Assembly: GCA_902592985.1 (NCBI GenBank)
Contig: CACJGR010000005.1
Location: forward strand, 1-42,082
DNA: 42,082 bases
From: an uncultured Pelagibacteraceae bacterium
GTDB taxonomy: Bacteria > Pseudomonadota > Alphaproteobacteria > Pelagibacterales > Pelagibacteraceae
Direction of reading: 5' to 3'
Positions 1-42,082 of this stretch are shown here, one piece after another; the first letter of the stretch is position 1, and the number at the start of each line of letters is the position of its first letter. Under the pieces are notes generated by a model, which saw only the letters and a program-made list of their open reading frames with translations, was not told the DNA's origin and searched no databases. A program made the translations under genes and the position numbers.

Positions 1-800
1 TTCATGGTGCAGATGTACAAATCGATAAGGAAATTAATTATGGTTTTAGAATTGATAAAAAATATGATAATTACTTTAAAAAAATAATAAATAAAATTGA
101 TCATTTTTTTTATATCTCAAATACTATTAAAGAAGATTTAATGAATTTGAGTATACCTGAAAAAAAAATGTCTTTTAATCCCAATGGGATTGAAATTAAT
201 AAATTTAAAAATTCTAAAATAAATTTCAATAAAAGACAAAAAATACATCTAATTACTGTAGCAAGATACTCCGAAAAAAAAAAAGGTTACGATAAGCTAT
301 CTAATATCTCAGAAGGATTAATTAAAAATAAAATAGATTTTAAATGGACCATAATAGGAAAAAATACTTTAGAGTTATTAAAAAATGATTTTATAAAAAA
401 AAATCTTAAATATTTTGAAATAATTGAAAATATTGACAATATAAATGAAGCTTACTTTCCTCATTCAAGGTTAATTAAGAAGTATGTGGAATCTGATTTG
501 TATATTAATTTGTCAAGAATAGAATCATTTGGTATTACATACGTCGAAGCATTAGCGGCAAACATTCCAATAATAACTTTTAATTCCAAAGGTGTTAATG
601 AAATTGTTAGTAATAATTATAACGGCTATATCTTAGAAAGTAACGAACAGATGATAAAAAAAATTATAGAATTATATGAAAATCCTTCCAATATAAATGA
701 AATTAGAAAAAATTTATTTAGCTCGATTAAAATGTATGATCTAAATTCAGTGACAGATAAAATAATAGATACTTATGAATCACTATACAATCAAAAATAA
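1..800 (+). CDS. GT4-family glycosyltransferase, 5' truncated by window edge
   Basis: The reading frame is open to the window edge: codons from base 3 read HGADV then continue through HFFYISNTIKEDL into the first ATG at 141, so that ATG is internal. The HGADV-like segment, the YISNTIKEDL segment and the acceptor-to-donor domain linker ending NPNGIE are typical of GT4 (GT-B fold, retaining). The C-terminal donor domain shows a RIESFGITYVEALAANIPII stretch, the family's E-x7-E nucleotide-sugar-binding motif. It should move a sugar from a nucleotide donor to a lipid-linked glycan on the cytoplasmic face. Donor and acceptor cannot be read. It ends 57 bases before the SDR gene on the same strand. 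Confidence 0.85.
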   Translation, partial: HGADVQIDKEINYGFRIDKKYDNYFKKIINKIDHFFYISNTIKEDLMNLSIPEKKMSFNPNGIEINKFKNSKINFNKRQKIHLITVARYSEKKKGYDKLSNISEGLIKNKIDFKWTIIGKNTLELLKNDFIKKNLKYFEIIENIDNINEAYFPHSRLIKKYVESDLYINLSRIESFGITYVEALAANIPIITFNSKGVNEIVSNNYNGYILESNEQMIKKIIELYENPSNINEIRKNLFSSIKMYDLNSVTDKIIDTYESLYNQK

Positions 801-857
801 TAAGTAGAAAATTATGTATTATTAAATTAACAAAAATTGCTTATAATAAATCACAAT

Positions 858-1592
858 ATGCTTAATAATAAAACTATTTTAGTTACAGGTGTAGGAAAAG
901 GATTAGGATATGACATGTTAAATACAATCGTTTCATACAATGGATTTGTATATGGAATTACTAGATCAAAATCAGATATAAAAAAATTTAAAAAGATAAA
1001 GAATTGCAAGGTTTTTTTCGGAGATGTTACAAATACAAAAATTTTTGAAAAAATAATAAAGCAATCAGAAAATGATGAAAGAACAATATCTGGTCTTGTA
1101 AATAATGCCGGAGAACGTCAAAGATTAAATTTTAACAATATTTCAAAAAATAAACTTAAAAAACTCTTTGAAATTAACTTTTTTTCAGTTTTTGAGAATA
1201 TGAAAATTTTTTCAAACTATTTAAAAAAGAAAAAAATCAGTGGATCAATTGTAAATATAGGATCAATTGTAGGAAATAATGGATTTTCTGAGTTAACTGG
1301 ATATGCATCTAGCAAAACAGCTTTAATTGGATTAACTAAATCTTATGCGGTAGAAATGGCCAAGGACAATATTCGAGCAAATTTAATCAATCCAGGATTT
1401 ATAAAGACTTCCTATTTTAATAAATTTAAAAAAAGAAAAAAATTATATGATTGGACAATTAGCAGAATACCTCAAAAACGATGGGGCAATCCTAATGAAA
1501 TAAGTCAACTAACATGTTTTCTTTTATCTGATTTATCCAGCTATATAACAGGAACAAGTATAAATATTGATGGAGGATGGACAGGAAGTTAA
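858..1592 (+). CDS. Short-chain dehydrogenase/reductase (SDR)
   Basis: A classical SDR of 244 residues from the ATG at 858; a TTG at 837 would add seven unconserved residues. Visible motifs are the cofactor-binding TGVGKGLG near the N terminus, NNAG in mid-protein, the catalytic Ser in VNIGSIVG, YASSK (Tyr-x3-Lys) and a C-terminal INIDGGW. These make it an NAD(P)-dependent oxidoreductase of the FabG-like type. The kdsB-like gene starts three bases after its stop, so the two are surely co-transcribed. By context it probably oxidises, reduces or epimerises a sugar or ulosonic acid destined for CMP activation. The substrate is unknown. Confidence 0.88.
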   Translation: MLNNKTILVTGVGKGLGYDMLNTIVSYNGFVYGITRSKSDIKKFKKIKNCKVFFGDVTNTKIFEKIIKQSENDERTISGLVNNAGERQRLNFNNISKNKLKKLFEINFFSVFENMKIFSNYLKKKKISGSIVNIGSIVGNNGFSELTGYASSKTALIGLTKSYAVEMAKDNIRANLINPGFIKTSYFNKFKKRKKLYDWTISRIPQKRWGNPNEISQLTCFLLSDLSSYITGTSINIDGGWTGS

Positions 1593-1595
1593 ATT

Positions 1596-2339
1596 ATGAA
1601 AGTTTTAGGATTAATTCCATCAAGAATGGGCTCTAGAAGATTACCCGCTAAAGCGTTACTCCCAATTAGCGGATTACCCTTAGTTGTACACACATATAGA
1701 AGAGCAAATTTATCTAAACTTATTGACAAAATTTTGATTTGTACTGATAGCAAAAAAATTGTTTCAATTGCAAAAAAATATAAATCAAAAGCAATTTTAA
1801 CATCTCCTTATCATTTAAATGGAACTGAACGTATAGCGGAGGCTTTTGTAAAAGAGAAAAAAAAATATGACTTTATTTTAGATATTCAAGGAGATGAACC
1901 TTTGATTAGTCCATATCATATTGATGAAGTGATAAAATATCACAAAAAAAATAATGATGCTGATATTATACTTCCAACTTTAAAATTAAAATTGCCAGAT
2001 AACCCAAGTATAGTAAAAGTTGTTACAAACAAAAAGAATGAAGTTTTATATCTTTCAAGATCAAAAATACCTTATGAAGCTAAATCTAAATGTAAATTTT
2101 TTTTAAAACATTTGTCAATTATTTCATTTAAACCAGAAGCTCTAATTAAATTTGCAAAATCTAAGCCTAGCATTCTTGAAAAAACGGAAGATGTTGAGCT
2201 TTTAAGAGCTTTAGAAATTGGTTTAAAAATAAAAACTTTAAACTTAAAAGGTGATAGTTTTTCAGTTGATATAGCAGAAGATTATAGAAGAGCAAAAGAC
2301 CAAATGAGTAAAGATAAATTTTTTAAATTTTATAAATAA
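1596..2339 (+). CDS. kdsB: CMP-ulosonic acid synthetase, KdsB-like
   Basis: Belongs to the 3-deoxy-manno-octulosonate cytidylyltransferase family (247 residues, normal length). The N terminus GLIPSRMGSRRLPAKAL matches the CTP-binding loop. DIQGDEPLI carries the conserved QGDEP, LSRSKIPYE the SRSxIPY segment, and VDIAEDYRRA the C-terminal metal-binding Asp motif. KdsB couples CTP to Kdo to give CMP-Kdo. The family also contains enzymes for 8-amino-Kdo and other ulosonic acids. The segment KHLSIISFKPEAL departs from the usual H-x-G-I-Y pattern. Placed between an SDR and a DHQ-synthase-like gene, it may activate a modified sugar rather than housekeeping Kdo; no kdsA or kdsD is seen in the window. 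Confidence 0.82.
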   Translation: MKVLGLIPSRMGSRRLPAKALLPISGLPLVVHTYRRANLSKLIDKILICTDSKKIVSIAKKYKSKAILTSPYHLNGTERIAEAFVKEKKKYDFILDIQGDEPLISPYHIDEVIKYHKKNNDADIILPTLKLKLPDNPSIVKVVTNKKNEVLYLSRSKIPYEAKSKCKFFLKHLSIISFKPEALIKFAKSKPSILEKTEDVELLRALEIGLKIKTLNLKGDSFSVDIAEDYRRAKDQMSKDKFFKFYK

Positions 2340-2347
2340 CTATATAG

Positions 2348-3478
2348 ATGTCAGTTAACACAATTTCATATGAAGTTGATAATGAAATAAATAAAGTAAT
2401 ATATTCTAAAGAGATTGATAAATTTCTCATTAAAGACATAAATGATTTAAAATCTGATCAAAAGATACTATTTATTTATGATAAAAATATATCAAAAAAA
2501 TTTATTGATGGTCTTAAGACAAAACTTAAATTAACAGGAAACATAGTTTTTTTTAAAGAGATTGAAGGGAAAAAAATAAATAAAAATTTAAACAATCTAC
2601 TAAAATTATTTGATGAACTTATAAAAAATAAATTTACAAAAAATTCTATAATAATTTCTTGTGGCGGAGGTGTGGTGGGTGATCTTTGCGGCTTAGTTAG
2701 CTCTTTATATCTTAGGGGCACTATCTATTTTCATATCCCAACTACTATGACTGCCATAGTTGATAGCTGCATAGGAGGAAAAACTGGTATAAATTATAAA
2801 GGTATAATAAATTCTTTGGGCAACTACTATCATCCCAAGAGAGTTTATATTTCGGAGAGAATTATTACTGATATTCCAAATAGAGAATTTTTTTCAGGCT
2901 TTGCAGAAATAATAAAGTGTGGTCTTATTGGTAATAAAAAAATTATTGGTTATTTAAATAAAGATAAGTATTTATTTAAAAGAAAAAACATTCAAAATTT
3001 ATCAAAAATTATTCTTGAAACATTAAAAACTAAAATAAGTTTTTTTAAGAATGATATTAAAGAAAAAAATAAAAGATTATATCTAAACTTTGGTCACACT
3101 TTTGCACATGCCATGGAAATGACTACTGATAAATACTTAAAAAAAGATTTTTTAAGGCATGGAGAAGCTGTAGGTCTGGGCATGTTATGTGAAATAATGA
3201 TGTCTCAAAACACGAATGAAAAAAAAAATTCTAATAATCTTTATTGTATGACTAAACAATTGCTTGAAAAATATAATTTACCAACTAAGCTTAAAATCCC
3301 TAATAAACTTGGCAGGAAAATACACTCAGGAATATACGATGGTGTATTCTTAGATAAAAAGACAAAAAATAAATATCCAAGGTTTATCTCTTTAAAAAAA
3401 ATATGCTCACCAACAATAGAGGAGATCAAAGATTTTGGAGCACTTAATGATTCAATATACAAGATAACTCAAAATTGA
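2348..3478 (+). CDS. 3-dehydroquinate-synthase-like sugar phosphate cyclase
   Basis: A 376-residue member of the AroB/sugar-phosphate-cyclase superfamily. NAD-binding GGGVVGD lies at 106-112, PTT at 131-133, D139, GGKTGIN at 143-149. The likely metal ligands are E187 (in GFAEIIK), H250 (in LNFGHTFAHA) and H271 (in HGEAV). DHQ synthase cyclises DAHP, a 3-deoxy-2-ulosonate phosphate. Most catalytic residues are kept, but the usual GKN after GIN reads IIN (153-155), so the DHQS lysine is lost there. Embedded between kdsB-like and a glycan gene, it is more likely a specialised cyclase for a surface sugar than the housekeeping shikimate enzyme, though it could be a second aroB. Confidence 0.8.
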   Translation: MSVNTISYEVDNEINKVIYSKEIDKFLIKDINDLKSDQKILFIYDKNISKKFIDGLKTKLKLTGNIVFFKEIEGKKINKNLNNLLKLFDELIKNKFTKNSIIISCGGGVVGDLCGLVSSLYLRGTIYFHIPTTMTAIVDSCIGGKTGINYKGIINSLGNYYHPKRVYISERIITDIPNREFFSGFAEIIKCGLIGNKKIIGYLNKDKYLFKRKNIQNLSKIILETLKTKISFFKNDIKEKNKRLYLNFGHTFAHAMEMTTDKYLKKDFLRHGEAVGLGMLCEIMMSQNTNEKKNSNNLYCMTKQLLEKYNLPTKLKIPNKLGRKIHSGIYDGVFLDKKTKNKYPRFISLKKICSPTIEEIKDFGALNDSIYKITQN

Positions 3479-5028
3479 TTAAACATAACAAACTTACAAT
3501 ATTAGATTTATCTAAAGACGAAGACATTATTTTGTCTGATTCTATAATCTATCAAATTTCATATGGAATAACAAAAATTAATAATTGCAAAATACTTAAA
3601 AAAAAATTTTTTTCAGAGGCTAAATTTAAAAAATATAAAAATAAAATAAATAATCCATTAATTAATTTTTATAAGTTTTTATCCAAAAAAAAAATTCACA
3701 ATGATTTAATTCCTCTTGAAATATTAAATCAAAGGAATGATAAAACTCAAATATTTAATAAAATTTTTTATTTATTAGAAATTAAAAAATATGTATCAAA
3801 AAACAAAATTAATAATGTTGAAATAATAACAGACGATGAAAATTTTTATGATGTTTACAAATCATTGAAAATTAAAAATCTTTCAGTTTTAAACTTATCT
3901 AAAAAAAAAAAAAATAACATAAACTTAACTTATTTTTTTAAAACGCTGTTTTTTTATTTAAAAACATTGATATTTGTTTGTTTTATAAAGTTTTTTTTAA
4001 AAGAAAAAAAAATTAAAAAAAAATTCTCAGAAGGATGCTTAACACTTTATCCATTATTTTTTAAAAAAAATAAAAATTTATTTTATAGCAAAAAATTACT
4101 CAATTTAAATTTTCAAATTACTGATGAAACTCACTTGAGCAATACTCTTTTTAAAAATTTAAATTTAGCGTTAAAAGTAAATAAAATTGAAAATACAATT
4201 TTAGTAGAAAAGTACATTAGAATTGGATGGATTATAAAAAATTTTTTTATAGGATTAAAAAATATTAAGCTAATTCGCGAGTCTGAAAAATTTAAATTTA
4301 AAATAGATGGTATTAATTTTTCTCCTTTATTTAAAAATTTATTTTTAATTTCATTGTTAAATCTAAATAAACTTTCGATATATGAAAATGCACTAAACGA
4401 AATATTAACAATTTTTAAATTAAAAAAATTTCATTATTTTCTTTTTGAATACAATTTTGGTTATTATTTATCCAACATAATAAAAAAAATATCTCCAAAC
4501 ACTAAGCAAATTGGATATCAACATGGAATATACTCTGAGAGGATTATGTGGCAAAATTTTTCTCAAAAAATTAAACTTACAGATTATTTTCCAAATGAAA
4601 TAATCTGTAAGTTTAAATATAGTTTAGATTCTTATAAAAAAAATTTTAAAAATATTAAAATTGTTTTAAAGAAATCGCATAATGTTTTAACAAATAGTTT
4701 ATTTGAAAAAAGTGATAAAAAATATCAAGTTTATTTAGGCTTACATGATTGCTACAATATATTAAATGAATTGAGAAATCTTAAAAATAATAAAAAATTT
4801 GTTTTAAATTTACACCCCAAAATGAAATATAAAAATGTTTTAAAATTAAATAAAAATTTGGTTTTTAGTGATAAAAAAACTAATACAAATGTAACAGGTA
4901 AAGTATTATTATCTACCACCTCCACAATGCCTTATCAGTTTTATCCAAAAAAGAAATTTAATATAATTTTACCAAAAAATATAATACCTTTAAACCCAAA
5001 GCTGTTTGATAAGTTTTTTTTTAAATAA
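3475..5028 (+). CDS. Unknown GT-B-like surface glycan protein with QHG and HP motifs
   Basis: I do not recognise the family with certainty. The TTG start overlaps the preceding stop (TTGA), and no ATG occurs in frame for a long way, so TTG initiation is likely. The N-terminal half is lysine-rich with a hydrophobic stretch near residues 152-174. The C-terminal half has GYQHGIYSE (347-355), LNLHPK (445-449) and a Ser/Thr cluster STTST (480-484). A His-Pro followed by a Ser/Thr pair is the nucleotide-binding signature of bacterial sialyltransferase-like GT-B enzymes that use CMP donors, and similar motifs occur in capsule transferases. By inference it may transfer the product of the three genes before it. 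A 19-bp inverted repeat lies inside it (see repeat). Confidence 0.6.
   Translation: MIKHNKLTILDLSKDEDIILSDSIIYQISYGITKINNCKILKKKFFSEAKFKKYKNKINNPLINFYKFLSKKKIHNDLIPLEILNQRNDKTQIFNKIFYLLEIKKYVSKNKINNVEIITDDENFYDVYKSLKIKNLSVLNLSKKKKNNINLTYFFKTLFFYLKTLIFVCFIKFFLKEKKIKKKFSEGCLTLYPLFFKKNKNLFYSKKLLNLNFQITDETHLSNTLFKNLNLALKVNKIENTILVEKYIRIGWIIKNFFIGLKNIKLIRESEKFKFKIDGINFSPLFKNLFLISLLNLNKLSIYENALNEILTIFKLKKFHYFLFEYNFGYYLSNIIKKISPNTKQIGYQHGIYSERIMWQNFSQKIKLTDYFPNEIICKFKYSLDSYKKNFKNIKIVLKKSHNVLTNSLFEKSDKKYQVYLGLHDCYNILNELRNLKNNKKFVLNLHPKMKYKNVLKLNKNLVFSDKKTNTNVTGKVLLSTTSTMPYQFYPKKKFNIILPKNIIPLNPKLFDKFFFK
4571..4616. repeat. Perfect 19-bp inverted repeat, 8-nt loop, inside a CDS
   Basis: The left arm TTAAACTTACAGATTATTT (4571-4589) is followed by TCCAAATG and then its exact reverse complement (4598-4616). 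It falls in codons 366-381 of the 3475-5028 gene. Even allowing for high AT content, 19 uninterrupted pairs are far beyond chance in 42 kb. It lacks a following T tract, so it is not a standard terminator. It could be an mRNA structure, a footprint of a template-switch mutation, or a relic of a small mobile palindrome. Confidence 0.95.
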
Positions 5029-5034
5029 ATTGAT

Positions 5035-5814
5035 ATGTTTGATTTACCTAAAAATTTAGATTTGTTTGATGTTAACATCGATAAACCTTTTACAGTTTTT
5101 GAAAAATATAATTTTTTTAAAAAACATCATTATGAAAAATTATATGATGAATTTCCGCCAGAAGAATATTTTATCAAAAGACATGAACTTGGAAATAAAA
5201 AATATTTTAATAGCAAAGATTTAAATTTTAATAAATTTTTACAAACTTCAAAATCTTGGAGTGAATTCTATGACATAGTAAATTCCGAAAATTTTTTAAA
5301 TGAAATTTTTAACCTTTGTAAAAAAAATTTAAATAAAATTAATGAAAGAGAAAAAATAAAAAAAATTCAATTCAAGCAAGTTGTTAAAACAGATTTTATA
5401 AGTAAATTATTAAGAAAATTTAAACAATTATTTGGAATATATGAAGTAAGATTAGCTTTTGAATTTTCTTTGTTAAAAAATGGAGATTTTATTCCACCTC
5501 ATAATGATACAGAGAATAAACTTGTATCTTTAATGGCATATTTTCCTCAACAAAATCAGTTAGTAGAAAAAGATCTTGGTACCAATTTTTTTATTTGTCA
5601 TAAAGAAAACAAAGATGTTTGGAGAGGTGATATGATGGATAAGATAAATTCTAAAGAATTTTACAATAATTATAAGATATTTTATAAGTCAGAGTTTAAA
5701 AAAAATAAATTAGTAGGTTTTTTAAAATCAAAAAATTCTTGGCACGATGTCTCAACAATAAATACCATTCTAAATAACAGAAAATCTTTAAATATTAATT
5801 TGTTTAAGATCTAG
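5035..5814 (+). CDS. 2-oxoglutarate/Fe(II)-dependent oxygenase family protein
   Basis: 259 residues from ATG, six bases after the preceding gene. The C-terminal half shows a double-stranded beta-helix signature: PPHNDTENKLVSLMAYF supplies the His-x-Asp metal pair, NSWHDV the distal His, and NRKSLNIN an Arg suited to bind 2-oxoglutarate. Members hydroxylate or otherwise oxidise small molecules, proteins or sugars; in glycan clusters they are thought to modify sugars or lipid-linked intermediates. The first 100 or so residues are lysine-rich and unassigned. It ends tail to tail with the GMC gene with a 4-base overlap. Substrate unknown. Confidence 0.75.
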   Translation: MFDLPKNLDLFDVNIDKPFTVFEKYNFFKKHHYEKLYDEFPPEEYFIKRHELGNKKYFNSKDLNFNKFLQTSKSWSEFYDIVNSENFLNEIFNLCKKNLNKINEREKIKKIQFKQVVKTDFISKLLRKFKQLFGIYEVRLAFEFSLLKNGDFIPPHNDTENKLVSLMAYFPQQNQLVEKDLGTNFFICHKENKDVWRGDMMDKINSKEFYNNYKIFYKSEFKKNKLVGFLKSKNSWHDVSTINTILNNRKSLNINLFKI

Positions 5815-7232
5815 TTTATTAATTTACTTAAATGATCTGCAAGTCTAATAGCCAATTGAGTTAAAGTAAGAGTTGGATGGGCATGTCCAGCAGTAACAAA
5901 AACAGAGCTTCCGCTTACATATAAATTTTTAGTATTGTGAACCTTTAAATTTTTATCTACTACAGAATATTTTTCATTATTTCCCATTCTAGTTCCTCCC
6001 ATATGATGATAACCATTCATATGATTATATTTTATGTCATTAAAAAGAAATTCTTCTGCAGCTAGTCTTCCTAAATTTTTTAAAATTAAAAAACTTGCTA
6101 AACTTTCAACAATTTTTCTTGAAGAGTTTCTGACATTTTCTGATCTTTTCCAATAAAGAACTGGAATTGGTATGCCATTAACATCTTTTTCATTTCCCAA
6201 ACTTATTCTATTATAGTATTCAGGTTTTTGGTCAGACAACAGGTTTACACTAAAACTATAGTTGTTGTAATCATCTTTATCAAAAAAATATTTGTTTATT
6301 ATTGATGGAGCTAAACATTTCAGTTGTTTTAAAAATTGATTTTCATTTGTCTTATTATTTTTTGATATTCCAATATTTATAGAAGTATTTAGAACTTTTA
6401 GTTCATTTAAAAAATTAAAATTTGGAGAAAAAGAAAAAGAATAATTACAATTCACATCTATATATTTGTTTAAATTATTTTTAGTTAAATAATCGTCAAA
6501 GTTTTTTTTAAATAAAATTCCTTCAGCTACTTTATGGTATGGATGGTCCATCCAGTAATTGCCAATAGGTAAATTTTTATTAATTAGAGTTTTGTTTTTA
6601 TGCCTGCTCCATAACAGCAATCTTGAATTTTCTATTCCACCGGCCGCAAGTATAAAATATTTCCCTTCAACATTTTTTAATTTGTCTTTATAAACACTTG
6701 CGCTAATAACTTTTCCATTTTCTCCATTAAATTGAATAAATGGACAGTTAAGAATTAATGTTATTTTTTTAGATTTTTTAATTTTTTCAAAATATTTTTC
6801 TTTAAATTTTGCATTAGACCAGTTGTAATTAATTAAATCTATGTTTTGATTAAATTTTTTTTTAAAAAAATTACCTTCAATATTTAAATTTTTATATGAT
6901 TCTTTTTTAAATTTTTTTAAATCTACTTTATTAATTGGCCAACTTTCAAAATCATATTCATCAAGCTCAATACAATTTCCACCCCAATGGCCAGTTGTTC
7001 CTCCAAATTGTCTTAGCCTGCATATAGAAAGATCAGGAAAATTATCACCCACTATTTTACCTTTGTAAAAGTTTTGTGAATTTTGGTCAGGGTTAGATTT
7101 TCCAGCTTCTATAACTATAGAAGAAATACCTTTTTTTTCTAGATGTAGAGCAATTGATAAGCCAGCAGGTCCGCTACCAATAATTACAACATTATTATAT
7201 TTTGGGACTTTACTAAAATCAGCTAAGATCAT
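5811..7232 (-). CDS. GMC-family FAD oxidoreductase
   Basis: 473 residues. The N terminus VVIIGSGPAGLSIALHLEKKG is the FAD-binding GxGxxG fold. The C terminus has YHHMGGTRMG, LYVSGSSVFV and AGHAHPTLT, the conserved GMC block with the catalytic His region. Relatives include glucose, choline and fructose dehydrogenases and membrane-linked sugar dehydrogenases that pair with a small Tat-exported subunit. The ATG at 7232 lies within the last codons of a 51-residue ORF (7219-7374) that carries a Tat-like start, so the pair is probably translationally coupled. In this island it probably oxidises a sugar alcohol group. No signal peptide is seen on the GMC protein itself. Confidence 0.88.
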   Translation of the reverse strand: MILADFSKVPKYNNVVIIGSGPAGLSIALHLEKKGISSIVIEAGKSNPDQNSQNFYKGKIVGDNFPDLSICRLRQFGGTTGHWGGNCIELDEYDFESWPINKVDLKKFKKESYKNLNIEGNFFKKKFNQNIDLINYNWSNAKFKEKYFEKIKKSKKITLILNCPFIQFNGENGKVISASVYKDKLKNVEGKYFILAAGGIENSRLLLWSRHKNKTLINKNLPIGNYWMDHPYHKVAEGILFKKNFDDYLTKNNLNKYIDVNCNYSFSFSPNFNFLNELKVLNTSINIGISKNNKTNENQFLKQLKCLAPSIINKYFFDKDDYNNYSFSVNLLSDQKPEYYNRISLGNEKDVNGIPIPVLYWKRSENVRNSSRKIVESLASFLILKNLGRLAAEEFLFNDIKYNHMNGYHHMGGTRMGNNEKYSVVDKNLKVHNTKNLYVSGSSVFVTAGHAHPTLTLTQLAIRLADHLSKLIN

Positions 7233-7374
7233 TTATATCAAAAAACCATACTTTAGAGTACTTTCTTTTCAAAACAATTTTATTGAATAAATCCTTTTCA
7301 AATTTGAAATTTTTCAAAACAACAATTGAAGAAAGTATGAGTAAAATATTTTTTAAAAAGTTTCTTTTGGTCAT
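7219..7374 (-). CDS. Candidate small protein with Tat-like N terminus, upstream of GMC gene
   Basis: A 51-residue frame from the ATG at 7374-7372 to TGA at 7221-7219; its last four codons overlap the start of the GMC gene. The product begins MTKRNFLKNILLILSSIVV, a close match to the Tat pattern (S/T)RRxFLK with Lys-Arg instead of Arg-Arg, followed by a hydrophobic stretch. The rest is basic and ends VWFFDINDLS. Small Tat-bearing partners next to GMC dehydrogenases are known (gluconate dehydrogenase type systems), but those are larger. Evidence is the motif, the overlap and the lack of any other explanation for 7233-7374. Export is doubtful because the mature part is very short. It is not conclusively a gene. 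Confidence 0.5.
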   Translation of the reverse strand: MTKRNFLKNILLILSSIVVLKNFKFEKDLFNKIVLKRKYSKVWFFDINDLS

Positions 7375-7425
7375 GATTCAACTAATATAATATAAACATT
7401 TATACAATCATAATAAATTTTATAA

Positions 7426-8169
7426 ATGATAATTAAAGAATTATTCAAAATAACTATAAACAAATTTCTCAAACTATTTAATCTTCAACTCAGTAGGATT
7501 ACTCTTTCAAATAATTTTTATTATCATATTGTACGAACTCTTAATAATTATAACATTGAATTAGTTTTGGACATTGGTGCTAACAAAGGCCAATTTGCAA
7601 AAAAGATTATTCAATATGGTTACAACAAAGAGATATTAAGTTTTGAGCCAATAAAATCTGTTCATAAACAGCTACTAATTAACTCTGAAAAATATCAAAA
7701 TTGGAAGATTTATAAGAGTTCTGCTTTTGGTAAAAATGTGGGGAGAAAAAAAATAAATATATCTAAAAATACAGTGTCTTCTTCATTTTTAAAAATAAAT
7801 AAAAATCATTTAGACATCGAACCAAATGCAGAATTTGTTGGCAAAGAAAATGTAAAATTATTAACTCTTAATAACTTTTTAAAAAAAAAAAAATTTAGAA
7901 GTAAAAAAATATTTATTAAAATTGATACCCAGGGTTATGAAAAAAATATTATTTTAGGTGGCAACAAAGTTTTAAATAAGGTTACTGGAATAATGATCGA
8001 AACAGCAATAGCAAAAGTTTACAAATCTGAAGCGATATATTTAGATATGATTAAACTTTTGAAAAGGTTTGGTTTTAAGGTTTGGTCAATTGAAAGAGGA
8101 TTTACTAATAAAAAAACAGGTCAGGTACTTCAAATGGATATTATTTTTATAAATAAAAATGAATTATAA
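7426..8169 (+). CDS. FkbM-family methyltransferase
   Basis: 247 residues with the SAM-binding motif LVLDIGANKGQFAKK near residue 45, an acidic FEP after strand beta-2, and FIKIDTQGYEKNIILGG, the FkbM block. These enzymes O-methylate sugars or polyketides; in glycan clusters they usually cap or decorate a saccharide. It begins 51 bases after the divergent small ORF/GMC pair, so its promoter must lie in 7375-7425 or overlap that ORF. Its last 11 bases overlap the start of a large membrane protein gene, which suggests coupled expression. The sugar target is not readable. Confidence 0.88.
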   Translation: MIIKELFKITINKFLKLFNLQLSRITLSNNFYYHIVRTLNNYNIELVLDIGANKGQFAKKIIQYGYNKEILSFEPIKSVHKQLLINSEKYQNWKIYKSSAFGKNVGRKKINISKNTVSSSFLKINKNHLDIEPNAEFVGKENVKLLTLNNFLKKKKFRSKKIFIKIDTQGYEKNIILGGNKVLNKVTGIMIETAIAKVYKSEAIYLDMIKLLKRFGFKVWSIERGFTNKKTGQVLQMDIIFINKNEL

Positions 8170-10045
8170 ATACAGTTTAAATAATAATTATTTAAATATT
8201 TTAATTATTTCAATATTACTATTTTTAATTAAATGGTTTTTTTCTTATTATAACTATGGAACAGAAAATATATTTATTAAAGTAATTTTTAATTCTTCAG
8301 GCGATTATTCGTATTATCCTTTTGTCCATCAGTTATCTAATTTTAGTTTTACAGAAGGATATAGCAAAGTATATTCAGAATTAAATGTAATTGGATTTCC
8401 TTTTCTAGTAAGTTTTTTACATGCAATTTTTTATAAATTATTTGGACTTTATAGTTTTTTAATTTTAGAATTTTTATCTATATTTGTTTTTTTATTAGTT
8501 TTTTTTCATATTTTTAAATTACTAAAATTTTCTAATGGCAGCTCTATAGTTTGGTCTCTATTTTTATTTTCTATTCCTAATATAATTTTTTTATTAAATA
8601 GCTTTAATTTGCCTTATATTTTTAATTTACAACAACTTTATTCAGGATTTTATTTATTAAGATTTCCTAGACCTTTAATCACAAACTTATTTTTATTTTC
8701 TTACATTTTTTTCATACTTAAATTTCATTTAAGTGAGGAAAAAATTTATAAGCAAAGATATTTATTTATTTCAGGATTTTTTTTAGGATTACTTTTAAAT
8801 AGTTTTTTTTATTTTTTTTTAGCTTCGTTAATTTTATCAATTTTTATTTTAATAATTAATTTTAGAAATTCAATTTTTACTAAAGACTCAATAGTAATTT
8901 ATTTAAAATTTTTACTAATTATTTTTGTTGTATCATTGCCTTTTATTTTACAAATAATATTTATTGAGAAAGATTATCTATCGAGAGTTGGTGCATTTAG
9001 TTTAACAGATAATTCGAAAACCTATCTATTTAAACATTTATTTAAAGGTTTTATAAAATTTGAATTTTTATTGATATTGTTTTTAAATATTATTTTATTT
9101 TTTATAAATATTAAATTTGATAGAGATTATAAAAAATTTTTAGATGTTTTTTTGTTATTGTTTCTTTCATCACTAATAGCACCTATAGTTTATTTAATTT
9201 TATTAAATACTGTTACTTTTTTTAGCAATTTTGTTTTTATTATTGCTTTAACTAGCTTTATGCTCTTTAAATTTAATTTAATTATTTTATTTTATAATCT
9301 TAAAAATTATCTACAAATAAATGTAAAAAATATTTTTATAGTATTTTCGATTTTTATTTTAATTGGTTTAAATACTATGTTTTTTTTTAAAACCTCTTTT
9401 GTTAATTCATTGAGTGAAGGGGTGCATTTTAATCCAAAAAATCCTAAGAATTTCCGTTCAAATTTTAATGATTTGGTCTTATTTTTAAATAAAAATATAA
9501 AACAAAAAGACGTATTACTTTTAACAAATGATGTTCACACTCAACTTTGGTGGATATTTTCAGATAAAAAATTTTACTATTTTCCATATGTTTTTTTTGT
9601 AGCATTAAATGACAATATGATTGAGACTCAATTGATAAATGCATTTAAATATTTAGAACTAGACGATAATGATTTTGCTAAATTTATTGACCAAAATAAA
9701 CTATCTAATTGGAGAGTTGTTAATACTAATAATTATTTTTTTTTAGGTCATTTAAAGTATCAGGCAAATTATCTTACTAAATTTTCAAAAATTGAAAATT
9801 ATCCAAAAGAAACAAGAAAATTTATTAATAAAAAATCAATTCATCATACAAACCAAGTAATTTTACCTAAAAATGAACTGAATAGATTGAAAGATAAATT
9901 TAAAAAAACTAAAAAAAATCCATATTTAAATCCAGACATTATTATTTTAAATAAAAATGACTTTTTGCATAATAATATTGATTTGAATGAAAATTTTTTA
10001 AAATTATTTGAAAATCAGAATTTTATACTATTTTCTAAAAAATAA
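8159..10045 (+). CDS. Polytopic membrane protein, GT-C-like topology, unknown function
   Basis: 628 residues. About 12 hydrophobic segments fill residues 14 to about 415, followed by a soluble C-terminal part of about 210 residues with PDIIILNKNDF near the end. An early outward loop contains SSGDYSYYPFVHQLSNF, in the position where GT-C transferases place their acidic residue. This fits a lipid-phosphate-sugar-dependent glycosyltransferase or a polymerase-like protein, but no family is firmly recognised. The start overlaps the FkbM gene by 11 bases. It ends one base from the convergent GT2 gene. Composition is extremely T-rich, as for hydrophobic proteins in this genome. Confidence 0.7.
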   Translation: MNYKYSLNNNYLNILIISILLFLIKWFFSYYNYGTENIFIKVIFNSSGDYSYYPFVHQLSNFSFTEGYSKVYSELNVIGFPFLVSFLHAIFYKLFGLYSFLILEFLSIFVFLLVFFHIFKLLKFSNGSSIVWSLFLFSIPNIIFLLNSFNLPYIFNLQQLYSGFYLLRFPRPLITNLFLFSYIFFILKFHLSEEKIYKQRYLFISGFFLGLLLNSFFYFFLASLILSIFILIINFRNSIFTKDSIVIYLKFLLIIFVVSLPFILQIIFIEKDYLSRVGAFSLTDNSKTYLFKHLFKGFIKFEFLLILFLNIILFFINIKFDRDYKKFLDVFLLLFLSSLIAPIVYLILLNTVTFFSNFVFIIALTSFMLFKFNLIILFYNLKNYLQINVKNIFIVFSIFILIGLNTMFFFKTSFVNSLSEGVHFNPKNPKNFRSNFNDLVLFLNKNIKQKDVLLLTNDVHTQLWWIFSDKKFYYFPYVFFVALNDNMIETQLINAFKYLELDDNDFAKFIDQNKLSNWRVVNTNNYFFLGHLKYQANYLTKFSKIENYPKETRKFINKKSIHHTNQVILPKNELNRLKDKFKKTKKNPYLNPDIIILNKNDFLHNNIDLNENFLKLFENQNFILFSKK

Positions 10046-10046
10046 T

Positions 10047-10991
10047 TTAATAATTAATTTTAAATTTTTGCTTTATTAATTTTATTACTTTATTTAAAAA
10101 ACTAATTTTAAGCAGATAAAAATAAATATTTTTTATTACAAATAATATAAAAATATAAAATAAATTTTGTTTATTTTTTTTTCTTATTTTAAATTCCTCA
10201 TAAAAATAATTTATCTGCTTCTCTTTACTTGAAATTCCAAAATAGTTAAATTTTCCTGTTACGTGACTCCTTTTCATTGCAATTCCGTTTAACTTTAACT
10301 TTACTATTAATTTATAGATTAAATCGTAATCAGCATGTAGTTTAAATTCTTCATCATATAGCCCAACTTTAATTTGAGCTGATTTAGATATAAAAAAACC
10401 CGAAGAATGAGCGGGATAAATATTAAATTTCCAATATATCTTTTCTTTATTTAGCCCAGAAAGCAATCTATCTTTTTCAACAGAACCAAATACAAAATCC
10501 ACTTGTTTTTCAAAATATATTTTTACTAATCCTAACGCATCTTTTGTGTATTCATCATCTGAATTAAGAATTCCAATTATGTCTCCTGAACAAATTTTTA
10601 ATCCTTTATTCATAGCATTGTAAATACCAGTATCTTTTTCAGAAATCCAAAAATCTATAGAATTTTCATATTTCTTAATTATTTCTAAAGTCTGGTCTGA
10701 AGATTTTCCATCAATGATTATTAGTTCAACATTATCATATGTTTGACTTAAAACACTTTGAATGGTTTTCTCTATTGTTTTTTCAGAATTAAGCGAAACT
10801 GTTATAATACTTATTAATGGTTTATCTAAATCTGAAGATTTATAAAAACCTTTAGTTCTTAGCCCTCCTTTTAAATCAAAATCAAAATTTATTTGTGATT
10901 CAAAATTATTGTCATTTAGATTTTTATATAGGTAATCAGGTTTATTTTTTTTTAAATTTTTTGTAGTTGAATGATCAATTTTAGTATTCAT
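10047..10991 (-). CDS. GT2-family glycosyltransferase
   Basis: 314 residues. An N-terminal extension of about 55 residues precedes the GT-A domain beginning PLISIITVSLNSEKTIEKTI. VELIIIDGKSSDQT and GIYNAMNKGLKICSGDIIGI lead to the metal-binding LNSDDE (DxD-type). This arrangement, with IDGxSxDxT and EKDxGIYDAMNKG, is the WcaE/WbbL-like branch of GT2. Hydrophobic residues near the C terminus (FYIFILFVIKNIYFYLLKI) suggest membrane association. It would use a nucleotide sugar and invert the anomeric centre. It is divergent from the UDP-glucuronate epimerase-like gene at 11073 with 81 bases between. Confidence 0.88.
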   Translation of the reverse strand: MNTKIDHSTTKNLKKNKPDYLYKNLNDNNFESQINFDFDLKGGLRTKGFYKSSDLDKPLISIITVSLNSEKTIEKTIQSVLSQTYDNVELIIIDGKSSDQTLEIIKKYENSIDFWISEKDTGIYNAMNKGLKICSGDIIGILNSDDEYTKDALGLVKIYFEKQVDFVFGSVEKDRLLSGLNKEKIYWKFNIYPAHSSGFFISKSAQIKVGLYDEEFKLHADYDLIYKLIVKLKLNGIAMKRSHVTGKFNYFGISSKEKQINYFYEEFKIRKKNKQNLFYIFILFVIKNIYFYLLKISFLNKVIKLIKQKFKINY

Positions 10992-11072
10992 TAGATTTAA
11001 ATTGAATAATATTAATCTAAACTATATATAATCCTAAATTTAATATATATAAAAAATTATTCTATTAATTTA

Positions 11073-12020
11073 ATGAAAATTTTAGTAACTGGATCATGCG
11101 GGTTTATAGGGTTTCATATATCAAAATTTTTATTAGAAAAAAAAATATCAATAGTTGGTATAGATAAGTTAGATAATTATTATTCAGTAAATTTAAAAAA
11201 AAGTAGACTTAAAGTTTTAAAAAAATATAAAAACTTTAAATTTTACAAATTTGATCTTACAAATAAAAAAAAAATAAAAAAAATTTTCAAAAATAAAAAA
11301 TTTGATTATGTATTTCATATGGCAGCACAAGCAGGAGTGAGATATTCAATTAATAATCCAAGAAAGTACATAGATTCTAATATTATGGGATTTTATAATA
11401 TTTTAGAAATTAGTAGAGATGCAAAAATTAAGAGACTTTTCTATGCTTCATCAAGCTCTGTTTACGGAGATTCTAAAAAATTTCCACTTAAGGAAAATTA
11501 TTTATTAAATCCAAATAATACTTATAGCCTAACCAAAAAATTCAACGAAGATTTAGCAAGAACTTTCAATAAATATTATAAATTGAATTTAACAGGGTTA
11601 CGTTTTTTTACAATATATGGAGAGTGGGGAAGACCTGACATGTTTGTGAGTAAAATAATCTTATCTAATTTAAAAAAAAAAAGATTTCTATTAAATAATT
11701 TTGGAAATCACTACAGAGATTTTACCTATATTGGAGATGTAGTAGAGATACTTTTTAGATTGCTAAAAGCAAAGAAACAACCTAGTAACCAGATCTTAAA
11801 TATTTGTTCAAACAAACCTCTAAAACTTTTAAAAATTATAAAAATTTTAGAAAACAAAATAGGAAAAATATCTATTACCAAAAAAAAATTGCAAAAAGCA
11901 GACGTTATCAAAACCCATGGCAGCAATAATAAAATAAAAAAAATTACTTTTTATAAAAATTTTACAAATTTTGATGAAGGGCTAAGTAATACAATTGATT
12001 GGTCAAAAAATTATTACTAA
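11073..12020 (+). CDS. UDP-glucuronate 4-epimerase-like extended SDR
   Basis: 315 residues. VTGSCGFIGFHISKFLLEK is the NAD-binding start. HMAAQAGVRYSINNP with DSNIMGFYNILE is highly characteristic of UDP-glucuronate 4-epimerases. The catalytic triad appears as ASSSSVYG and NTYSLTKK, and RFFTIYGEWGRPDM is another hallmark of that branch. The reaction would interconvert UDP-glucuronate and UDP-galacturonate, supplying an acidic sugar. It is slightly shorter than typical (about 335). It overlaps the convergent GT4 gene by four bases. No UDP-glucose dehydrogenase is in the window, so that source would lie elsewhere. UDP-GlcNAc epimerase activity is a less likely alternative. Confidence 0.85.
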   Translation: MKILVTGSCGFIGFHISKFLLEKKISIVGIDKLDNYYSVNLKKSRLKVLKKYKNFKFYKFDLTNKKKIKKIFKNKKFDYVFHMAAQAGVRYSINNPRKYIDSNIMGFYNILEISRDAKIKRLFYASSSSVYGDSKKFPLKENYLLNPNNTYSLTKKFNEDLARTFNKYYKLNLTGLRFFTIYGEWGRPDMFVSKIILSNLKKKRFLLNNFGNHYRDFTYIGDVVEILFRLLKAKKQPSNQILNICSNKPLKLLKIIKILENKIGKISITKKKLQKADVIKTHGSNNKIKKITFYKNFTNFDEGLSNTIDWSKNYY

Positions 12021-13117
12021 GTATAAATAAATTTTTTAATAGAATTATAATATTTTCTCATATTATAATTGTAATCAAATCTATATAATTTTTTGTAACC
12101 TATTAATATTTTTTTTTTACAATAAATATTTTTTTTATCATATTTATTTATTTTATCTGCTAATTTTTTGTAATCACCAATTGAAACTAAATCGCCAGCC
12201 TTTCCGTTTAAAAGTATTTCTTTTGGTCCAGTTGGACATTCAGTAGAAATTATATATTTTTTTAAACATTGAGCTTCTAGCAATACATTCGGAAGTCCTT
12301 CAAATTTCGATGTAAATAAAAATATATCTGCCTGTCTTAAAAATTTGTATGGATTTCTTTGAAAAGGAATTAATTTAATTTTTGAGCTTAATTTTTTTTC
12401 TTTTATATATTGAACTAATTTTTCTTTTTTATCACCTCGTCCAATTATTAATAGTCTTATATTTTTTTTATTTAGTAAGTTTATAGATTTAAGCATAGTC
12501 AAATGATCTTTTTGGTCAACTAATCTACCAATGGTAATTAATTTTAAATAATTTCCTTTAAAAAAATTAATTTTAATTTTTTCTTTACTTTTTTTTTTTA
12601 TATTTTTTTTATTTAATGGATTATAAATAACATGACTTTTTATATTGAACTTTCTATCAAGTTCTTTTTTAAAGGCATAACTATTAACAACTACTTGATC
12701 AGATAAGTTTAAAAATATTTTATATAAAAATTTTTTAATAATATTTTTAGACCAACCTTCTGATGAAGAATTAGATCTAGTGATTATTTTAATTCCAAAA
12801 ATTTTTGATAAAATAATTGCATAAGCATTTGCTTGAAAAGAAAAAACTAAAATATTTTTATTTTGTAATGCAAATAAGAACAGATTATATAGGCATAAAA
12901 AATATTTTAATAATCTTTTTTGTCTGGACCAAAAATTTGATTGTGGCGCAATTATGGTTACTTTTTTATTGATTCCTTTTTTTGCTGATTTGTCAGCTGT
13001 TATTACAGTTATATCGTTTAAATATTGTGATAAATAATTGGTAATTAAAAAAAAATTTTTTTCTACCCCACCACCTTCTATTGATGGAATAAAGATTATT
13101 AATTTTTTTTCTTTCAT
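12017..13117 (-). CDS. GT4-family glycosyltransferase
   Basis: 366 residues. The start KLIIFIPSIEGGGVEKNFF is the classic acceptor-side GGxE loop of GT4 enzymes. The donor domain begins KLITIGRLVDQKDH, with LIIGRGDKKEKL, and FEGLPNVLLEAQ is the E-x7-E donor motif, followed by ISTECPTGPKEIL. The STxCPTGPxEIL ending resembles enzymes such as PglH/PglJ and WabH, which add HexNAc residues to lipid-linked oligosaccharides. It is head to head with the next GT4 gene across about 120 bases. Donor not determined. Confidence 0.9.
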   Translation of the reverse strand: MKEKKLIIFIPSIEGGGVEKNFFLITNYLSQYLNDITVITADKSAKKGINKKVTIIAPQSNFWSRQKRLLKYFLCLYNLFLFALQNKNILVFSFQANAYAIILSKIFGIKIITRSNSSSEGWSKNIIKKFLYKIFLNLSDQVVVNSYAFKKELDRKFNIKSHVIYNPLNKKNIKKKSKEKIKINFFKGNYLKLITIGRLVDQKDHLTMLKSINLLNKKNIRLLIIGRGDKKEKLVQYIKEKKLSSKIKLIPFQRNPYKFLRQADIFLFTSKFEGLPNVLLEAQCLKKYIISTECPTGPKEILLNGKAGDLVSIGDYKKLADKINKYDKKNIYCKKKILIGYKKLYRFDYNYNMRKYYNSIKKFIYT

Positions 13118-13240
13118 AATTATGTTTTTTATTTACAATTTTTTAACTAATACTAGACTATGATTATAAATCATTAAAAAAATATAATTCTGAATAAAAG
13201 TAAAATTATATATTACTGGTCTCCGCATATTAATAAAGAT

Positions 13241-14347
13241 GTGGCTACTGTTAAAGCGGTACTAAACTCTATATGTAGTATTAATAAATATTCAAATATT
13301 TATAGTGCTCATTTAATAAATGTCTTTGGTGAATGGAATTTTATAAAAGAGCAAAATTCTAAGATTAGAGTTTACGATCTGTTTTTATCCAAAAATTTTA
13401 ATTTTAAAAGTTCTATAACTGGATTCTTAAAAAGTAGATTTATATATTTATTTACCGGTCTATTTTCTTTTTTTTCTTTATTAAATTTAATAAAAAAACA
13501 AAAACCGGATTATATAATTATTCATTTAATAACATATATTCCATTGATTTTATCAAATTTATTTAAATCAGATACTAAATTTATTCTTAGAATATCAGGT
13601 TACCCTAAATTAACATTTTTTAGAAAATTTTTATGGAAAAGCTCAGGTAAGAATTTGTTTAAAATTTTTTGCCCAACTCAAGCAACACTTAATAATTTGT
13701 TAAAAGCAAATATATTTCCAAGAGAAAAGCTTTTTTTATTAGAAGATCCAATATTAGATATATCTAAGATTAAAAAATTACAAAAAGAGCCCATTCCAGA
13801 TTTTATAAAAAAATCAAAATTTATTCTTGCTATTGGAAGATTTAGTAAACAAAAAAATTATAAACTATTATTATCCTTTTTTAAAAAAATTAATGCTGAT
13901 AATAAAAAAATTAAATTAGTCATAGCAGGAGCAGGAGAAGAAAGAAAAATAATTGAAGAATTTATTGTGAAAAATGATCTTACCGATTATGTTCATTTGT
14001 TAGGTTATGTAAACAATGTTCACAATTTACTTTATAAATCTTATTTATTTATATTAACATCTTTGTGGGAAGACCCAGGCTTTGTAATTGTTGAAGCTGC
14101 AATGAATAATTCAAATATTATTTCTAGTGATTGTCCAAGTGGACCAAGAGAACTTTTGTCTGATGGAAATGCTGGATTGTTGTTCAGTTCTAATAATTTA
14201 CAAAGTTTAATTGAAAGTTATAAGAAATTTAATTTACTAAGCGATCAACAGCTTAATAAAATGAAAATTAATGCTAAAAGAAATATAACAAAATATACAA
14301 TGTTTCGTCATTTTAAAAAACTCAATAATTATTTAAATGCTAAATAA
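13241..14347 (+). CDS. GT4-family glycosyltransferase with unclear start
   Basis: 368 residues counted from the GTG at 13241. The open frame continues upstream to a stop at 13175-13177 and reads KIIYYWSPHINKD before the GTG, which looks like the genuine N terminus of this GT4 subgroup. No ATG, GTG or TTG is present there; only CTG (13190), ATT (13187) and ATA (13184) could start it. The donor domain has FILAIGRFSKQKNY, LVIAGAGEERK, SLWEDPGFVIVEAAMNN (E-x7-E) and SSDCPSGPRELL. It overlaps the next GT2 gene by 11 bases. The start is either non-canonical or altered by a point change. Confidence 0.85.
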   Translation: MATVKAVLNSICSINKYSNIYSAHLINVFGEWNFIKEQNSKIRVYDLFLSKNFNFKSSITGFLKSRFIYLFTGLFSFFSLLNLIKKQKPDYIIIHLITYIPLILSNLFKSDTKFILRISGYPKLTFFRKFLWKSSGKNLFKIFCPTQATLNNLLKANIFPREKLFLLEDPILDISKIKKLQKEPIPDFIKKSKFILAIGRFSKQKNYKLLLSFFKKINADNKKIKLVIAGAGEERKIIEEFIVKNDLTDYVHLLGYVNNVHNLLYKSYLFILTSLWEDPGFVIVEAAMNNSNIISSDCPSGPRELLSDGNAGLLFSSNNLQSLIESYKKFNLLSDQQLNKMKINAKRNITKYTMFRHFKKLNNYLNAK

Positions 14348-15104
14348 TAAAATATTAATTTCTGTAATTATTCCTTATTTTAAAAAAAAAAAATTTATAT
14401 TTAAAACAATTAAATCAGTTTTAAATCAATCATATAAAAATTTAGAAGTTATTATTATTTATGATGACATGGATTTAAGTGATCTAAAGTTTATTAAAAG
14501 TTTTTCAAAAAAAGATAAACGCATAAAAATTTACCAGAATAAAAAAAATTTAGGAGCTTCAAAGTCTAGAAATATTGGAGTAAAAAAAAGCAAAGGAGAT
14601 TATATAACATTTATAGATAGTGATGACTTATGGAAAAAAAACAAATTAAAAGAGCAATTAAATTTTATGAGAAAAAATAAATATCTTATATCTCATTCTA
14701 ATTATGAAATAATTGATAAAAATGATCAAGTTAAAGGTTTAATGAAAATTAAAAAAAAATTAGGATATGACAATCTTTTGTATTCGTGTGATATAGGTCT
14801 TTCTACAGTTATGATTCATAAAACATTAAAAAAGATGATTAAATTTCCAAATATTAAAACTAAGGAAGATTTTATACTTTGGTTAAAGCTTTCCAAAAAA
14901 TATCATATTTTTGGAATTCAAAAAAACTTGAGTTCATGGAGAAAAATTAATTCATCATTATCATACACTTTCCAAAAAATTAAAGATTCATTTGAGTTAT
15001 ACTCAAAATATGAAAAATTTAATATAATTAAATCTTTATTTTTTGTTTTGATACTTTCAATGAATTTTTTTAAAAAAAACTTATTACAAAAATTTAATCA
15101 ATAA
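14337..15104 (+). CDS. GT2-family glycosyltransferase
   Basis: 255 residues. SVIIPYFKKKKFIFKTIKSV and LNQSYKNLEVIIIYDDMDLS start the GT-A fold; GASKSRNIGVKKSKGDYI leads to ITFIDSDDLW, the DxD metal site of GT2 enzymes. Family members invert at the anomeric carbon and act on the cytoplasmic side. The acceptor region is short and followed by a weakly hydrophobic C terminus. Its ATG lies 11 bases inside the preceding GT4 gene, so both are likely made together. The next gene is a sugar-1-phosphate transferase 29 bases downstream. Confidence 0.88.
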   Translation: MLNNKILISVIIPYFKKKKFIFKTIKSVLNQSYKNLEVIIIYDDMDLSDLKFIKSFSKKDKRIKIYQNKKNLGASKSRNIGVKKSKGDYITFIDSDDLWKKNKLKEQLNFMRKNKYLISHSNYEIIDKNDQVKGLMKIKKKLGYDNLLYSCDIGLSTVMIHKTLKKMIKFPNIKTKEDFILWLKLSKKYHIFGIQKNLSSWRKINSSLSYTFQKIKDSFELYSKYEKFNIIKSLFFVLILSMNFFKKNLLQKFNQ

Positions 15105-15133
15105 TATATCTAATGAAAATTAAACTTTGTTAA

Positions 15134-16156
15134 ATGATAAAATTTTTATTTTTTCTCTTTTTTCATTTTGTGATTAATTTTTTTTTTAAAAAAGTTAACT
15201 TTTTAATTGATAAAAAAGAAATATCAGATCACAAAAGAAAAATTCTTACAAACGCAAAGACCCCCCTTTCTGGAGGCTTTATTTTTCTAATTTTTTTTCC
15301 ATTTGTTCAGACAGAGCAAAATTTATTTTTATTATCTACAGTATTAGCGCTATATCTAGTTGGTTTTATGTCCGATATAAATTTTTTAACATCACCTGTT
15401 AAAAGAATAATTCTACAGGCTTTTTTCATTTTATTTTTTATTATTATTTATGATCTTTCGATTAAGACTATATCGTTAGAAAAATTTGATGAATTACTAA
15501 ATTTTAGAGCGTTCAACTTATTTTTTTTATTAGTTTGTTTGCTAGTCTTGATCAATGGATTTAATTTTTTGGATGGAATCAACACTCTTGTTATTGGATA
15601 TTTTTTAATATGTTTAATTTCAATTTATTATGTTTCTAGCAAATATCAATTATCTTTAGATTTAAATTTTGTAGAAAATATACTAACTCTTTTGTTGGTT
15701 ATATTTATATTTAATTTTTTTGGAAAATCTTTTTTAGGTGACTCTGGAACTTACACAATAGCTTTTATTATTGGAATTATTTTTGTTAAATTTGCTTATG
15801 AAAATTTTTTTAGAGTATCTCCATATTTTATTGCTTCCATACTATGGTATCCAGCAATTGAAAATTTATTTTCTATTTTGAGAAGATTTTTTTTAAAAAA
15901 AAAACTATCACAACCTGATAACAATCACTTGCATCATTTAATATACTTGTTTATTAAAAAAAATAACCTAATAAAAAATAATTTATTTTTAAATACTTTG
16001 ACTGGAATAATGATAAATATTTATTTGTTTATTTCCTCATTAGCTACAATATTTTATTACAATCACACTAAGACACTGTTAGTAATAATTTTATTTAATA
16101 TTTTAGTATATTTGAGTCTGTATAATTACTTTTTTAGACTTATAAAAAACAAATGA
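15134..16156 (+). CDS. Polyprenyl-phosphate sugar-1-phosphate transferase (WecA/MraY family)
   Basis: 340 residues, about 10 membrane segments. TPLSGG near residue 43, INGFNFLDGIN, NFFGKSFLGDSGTY and the C-terminal NNHLHH are the family's landmark motifs. Members attach HexNAc-1-phosphate or similar to undecaprenyl phosphate and so start a lipid-linked glycan. In the usual aspartate pair after the third segment the first Asp is Ser: GFMSDINF, S80-D81. The second, NFLDGIN, and the His motif are intact, so activity is plausible. It overlaps the ColD-like gene by four bases (ATGA). It is the only recognised initiating enzyme in the window. Confidence 0.85.
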   Translation: MIKFLFFLFFHFVINFFFKKVNFLIDKKEISDHKRKILTNAKTPLSGGFIFLIFFPFVQTEQNLFLLSTVLALYLVGFMSDINFLTSPVKRIILQAFFILFFIIIYDLSIKTISLEKFDELLNFRAFNLFFLLVCLLVLINGFNFLDGINTLVIGYFLICLISIYYVSSKYQLSLDLNFVENILTLLLVIFIFNFFGKSFLGDSGTYTIAFIIGIIFVKFAYENFFRVSPYFIASILWYPAIENLFSILRRFFLKKKLSQPDNNHLHHLIYLFIKKNNLIKNNLFLNTLTGIMINIYLFISSLATIFYYNHTKTLLVIILFNILVYLSLYNYFFRLIKNK

Positions 16157-17361
16157 AAAATTTTTTTAAATATCCATTGCATGAAAATGCTTTTTCTACA
16201 TCCGATATTAAAGAAGGAATAAGAGTTTTATTGTCTAAACAAATCACCATGAGCAAAAAAACAAAAGAATTTGAAAAATATTTTGCAAAAAAGTTAGGAG
16301 TTAAATATGCTTTAATGGTGAACTCTGGCTCATCTGCAAATTTGTTAGCCACTTTTGCAAGTGGAAATCCATTAAGAAAAAATAAATTTAAACCTGGTGA
16401 TGAAGCTATTATTCCAGTGTTGTGTTGGCCAACTTCACTATGGCCCTTAGTGCAAGCGGGACTAAAACCAATCTTTGTTGATGTTGATATAAATACATTA
16501 AATATTGATTTAAATGATATGAAAAAGAAAATTACAAAAAAAACTAAGCTTATTATGAATATAAATGTTCTGGGCTTATCAACGAACTTAAATAGATTAA
16601 AAGAAATATCAAAAAAAAAAAATTTAATATTAATTGAAGATAATTGTGAATCATTAGGTTCAAAATTAAATAATAAACATTTAGGCACGTTTGGAGATTT
16701 TGGCACTTTTTCTTTTTATTATTCACACCAAATAACTTCAGGTGAAGGTGGCATGGTGACATGCAATAATGAAAAAGATTATGAAATATTATACTCTTTA
16801 AGAGCCCATGGTTGGTCTAGAAGTCCAAAAACTTTTAAAAAAACTTCAAAAAAATATCCAAAACTTGATCCAAGATTTATTTTTACTAATATGGGTTTTA
16901 ATTTAAGACCAACTGATATCCAAGCATCTATAGGACTAAATCAACTTAAAAAAATTAACTATTTTATTAAACAAAGAACATTAAACAGAAACTTAATAAT
17001 TAAGAAACTAGAAAATTCTAAAAATTGGAAAAATCAATATAACTTTTTAAAAGTTGAACCCAATTTTAAACCATCATGGTTTAGCTTAGTTTTAATGATA
17101 AATAATAAATACGTTCATAAAAAAAAAAGATTCATTAATTTCTTGTCAAAAAAAGGAATTGAAACTAGACCAATCATAAGTGGTAACTTTATGAATCAGC
17201 CAGCAGCAAAATTATATAAATTAAATCCAAACAAAGAAAAATTTCCTAATGCAGATAAAATAGAAAAAACAGCATTTTTTATAGGCTTAAAAACAAAAAA
17301 AATTTCTAATGATGAGCTAGAATATCTAGTAAAAAATTTATTGAAGATAAGTGTCTTATAA
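16153..17361 (+). CDS. DegT/DnrJ-fold ColD-like sugar 3-dehydratase (PLP/PMP)
   Basis: 402 residues of the sugar-aminotransferase fold. MVNSGSSANLL and LIEDNCESLGS give the cofactor phosphate and ring contacts. The lysine that would hold PLP is replaced by H192: the site reads FSFYYSHQITSGEGG. A His at this place defines GDP-4-keto-6-deoxymannose-3-dehydratase (ColD) and the related RfbH/E1 enzymes. The E1-type iron-sulfur cysteines are absent after LRAHGWSR, and RPIISGNF also fits the ColD branch. Predicted job: remove the 3-hydroxyl of a nucleotide 4-keto-6-deoxysugar on the way to a 3,6-dideoxyhexose. gmd at 27354 could supply the substrate. It overlaps the next SDR by 11 bases. Confidence 0.82.
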   Translation: MKNFFKYPLHENAFSTSDIKEGIRVLLSKQITMSKKTKEFEKYFAKKLGVKYALMVNSGSSANLLATFASGNPLRKNKFKPGDEAIIPVLCWPTSLWPLVQAGLKPIFVDVDINTLNIDLNDMKKKITKKTKLIMNINVLGLSTNLNRLKEISKKKNLILIEDNCESLGSKLNNKHLGTFGDFGTFSFYYSHQITSGEGGMVTCNNEKDYEILYSLRAHGWSRSPKTFKKTSKKYPKLDPRFIFTNMGFNLRPTDIQASIGLNQLKKINYFIKQRTLNRNLIIKKLENSKNWKNQYNFLKVEPNFKPSWFSLVLMINNKYVHKKKRFINFLSKKGIETRPIISGNFMNQPAAKLYKLNPNKEKFPNADKIEKTAFFIGLKTKKISNDELEYLVKNLLKISVL

Positions 17362-18202
17362 AAAATTTAAACTTATAGGTTTAACTGGTTCAACTGGTTT
17401 TTTAGGACAATCTTTAAAAAAAAAATTAAAAAAATTAAATAATTATCAGCTAAATTGTTACAAGAGAGATATAACAAATAAGTCTCAATTAAAAAAATGG
17501 TTTAATGCAAATGATTTTTACTGTGTAATTCATTTAGCTGCTATTGTTCCAGTCAAAAAAGTAAATAAAAATATTAATTTTGCAAAAAAAGTTAATATTG
17601 GTGGAACTAAAAATATCATAAATGAAATAAATAAAAAAAAATCGATAAAATGGTTTTTTTTCTCATCTTCATCTCATGTTTATAAATTTAATAATAAAAA
17701 AGTTAAAGAAACTTCTCTTAAAAAACCTTTTTCAATATATGGTAAAACAAAATTAGAAGCTGAAACATTTATTATAAAAAAAATTAATAAAAAAATAAAA
17801 TTTTGTATAGGTAGAATTTTTTCTTTAGAAGGTAAAAATAAAGATGATAGTTATTTTTTACCTGCTCTTTTAAAAAAAATTAAAAAAAAAAAAGTTATTA
17901 AAGATGATTTTAATCAATTTAGAGATTTTATACATGTTGATGATGTTGTTAGAGCTATAGTTATTTTATTGCAAAAAGAACAGCTCGGTATTTATAATAT
18001 TGCATCAGGCAAAAAAACTAAATTTTATGAATTAACTAATTTATTTAGCAAATTATTAAAAAGAAAAATTAAATTAAAAAAAATAACTTCTAAAATTTCT
18101 AATAGTTCATACGCGGACATAAATAAGATAAGAAAAGCTATAAATTGGAAAGTTAAAAAAAAAATTTTTTACATAATTAAAGATTATTTAAATCTTGTTT
18201 AA
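17351..18202 (+). CDS. NAD(P)-dependent sugar epimerase/reductase (extended SDR)
   Basis: 283 residues from a GTG start inside the ColD-like gene. LIGLTGSTGFLGQSL is the dinucleotide fold; FFSSSSHVYKF and FSIYGKTKLEAE give the Ser and Tyr-x3-Lys; FRDFIHVDDVVRAI is a common sugar-SDR block. Placed directly after a predicted 3-dehydratase, it could be the 4-reductase (ColC-like, with or without 5-epimerisation) that completes a dideoxyhexose. This is inference from position only. It overlaps the convergent GT2 gene by 26 bases, one of the longest overlaps here. Confidence 0.78.
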   Translation: MSYKKFKLIGLTGSTGFLGQSLKKKLKKLNNYQLNCYKRDITNKSQLKKWFNANDFYCVIHLAAIVPVKKVNKNINFAKKVNIGGTKNIINEINKKKSIKWFFFSSSSHVYKFNNKKVKETSLKKPFSIYGKTKLEAETFIIKKINKKIKFCIGRIFSLEGKNKDDSYFLPALLKKIKKKKVIKDDFNQFRDFIHVDDVVRAIVILLQKEQLGIYNIASGKKTKFYELTNLFSKLLKRKIKLKKITSKISNSSYADINKIRKAINWKVKKKIFYIIKDYLNLV

Positions 18203-18917
18203 TAAAGAAAAGTTTTATTAAACCTTTTAGAGCATTTTTAATTTCTTTAAAAGTGACACTACTTTCACCTCTAACTCTATTAACAAATATTGAGTCTATT
18301 TCTCCCACTTTAAATTTATTGTAATATAATTGTACTAAAATTTCACTTAAGATAATAAACCCATCTCCAATTTTTCCACAATTTTGAACTGTATGATGAA
18401 TTGCTTTTCTAGAATAGATTCTATATCCATTAGTATAATCTGATACAGGTACACCTAAAGTAATCTTAGTTAATTTATTTGATAATTTTGAAAATATTTT
18501 TCTACTTATTGGCCAATTTAAAATTTTACTTTTTTTAAGGTATCTGCTCGAAATTAACAAATCCAAATTATTGCTAGAAAAAAAATTTAGGTTCCTCAAT
18601 AATTCATCAACATTATGGGAGTGATCAGCATCCATTTCAACAAATATTTCGTTGTCTTGATTAACTGAAATAAAGATTTTCATACCTAACAAAACTGCAG
18701 AACCTCTCCCCAGTTTTTTTGATCTTTTTTCTACTAAAACATCTTTCTTAAGTTTCTTAACTTTAAAAGCATTTAAAGTTTTTAAGTCATCAGAGTCATC
18801 AACTACCAAAATATTAAAATTATAATCTTTAGTATCAATTAATTGTATTTTTTCACATAATTGGACAATATTTCTATGCTCCCTAAATGCTGGTATCGTA
18901 ATAAAAACGTTTTTCAT
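18177..18917 (-). CDS. GT2 glycosyltransferase, dolichol/polyprenol-phosphate-mannose-synthase-like
   Basis: 246 residues. FITIPAFREHRNIVQLCEKI and FNILVVDDSDD open a GT-A domain, and FVEMDADHSHNVDELL carries the DxD. LGRGSAVLLGMKI and VSDYTNGYRIYSRKAI fit the DPM1/GtrB-like branch that loads a sugar onto polyprenyl phosphate for later use outside the membrane by GT-C enzymes. No C-terminal membrane helices, so it is the short soluble type. It is the last gene of a minus-strand set gshA-gshB-GT2-GT2, with about 60 bases before it. Confidence 0.85.
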   Translation of the reverse strand: MKNVFITIPAFREHRNIVQLCEKIQLIDTKDYNFNILVVDDSDDLKTLNAFKVKKLKKDVLVEKRSKKLGRGSAVLLGMKIFISVNQDNEIFVEMDADHSHNVDELLRNLNFFSSNNLDLLISSRYLKKSKILNWPISRKIFSKLSNKLTKITLGVPVSDYTNGYRIYSRKAIHHTVQNCGKIGDGFIILSEILVQLYYNKFKVGEIDSIFVNRVRGESSVTFKEIKNALKGLIKLFFIKQDLNNL

Positions 18918-18978
18918 GTCTTAAACTAATAAGATAACATACAAAAGTTAGTAGAGTCGTAGCTTACAATGTTCACCA

Positions 18979-19653
18979 TTATTTTTTATTCCAAAATAAC
19001 AATTTAATTATGTGAATTAGTATTGATAATCCATCTTTAAATGCATTTACTTTTTTAAAACCACTTATTCTTTTTCTTTCATATGAGCTAATAGATTCCA
19101 TTTTCATATTTAATTTTTTTGCTTTAATTGGAAGTTCTACACAAAAATTAAAATTTTTTTCTGATAACTTTAATTCTTTTGCTTTATCTATTCTTCCAAC
19201 AACGAAAGTATAAAGTATATCTGTTATTGGTAATTTAAATAAAATTTTTCCCATTAATGTAAAAATTTTATTACCAATGAATGTTATAATTGTATCATCA
19301 TCACTTCCTGAATTGTTTTGATATCTCGAAGCAAATACAAAGTCTAAATTAGAATTTTTAAGTAATTCTAACATGCCTGATAGTTCTAATGGATTAAATG
19401 ATCCATCAGCATTAAATATACAAAAATAATCAGTATCAACATTGTTAATTCCAGTAATTAATGCATCTCCATATCCATGATGATTTTGATATATAATATC
19501 TACGTTTAAGTTTTTTATCGCATTTATAGTATCAATGTCATCTGAAGACAAAATAACTTTTTTTTTACAATCCAAATTTTTAATTTCATCTATTACTTGT
19601 GGCAATGATTCTTTTTCTTTTCTGGCTGGAATAATAAGTGTTAAATTTTTCAT
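18979..19653 (-). CDS. GT2 glycosyltransferase, polyprenol-phosphate type
   Basis: 224 residues. LIIPARKEKESLPQVIDEI starts the GT-A domain; HHGYGDALITGINNVDTDYF and FNADGSFNPLEL contain the nucleotide and metal site (Asn-Ala-Asp in place of the more usual Asp-Ala-Asp). LDFVFASRYQNNSGSDDDT fits the DPM/GtrB-like group. The C terminus IHIIKLLFWNKK could be a membrane anchor. It and the 18177 gene are separate members of the same broad family, so this island may build two polyprenyl-linked sugars. It follows gshB by 61 bases in the same direction. Confidence 0.83.
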   Translation of the reverse strand: MKNLTLIIPARKEKESLPQVIDEIKNLDCKKKVILSSDDIDTINAIKNLNVDIIYQNHHGYGDALITGINNVDTDYFCIFNADGSFNPLELSGMLELLKNSNLDFVFASRYQNNSGSDDDTIITFIGNKIFTLMGKILFKLPITDILYTFVVGRIDKAKELKLSEKNFNFCVELPIKAKKLNMKMESISSYERKRISGFKKVNAFKDGLSILIHIIKLLFWNKK

Positions 19654-19714
19654 TTATAATTTAATATGATAATAGTTTTAGTTTAAGCTCTTAAAAAGTA
19701 AATAGATAGAATAA

Positions 19715-20656
19715 TTATAAATTTGATTCTAAACAATTCCAGATATCAACGCTTAAATCAATGCCAGTTAAATCTTTATAATTTTTCAATCCCGTGGGTG
19801 AAGTAATATTTATATCCCCTGTTAAATAATTTGATATAAGATCTATACCAGCAAATAAAATTTTATTTTTTTTTAAACAAGAACCTATTTTTTTAGCAAT
19901 AATGATTTCTTTTCTGGATAAATTGGTTTTATATGCTTTACCCCCTTGCCCTAGATTGCTTACAATAGATCCTTTCTTTGGAATTCTTTTTATAGCACCT
20001 TTCACTTTACCATTTATTATAAAAATTCGTTTATCCCCATATTTAATTTGAGGTAAAAATTTTTGTGCCATGACATGTTTATTTTTTTTAATATATTTTG
20101 ATATTTTATTTTTACTAATATTTTTATTAACAAAAAAAATATTTTTACCTCCATAACCATGGGTGGGTTTAATAACTATTTTTTTATATTTCTTTCTAAA
20201 TTTTTCTATTTCATAAATGTTCTTTGTAAAAATAGTAGGAGGCATTAATTTTAAAAAATTCATAGAATAAAGTTTTTCTGGTATATTTCTTACTGCAAAG
20301 GGATTATTAACTATCTGAGTTTTATTAGATATTTTTTCTAATAAAAATGTTGCTGTAATATAATCCATATTAAAAGGAGGATTTTGCCTCATGAGAATAA
20401 AACTAGTTTTTGAAAGATCTAAAAATTTTGTATTTTTAACATAATAAAAATTTTTTTTTCCCCCATTTAATTTAATTTCTTGGCACAAAGCATAAACTTT
20501 GTTTTTTAAAAAGGAAAGATTCTTTGTTTCGTAATAGTATATTTTATAACCTCTTTTCTGAGCTTCTAAAGCTAACAATAAAGTTGTATCAGTTTTTCTA
20601 TTTATTAAACTTATAGGATCACCTTGGATTGCAACTATTTTAATGTGTTTTATCAT
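19715..20656 (-). CDS. gshB: Glutathione synthase
   Basis: 313 residues, the normal length. Recognisable blocks are INRKTDTTLLLALEAQKRGY, LMRQNPPFNMDYITATFLLE, VNNPFAVRNIPEKLY, the ATP-grasp loop VIKPTHGYGGKNIFFV, NLGQGGKAYKTNLS and the C-terminal FAGIDLIS with NITSPTGLKN. It joins gamma-glutamylcysteine to glycine with ATP in the cytoplasm. Its start overlaps the end of gshA by 17 bases. Although a core metabolic gene, it lies deep in the variable island. Confidence 0.95.
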   Translation of the reverse strand: MIKHIKIVAIQGDPISLINRKTDTTLLLALEAQKRGYKIYYYETKNLSFLKNKVYALCQEIKLNGGKKNFYYVKNTKFLDLSKTSFILMRQNPPFNMDYITATFLLEKISNKTQIVNNPFAVRNIPEKLYSMNFLKLMPPTIFTKNIYEIEKFRKKYKKIVIKPTHGYGGKNIFFVNKNISKNKISKYIKKNKHVMAQKFLPQIKYGDKRIFIINGKVKGAIKRIPKKGSIVSNLGQGGKAYKTNLSRKEIIIAKKIGSCLKKNKILFAGIDLISNYLTGDINITSPTGLKNYKDLTGIDLSVDIWNCLESNL

Positions 20657-21959
20657 ACATGAAACTCAAAGACTTATTTTTGTTAAATTTTTCAATTACA
20701 ATATCAGCCTTTGTTTTATTGTTCTCCAATATATATTGTATACTGCGTAAGAATATTGACTCATCTTTTCCATTTGTATTTTTAATAGATCTTTTTTCAA
20801 GACCTGCTTTTGAAAGTCCAAGAAAAATTTTTCCCCATTCTAGAAGTGTTTTATTATTTATAGTTGTGTTTAAACCAGTTTTTGGACATTCAGCATAAGC
20901 GTTTAAAACTTCGTTGATTTCCCATTTTTTAACAACATCTAAAGCTTCATTTAAACTACCGTACAATAAACCCAAGTAAAAAGCTGGACCTGAACAATGG
21001 CAATCCCATTCACAGGTATCTAGAGATCTAATTTCTATATATTGTTTTAAGCGCACTTCTGTAAAAATTGTTGATAAATGATTTTGTAAATCCTCAGTAG
21101 TAGGCTTTCTATTTTTTAATATATCAACATTACCTTCCATAAAATCTTTAAAAGTTTTATTTTTAGCATGTAAATGTTGAGAATTTTTCAAGACAAATAA
21201 TAGGGGCGTATTAATTACCATATTTGCATATTTTTCAAAATTCATTTCTTCTAAAAATTTTTTGGGCAATCCTCCTCTAGATGTATGTTGCCAAACTTTT
21301 GCTCGGTATGAAAAATAACCATTTAACTTATTTTCTTTAATTGGAGAATTAGCAAAAATTGCTATGGAAAGCGGTACTAAATAAGAACTTAATTTAAATT
21401 TTTTAAAAAAATCTTTTTCAGAAGTGTAATCTAAATTTATTTGAGTGCCACATGTTTGATACATCATTTCTAAACTTAATTTTCCATTTTTAGGCATATC
21501 TTTCGTCATAATTTCATATCTCTGTTTAGGAGTTTTAGGCGCATCTTTTAATTTAGAAATAGGATCATAGCTAATAGACATCATTTTTAATTTTAGACTT
21601 TTGCATGCAAGGCTTAATTCATTTAAAAAATTATAAGATTCGTTGCAAGTTAAATGTATAGAACTATATTTTTTTCCAGAAAGTTCGATTTGATTACCTG
21701 GTTCAAGAGTTATTTTTTGTTCATTTCGAGACAAAGCTATTATATTATTTGCTTCTTTAATAGGTTTCCAACCAAACTTTACTAAATAACCAAAAACTTT
21801 TGATATTGTTTGAAAATTAACTCTTTGATTAGTTTTGTTTTGAAATATGAACTTCTCATGTTCAACTCCAATATTTAATTGGTCTATTTTTTTACAACCG
21901 CTTTGAAAATAATTAATAATATCACTTTTGGAAATTATTTTGTTTGAAGATTTTTTCAT
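20640..21959 (-). CDS. gshA: Glutamate-cysteine ligase, alphaproteobacterial/plant type
   Basis: 439 residues. IGVEHEKFIFQ, ITLEPGNQIELSGK, MMYQTCGTQINLDY, YRAKVWQHTSRGG and IEIRSLDTCEWDC match the GCS2-like ligase of plants and alphaproteobacteria, not the E. coli form. It makes gamma-glutamylcysteine from glutamate, cysteine and ATP, the first and controlled step of glutathione synthesis. It is the first gene of the minus-strand set gshA-gshB-GT2-GT2; the 50 bases before it separate it from the end of the next membrane gene, also on the minus strand. The C-terminal CxxC-type region is not obvious. Confidence 0.93.
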   Translation of the reverse strand: MKKSSNKIISKSDIINYFQSGCKKIDQLNIGVEHEKFIFQNKTNQRVNFQTISKVFGYLVKFGWKPIKEANNIIALSRNEQKITLEPGNQIELSGKKYSSIHLTCNESYNFLNELSLACKSLKLKMMSISYDPISKLKDAPKTPKQRYEIMTKDMPKNGKLSLEMMYQTCGTQINLDYTSEKDFFKKFKLSSYLVPLSIAIFANSPIKENKLNGYFSYRAKVWQHTSRGGLPKKFLEEMNFEKYANMVINTPLLFVLKNSQHLHAKNKTFKDFMEGNVDILKNRKPTTEDLQNHLSTIFTEVRLKQYIEIRSLDTCEWDCHCSGPAFYLGLLYGSLNEALDVVKKWEINEVLNAYAECPKTGLNTTINNKTLLEWGKIFLGLSKAGLEKRSIKNTNGKDESIFLRSIQYILENNKTKADIVIEKFNKNKSLSFMYDKTH

Positions 21960-22009
21960 ATATTTTTAAAAAAAATAATTTTTTTCTTTTTTAGTATAAA
22001 TAGCTTAAG

Positions 22010-23281
22010 CTAATTATTCCATAAATATTTTAAATTACTGATTATTAAAAAGATAACAAAAAACAAATATAAAAAATATCGATTACGTTTTATATTTATT
22101 TTTTCTTTATTAATTTTTAAATCAAAAAGTGTAAAAAAAAATATAATTAACATAGGATCAAAATATTTATGATAAACGCTTATTTGTGGGCTGTTTGCAA
22201 AAATCAAAAACAATATAAGTAAATTTTCAATTTTCGTTGAAACAAGATCGATTAAAATTAAAATTGAAAAAAAACATATAAAATAAAATAAATAGTTGTT
22301 ATTGAAAAAAAAATATGAAAATTTATATAAAATTCCTCCACCAGTATATTCATATTTGTAATCAAAAAAATAAATAGAAATTATTAAAATAAATAAAGAT
22401 AAAATAAGTTTATAAGGATTTAATATTTTATTTAATGATATAATTTTAGTAGAAATAAAAGGAAAAAAATAAAAGAATATTATTGATGAATTTAATAATA
22501 TTTTATTAAAAATGTTTTTAGAAAAAATATTTTTTTCATTATTAGTTAAATCTACGCTAACCGATGCTGGTTTATTAAAAAAAAATATATCTAAAAAAAA
22601 TACATAATATACTGCTGGTAAAGCTAAAATTAGGTTTAAAATAATTATATATATAATTTTTGTGAATTCTTTGTTGTATGAAATTATAAATTTATAGAAA
22701 TAAAATAATGCAAAAACGGAAAAATTAGGGCTAAAATAAGAAGCAAATGCACAGGTAAGTATATTTAATATACAATTTTTAAATTTTTTATTTTCTTCAA
22801 ATTTTAAATAATAATAAATACTCAAACAAAATATGGTCATACCTAGTATTCTACTGTCAGGCCATATTGACAAAGATCTAAAAGTTGGAGATAAAAATAT
22901 AAGAGCTACCAATAAATATAGATTATTTTGATTAATAAAATTAAATTTTATTTTTAAACTTAAATAAAAAAATATAGGCAGCAATAAACAAAAATGTAAA
23001 TGAATAAGCCTAATGATATAATCATTAATATTTAATTTTTCAAAAAATGATAAGAAAATAATTAATATTGGTGAATGGCGAGTAGAAAATTTATCATAAC
23101 TAAAAAAACTTTCGTTAAAATTATTTGCAAATGCTTGAGCAATTGTCTTTTGATTAAAATAATCTGAAATTGCCCCACCCGTTGAATTTTCATTGAAAAT
23201 AAATCCGATGATTAATAGAAAATAGAAAAATGAAAAAAATATTATTTTTTCAAATAAATTATTATTTATGGCTACTTTCAT
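22010..23281 (-). CDS. Polytopic membrane protein, GT-C-like, unknown function
   Basis: 423 residues, about 10 predicted membrane helices. The first helix is followed by an outward loop of about 45 residues containing TGGAISDYFNQ and STRHSPILIIF, the place where GT-C enzymes carry their catalytic acid. ISDYF gives one candidate Asp. The protein could be a polyprenyl-phosphate-sugar-dependent glycosyltransferase partnered by the DPM-like GT2 genes downstream, but no named family is recognised. It is divergent from a second large membrane protein with 57 very AT-rich bases between them that must hold both promoters. Confidence 0.65.
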   Translation of the reverse strand: MKVAINNNLFEKIIFFSFFYFLLIIGFIFNENSTGGAISDYFNQKTIAQAFANNFNESFFSYDKFSTRHSPILIIFLSFFEKLNINDYIIRLIHLHFCLLLPIFFYLSLKIKFNFINQNNLYLLVALIFLSPTFRSLSIWPDSRILGMTIFCLSIYYYLKFEENKKFKNCILNILTCAFASYFSPNFSVFALFYFYKFIISYNKEFTKIIYIIILNLILALPAVYYVFFLDIFFFNKPASVSVDLTNNEKNIFSKNIFNKILLNSSIIFFYFFPFISTKIISLNKILNPYKLILSLFILIISIYFFDYKYEYTGGGILYKFSYFFFNNNYLFYFICFFSILILIDLVSTKIENLLILFLIFANSPQISVYHKYFDPMLIIFFFTLFDLKINKEKINIKRNRYFLYLFFVIFLIISNLKYLWNN

Positions 23282-23338
23282 ATAAAAATATATATATTAA
23301 TTTAAACTAATTAAAATATATATTTATATTAGAAAATA

Positions 23339-25027
23339 ATGAGCCAAAATTTTTATTTATTTTTTTTTATTTATTTTTTTATAATTTTTGCTGTAACTGG
23401 AATAGGCATAGCAGGAAGTAATTTATTAAAGATTGATAATAAATATGCAGAAATAAATGATAATTTTGGTTACACTGGGCTAATTGGAATTTTTTTATTG
23501 ATTATATATTCCTACCTATCACACTTTTTTTTTAAACATAATTTTACTCATAATGTCTTAATTTTATCGATCGGTTTTTTTTATTTTATTTATTCGTTTT
23601 TTAAAACGAATAATAAAAAAAAATTTTTACCTTTTTTTATAATATTTAGTTTTTTATTTTTAGGATTTTTAATTTTAAAAAATCATGATGATTTTTCATA
23701 TTATCATTTTCCTTATTCATATTATTTAACTCAGTTTTCCGCGCTAATTGGGGTTGGTCAGTTTAATAATGGTTTTAGAGTGCAATCATCAATATTTTAT
23801 TTAAATTCTATGTTTTATTTGCCAGTAATTAAATATTATATGTTTAATATTTCTGCCATTTTAATAATGGGTTTTTCAAACTTAATTTTATTATCAAAAA
23901 TATCAAAGAACATTAATTCTAATAATGTTAATTTTAATACATATTTAAGTCTGTTATCATTTATTTTTATAAATATTTTTTTTTATAGAATTGGTGAACA
24001 TGGAACAGATAGATCTGCTCAAATATTAATATTTTTATTAATTATAATAATTTTTGATTTTTTTAAATCAAATCAATCTATAAATAATTTTTTCCCTGTA
24101 TTTATTTTAATGGGTATAATAATTTCACTAAAGCCTTTTTATGTTTTATATTTAATACTATTTTTTCCAATTTTATTAAGTTTTAATAACAAAAAGATAA
24201 TTTTTTATATCATATCTTTAGTAAAAAATTGGCACTTCATATTATTTTGTTTAATAATATTTTCACTATTAATTACTAATTTTATTAATAGCGGATGTTT
24301 GCTATTCCCTGTACATTTCACATGTGCTGACTCTTTTGACTGGTCTGTACCATTGAATGAAGTTAAAAATCTTAATACTCACTATGAAGCATGGTCAAAA
24401 GCAGGTAAAGGACCTAATTTTTCTATAGAAAATCCAGCACTTTATATACAAGGTTTTAATTGGGTTCCACAATGGATAGATAAATATTTTTTTAATAAAG
24501 TATCTGATTTTTTATTTGGTTTATTGTTATTGCTAATCATTGTGTTTGGTACATTTTTTACCAAAAAAAGAATTAAACGAAATACAGATAAGAATATTTA
24601 TATTCTTTATTTATTTTTAATATTGTTGTTTGTAGAATGGTTTTATAACCACCCAGCACTTCGATATGGCGGATATTGTCTTATAGCGTTGTTGTTATTT
24701 GTGCCATTTAGTATAGTTTTAGAAAAATTTAATGTTGACAATAAAGTAGTTAAATTCAAATTTTTAATTTTGATCATTCTTGTAAGTATAATTTTTTCTG
24801 GAAGAAATATTAATAGAATTAGTAAAGAAATTGAAAAATACTCATATTCTCCAATATATAATCCATTTTACAAAGTTACTGAAGGGGATTTTATATTTGA
24901 CAAAATATTTTCAAACATCATTTCTAACTATGAAAATTGCAAAAATTTACAAGAAAAATGTGATTTAAAGTTGAAAGACAAACTAAAGAAATACGGAAAT
25001 ATATTTATTTTTGTAAAAAACAAGTAA
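23339..25027 (+). CDS. Polytopic membrane protein, GT-C-like, unknown function
   Basis: 562 residues with about 11 to 13 membrane segments. After the third or fourth helix comes KNHDDFSYYHFPYSYYLTQF, an acidic and aromatic loop typical of large bacterial surface-polysaccharide membrane proteins; a later NHPALRYGGY is also notable. Cysteines cluster in SGCLLFPVHFTCADS and near the C terminus (NCKNLQEKCDL). It resembles Leptospira/Bacteroidetes-type 'LIC_10190' membrane proteins from memory, which is uncertain. Its stop and the next gene's ATG share a base (TAATG), so translation is probably coupled to the FkbM gene. Confidence 0.68.
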   Translation: MSQNFYLFFFIYFFIIFAVTGIGIAGSNLLKIDNKYAEINDNFGYTGLIGIFLLIIYSYLSHFFFKHNFTHNVLILSIGFFYFIYSFFKTNNKKKFLPFFIIFSFLFLGFLILKNHDDFSYYHFPYSYYLTQFSALIGVGQFNNGFRVQSSIFYLNSMFYLPVIKYYMFNISAILIMGFSNLILLSKISKNINSNNVNFNTYLSLLSFIFINIFFYRIGEHGTDRSAQILIFLLIIIIFDFFKSNQSINNFFPVFILMGIIISLKPFYVLYLILFFPILLSFNNKKIIFYIISLVKNWHFILFCLIIFSLLITNFINSGCLLFPVHFTCADSFDWSVPLNEVKNLNTHYEAWSKAGKGPNFSIENPALYIQGFNWVPQWIDKYFFNKVSDFLFGLLLLLIIVFGTFFTKKRIKRNTDKNIYILYLFLILLFVEWFYNHPALRYGGYCLIALLLFVPFSIVLEKFNVDNKVVKFKFLILIILVSIIFSGRNINRISKEIEKYSYSPIYNPFYKVTEGDFIFDKIFSNIISNYENCKNLQEKCDLKLKDKLKKYGNIFIFVKNK

Positions 25028-25752
25028 TGCATTATTTTTTTTTTTATATTTTAAAATTATTTGATTTTTTTCACCAAAAAAAAATTTTTAATTTTTTAAA
25101 AAAAAAAAATTTAAAAAATATTAATATTTTTTTTGATATAGGAGCCCATGAAGGAGAGTCTATTGATAGATTTGCTACAAATTTTATTATAAAGAAAATA
25201 TATTCATTTGAACCAAGCCCTGTCAATTTTTTAAAATTAAAAAAAAAAGTTATTTTTTTTTCTAAAAAATTTAAAGATATAAAAATTAATATTGAAAATT
25301 TGGGGTTAGGAGATGAAAAAAAAAAAATTTATATTAAACAGTTAATTGAAAGTTCATCATCAACAATTAATGAAATTAACAAAAATTCAAAATATTTTAA
25401 AAAAAAAAATTTTTTTCTTAATAAATTAAATAAAAAAGATTTTTATAAAAATATTGATATACAAATCATAAGATTAGATGAGTATTTAAATAATAATAGT
25501 ATAGAATTTATAAATTTCATGAAAGTTGATACCGAAGGATATGAACTTCCTGTTTTAAAAGGTCTTGGAACAAAAATTCATAATGTTCAATATATAATGT
25601 TTGAACATCACTATCATGATATGATTGTTAAAACCTACAATTTTTCTGATATTAATGAATTATTAGTAAAGAATAATTTTATAAAAATTTTCAAAGCTAA
25701 AATGCCATTTAGAAAAACTTTTGAATATATATATGAAAATAGAAATAAGTAA
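25027..25752 (+). CDS. FkbM-family methyltransferase
   Basis: 241 residues. IFFDIGAHEGESIDRF is the SAM motif, YSFEPSPVNFLKL the acidic strand, and NFMKVDTEGYELPVLKGLG the FkbM signature; MFEHHYHDMI follows. It should methylate a glycan hydroxyl. It is only distantly like the other FkbM protein at 7426, so the two probably act on different positions or sugars. It starts on the last base of the preceding membrane gene and its end overlaps the next GT2 gene by about 20 bases. Confidence 0.88.
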   Translation: MHYFFFYILKLFDFFHQKKIFNFLKKKNLKNINIFFDIGAHEGESIDRFATNFIIKKIYSFEPSPVNFLKLKKKVIFFSKKFKDIKINIENLGLGDEKKKIYIKQLIESSSSTINEINKNSKYFKKKNFFLNKLNKKDFYKNIDIQIIRLDEYLNNNSIEFINFMKVDTEGYELPVLKGLGTKIHNVQYIMFEHHYHDMIVKTYNFSDINELLVKNNFIKIFKAKMPFRKTFEYIYENRNK

Positions 25753-26527
25753 TTCATTAGCAACTGTATTAATTGCAAATTATAATAATTCAAAATGCAT
25801 TGAAAAATGTTTAACATCTGTGATTAATCAAAATTATAAAAAAATTGAAATTATAGTAGTAGATGACAACTCTTCAGATAATTCATTAGAAATACTTAAT
25901 AATTATACTGATCAAATAAAGTTGATAAAAAAAAAGAAAAAAATAGGCTTAGGATCTTTTGATCAAATGAACTCATATTATGAGGCCTTTAAAGAGTCGA
26001 AAGGAGAAATAATTTTTTTTTTAGATAGTGATGATTATTTTCATTTAGATAAAGTTTCTATTATTATGAATGAATTTCATAAAAATAAAAAAAATAATAT
26101 TCTTTTCGATCTGCCAATTAAAAAGTACGCTAATAAAGAAATATTATTTAAAAATAAAAAAAAATTATTTAAAAATTATTGGCCATATTTTCCTCCTACA
26201 AGTTGTATTGCTGTAAGAAAAAATGATTTTGAATATATTTTTCAATTGGTAAATTACAGATTATTTCCTGATATTTGGTTAGATTTTAGAATAGGAATTG
26301 TTTCAAAATATATTTTTAATCAATATAACTTAATAAATAAAAATTTAACTTTTTATAGGCAATCAGATACTAGTATTTCATCTAATTTTGGTCATTTATC
26401 CAGAAATTGGTGGAAAAGAAGAAAACAAGCTCATAATTTTATTCAATACTTTTTTAAAAATAACAAAATTAAGTATAAAAAAAATTTAGATTATTTTTTA
26501 ACCGATTTTATTAATTATTTTATTTAA
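25733..26527 (+). CDS. GT2-family glycosyltransferase
   Basis: 264 residues from ATG 25733; a TTG at 25721 would add four residues, but MKIEISNSLATVLIANYN fits better. TVLIANYNNSKCIEKCLTSV and EIIVVDDNSSDNSLEIL open the GT-A fold, and IIFFLDSDDYFH is the DxD site. PTSCIAVRKNDF and WLDFRIGIVSKYIF belong to the acceptor part. It overlaps both neighbours, consistent with a compact set membrane protein-FkbM-GT2-SDR-gmd-fcl-epimerase running up to the 5S gene. Donor unknown, though GDP-deoxysugars from the next genes are candidates. Confidence 0.88.
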   Translation: MKIEISNSLATVLIANYNNSKCIEKCLTSVINQNYKKIEIIVVDDNSSDNSLEILNNYTDQIKLIKKKKKIGLGSFDQMNSYYEAFKESKGEIIFFLDSDDYFHLDKVSIIMNEFHKNKKNNILFDLPIKKYANKEILFKNKKKLFKNYWPYFPPTSCIAVRKNDFEYIFQLVNYRLFPDIWLDFRIGIVSKYIFNQYNLINKNLTFYRQSDTSISSNFGHLSRNWWKRRKQAHNFIQYFFKNNKIKYKKNLDYFLTDFINYFI

Positions 26528-27357
26528 TGAAAAAAAAAATAATTATAATTGGCAAAAATAGCTTTATTGGAATTAATTTATTTAAATACTTAAAAAACAA
26601 ATTTAATATCAAAATATATGATTATCGAAAATTTTTAAATTTAAGTCCAAAACTGTTGTTCGATGTAGATTATGTTATTAATTGTTCATCAAATAAACAG
26701 TATGTAAAAAAAAAATATTCTGAAAAAAATGATTTTGATTTTCAAATATCAAAAAAAATTAAAGATCTAAAGTGTAAAATGATTTTTTTGACTTCACGTA
26801 AAATTTATAAATTAGGAGATAATTTAAATGAGTCAAGCAAACTAAAACCAAATTGCAATTATTCAAAAAATAAATTAAATACTGAAAAAAAATTACTTAA
26901 AAATTTGAAAAATAGAGTTTTAATTCTTAGAATTTCAAACTTAATAGGAGTAAATAAGTCGAAAAATAATAAAAAAAAAATTCATAAAACGTTTATCGAT
27001 GTTTTCTTTTCTAATGTTCAAAGAGGTATTATTTTTAATAATGGAAAAATTTATAAAGATTTTTTATCAACTAATAAATTTAGCGAAATTATTGAAAAAC
27101 TTATTAATAAAAAAGCTGTTGGCATATATAATGTTTCGCTTGGTAAAAAAGTATATTTAAACAAACTTGTAAATTGGCTTAATTTATTTAATAAAAACGA
27201 GTATAAATGTATTAATATTCCAAAAAGCTATAAAACTGAATGTTTTTATTTAAATAATGATAAATTAATGAAAAAAATTAATATTAAAAATAGATTAATT
27301 GATTTAGAAAAAGATTGTATAGCTATAAGTAAGTTTTTTTTTAATAAAAATAAATGA
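26527..27357 (+). CDS. NAD(P)-dependent SDR, RmlD/Rmd-like reductase candidate
   Basis: 276 residues. [20 protein letters not shown] is a compact dinucleotide fold with [18 protein letters not shown] and [11 protein letters not shown] take the place of the usual Ser block, and [12 protein letters not shown] gives Tyr-x3-Lys. [14 protein letters not shown] is the C-terminal sugar-SDR block. The overall shape is like dTDP-4-dehydrorhamnose reductase or GDP-4-keto-6-deoxymannose reductase. Since it overlaps gmd by four bases, reduction of the Gmd product is a reasonable but unproven role. Its first base is the last base of the preceding stop. Confidence 0.75.
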
Positions 27358-28388
27358 AAAAAAAAATTGCATTAATTTTTGGTATTACCGGACAAGACGG
27401 GTCTTACTTGACTGAGCTTTTAATTAAAAAAAAATATTTGGTTCATGGTGTTAAAAGAAGATCTTCATCTCTTAATACTGCAAGAATAGACCATATTTAT
27501 CAGGACCCACATGAAAAAAAAAGAAACTTTTTTTTACATTATGGCGATGTTACTGATGCAATTTCGGTTTCATCTTTAATTAAAAAAATTAAACCCAATG
27601 AAATTTATAATTTGGCAGCACAATCTCATGTATCAGTTTCTTTTGAAGTTCCTGAGTATACTGCAAATGCTGATGCTATTGGTGCTTTAAGAATATTAGA
27701 AGCAATCAAATTTCATGGATTTGAAAAAATAACAAAATTTTATCAAGCTGGCACTTCTGAAATGTTTGGCAAAGTAAAAGAAACTCCTCAAAATGAAAAA
27801 ACACCTTTTTATCCAAGAAGTCCTTACGGTGTTGCAAAAGTGTATGCTCACTGGATTACAATTAATTATAGGGAGGCTTATAATATTTTTGCTTGTAATG
27901 GCATATTATTTAACCACGAAAGTCCAGTAAGAGGAGAAACTTTTGTTACTAGAAAAATAGTAATAGCCCTTTGTCGAATTAAAAATGGATTACAAAAAAA
28001 ATTATATTTAGGAAATCTTGATGCTAAACGTGACTGGGGTCACGCCAAAGATTATGTTGAAGCAATGTGGAAAATGTTGCAAAAAAAAAATCCAACTGAT
28101 TATGTCATTTCAACAGGCAAACAATATTCGGTAAAACAATTTGTAAATTTAGTTTTAAATGAACTTAAAATTAAATACCTTTGGAAAGGCAAGGGAATAA
28201 ATTCAAAATGCTATGATCATAAAGGTAGGTGTATTATTGAGTGTGATAAGGAATATTATAGGCCGCTAGAAGTTGATACTTTATTGGGAGATTCAAGAAA
28301 AGCGAGAAAAGAACTGAATTGGAGACCAAAAACAAATATTAATGAATTGGTAAAAGAAATGGTTAATAGTGAGTTAAAAAAACATTAA
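27354..28388 (+). CDS. gmd: GDP-mannose 4,6-dehydratase
   Basis: 344 residues. [65 protein letters not shown] (Thr, Glu) and [12 protein letters not shown] (Tyr-x3-Lys) are near diagnostic for Gmd. It converts GDP-D-mannose to GDP-4-keto-6-deoxy-D-mannose with bound NADP in the cytoplasm, the branch point for GDP-L-fucose, GDP-D-rhamnose and GDP-colitose. The fcl gene follows after three bases. GDP-mannose synthesis genes are not in the window. Confidence 0.95.
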
Positions 28389-28391
28389 CTC

Positions 28392-29330
28392 ATGATTAAT
28401 TTACAATCTAAAATTTACGTAGCTGGACATAAAGGGTTGGTTGGAAGTGCGATTGTTAGACAATTAAAAAAAAAAGGTTACAAAAAAATTATTTTTGCAG
28501 AAAGATCAAAGTTAGACTTAACAAATCAACTTAAAGTACTTAAATTTTTAAAAGAAAAAAAACCAGATTTTATATTTATAGCTGCGGCAAAAGTAGGAGG
28601 AATATATTCAAACAATAAATATAAAGGTCAATTTATTTATGAAAATTTATCAATCCAATCTAATTTGATTCATTCTGCTTATTTATGTGGTATTAAAAAC
28701 TTGATATCTTTGGGCTCAAGCTGTGTATATCCTAGAAATTGTAAACAACCAATTAAAGAAAGTTATTTATTAGAAGGTAAACTTGAGAGTACTAATGATG
28801 CCTATGCTGTTGCAAAAATTGCAGGCATTAAAATGTGTCAGAGCTATAATGAACAATATAAGACAAATTATAAGTGCTTAATGCCAACAAACACTTTTGG
28901 TCCTAATGATAATTATGACAGTTTAAATTCACATTTTTTTCCTGCACTTATAAAAAAAATTCATAAAATTAAAAAAAGTAAAAAAAAATTTTTAGTTTTA
29001 TGGGGAAATGGAAAAGCAAAACGAGAATTAATATATGTGGATGATTTAGCAAAAGCGTGCGTTTATTTTATGAAAAAAAAAACAAAACATGCAATAATTA
29101 ATATAGGGAGTGGCAGAGATTACTCTATAAAATATTATGCAAATTTGATTTTAAAATTAATTATACCAAATAAAAAAATAGTTATAAAATATGATAAATC
29201 TAAACCGAATGGTACTCCTCGAAAAGTTCTTGATGTATCTTTAGCCAAACAATATGGATGGAAATATAGCGTGAATTTAAAAGAGGCTGTAATAAAAACC
29301 TATAAATCATATTTAAAAGAAATTACATAA
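28392..29330 (+). CDS. fcl: GDP-L-fucose synthase (epimerase/reductase)
   Basis: 312 residues. VAGHKGLVGSAIVRQLKKKG, IFIAAAKVGGIYSNN, LGSSCVYPRNCKQPIKES (Ser, Cys), NDAYAVAKIAGIKMC (Tyr-x3-Lys) and TFGPNDNYDSLNSHFFPAL (acid/base His) match Fcl/WcaG. It turns the Gmd product into GDP-L-fucose by 3,5-epimerisation and NADPH reduction. The gmd-fcl pair is the standard fucose module. Enzymes of this branch can also give GDP-6-deoxy sugars of other stereochemistry, so product identity is inferred. Confidence 0.93.
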   Translation: MINLQSKIYVAGHKGLVGSAIVRQLKKKGYKKIIFAERSKLDLTNQLKVLKFLKEKKPDFIFIAAAKVGGIYSNNKYKGQFIYENLSIQSNLIHSAYLCGIKNLISLGSSCVYPRNCKQPIKESYLLEGKLESTNDAYAVAKIAGIKMCQSYNEQYKTNYKCLMPTNTFGPNDNYDSLNSHFFPALIKKIHKIKKSKKKFLVLWGNGKAKRELIYVDDLAKACVYFMKKKTKHAIINIGSGRDYSIKYYANLILKLIIPNKKIVIKYDKSKPNGTPRKVLDVSLAKQYGWKYSVNLKEAVIKTYKSYLKEIT

Positions 29331-29334
29331 ATTA

Positions 29335-30231
29335 ATGAAAAATATTATTGTTATAACTGGAGGAGCAGGTTTTGTTGGGTCCAATCTAATTTTACTTTTG
29401 TTAAAAAAAAGTAAATATAAAATTATCAGTATTGACAACTACTCTTCAGGAAATAAAAAAAATCACATTATTCATAAGAAAGTAAAATATATTAATGGAA
29501 ATACTAAAAATATTTCTACAATATTGAAAAATAAAAAAAAACAAATTATATCTATTTTTCATTTTGGTGAATTTTCACGAATATATCAAAGTTTTTTAAA
29601 AATGAATGAATGTATTGAATCTAATTCAGTAGGTTCTCATGCTGTTTTTAATTTTTGTTTAAAAAATAATATTAAGCTAATTTATTCTGCAACATCTGCT
29701 AGCCTAGGAAATAGTGGAAATGATAAAAATTTATCACCGTATGCTTTTACAAAAGCTAAAAATTTGGAATTGTTAGAAAATTTAAAAAAATGGTTTAAAA
29801 TGAGGTATGAAATAATTTATTTTTATAACGTTTATGGTCCTGGTCAAATATGTACTGGTTCAATGGCTACAGTAATAGGTATATTTGAAGATCATTACAA
29901 AAAAAATACACCTTTACCAGTTGTAAGACCTGGAACTCAAGCCAGAAGATTTACTCATATTGAAGATACTGTTAAAGTTTGTTACTTAGCTTGGAAAAAA
30001 AATAAATGTAGACATTATAGTATTTTAAATAAAAAAAGTTATTCAATTATTCAAGCAGCAAAGCTATTTAAAATGAAAATAAAATTTATACCTCCAAGAG
30101 CAGGTGAAAGATATGCCTCAGCATTAACTAATATGAATTTATCAAATAAAGTTTACAAAGTTTTTGGAAAAATTAATCTCAACGATTATATTAAAAAGTT
30201 CATTAAAAGCTGTAAAAGTTCAAATAATTGA
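29335..30231 (+). CDS. NAD-dependent nucleotide-sugar epimerase (extended SDR)
   Basis: 298 residues. VITGGAGFVGSNLILLLLKK is the Rossmann start; SIDNYSSGNKKNH, IYSATSASLGNSG and LSPYAFTKAKN give the active site, and FYNVYGPGQ with RRFTHIEDTV are conserved blocks of GalE-like enzymes. The Ser-Ser-x-x-Tyr-Gly block is altered to SATSASLG. It likely epimerises or reduces a nucleotide sugar; which one is not clear. It is the last gene of the island and ends 36 bases before 5S rRNA, four bases after fcl begins the same-strand run. Confidence 0.8.
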   Translation: MKNIIVITGGAGFVGSNLILLLLKKSKYKIISIDNYSSGNKKNHIIHKKVKYINGNTKNISTILKNKKKQIISIFHFGEFSRIYQSFLKMNECIESNSVGSHAVFNFCLKNNIKLIYSATSASLGNSGNDKNLSPYAFTKAKNLELLENLKKWFKMRYEIIYFYNVYGPGQICTGSMATVIGIFEDHYKKNTPLPVVRPGTQARRFTHIEDTVKVCYLAWKKNKCRHYSILNKKSYSIIQAAKLFKMKIKFIPPRAGERYASALTNMNLSNKVYKVFGKINLNDYIKKFIKSCKSSNN

Positions 30232-30234
30232 GTA

Positions 30235-30262
30235 TTTACAATATTTTTTTTTTATATATAAA
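30235..30262 (+). promoter_or_regulatory. Candidate sigma-70 promoter for 5S rRNA
   Basis: TTTACA at 30235-30240 and TATAAA at 30257-30262 are separated by 16 bases and sit directly upstream of the 5S gene. The expected start point is at about the first base of mature 5S. An orphan 5S cannot use an rrn promoter, so a local one is expected. The surrounding DNA is so AT-rich that chance matches are common. Confidence 0.45.
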
Positions 30263-30267
30263 CTTTC

Positions 30268-30385
30268 TGCCTGGTGATTATTGCGAAGGGGCAATACCCG
30301 ATCCCATTCCGAACTCGGAAGTCAAGCCCTTCAGCGCCAATGGTACTTTGTCTTAAGACACGGAAGAGTAGGTCGTTGCCAGGCT
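30268..30385 (+). rRNA. rrf: 5S ribosomal RNA
   Basis: The sequence begins TGCCTGGTGATTATTGCG and ends GTCGTTGCCAGGC; the ends pair GCCTGG with CCAGGC as helix I. The internal CCGATCCCATTCCGAACTCG and GAAGTCAAGCCCTTCAGCGCC segments are the universal 5S core. Length about 118. No 16S or 23S gene lies within 30 kb on the left or 12 kb on the right, so it is separated from the rest of the rRNA operon, as in SAR11 genomes. The exact 3' end is uncertain by one or two bases. Confidence 0.97.
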
Positions 30386-30394
30386 ATTAAAATT

Positions 30395-30520
30395 ATGAAA
30401 ATCAAGAGCTCACTAAAATCATTAAAGAAAAGAGATTTAAACTCTAAATTAGTAAGAAGAAGAGGAAGAGTTTATATAATTAATAAAACCAATCCAAAAT
30501 TCAAAGCAAGACAAAAGTAA
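30395..30520 (+). CDS. rpmJ: 50S ribosomal protein L36
   Basis: 41 residues starting [14 protein letters not shown] and ending [12 protein letters not shown], the normal alphaproteobacterial L36 pattern. The usual zinc-binding Cys/His set is missing, as in the C-minus form. The reading frame is open further upstream into 5S, but the ATG at 30395 gives the standard length. There is no Shine-Dalgarno sequence: only nine bases separate it from the end of 5S. It is followed by the pnt genes on the same strand after 41 bases. L36 binds 23S rRNA in the large subunit. Confidence 0.93.
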
Positions 30521-30561
30521 TTTTAATACACATGGGAATTTTCTTAGTGTAATTTGTTTTT

Positions 30562-31650
30562 ATGAAAATTTGTTCAACTTCTGAAAATAAACAATCTGAA
30601 AAAAGAATTTCAATCACACCAGAGATAGCAAAAAAATATATTAATTTAGGTTTGGAAGTCTCTTTACTAGAAAATTATGGTTTACATTTAGGTTATGATA
30701 ACAATCTATATAAATCACTTGGAGTAAATATTATTAAAGATGAAAAAGAGTTAATTAAAAAATCTGATATAATTGTTCAGCTAGCTTTATTGTCAGATGA
30801 TAAAACTTCTTTAATTAAAGAAAACCAGATATTAATAGGATTATTTGATCCTTATAATAATAAAGATAAAATTAAAAATTTATCAAAAAAAAATATCAAT
30901 ATTTTTTCTTTAGAATTGCTTCCAAGAATAACAAGAGCGCAGTCGATGGATGTACTTTCGTCTCAAGCTAATCTAGCAGGATATAAAGCAGTTATAGATT
31001 CTTTTTCAAATTTTAAAAAAGCGATACCAATGATGATGACTGCTGCAGGAACAATTCCACCAGCAAAAGTATTAGTAGTTGGCGCTGGAGTTGCAGGACT
31101 TCAGGCTATTGCAACAGCTAAAAGAATGGGAGCAATTGTATTTGCTACTGATGTTAGAACGGTCTCTAAAGAACAGGTTGAAAGTTTAGGAGGAAAATTT
31201 TTAACAGTTGAGGGATCAGAAAATCTAGAGACCGAGAGCGGATATGCAAAAGAAACTTCAGAAGAATTTAAAAAAAAACAAGAAGAACTATTAGGTGAGA
31301 CTTTGAAAAAAATTGATATTGTTATATGCACTGCTTTAATTCCAGGAAAGAAAGCACCTTTAATCATTAAAGAGTACATGATAAATAATATGCAATCAGG
31401 TTCTATTATTTACGACTTAGCAGCGGTTCAAGGGGGCAATACAGCTTATACAGAAGTAGATAAAATTATAGATAAGAATGGCATAAAAATTATAAGTGAA
31501 GCCAATATTCTTAATAAATTGCCAGTTTCTGCCTCTAGTTTATACTCGAAAAATGTATTTAATTTTGTTTCAAACCTTTATGACAAAGAAAATAAAAAAA
31601 TTAATATTAATTTAGAAGATGAAATTATTGCAAAAACAATAAATAGATAG
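30562..31650 (+). CDS. pntAA: NAD(P) transhydrogenase alpha subunit, part 1 (domain I)
   Basis: 362 residues. KRISITPEIAKKYINLGLEV and LLPRITRAQSMDVLSSQANL are shared with alanine dehydrogenase; VLVVGAGVAGLQAIATAKRM is the NAD-binding motif, followed by FATDVRTVSKEQVESLGGKF. It is the soluble NAD(H)-binding domain I of proton-translocating transhydrogenase, which uses the proton gradient to reduce NADP with NADH. The three-gene split form is known from Rhodospirillum and other alphaproteobacteria. The next subunit starts four bases after its stop. Confidence 0.95.
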   Translation: MKICSTSENKQSEKRISITPEIAKKYINLGLEVSLLENYGLHLGYDNNLYKSLGVNIIKDEKELIKKSDIIVQLALLSDDKTSLIKENQILIGLFDPYNNKDKIKNLSKKNINIFSLELLPRITRAQSMDVLSSQANLAGYKAVIDSFSNFKKAIPMMMTAAGTIPPAKVLVVGAGVAGLQAIATAKRMGAIVFATDVRTVSKEQVESLGGKFLTVEGSENLETESGYAKETSEEFKKKQEELLGETLKKIDIVICTALIPGKKAPLIIKEYMINNMQSGSIIYDLAAVQGGNTAYTEVDKIIDKNGIKIISEANILNKLPVSASSLYSKNVFNFVSNLYDKENKKININLEDEIIAKTINR

Positions 31651-31654
31651 AATT

Positions 31655-31963
31655 ATGGAAATAGATCCTTTTATATTCAGACTAAGCATTTTTATATTAT
31701 CAATTTTTATAGGATACTACGTGGTATGGAGTGTTACTCCATCTTTGCACACTCCATTAATGTCTGTGACAAATGCTATTTCTTCAGTAATTATAGTCGG
31801 AGCTATAATTGCTGGTTTATCAGGAAGTTTAGAAAATGTTTTTGATATTCCAAATATCTTTGGTTTTTTTGCAATATTTCTAGCAGCTATAAATATTTTT
31901 GGAGGTTTTTTAGTAACTCAAAGAATGCTCCAAATGTATAAAAAGAAAAAAAAAGATAAATAA
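31655..31963 (+). CDS. pntAB: NAD(P) transhydrogenase alpha subunit, part 2 (membrane)
   Basis: 102 residues with three or four hydrophobic helices. VVWSVTPSLHTPLMSVTNAI is a nearly invariant segment of the PntA membrane domain, and GGFLVTQRMLQMYKKK is its typical C terminus. It forms part of the proton channel (domain II) with PntB in the inner membrane. The short length is normal for the split form. It sits between pntAA and pntB with gaps of four and two bases, so the three are one transcription unit. Confidence 0.94.
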   Translation: MEIDPFIFRLSIFILSIFIGYYVVWSVTPSLHTPLMSVTNAISSVIIVGAIIAGLSGSLENVFDIPNIFGFFAIFLAAINIFGGFLVTQRMLQMYKKKKKDK

Positions 31964-31965
31964 AT

Positions 31966-33360
31966 ATGTCTGCAAATTTATCAGCAATATTTTATCTAGT
32001 TTCAGGAGTATTATTTATTTTAGCTTTAAGAGGATTGTCTTCTCCCGAAACATCAAGGCGAGGAAATTTTTTTGGAATTCTTGGAATGACAATTGCCATT
32101 ACTGTAACTTTTTTATCTATAGGAAATTTTTCGTCCGGGTTTATTTATGTTTTGATTTTTTTATTAATAGGAGGTTCAATTGGAGCTTTTGTAGCATTTA
32201 AAATCCCAATGACTGCTATGCCAGAATTAGTTGCTGGATTTCATAGCTTAGTAGGATTAGCAGCAGTTTTTGTTGCTATATCAGCTTTCTTAAATCCTGA
32301 AGTTTTTAACCTTGGAACGGTAGGAAATATAAAGCTTGCTAGTTTGATTGAAATGTCAATTGGTGCTGCAATAGGAGCAATTACTTTTTCAGGATCAATA
32401 ATAGCTTTTTTAAAACTTCGAGGAATAATGTCAGGATCGCCAATCACCTTTAAAGGACAGCATTATATTAACTTATTATTAGGTTTATCAATTATAGTAT
32501 TAATTTTTTATCTTTGCAAAACACAATCAGACAGCATCTTTTGGGGAATAATTGCAATATCTTTTTTATTAGGATTATTATTAATAATACCAATCGGAGG
32601 TGCTGATATGCCAGTAGTTATTTCTATGTTAAATTCATATTCAGGTTGGGCAGCAGCTGGAATTGGTTTTACGTTAGAAAATACAGCTTTGATAATTACT
32701 GGAGCTTTAGTCGGTTCATCAGGAGCAATCTTATCTTATATAATGTGTAAAGGTATGAATCGTTCGTTTTTCAATGTTATTCTTGGAGGATTTGGAATTA
32801 CCGAACAATCATCGTCAAACAAAGGAAAAGAACAAAAGCCAGTAAAAAGTGGTAACGCTGAAGATGCAGCTTTTTTAATGAATAGTGCTTCTTCAGTTAT
32901 AATTGTACCTGGTTATGGAATGGCAGTTGCACAAGCGCAGCATGCATTAAGGGAGATGGTAGACAAACTGAAAAAAAATGATGTTAGAGTTTCATATGCG
33001 ATACATCCTGTTGCAGGAAGAATGCCAGGGCATATGAATGTGTTGTTAGCTGAAGCAAACGTTCCTTACGATGAAGTTTTTGAATTAGAGGAAATAAATA
33101 ATGATTTTTCTAATGCAGATGTTGCATTTGTAATTGGTGCAAATGATGTGACAAACCCAGTGGCAAAAACAGATCCTGAAAGCCCAATATACGGAATGCC
33201 AGTTTTAGATGTGGAAAAATGTAAATCAGTTTTATTTGTAAAAAGAAGTTTATCTCCTGGTTATGCCGGCATTGATAACGATTTGTTTTATAGAGAAAAT
33301 ACCTTAATGTTATTTGCTGATGCAAAAAAAATGACAGAAGATATAACTAAAAATTTATAA
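31966..33360 (+). CDS. pntB: NAD(P) transhydrogenase beta subunit
   Basis: 464 residues: about nine membrane helices (domain II), then a soluble NADP-binding domain III. Helix region markers are GLSSPETSRRGNFFGILGM, MTAMPELVAGFHSLVGLAAV and GGADMPVVISMLNSYSGWAA. Domain III has VPGYGMAVAQAQHALREM, HPVAGRMPGHMNVLLAEANV and VIGANDVTNPVA, the NADP pocket. It completes the proton-driven NADPH-forming enzyme. It ends 20 bases from the convergent tRNA gene. Confidence 0.96.
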   Translation: MSANLSAIFYLVSGVLFILALRGLSSPETSRRGNFFGILGMTIAITVTFLSIGNFSSGFIYVLIFLLIGGSIGAFVAFKIPMTAMPELVAGFHSLVGLAAVFVAISAFLNPEVFNLGTVGNIKLASLIEMSIGAAIGAITFSGSIIAFLKLRGIMSGSPITFKGQHYINLLLGLSIIVLIFYLCKTQSDSIFWGIIAISFLLGLLLIIPIGGADMPVVISMLNSYSGWAAAGIGFTLENTALIITGALVGSSGAILSYIMCKGMNRSFFNVILGGFGITEQSSSNKGKEQKPVKSGNAEDAAFLMNSASSVIIVPGYGMAVAQAQHALREMVDKLKKNDVRVSYAIHPVAGRMPGHMNVLLAEANVPYDEVFELEEINNDFSNADVAFVIGANDVTNPVAKTDPESPIYGMPVLDVEKCKSVLFVKRSLSPGYAGIDNDLFYRENTLMLFADAKKMTEDITKNL

Positions 33361-33380
33361 GATTGAAATCTAACCATTTT

Positions 33381-33457
<77 letters not shown>

Positions 33458-33461
33458 ATAT

Positions 33462-33668
33462 TTAAATTCTATTTTTGAGTTTATTTAGTTTTTTAACTCT
33501 TTTAATGTTTTCTTGTAAAATTCTTTTTTTTTTTTCTGAAGGTTTTTCATACGTATTCTTCAATTTTATAATTTTAAAGAATCCATCCCTTTGTAGTTTT
33601 CTCTTAAGAATCCTAAGAGCTTGTTCAACATTATTATCTTTAACTTCTATTTTAATAACTACCTCCAA
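33462..33668 (-). CDS. rpsU: 30S ribosomal protein S21
   Basis: 68 residues counted from TTG at 33668-33666. DNNVEQALRILKRKLQRDGF and YEKPSEKKKRI are the S21 core. The start is unclear: no ATG or GTG is available, and a strong GGAGGT (33666-33661) overlaps the TTG itself. That Shine-Dalgarno would fit an ATT at 33656 (product MKIEVKDNNV, which has the usual S21 length ahead of the DNNV) or an ATA at 33650. S21 helps the small subunit in translation initiation. The next gene downstream is initiator tRNA. Confidence 0.9.
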   Translation of the reverse strand: MEVVIKIEVKDNNVEQALRILKRKLQRDGFFKIIKLKNTYEKPSEKKKRILQENIKRVKKLNKLKNRI

Positions 33669-33731
33669 AAAAATGAGTAATTATCACTTTAATAATTTGA
33701 TGTCTATTAAATTTATACATAAATCTTTTAT

Positions 33732-34301
33732 TTAAACTGCTTGTTTTGTTTTTTCTTTTTCTTTTTTTTCTCTTTTTATTCTTCTTTCAGCTTTTTCTAT
33801 AGCCTCGATTAAATCTTTTTGTAAAAATAAACTCAGGGCAACGGGATCTTTAGAATTTAAGCTATTATAATTCCAATAACTTTTATTTCTTATTGAAGTT
33901 ACTGAATTTTTTGTTATCCCAATTAATCTTGCAATTTGTGAATCTTTTAACTGAGGGTGATGTTTTATCAACCATAATGCAGAATCAGGTTTATCCTGTC
34001 TTTTTGATAATGGTACATATTTTTTTATTTTTTTATCTTCACTAGAAATTTCAATATCAGTATCTTTAATTTGCAAAGGTCTATTTTTATCTTCAGAAGA
34101 TAATTCAATTTCCTTTCTAGACAATTGTCCAGAAATAATAGGGTTATAGGCCTTTATTCCTTTAGCCACCTCTCCATCAGCAATACCTTGGACTTCGACT
34201 TCATGCAAATTACAAAAATTTGCAATTTGTTTAAAAGTTAAAGTTGTATTTTCAACTAACCAAACAGCAGTAGCCATTGGCATTAGTGGAACATTTGACA
34301 T
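33732..34301 (-). CDS. trcR: Cell-cycle transcriptional regulator TrcR (DUF1013)
   Basis: 189 residues. PLMPMATAVWLVENTTLTFK at the N terminus and DKPDSALWLIKHHPQLKDSQ followed by IARLIGITKNSVTSIRNKSYWN are hallmarks of DUF1013, an alphaproteobacterial protein with helix-turn-helix segments. Family members were linked to cell-cycle transcription control in Caulobacter-type bacteria. The C terminus is highly charged (KREKKEKEKTKQAV). It begins right at the rpmE stop, so it is co-translated with L31; rpsU follows after about 63 bases. Confidence 0.9.
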   Translation of the reverse strand: MSNVPLMPMATAVWLVENTTLTFKQIANFCNLHEVEVQGIADGEVAKGIKAYNPIISGQLSRKEIELSSEDKNRPLQIKDTDIEISSEDKKIKKYVPLSKRQDKPDSALWLIKHHPQLKDSQIARLIGITKNSVTSIRNKSYWNYNSLNSKDPVALSLFLQKDLIEAIEKAERRIKREKKEKEKTKQAV

Positions 34302-34532
34302 TTAATTTTTCTTTTCTGATCTAAAATTTTGGAATTTTTTATTAAATTTACTTACACGACCTTTATCAAGTAATTTTTGTTTACCACCGGTCCAAGCCGA
34401 ATGAGATATTGGGTCGATCTCTAATTTCAAAACTTCACCCTCGGACCCCCAAGTTGACCTTGTTTCAAATTGTGTGCCATCAGTCATTTCAACTTTAATA
34501 GCATGATAGTTTGGATGAATGTCTTTTTTCAT
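34302..34532 (-). CDS. rpmE: 50S ribosomal protein L31
   Basis: 76 residues. [51 protein letters not shown] and VSKFNKKF match alphaproteobacterial L31. It has no cysteine, so it is the zinc-free (C-minus) form. It bridges the 50S and 30S heads of the ribosome. It lies 35 bases after suhB and abuts trcR. Confidence 0.95.
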
Positions 34533-34567
34533 ATCGTGACTTATAACAAATGATTTTAGGAAAACAA

Positions 34568-35308
34568 TTAAAAGTTCTGTAGTTTTTTCAGCATTTTTTC
34601 ATTAATTGCATTACTCGATGCTCTTATTTTAATATTATCATTTTTTGATAAATTAATTTCGTTAATTATACCTCCAGCTTCTTTAATAATTATAATTCCA
34701 GCAGCAATATCCCATAAGTTTAAATTGTTTTGAAAATAACCGTCATATCTCCCCGCAGCTACATAAGCCATATCTAGTGCCGCACATCCAGATTTTCGAG
34801 TTATTAAATCGACTTCTATTTTTTCTTTTCCACCAGTTCCAAATAGGCAACCTTCTATGTCTTTTTTTTTGGAAACTTTAATTCTCTGATTATTAAAAAA
34901 AGCACCATTATTCTTTTCAGCATAAAACATTTCATCTTTGATTGGGTCATAAATTAAACCTGAAACAATTTCATTGCTAGATTTTAGAGCAATAGAAATT
35001 GCAAAATGAGGAACTCCATGTAAAAAGTTTGTAGTACCATCAATTGGATCTATAATCCAAACATTTTTAGAATCTGAATTAATTTTAGATCCACTTTCTT
35101 CACTTATTATTGAATAGTTTTTTTTAGCTTTCATTAGTTCATTAATAATTATTTTTTCTGCTTTAGTATCTGCGTTAGATACAAAGTCAGATGGACCTTT
35201 AACTGATATTTGTAATTTTTCAATTTCTCCAAAATCTCTGATCAAAGCTTTGGAAGCTTTTTCACTTGCTTTAATCATTATATTAAGATTGGCTGATATA
35301 GAGTTCAT
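34568..35308 (-). CDS. suhB: Inositol monophosphatase family protein (SuhB-like)
   Basis: 246 residues. [23 protein letters not shown] (metal Glu pair), [20 protein letters not shown] (DPxDGTTNF) and [16 protein letters not shown] (WDxAAG) are the complete set of phosphatase motifs with Mg2+ ligands. It hydrolyses inositol-1-phosphate or related sugar phosphates; in bacteria SuhB also acts in rRNA transcription and ribosome assembly. Its place between efp and rpmE fits a translation-linked role. It follows efp by six bases. Confidence 0.92.
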
Positions 35309-35314
35309 TATAAA

Positions 35315-35875
35315 TTAAATTTTTTTAATGTATTCTATGGTTCTTGTATCAATTATAATTGTATCTCCACTTTCAACAAAAGGTGGAACTTGTATATTTA
35401 TTCCATTATTTAAAGTTGCAGGTTTATAAGATGAGGAAACAGTTTGACCTTTTAAAGCAACATCCGTACTTTTAATTTTACAAGTTACTTGATTTGGCAA
35501 ATCTACTACCAAGGGTCTATCATTATAAAAACTTATATTAACCTCTAAATTTTCGGTAAGCATTTTACCTTTTTCACCAACAATGTTTTTTTTAATATTA
35601 ATTTGTTCAAAAGATTTTTGATTTATAAAATAATAATCAGTTTCATCTTGATATAAAAAATTAAACTTTATTTCATCTAAAGACACCTTTTCAACTGTAT
35701 CACTAGATCTAAATCTTTCATTAAGTTTTGTATTTTTGTTTACACTCTTCATTTCTACTTGCGCAAATGCTCCTCCTTTTCCAGGTTTTACATGTTGAGT
35801 TTTTAACACTTGCCATAAATCGTCTTTATGTTCAATTAACATTCCTACTCTAATTTCATTTCCTGATATTTTCAT
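35315..35875 (-). CDS. efp: Translation elongation factor P
   Basis: 186 residues. GNEIRVGMLIEHKDDLW starts domain I; HVKPGKGGAFAQVEMKS contains the Lys at the tip (E. coli K34 place) that is modified in many bacteria. VDLPNQVTCKIKSTD and the C-terminal VPPFVESGDTIIIDTRTIEY are conserved. EF-P relieves ribosome stalling at proline runs. No epmA or epmB modification gene is in the window. Its ATG overlaps the thiE stop by four bases (ATGA). Confidence 0.96.
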   Translation of the reverse strand: MKISGNEIRVGMLIEHKDDLWQVLKTQHVKPGKGGAFAQVEMKSVNKNTKLNERFRSSDTVEKVSLDEIKFNFLYQDETDYYFINQKSFEQINIKKNIVGEKGKMLTENLEVNISFYNDRPLVVDLPNQVTCKIKSTDVALKGQTVSSSYKPATLNNGINIQVPPFVESGDTIIIDTRTIEYIKKI

Positions 35876-36486
35876 TTTAATTTTAATATAGCCTTTAGTG
35901 GTTTATATTTTTTATTATTCCAAATGTAGCTTGAGATAGCCAAAAAGTTAGCTTTATTCAATAAGAGTTTTTTATAATTGTTTAAATTTATTCCTCCAAT
36001 CACAACTATAGGAATTTTTGTAATTTTTTTAGCTTCTTTTATAAGTTTTATTTTAGCTCTATATTTAACTTTTTTAGTTTTTGTATAATAAAAAGCTCCT
36101 AAGGCTATATAATCTGCTCTATCTATTATAGCCTTTTTAATTAATTTCTTAGAGTTGTGACAAGTAACGCCAATTATCTTTTTTTTTAATATTTTTCTAG
36201 CCTCAAAGACTGTTGAATCCGATTGGCCTAGATGACATCCATCAGCATTAATTTTTTTTGCTAATAATGGATTGTCATTTATTATTAATTTAACATTAAA
36301 TCTTTTACATAGTTTTTTAATTTTTTTTCCAATATTGATAATTTTTTTTGAATTTTCTTTTTTTAATCTTAATTGAAAAAATGATATTTTTTTTGATTTA
36401 AAAATAGAAGCAAGTTCACTGTAAAATATATTACTTTTAATTTTTCTTGGTGAAATTAAATAAATGAACTTCTTAGTTTTTTTCAA
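35872..36486 (-). CDS. thiE: Thiamine-phosphate synthase
   Basis: 204 residues from a TTG that lies in the last codons of fbaB; no ATG or GTG is near. The barrel motifs are FFQLRLKKEN, LIINDNPLLAKKINADGCHL ending in GQSD, GVTCHN, LGAFYYTKTKK (the GPxFPTxTK place) and VVIGGIN. It joins HMP pyrophosphate and HET phosphate to thiamine phosphate. TenI-like isomerase is the alternative, but the full GQxD and TK motifs favour ThiE. Overlap with fbaB is 14 bases and with efp four. Confidence 0.85.
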   Translation of the reverse strand: MKKTKKFIYLISPRKIKSNIFYSELASIFKSKKISFFQLRLKKENSKKIINIGKKIKKLCKRFNVKLIINDNPLLAKKINADGCHLGQSDSTVFEARKILKKKIIGVTCHNSKKLIKKAIIDRADYIALGAFYYTKTKKVKYRAKIKLIKEAKKITKIPIVVIGGINLNNYKKLLLNKANFLAISSYIWNNKKYKPLKAILKLK

Positions 36487-37480
36487 CTTGTTCAGTCCAT
36501 TTGCCTTTAGAAGCTAAACTACACATATCAGCTCTATGATTAAAAACTTTTTGAGTGCCTTCGATATCATCTAAATTTTTTGACCAATATTTAAGAGCAC
36601 TTTGTTGCAAAGCTCTTCCATATGAATAACTCATTATAAAATTTGATTTATTTATTTTATTAATTGCATTTAAATTTTTTGTTGCTTCAACTTCTGTTTG
36701 TCCACCAGATAAAAAAGCTATTCCAGGCACTTCAGTGGGAACATTTTCAATCAAACATTTAACAGTAAGTTCAGCAATTTCGTCGCTTGATATTTTTTGA
36801 TCAGATCTTGATCCAGGTAATATCATATTTGGTTTTAGTATTACTCCTTTTAAATCTACTTTTTGTAATATTAATTCTTCAAAACATTTTTTTATTACTT
36901 CAGAGGTTTTATCTAGGCAAACTTCAGCAGAATGATTACCATCCATTAAAACCTCTGGCTCCACTATAGGAACCATACCAGCCTCTTGTACTAGAGCAGA
37001 ATATCTAGCTAATGCATGAGCGTTTGTTGAAATTGCAATTTTACTTGGGCAGCTATTTGAAATTAGATATACACCTCTCCATTTTGCAAACCTTGCACCT
37101 ATTTTGTAATAGTTTTTTAGTCTATCTCTTAAACCATCTAGACCTTCTGTAATTTTTTCTTCAGGTGAATTTGCCAAAGTTTTTGTTCCTGTATCGACTT
37201 TAATTCCTGGTATCGCACCAGTATTAATAATTAGCTCAGGTATTTTTTTAGAATTAAATTCTTGTTTAATTGTTTCGTCATACAGTATTACGCCGCCTAT
37301 GCATGTTTTCATGCTTTTAGATGAGAAAAGTGTATGTCTAAATTTTAATCTATTTTCAGAACTAGATTCTACGTTTACGCTCTGCAGTCTTTTAGTCATC
37401 GTTCCAGTACTTTCATCTGCAGCCAGAATTCCTTTTCCGTTACCAATTATTTTTAAAGCAATATTATTTAATTCAGACAT
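36473..37480 (-). CDS. fbaB: Fructose-bisphosphate aldolase, class I
   Basis: 335 residues. GKGILAADESTGTMTKRL at the N terminus, KWRGVYLI and VDLKGVILKPNMILPGS, which holds the Schiff-base lysine, are class I aldolase motifs; FLSGGQTEVEAT and YSYGRALQQSALKYW follow. The eukaryote-like class I form needs no zinc. It splits or forms fructose-1,6-bisphosphate in glycolysis and gluconeogenesis. Its start overlaps the pgk end by eight bases. Confidence 0.95.
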   Translation of the reverse strand: MSELNNIALKIIGNGKGILAADESTGTMTKRLQSVNVESSSENRLKFRHTLFSSKSMKTCIGGVILYDETIKQEFNSKKIPELIINTGAIPGIKVDTGTKTLANSPEEKITEGLDGLRDRLKNYYKIGARFAKWRGVYLISNSCPSKIAISTNAHALARYSALVQEAGMVPIVEPEVLMDGNHSAEVCLDKTSEVIKKCFEELILQKVDLKGVILKPNMILPGSRSDQKISSDEIAELTVKCLIENVPTEVPGIAFLSGGQTEVEATKNLNAINKINKSNFIMSYSYGRALQQSALKYWSKNLDDIEGTQKVFNHRADMCSLASKGKWTEQVEKN

Positions 37481-38663
37481 TTCGATTTAACGCTTTTATA
37501 CCAGGTAGAGTTTTTCCTTCAAGGTGTTCCAAAAAAGCTCCACCAGCGGTTGAAACAAATGTCAATGAATCAAACTTTTTAAATTTTTTTATTGCAGCAA
37601 CTGTTTCTCCTCCACCTGCTATAGAAAAAATTTTATCATTTTTTGTTTTTTGAGAAATTATTTCTAAGATTTTTTTAGTGCCATTTTCAAAATTTGGATT
37701 TTCAAAATATCCAGCGGGACCATTCCATAATACTGTATTTGAATCATTAATTATTTTTTTAATAGAAGAAATAGTTTTTGGTCCAATATCCAATATCATT
37801 TCATCGTCATCTATTTCATTGATATCTTTAATTTCTCCCGTACCTTCAAGTTTTTTTGCAACCACAACATCTACAGGACATATAATTTTACAATTATATT
37901 TATTAGAATTTTCTATAATTTCTTTTATTAAAGTCCCACAATTATTTTCACATATTGATTTTCCTACTTTTGAACCGGCATATTTTAACATTGTGTTAGC
38001 CATACCACCAACGATAATTATATTATTAAATTTTTTTATTAAATTTTTAATAATTTTTATTTTTGTAGAAATTTTTGAACCTCCTATTATAAGTGTAATT
38101 GGTTTTTTTATTTCAGAAGTTATTTTATTTAGTGCATTAATTTCTTCGGTAATTTGTAATCCAAAATACGAAGGAATATATTTTGTAATCCCTTCAATAG
38201 AAGCGTGGGATCTGTGAGAGCAAGAAAAAGCATCATTGACATATAAATCTCCTAAATTTGATAACTTTTTTGAAAATTTACTGTTATTTAGTTCTTCTCC
38301 TTCATTAAAGCGAATATTTTCTAACATCATTATAGAGCCACTTGAAAGTTTATTTATTTCAGAAAGAGTATTTTCGTTTATTATATTTTTATTAAACAAA
38401 ACTTCTTTATTTAATAATAAAGACAATTTTTTAGAAATAGGCTCCAAAGACATCCCTTCAGCAATCTTTCCTTTTGGCCTACCAATATGAGATAAAATTA
38501 TTATTTTTGCCTTTTTTTCTACTAATAGTTTTATTGTTGGTATTATTTTTTCTATTCTAGAAGTTTCAGTGATGGCACCACTTTTCATTGGAACATTCAA
38601 ATCAACTCTTAGTAATACTTTTTTATCTTTAAGCACTAAGTTTTGGTCTAAAATATTATTCAT
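37473..38663 (-). CDS. pgk: Phosphoglycerate kinase
   Basis: 396 residues. LRVDLNVPMKSGAITETSRI, ILSHIGRPKGK, NDAFSCSHRSHASIEGI, LIIGGSKISTKI, NGPAGYFENPNFENGT and SIAGGGETVAAIKKF are all present in order. It moves the acyl phosphate of 1,3-bisphosphoglycerate to ADP. It stands six bases after gap and overlaps fbaB, in the usual alphaproteobacterial tkt-gap-pgk-fba order. Confidence 0.97.
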   Translation of the reverse strand: MNNILDQNLVLKDKKVLLRVDLNVPMKSGAITETSRIEKIIPTIKLLVEKKAKIIILSHIGRPKGKIAEGMSLEPISKKLSLLLNKEVLFNKNIINENTLSEINKLSSGSIMMLENIRFNEGEELNNSKFSKKLSNLGDLYVNDAFSCSHRSHASIEGITKYIPSYFGLQITEEINALNKITSEIKKPITLIIGGSKISTKIKIIKNLIKKFNNIIIVGGMANTMLKYAGSKVGKSICENNCGTLIKEIIENSNKYNCKIICPVDVVVAKKLEGTGEIKDINEIDDDEMILDIGPKTISSIKKIINDSNTVLWNGPAGYFENPNFENGTKKILEIISQKTKNDKIFSIAGGGETVAAIKKFKKFDSLTFVSTAGGAFLEHLEGKTLPGIKALNRNV

Positions 38664-38669
38664 TAAAAA

Positions 38670-39674
38670 TTAAATTTTATGAATATATTCTGCTAAATCG
38701 CACATTCTTGATGCAAATCCCCATTCATTGTCATACCACGCTGAAACTTTACCCATGTTATCTCCAACAACATTGGTTAAGGATAAATCCACGATGGCAG
38801 AATTTGGGTTGTGGTTGAAATCAACCGAAACAAGCTTTTCTTCTGTTGTTTCAAGGATATTTTTTAATTCTTTTTTTGAAGCTTTTTTAAAAGATTCATT
38901 AATTTTTTTCACCGACATTTTGTTTTTTGAAATAAACACTAAATCTACTAATGAAACATTTGGAGTTGGTATTCTTATTGCCAAACCTTCAAGTTTACCT
39001 TCTAGCTCTGGTATAATTTTACCAAGTGTTTTTGAAGCACCTGTAGAAGTTGGTACCATAGATTGACCAGCAGATCTTGCTCGTCTTAAATCTTTATGAG
39101 AATTATCTAATAATCTTTGATCGGAGGTGTAGGAGTGGATAGTTGTCATAAAACCTTTTTCTATTTTAAATTCTTTATTTAACACATACGCAACTGGTGC
39201 AAGACAATTGGTTGTACAAGAAGCCGCAGAAATTATTAAATCATTATTGTTTATAGTTTTGTGATTTACACCATAAACAATGGTTTTGTTTGCATTTTTG
39301 CAGGGCGCTGAAACAATAACTTTTTTTGCACCATTTTTAATATGAGCTAATAATTTTTCTTTAGAGTTAAATTTACCCGTGCATTCAAAAACATAATCGA
39401 CACTAAATTTTTTCCATTTAATATTATTAATGTCTGATTCTTGTGAAAATGATATTTTTTTTTTATTTATTATTAAACCATTATTATTAAATCCAATTTC
39501 TGCATTAAATTTTCCATGAACAGAATCATATTTTAAAAGTGAACAACTGGTTTCTAAATTAGACCTATTGTTTATGTGTTTGATTTCAATGTTTCTATTT
39601 TTACTTTCAATTATGGCTCTAATAACCATTCTACCTATTCTGCCCAAACCATTGATTCCAATTTTTAAAGCCAT
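38670..39674 (-). CDS. gap: Glyceraldehyde-3-phosphate dehydrogenase
   Basis: 334 residues. INGLGRIGRMVIRAI is the NAD fold; SAASCTTNCLAPVAYVLN contains the catalytic cysteine; HSYTSDQRLLDNSHKDLRR and RIPTPNVSLVDLVF are typical; WYDNEWGFASRM ends the protein. The reaction forms 1,3-bisphosphoglycerate and NADH. The Leu-Lys region around SCSLLKYDSVHGKF is normal for the bacterial NAD form. Two bases separate it from tkt. Confidence 0.97.
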   Translation of the reverse strand: MALKIGINGLGRIGRMVIRAIIESKNRNIEIKHINNRSNLETSCSLLKYDSVHGKFNAEIGFNNNGLIINKKKISFSQESDINNIKWKKFSVDYVFECTGKFNSKEKLLAHIKNGAKKVIVSAPCKNANKTIVYGVNHKTINNNDLIISAASCTTNCLAPVAYVLNKEFKIEKGFMTTIHSYTSDQRLLDNSHKDLRRARSAGQSMVPTSTGASKTLGKIIPELEGKLEGLAIRIPTPNVSLVDLVFISKNKMSVKKINESFKKASKKELKNILETTEEKLVSVDFNHNPNSAIVDLSLTNVVGDNMGKVSAWYDNEWGFASRMCDLAEYIHKI

Positions 39675-39676
39675 AT

Positions 39677-41635
39677 TTATTTATTTATCATTTCCTTAGT
39701 TTTTTTTGTAATATTTTCAACTGTTAAGCTAAAATAACTATATATTTTTTTATAAGGTGCACTTTTACCAAAATCATCAATACCAAAATTTAGCCCTTTA
39801 TTAACAATATAATTTTGCCAACAAGATATTGATCCAGCTTCAATTGTTATTGCAAATTCTGTTTCATTTAAAATTTTGTCTTTATAGCTATCTGTTTGCT
39901 GCTTAAATATTTCTTGGCATGGAACAGATATAACTTTTGAATAAATGTTTTCTGTGGCCAATTTATGACTTACCTCTAAAGCTAAATTCACTTCAGAGCC
40001 AGTTGCGATTATTGTAATTTTTATATCTTTGTTAGATCTTGATATTTCGTAAGCTCCAAATGAGCATTTGTTTTCTTTAAAAAATTCTTTTCTAATAGGA
40101 TTAAGAGTTTGTCTTGTTAAAGCTAGAACACTTGGAGTGTTTAAATTTTCCAAAGCAAGTTGCCAGCACTCGTAAGTCTCCGTTGTGTCTGCAGGTCTAA
40201 AAACGTTTAGATTAGGAATTGATCTTAATCCAGATAGTTGTTCAATAGGTTGATGAGTTGGACCATCTTCACCAAGGCCTATGGAATCATGCGTCATAAC
40301 ATATATGACTCTTTGTTTCATTACAGCCGATAATCTTATGGATGGTTTACAATAGTCACTAAAAATAAGAAAAGTTCCTCCATATGGAATTAAACTGCTG
40401 TGTAATGCAAGACCATTCATTATGCCACACATTGCATGTTCTCTTACACCATAATGAATGTAATTACCTTTAAAATTAGCGGGTTTAATTATTTTGTGAT
40501 TTTTTGTCTTAGTATTATTTGAGCCAGCAAGATCTGCAGAGCCACCTATAATATTTAAGTTTTTTTCTACAAGAGTTGTTAAAATTTGTTCTGAGGATTT
40601 TCTTGTTGCAATTGGTTTTAAATTTTTAATGACATTTTTTTTTTCAAGTTGAAAAATATTTTCAAATTTATTTGAAAATATTTTATTTAAAATATTCTTT
40701 TTTTTATTAAAGTATTTTTTCCATTTTTTTTCTTCTTTAAAGCCTTTATTTCCAATGTTTCTCCATTCGTGCAATATATCTTTAGGTATTATGAAAGGAC
40801 TGTGCTCCCATTTTAATTTTTTTCTCACTAACTTTATTTCATCTTCACCTAATGGACTTCCATGGGCCGATGCTGTTCCAGATTTATTTGGAGAGCCAAA
40901 GCCAATTTTAGTTTTACATGAAATTACTGTAGGTTTTTTTGCTTTTTGAACTTTCTTTAATGCTTTAAAAATTTGCTTTTCATTATGACCGTCAATTTCA
41001 ATATAATCCCAATTGTAACTTTCGAATCTTTTTTTAAAATTATCAGATACTGCTAAATTAGTTGGACCATCAATTGAGATTGAATTATTATCGAATAACA
41101 TAACTAAATTTTTAAGTTTTAAATGTCCAGAAAGACTTAATGCTTCATGGCTTATACCTTCCATTAAACAACCATCTCCTGCCACAACATAAGTTTTGTG
41201 ATTAATAATATTTTTACTAAATTTATTTTTAAGAATTTCTTCTGCTATAGCAAATCCAACGGCATTTGCAATTCCTTGCCCCAGAGGTCCTGTAGTAGTT
41301 TCAATTCCTGAATTTGGATGGTATTCCGGGTGGCCGGCACAAATGGAGTTTAGTTGTCTAAAATTTTTAATATCATTAAGAGAAATACTTTTATATCCAG
41401 TTAAATATAGTAAAGCGTAAAGAAGCATTGATCCATGACCAGCTGATAAAACGAATCTATCTCTGTTAAGCCAATTTGGATTTTTTGGATTAAATTTTAA
41501 AAAATTTTTAAAAAGAACAGTCGCAACATCAGCCATACCCATTGGCATACCAGGATGACCAGAATTAGCTTTTTGTACTGCATCCATCGACAAAAACCTA
41601 ATTGCATTAGACAAATCTTTATGTTGTATGCTCAA
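39677..41635 (-). CDS. tkt: Transketolase
   Basis: 652 residues. AIRFLSMDAVQKANSGHPGM and GHGSMLLYALLYLTGY begin the ThDP-binding domain; ETTTGPLGQGIANAVG, VVAGDGCLMEGISHEALSL (GDG...N type Mg/ThDP motif) and DGHNEKQIFKAL follow; YVMTHDSIGLGEDGPTHQPIE lies in the pyrimidine domain. It moves two-carbon units in the pentose phosphate pathway. The start codon is TTG at 41635-41633, with AGGAT about seven bases before it as a ribosome site. It leads the long minus-strand operon. Confidence 0.96.
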   Translation of the reverse strand: MSIQHKDLSNAIRFLSMDAVQKANSGHPGMPMGMADVATVLFKNFLKFNPKNPNWLNRDRFVLSAGHGSMLLYALLYLTGYKSISLNDIKNFRQLNSICAGHPEYHPNSGIETTTGPLGQGIANAVGFAIAEEILKNKFSKNIINHKTYVVAGDGCLMEGISHEALSLSGHLKLKNLVMLFDNNSISIDGPTNLAVSDNFKKRFESYNWDYIEIDGHNEKQIFKALKKVQKAKKPTVISCKTKIGFGSPNKSGTASAHGSPLGEDEIKLVRKKLKWEHSPFIIPKDILHEWRNIGNKGFKEEKKWKKYFNKKKNILNKIFSNKFENIFQLEKKNVIKNLKPIATRKSSEQILTTLVEKNLNIIGGSADLAGSNNTKTKNHKIIKPANFKGNYIHYGVREHAMCGIMNGLALHSSLIPYGGTFLIFSDYCKPSIRLSAVMKQRVIYVMTHDSIGLGEDGPTHQPIEQLSGLRSIPNLNVFRPADTTETYECWQLALENLNTPSVLALTRQTLNPIRKEFFKENKCSFGAYEISRSNKDIKITIIATGSEVNLALEVSHKLATENIYSKVISVPCQEIFKQQTDSYKDKILNETEFAITIEAGSISCWQNYIVNKGLNFGIDDFGKSAPYKKIYSYFSLTVENITKKTKEMINK

Positions 41636-41686
41636 AAATTATCCTATCTAGACTAAGAAGATTCTATTTAATATAAATATATATAT
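41636..41686. promoter_or_regulatory. Divergent tkt / zauP promoter region
   Basis: Fifty-one bases separate the tkt and zauP starts, so both promoters must lie here or inside the genes. A run of alternating AT just before the zauP ATG contains TATAAA (41672-41677), which as a -10 box would give a nearly leaderless zauP transcript. No clear -35 pair can be assigned. Confidence 0.45.
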
Positions 41687-42010
41687 ATGAAAACTTCTAA
41701 CGAAAAAGAAAAAAAACTTAATTTAGCACTTTCTAAATTAAAAAATTTAAACCTTGAAAACCCTAGTCTTGCAAATGCCTTGCAAAATTTAGATGGCCAA
41801 AAAAATCAATTAGAAATTGAAAAAAAAGAAATTGAAATAAAATATGAAAATTTAATGCAAGATTACGAAAAGCTTAAACAAAGGTTAGATAAAATAAATA
41901 AATATAAAGAGCATGAACAAAAGAAAGAAATAGAATTTTCACAGAAAATTGATGAATTAAATCAAGAAACAGATACTCTATTAGAAGAAATTGATAAATG
42001 GCAAATGTAA
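41687..42010 (+). CDS. zauP: Coiled-coil cell-division protein ZauP-like (DUF4164)
   Basis: 107 residues, almost wholly heptad-like and charged, with no cysteine and few aromatics: LNLALSKLKNLNLENPSLAN, then LEIEKKEIEIKYENLMQDYE and KIDELNQETDTLLEEIDKWQ. A small coiled-coil gene just before zapA and divergent from tkt is the known alphaproteobacterial place of ZauP, which partners ZapA to focus the FtsZ ring in Caulobacter. Sequence alone would only say coiled coil; the place makes the call. It overlaps zapA by 13 bases. Confidence 0.78.
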   Translation: MKTSNEKEKKLNLALSKLKNLNLENPSLANALQNLDGQKNQLEIEKKEIEIKYENLMQDYEKLKQRLDKINKYKEHEQKKEIEFSQKIDELNQETDTLLEEIDKWQM

Positions 42011-42082
42011 ATATTAAATTTAATGGAAAAGATTTTCTTTTGTCATGTGATGATGGACAAGAAGAACATCTAGAAGAATTGT
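41998..42082 (+). CDS. zapA: Cell division protein ZapA, 3' end outside window
   Basis: The frame from the ATG at 41998 reads MANVNIKFNGKDFLLSCDDG then QEEHLEEL to the window edge. The VxVNGxxYxLxCDDGQEEHL pattern is the alphaproteobacterial ZapA N terminus. ZapA bundles FtsZ filaments at mid-cell. The start lies in the last codons of the zauP-like gene, in another frame, which couples the two. Confidence 0.88.
   Translation, partial: MANVNIKFNGKDFLLSCDDGQEEHLEEL

Follow-up and report, generated by a model that had tools for sequence, protein, structure and literature searches.

What would a KdsB-like cytidylyltransferase and a DHQ-synthase-like cyclase make together when their genes stand side by side with that of a reductase? 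The question is raised by a stretch of 42,082 nucleotides (“the window”) from an uncultured Pelagibacteraceae bacterium (GCA_902592985.1, contig CACJGR010000005.1, positions 1-42,082, forward strand). An earlier note on this DNA had described four genes with gaps of 3 and 8 bases and an overlap of 4 bases, and we confirm this arrangement at 858-5028: the genes encode an SDR, a KdsB-like cytidylyltransferase, a DHQ-synthase-like cyclase and a GT-B-like protein (GTX). We refer to the first three as the triad. Together with two neighbors, the genes are:

858..1592, + strand: SDR, predicted pathway ketone reductase, first triad gene, 244 residues from the ATG at 858 (PF13561, 1.2e-47; PF00106, 8.3e-41)
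1596..2339, + strand: KdsB-like cytidylyltransferase, predicted to transfer CMP to an acid, second triad gene, 247 residues (PF02348, 9.1e-45)
2348..3478, + strand: DHQ-synthase-like cyclase in a clade of its own (tree and residues), third triad gene, 376 residues (TIGR01357 and TIGR04425 both under cut-off)
3475..5028, + strand: GT-B-like protein GTX, predicted CMP-donor transferase, 517 residues from a TTG start, with His447-Pro448 and Ser480; outside the conserved core
5035..5814, + strand: neighbor, weakly 2OG-Fe(II)-oxygenase-like, 259 residues (PF13640, E 0.023, under cut-off)
5811..7232, - strand: neighbor, GMC-type oxidoreductase (PF05199, 2.3e-19)

The SDR, KdsB-like and cyclase genes form a conserved unit

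The pairing of kdsB-like and aroB-like genes, which the earlier note proposed to act with a reductase as a unit in glycan islands, is not confined to the window. We found 28 loci with the window's cyclase clade, 23 of them from named Pelagibacteraceae, and all 28 have both the pair and the SDR, in the order SDR-KdsB-DHQS. In every case the SDR gene comes immediately before the KdsB-like gene; the SDR frame is short in L050 (133 residues) and L056 (175 residues). No other gene interrupts the triad in 27 of the 28 loci, where the gaps between the KdsB-like and cyclase genes range from -8 to 33 bases. Loci L038-L041 were left out as copies of L045, L054, L052 and L058, and because the members of the pairs L049/L050 and L060/L062 differ little or not at all, the 28 loci amount to about 26 independent ones. 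The distances of the three triad proteins are correlated (Mantel r 0.68-0.81 over 28 loci and 0.42-0.71 over 25 close loci), with none of 2000 permutations reaching the observed r. Two regular expressions for the Tyr-x3-Lys pair of the SDR match 13 and 25 of the 28 proteins, and combined they miss only L108. The conserved unit is window 858-3478, three genes of surface-glycan islands. It has neither a KdsA- nor a NeuB-type synthase; in 4 of the 28 triad loci the fetched flanks contain a NeuB-like cluster (named by eye).

With a profile we also searched 349 genomes of the phylum, 200 of which match at 1e-60. The best 29 loci add no triad beyond the window's own; that one aside, all of these are closer to AroB, and their short flanks show no sign of a KdsB-like gene. 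Cyclase relatives also occur on viral contigs (84, of which 80 were kept), none closer to the window's cyclase than to AroB. These viral cyclases form a clade other than the triad's (11 rows in the tree), and an SDR-like gene lies directly upstream of this different DHQ-synthase-like clade in 71 of the 80 contigs. Three viral cyclases that we scored fit TIGR04425 better than AroB, yet fall under the TIGR04425 cut-off. Among phage and plasmid records (15 and 109), all matches are under 60% identity. Our literature searches found no paper on the topic, judged partly by title, and none on the cyclase and KdsB residues described below.

GTX is an exchangeable neighbor

The earlier note had counted the fourth gene as a member of the cassette. 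Its GT-B family lies beside the triad in only 2 of 28 loci, and GTX is an exchangeable neighbor. Among the same 28 loci, the 259-residue gene has a close relative in L044 only (61%), as does the GMC-type oxidoreductase a relative (58%). In line with the further suggestion that GTX has motifs like those of CMP-dependent GT-B enzymes, His447-Pro448, a sequence match to the HP motif of GT38, GT52 and GT80 sialyltransferases, is invariant in 59 rows. The D/E-D/E-G motif of these families is absent, the invariant Glu325 lying in FEYNFG with no E-G there. The HP motif is described for bacterial sialyltransferases in passages of PMC2169525 and PMC5517516. A Foldseek search with GTX gave calicheamicin glycosyltransferases, not CMP enzymes, in its first four rows, and a GTX profile search against PDB sequences found nothing at E 1.

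The KdsB-like protein is set apart from housekeeping KdsB

The KdsB-like protein scores over the cut-off of the KdsB subfamily model NF003952 (227.8 bits, cut-off 193) and under those of TIGR00466 kdsB (147.7, cut-off 155.2) and NF009905 (220.7, cut-off 255). Its best match among solved structures is 1gq9 (E 3.7e-34), which we take to be the capsule-type enzyme KpsU. The catalytic residues are those of KdsB and KpsU: R10, K19, Q98, D100 and H172 are identical in 28/28 triad and 23/23 housekeeping rows, the latter including one gene twice (L164 = L135). Other positions differ from KdsB and KpsU. The Gln of LEQLR, present in all 23 housekeeping rows, is replaced by Leu202 in all 28 triad rows; a Gly in 23/23 housekeeping rows is Ser174 in 28/28 triad rows; and a Tyr in 21/23 housekeeping rows is Phe178 in the triad. 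The unit differs further in having no KdsA partner and a housekeeping-type kdsB elsewhere. In the window's own genome this second KdsB gene lies before a pheA-like gene (named by eye; G000:C14), and the window's gene is not the sole kdsB, the case that would have told against the earlier note.

In a tree from which three repeated KdsB rows were dropped, housekeeping KdsB forms one clade (100/99). The triad rows fall short of a strict clade because they take in a second KdsB-like gene from L067 (98/96 for the group that includes it). When the KdsB-like protein is compared with 61 genomes, its top three hits by E-value, at 100, 63 and 44% identity, all belong to triads. A non-housekeeping KdsB-like gene stands with an aldolase-like gene in three other islands (L162, L165 and L166), the first of which also has a PF00793 gene; the triad cyclase thus occupies the place taken there by an acid-making enzyme.

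The cyclase forms its own clade and retains DHQ synthase residues

Against TIGR01357 (aroB) the cyclase scores 262.9 bits, under the cut-off of 305, and the triad cyclases of L042, L066 and L108 score 292.8, 281.9 and 257.8 bits. The triad cyclases form one clade separate from AroB with support of 100/98 (26 of 94 rows were dropped from the careful tree). The earlier note's distinction between this cyclase and housekeeping AroB is borne out by the clade and by a second DHQ synthase of the own genome, encoded after an aroK-like gene (named by eye; G000:C1). Each of the six triad genomes that we searched encodes a further DHQ synthase besides the triad's, two in all, and in none is the triad cyclase the only one.

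In its checked catalytic and DAHP-site residues, the cyclase is nonetheless like AroB, and its best solved-structure match is 3clh (E 3.3e-41). D112, R123, D139, K145, N155, E187, K190, K229, R243, L246, N247, H250 and H271 are the same in 28/28 triad cyclases and 53/53 AroB-like rows; H254 is His in 26/28, and K338 is Lys in 27/28 with one gap. We took the roles of all checked positions from DHQ synthase structures, in which K229 and R243 presumably hold the DAHP carboxylate. Cyclases of the EEVS and DOI synthase type have lost the carboxylate residues of DHQ synthase, a loss absent from the triad cyclases, where K229, R243 and L246 are retained in 28/28. Unlike AroB, the triad cyclases have Lys at residue 76 in 26/28 rows (Val and Ile in two), a position that we take to lie at the NAD site and that is Glu or Asp in 53/53 AroB-like rows. 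They also have Tyr160 in place of a Phe, and invariant His162, Leu244 and Arg270.

A proposed carbocyclic CMP-activated acid and its rivals

The triad very probably encodes a dedicated route to a CMP-activated acid. Our preferred reading of the product, held tentatively, is a carbocyclic quinate-type acid made from DAHP for predicted surface-glycan transfer by the neighboring GT-B enzyme. The cyclase would use ordinary DHQ-synthase chemistry to strip the phosphate from DAHP and would close the ring to give a 3-dehydroquinate-type ketone, which the SDR would reduce. The KdsB-like enzyme would then place CMP on the tertiary hydroxyl, whose immediate neighbors, a carboxylate and a CH2, are those found at the anomeric center of a 3-deoxy-2-ulosonic acid, and the GT-B protein could move the ring to a glycan in the manner of a pseudoglycosyltransferase. 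It is possible, if rather speculative, that marine bacteria have in this way a pseudo-sugar branch of the shikimate pathway, building a carbocyclic, quinate-like analogue of a 3-deoxy-ulosonate, activated with CMP in just the way that Kdo and sialic acid are, into surface glycans via a pseudoglycosyltransferase.

Against the carbocycle stands a CMP ester of a tertiary alcohol without a ring oxygen to stabilize departure, and the switch of residue 76 to Lys is left unexplained. The conserved unit has no olefin-supplying dehydratase. Searches with PF00793 and PF01474 found no DAHP synthase in the own genome (assembly 83% complete), and PF01474 occurs in only 3 of 6 triad genomes. Because the DHQ-synthase residues are kept, the cyclase might only make dehydroquinate that the KdsB-like enzyme never touches.

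A carbocyclic donor cannot form an oxocarbenium ion, and an open 3,7-dideoxy-ulosonate is therefore a serious rival. On this account, which we judge unlikely, the unit makes CMP-activated 3,7-dideoxy-heptulosonic acid: the phosphate of DAHP is removed with the ring left unclosed, the SDR reduces C6 of the 2,6-diketone, and the KdsB-like enzyme activates a true hemiketal. The substrate would be of a known kind for KdsB and for a possibly sialyltransferase-like GT-B enzyme, and the constant presence of an SDR next to the KdsB-cyclase pair (28/28) would be explained. On the archaeal route, dehydroquinate is reached by way of 3,7-dideoxy-hepto-2,6-diulosonate. In DHQ synthase, formation of the enol is followed almost spontaneously by ring closure, which the SDR would need to outpace; the DHQ-synthase residues kept in the cyclase likewise argue against an open chain.

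The earlier note had the cyclase act on a Kdo-like acid, which we do not favor because the retained residues, unchanged at 13 checked positions, are those of DHQ synthase. Here the cyclase would take a phosphorylated 3-deoxy-ulosonic acid other than DAHP, for example Kdo-8-phosphate, and the pathway would end in an altered Kdo. 3-Deoxy-ulosonic acids are known substrates of KdsB relatives, and Kdo-8-phosphate is probably available: PF00793, which covers KdsA and one type of DAHP synthase, has matches in 51/61 genomes (the own genome is a miss), and triad genome G121 (100% complete, 9 contigs) has such a match and a second KdsB. By chemical reasoning, however, pyranose Kdo-8-phosphate carries a hydroxyl, not a phosphate, on the carbon beta to the oxidized C5, and the DHQ-synthase reaction thus does not fit this substrate. 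The sugar-side motif of the KdsB-like protein also differs from that of housekeeping KdsB, and we regard this alternative as decidedly doubtful.

Very unlikely is a split into two outputs, with SDR and cyclase giving a quinate-like decoration or extra dehydroquinate and the KdsB-like enzyme ordinary CMP-Kdo for a capsule linker: at the catalytic positions checked, each enzyme agrees with its housekeeping relative, and the NF003952 cut-off is passed, but the strict order in 28/28 loci with correlated divergence, the glutamine of LEQLR lost throughout and the triad origin of all three best KdsB-like matches speak against it.

Relation to known systems

Relative to known systems, the triad is a variant of CMP-ulosonate pathways and not a new kind of system. 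In validamycin-type pathways, the cyclase substrate is sedoheptulose 7-phosphate, which has no carboxylate. Genes for a sugar phosphate cyclase (ValA), a nucleotidyltransferase (ValB) and a GT-B pseudoglycosyltransferase (ValL) are clustered in such pathways, as a part of PMC12041759 describes, and the triad shares this logic of cyclase, nucleotide activation and GT-B transfer. With GDP-valienol as its donor, ValL makes both C-N and C-O bonds and does not pass through an oxocarbenium ion, possibly assisted by the olefin of this donor, according to the same part of PMC12041759. Validamycin-type pathways differ in using GDP instead of CMP, a GT20-type transferase and another substrate class. EboD, annotated as 3-dehydroquinate synthase, belongs to an uncharacterized clade of sugar phosphate cyclases and is encoded in the ebo operon, which is conserved; its partners are others (a UbiA-superfamily prenyltransferase and hydrolases), with no KdsB-like protein among the six genes as given in a passage of PMC5133447. 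TIGR04425, an AroB-related putative sugar phosphate phospholyase (cyclizing), is likewise a DHQ-synthase relative outside AroB, but the window's cyclase reaches only 188.6 bits of its cut-off of 400, and the viral relatives are another clade with different neighbors.

Discussion

Ulosonic acids such as Kdo and the sialic acids are known to be activated with CMP, and sugar phosphate cyclases are known from the making of shikimate and cyclitol antibiotics. All three triad proteins are of normal length and come from enzyme families that have been studied well, which opens the question to direct testing with known substrates. Pressure from phages and predators is believed to underlie the variation of the hypervariable surface islands of SAR11, as discussed in PMC4053759. 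If our reading is true, a conserved unit joining CMP activation to a cyclase would give SAR11 bacteria charged building blocks of a new class for their surface.

Gene content and setting of the cassette

The window belongs to a 1.14-Mb assembly, 83% complete, in which it is contig 5. The earlier note had read four genes at its start, and our gene calls recovered all four with the same gaps and overlap:

858-1592, + strand: SDR, first of the four
1596-2339, + strand: KdsB-like cytidylyltransferase, 3-nt gap after the SDR gene
2348-3478, + strand: DHQ-synthase-like cyclase, 8-nt gap after the KdsB-like gene
3475-5028, + strand: GT-B-like protein, 4-nt overlap with the cyclase gene

The genes are surrounded by glycosyltransferase, epimerase and methyltransferase genes; an excerpt of PMC4053759 describes such regions as hypervariable in SAR11. 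Transhydrogenase-like pntAB genes (30562-33360, named by eye) apparently delimit the glycan region at its far side, and members of the pntAB clusters are also present in loci L045, L061, L067 and L069.

The SDR, KdsB-like and cyclase genes form a conserved triad

We scanned named genomes with a cyclase profile, which gave 275 relatives, and retained the best 78 loci. By best BLAST match, 26 of these hold a cyclase closer to the window's than to the second DHQ synthase of the window's genome (own AroB), and 52 show the opposite. Together with the window and L042 (genome G121), the 26 make up 28 triad loci. In all 28, an SDR gene and a KdsB-like gene lie 5' of the cyclase gene on the same strand, and in 27 there is no called gene (at least 90 aa) within the triad; in L051, genes for a radical SAM protein, an aminotransferase and a GT-B-like protein are inserted before the cyclase gene. 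No KdsB match was found in any of the 52 AroB-like loci. By record title, the named loci come mostly from Pelagibacteraceae or Candidatus Pelagibacter (23 of 26), the others being from another alphaproteobacterium (L066), a Prochlorococcus single cell (L108) and a MAG labelled Euryarchaeota in its record (L051). Among 200 relatives, the cyclase occurs in at least six genomes, five at 49-100% identity and G121 at 37%, the last confirmed by its neighbour genes; of the matches at or below 42%, those examined singly were G121 and G004, which is AroB-like.

The genes flanking the triad vary from locus to locus, so the triad behaves like a module. The GT-B-like gene, which the earlier note had counted as part of the cassette, is a changeable neighbour. 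Its GC content is 17.5%, versus 25-26% for the triad genes (window, 23.8%), and it may thus have a different history. Clusters c7, c8 and c6 (radical SAM/SPASM protein, aminotransferase, GT-B-like protein) recur beside the triad in L057, L059, L061 and L064 and lie inside it in L051 (3644-6938), possibly as a tailoring module. In L067, a second KdsB-like gene (ORF 6, 44% to the window's) directly precedes the triad SDR gene.

Housekeeping copies are encoded elsewhere

The window's genome encodes a second DHQ synthase directly 3' of an aroK-like gene and a second KdsB 5' of a pheA-like gene (aroK and pheA assigned by eye). It also carries a NeuA-like gene at another site. In each of the six triad genomes searched, the triad cyclase is one of two DHQ synthases. 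A PF01474 DAHP synthase is present in three of the six, including the fullest, G121; a profile search found none in the window's 83% complete genome. That assembly also has no match to PF00793, which covers KdsA and one DAHP synthase type. Since 51 of 61 kin-group genomes match PF00793 (the window's own counted as a miss), this absence may reflect incomplete assembly.

The triad cyclase is distinct from AroB

Triad cyclases form one clade against AroB-like and viral sequences (SH-aLRT 98, 94 rows), and a second tree of 68 rows supports the same clade at 100/98. The window cyclase scores below both the AroB and TIGR04425 cut-offs. Thirteen checked positions carry the same residue in triad cyclases and 53 AroB-like rows. 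Four residues are found in all 28 triad cyclases: Tyr160 (Phe in 48/53 AroB-like rows), and His162, Leu244 and Arg270 (in 3, 2 and 2 of the 53, respectively). Lys76 occurs in 26/28, where every AroB-like row has Glu or Asp. We take residue 76 to be equivalent to the Glu at the NAD site of DHQ synthase, and so regard an altered cofactor preference as a possible lead.

In a separate set of 80 viral contigs (L200-L279), a DHQ synthase relative belongs to a different cyclase clade. An SDR-like gene lies directly 5' of it in 71, and clusters resembling cytidylyltransferases, HpcH and ThDP enzymes (the latter two named by eye) occur in 31, 36 and 44, respectively. Three viral cyclases were scored; all fit TIGR04425 better than AroB and fall below the TIGR04425 cut-off. 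These contigs appear to carry a virus-borne cyclase module. In four other SAR11 islands (L163, L167, L168, L169), a DAHP-synthase-like gene (PF00793) adjoins a shikimate-dehydrogenase-like gene (PF08501 and PF01488 in L167, by eye in the others) amid glycan genes, with NeuA-like genes near those of L163 and L167; this is possibly another glycan-linked shikimate-type module.

The KdsB-like protein differs from housekeeping KdsB

R10, K19, Q98, D100 and H172 are common to the 28 triad and 23 housekeeping KdsB rows, and E201 and D225 are retained in 27 and 26 triad proteins. Three housekeeping residues are replaced in all 28: Gln212 of the LEQLR motif by Leu202, Gly184 by Ser174, and Tyr188 (21/23, otherwise Phe) by Phe178. 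Both solved KdsB proteins in the alignment also carry LEQLR. By position, these changes would fall in the C-terminal domain, which an excerpt of PMC3149649 gives as Kdo-binding in A. aeolicus KdsB (residues 100-210). Among 12 other non-housekeeping KdsB-like rows, read at the Gln site for 11, nine have Met, Ile or Leu and two a gap, suggesting that loss of this Gln marks KdsB paralogues generally and not one substrate.

A KdsB-like gene also stands beside an HpcH-type aldolase gene in islands L162 (by Pfam), L165 and L166 (both by eye); L162 contains a PF00793 gene too, and its KdsB-like frame is just 201 aa. From these islands, a KdsB paralogue adjoining its acid-making enzyme appears to be a pattern, in which the cyclase would take the enzyme's place in the triad.

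A proposed route to an activated carbocyclic acid

DHQ synthase chemistry on DAHP would close a ring whose C1 bears a hydroxyl and a carboxyl group, with CH2 on either side. By chemical reasoning, C1 would be the carbocyclic counterpart of the anomeric centre in 3-deoxy-ulosonic acids. The SDR would be an expected partner, acting on the ketone left in the ring; the viral cyclases, too, mostly have an SDR-like gene as their immediate 5' neighbour. Cytidylation of the tertiary hydroxyl by the KdsB-like enzyme would be the next step. The Kdo-like substrate proposed earlier is less likely than DAHP.

The weak point of this mechanism is the final transfer, since a carbocycle without a ring oxygen cannot form an oxocarbenium ion. 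An excerpt of PMC12041759 describes ValL, a GT-B enzyme that moves NDP-activated carbocycles onto nitrogen or oxygen, perhaps assisted by an olefin. Should carbocycle transfer prove impossible, the next most likely route would have the SDR trap an open 2,6-diketone, with KdsB activating 3,7-dideoxy-heptulosonate. The triad is a real and conserved cassette, unnamed as far as our searches went. We tentatively favor the carbocyclic route, by which it would supply a CMP-activated carbocyclic acid to a surface glycan.
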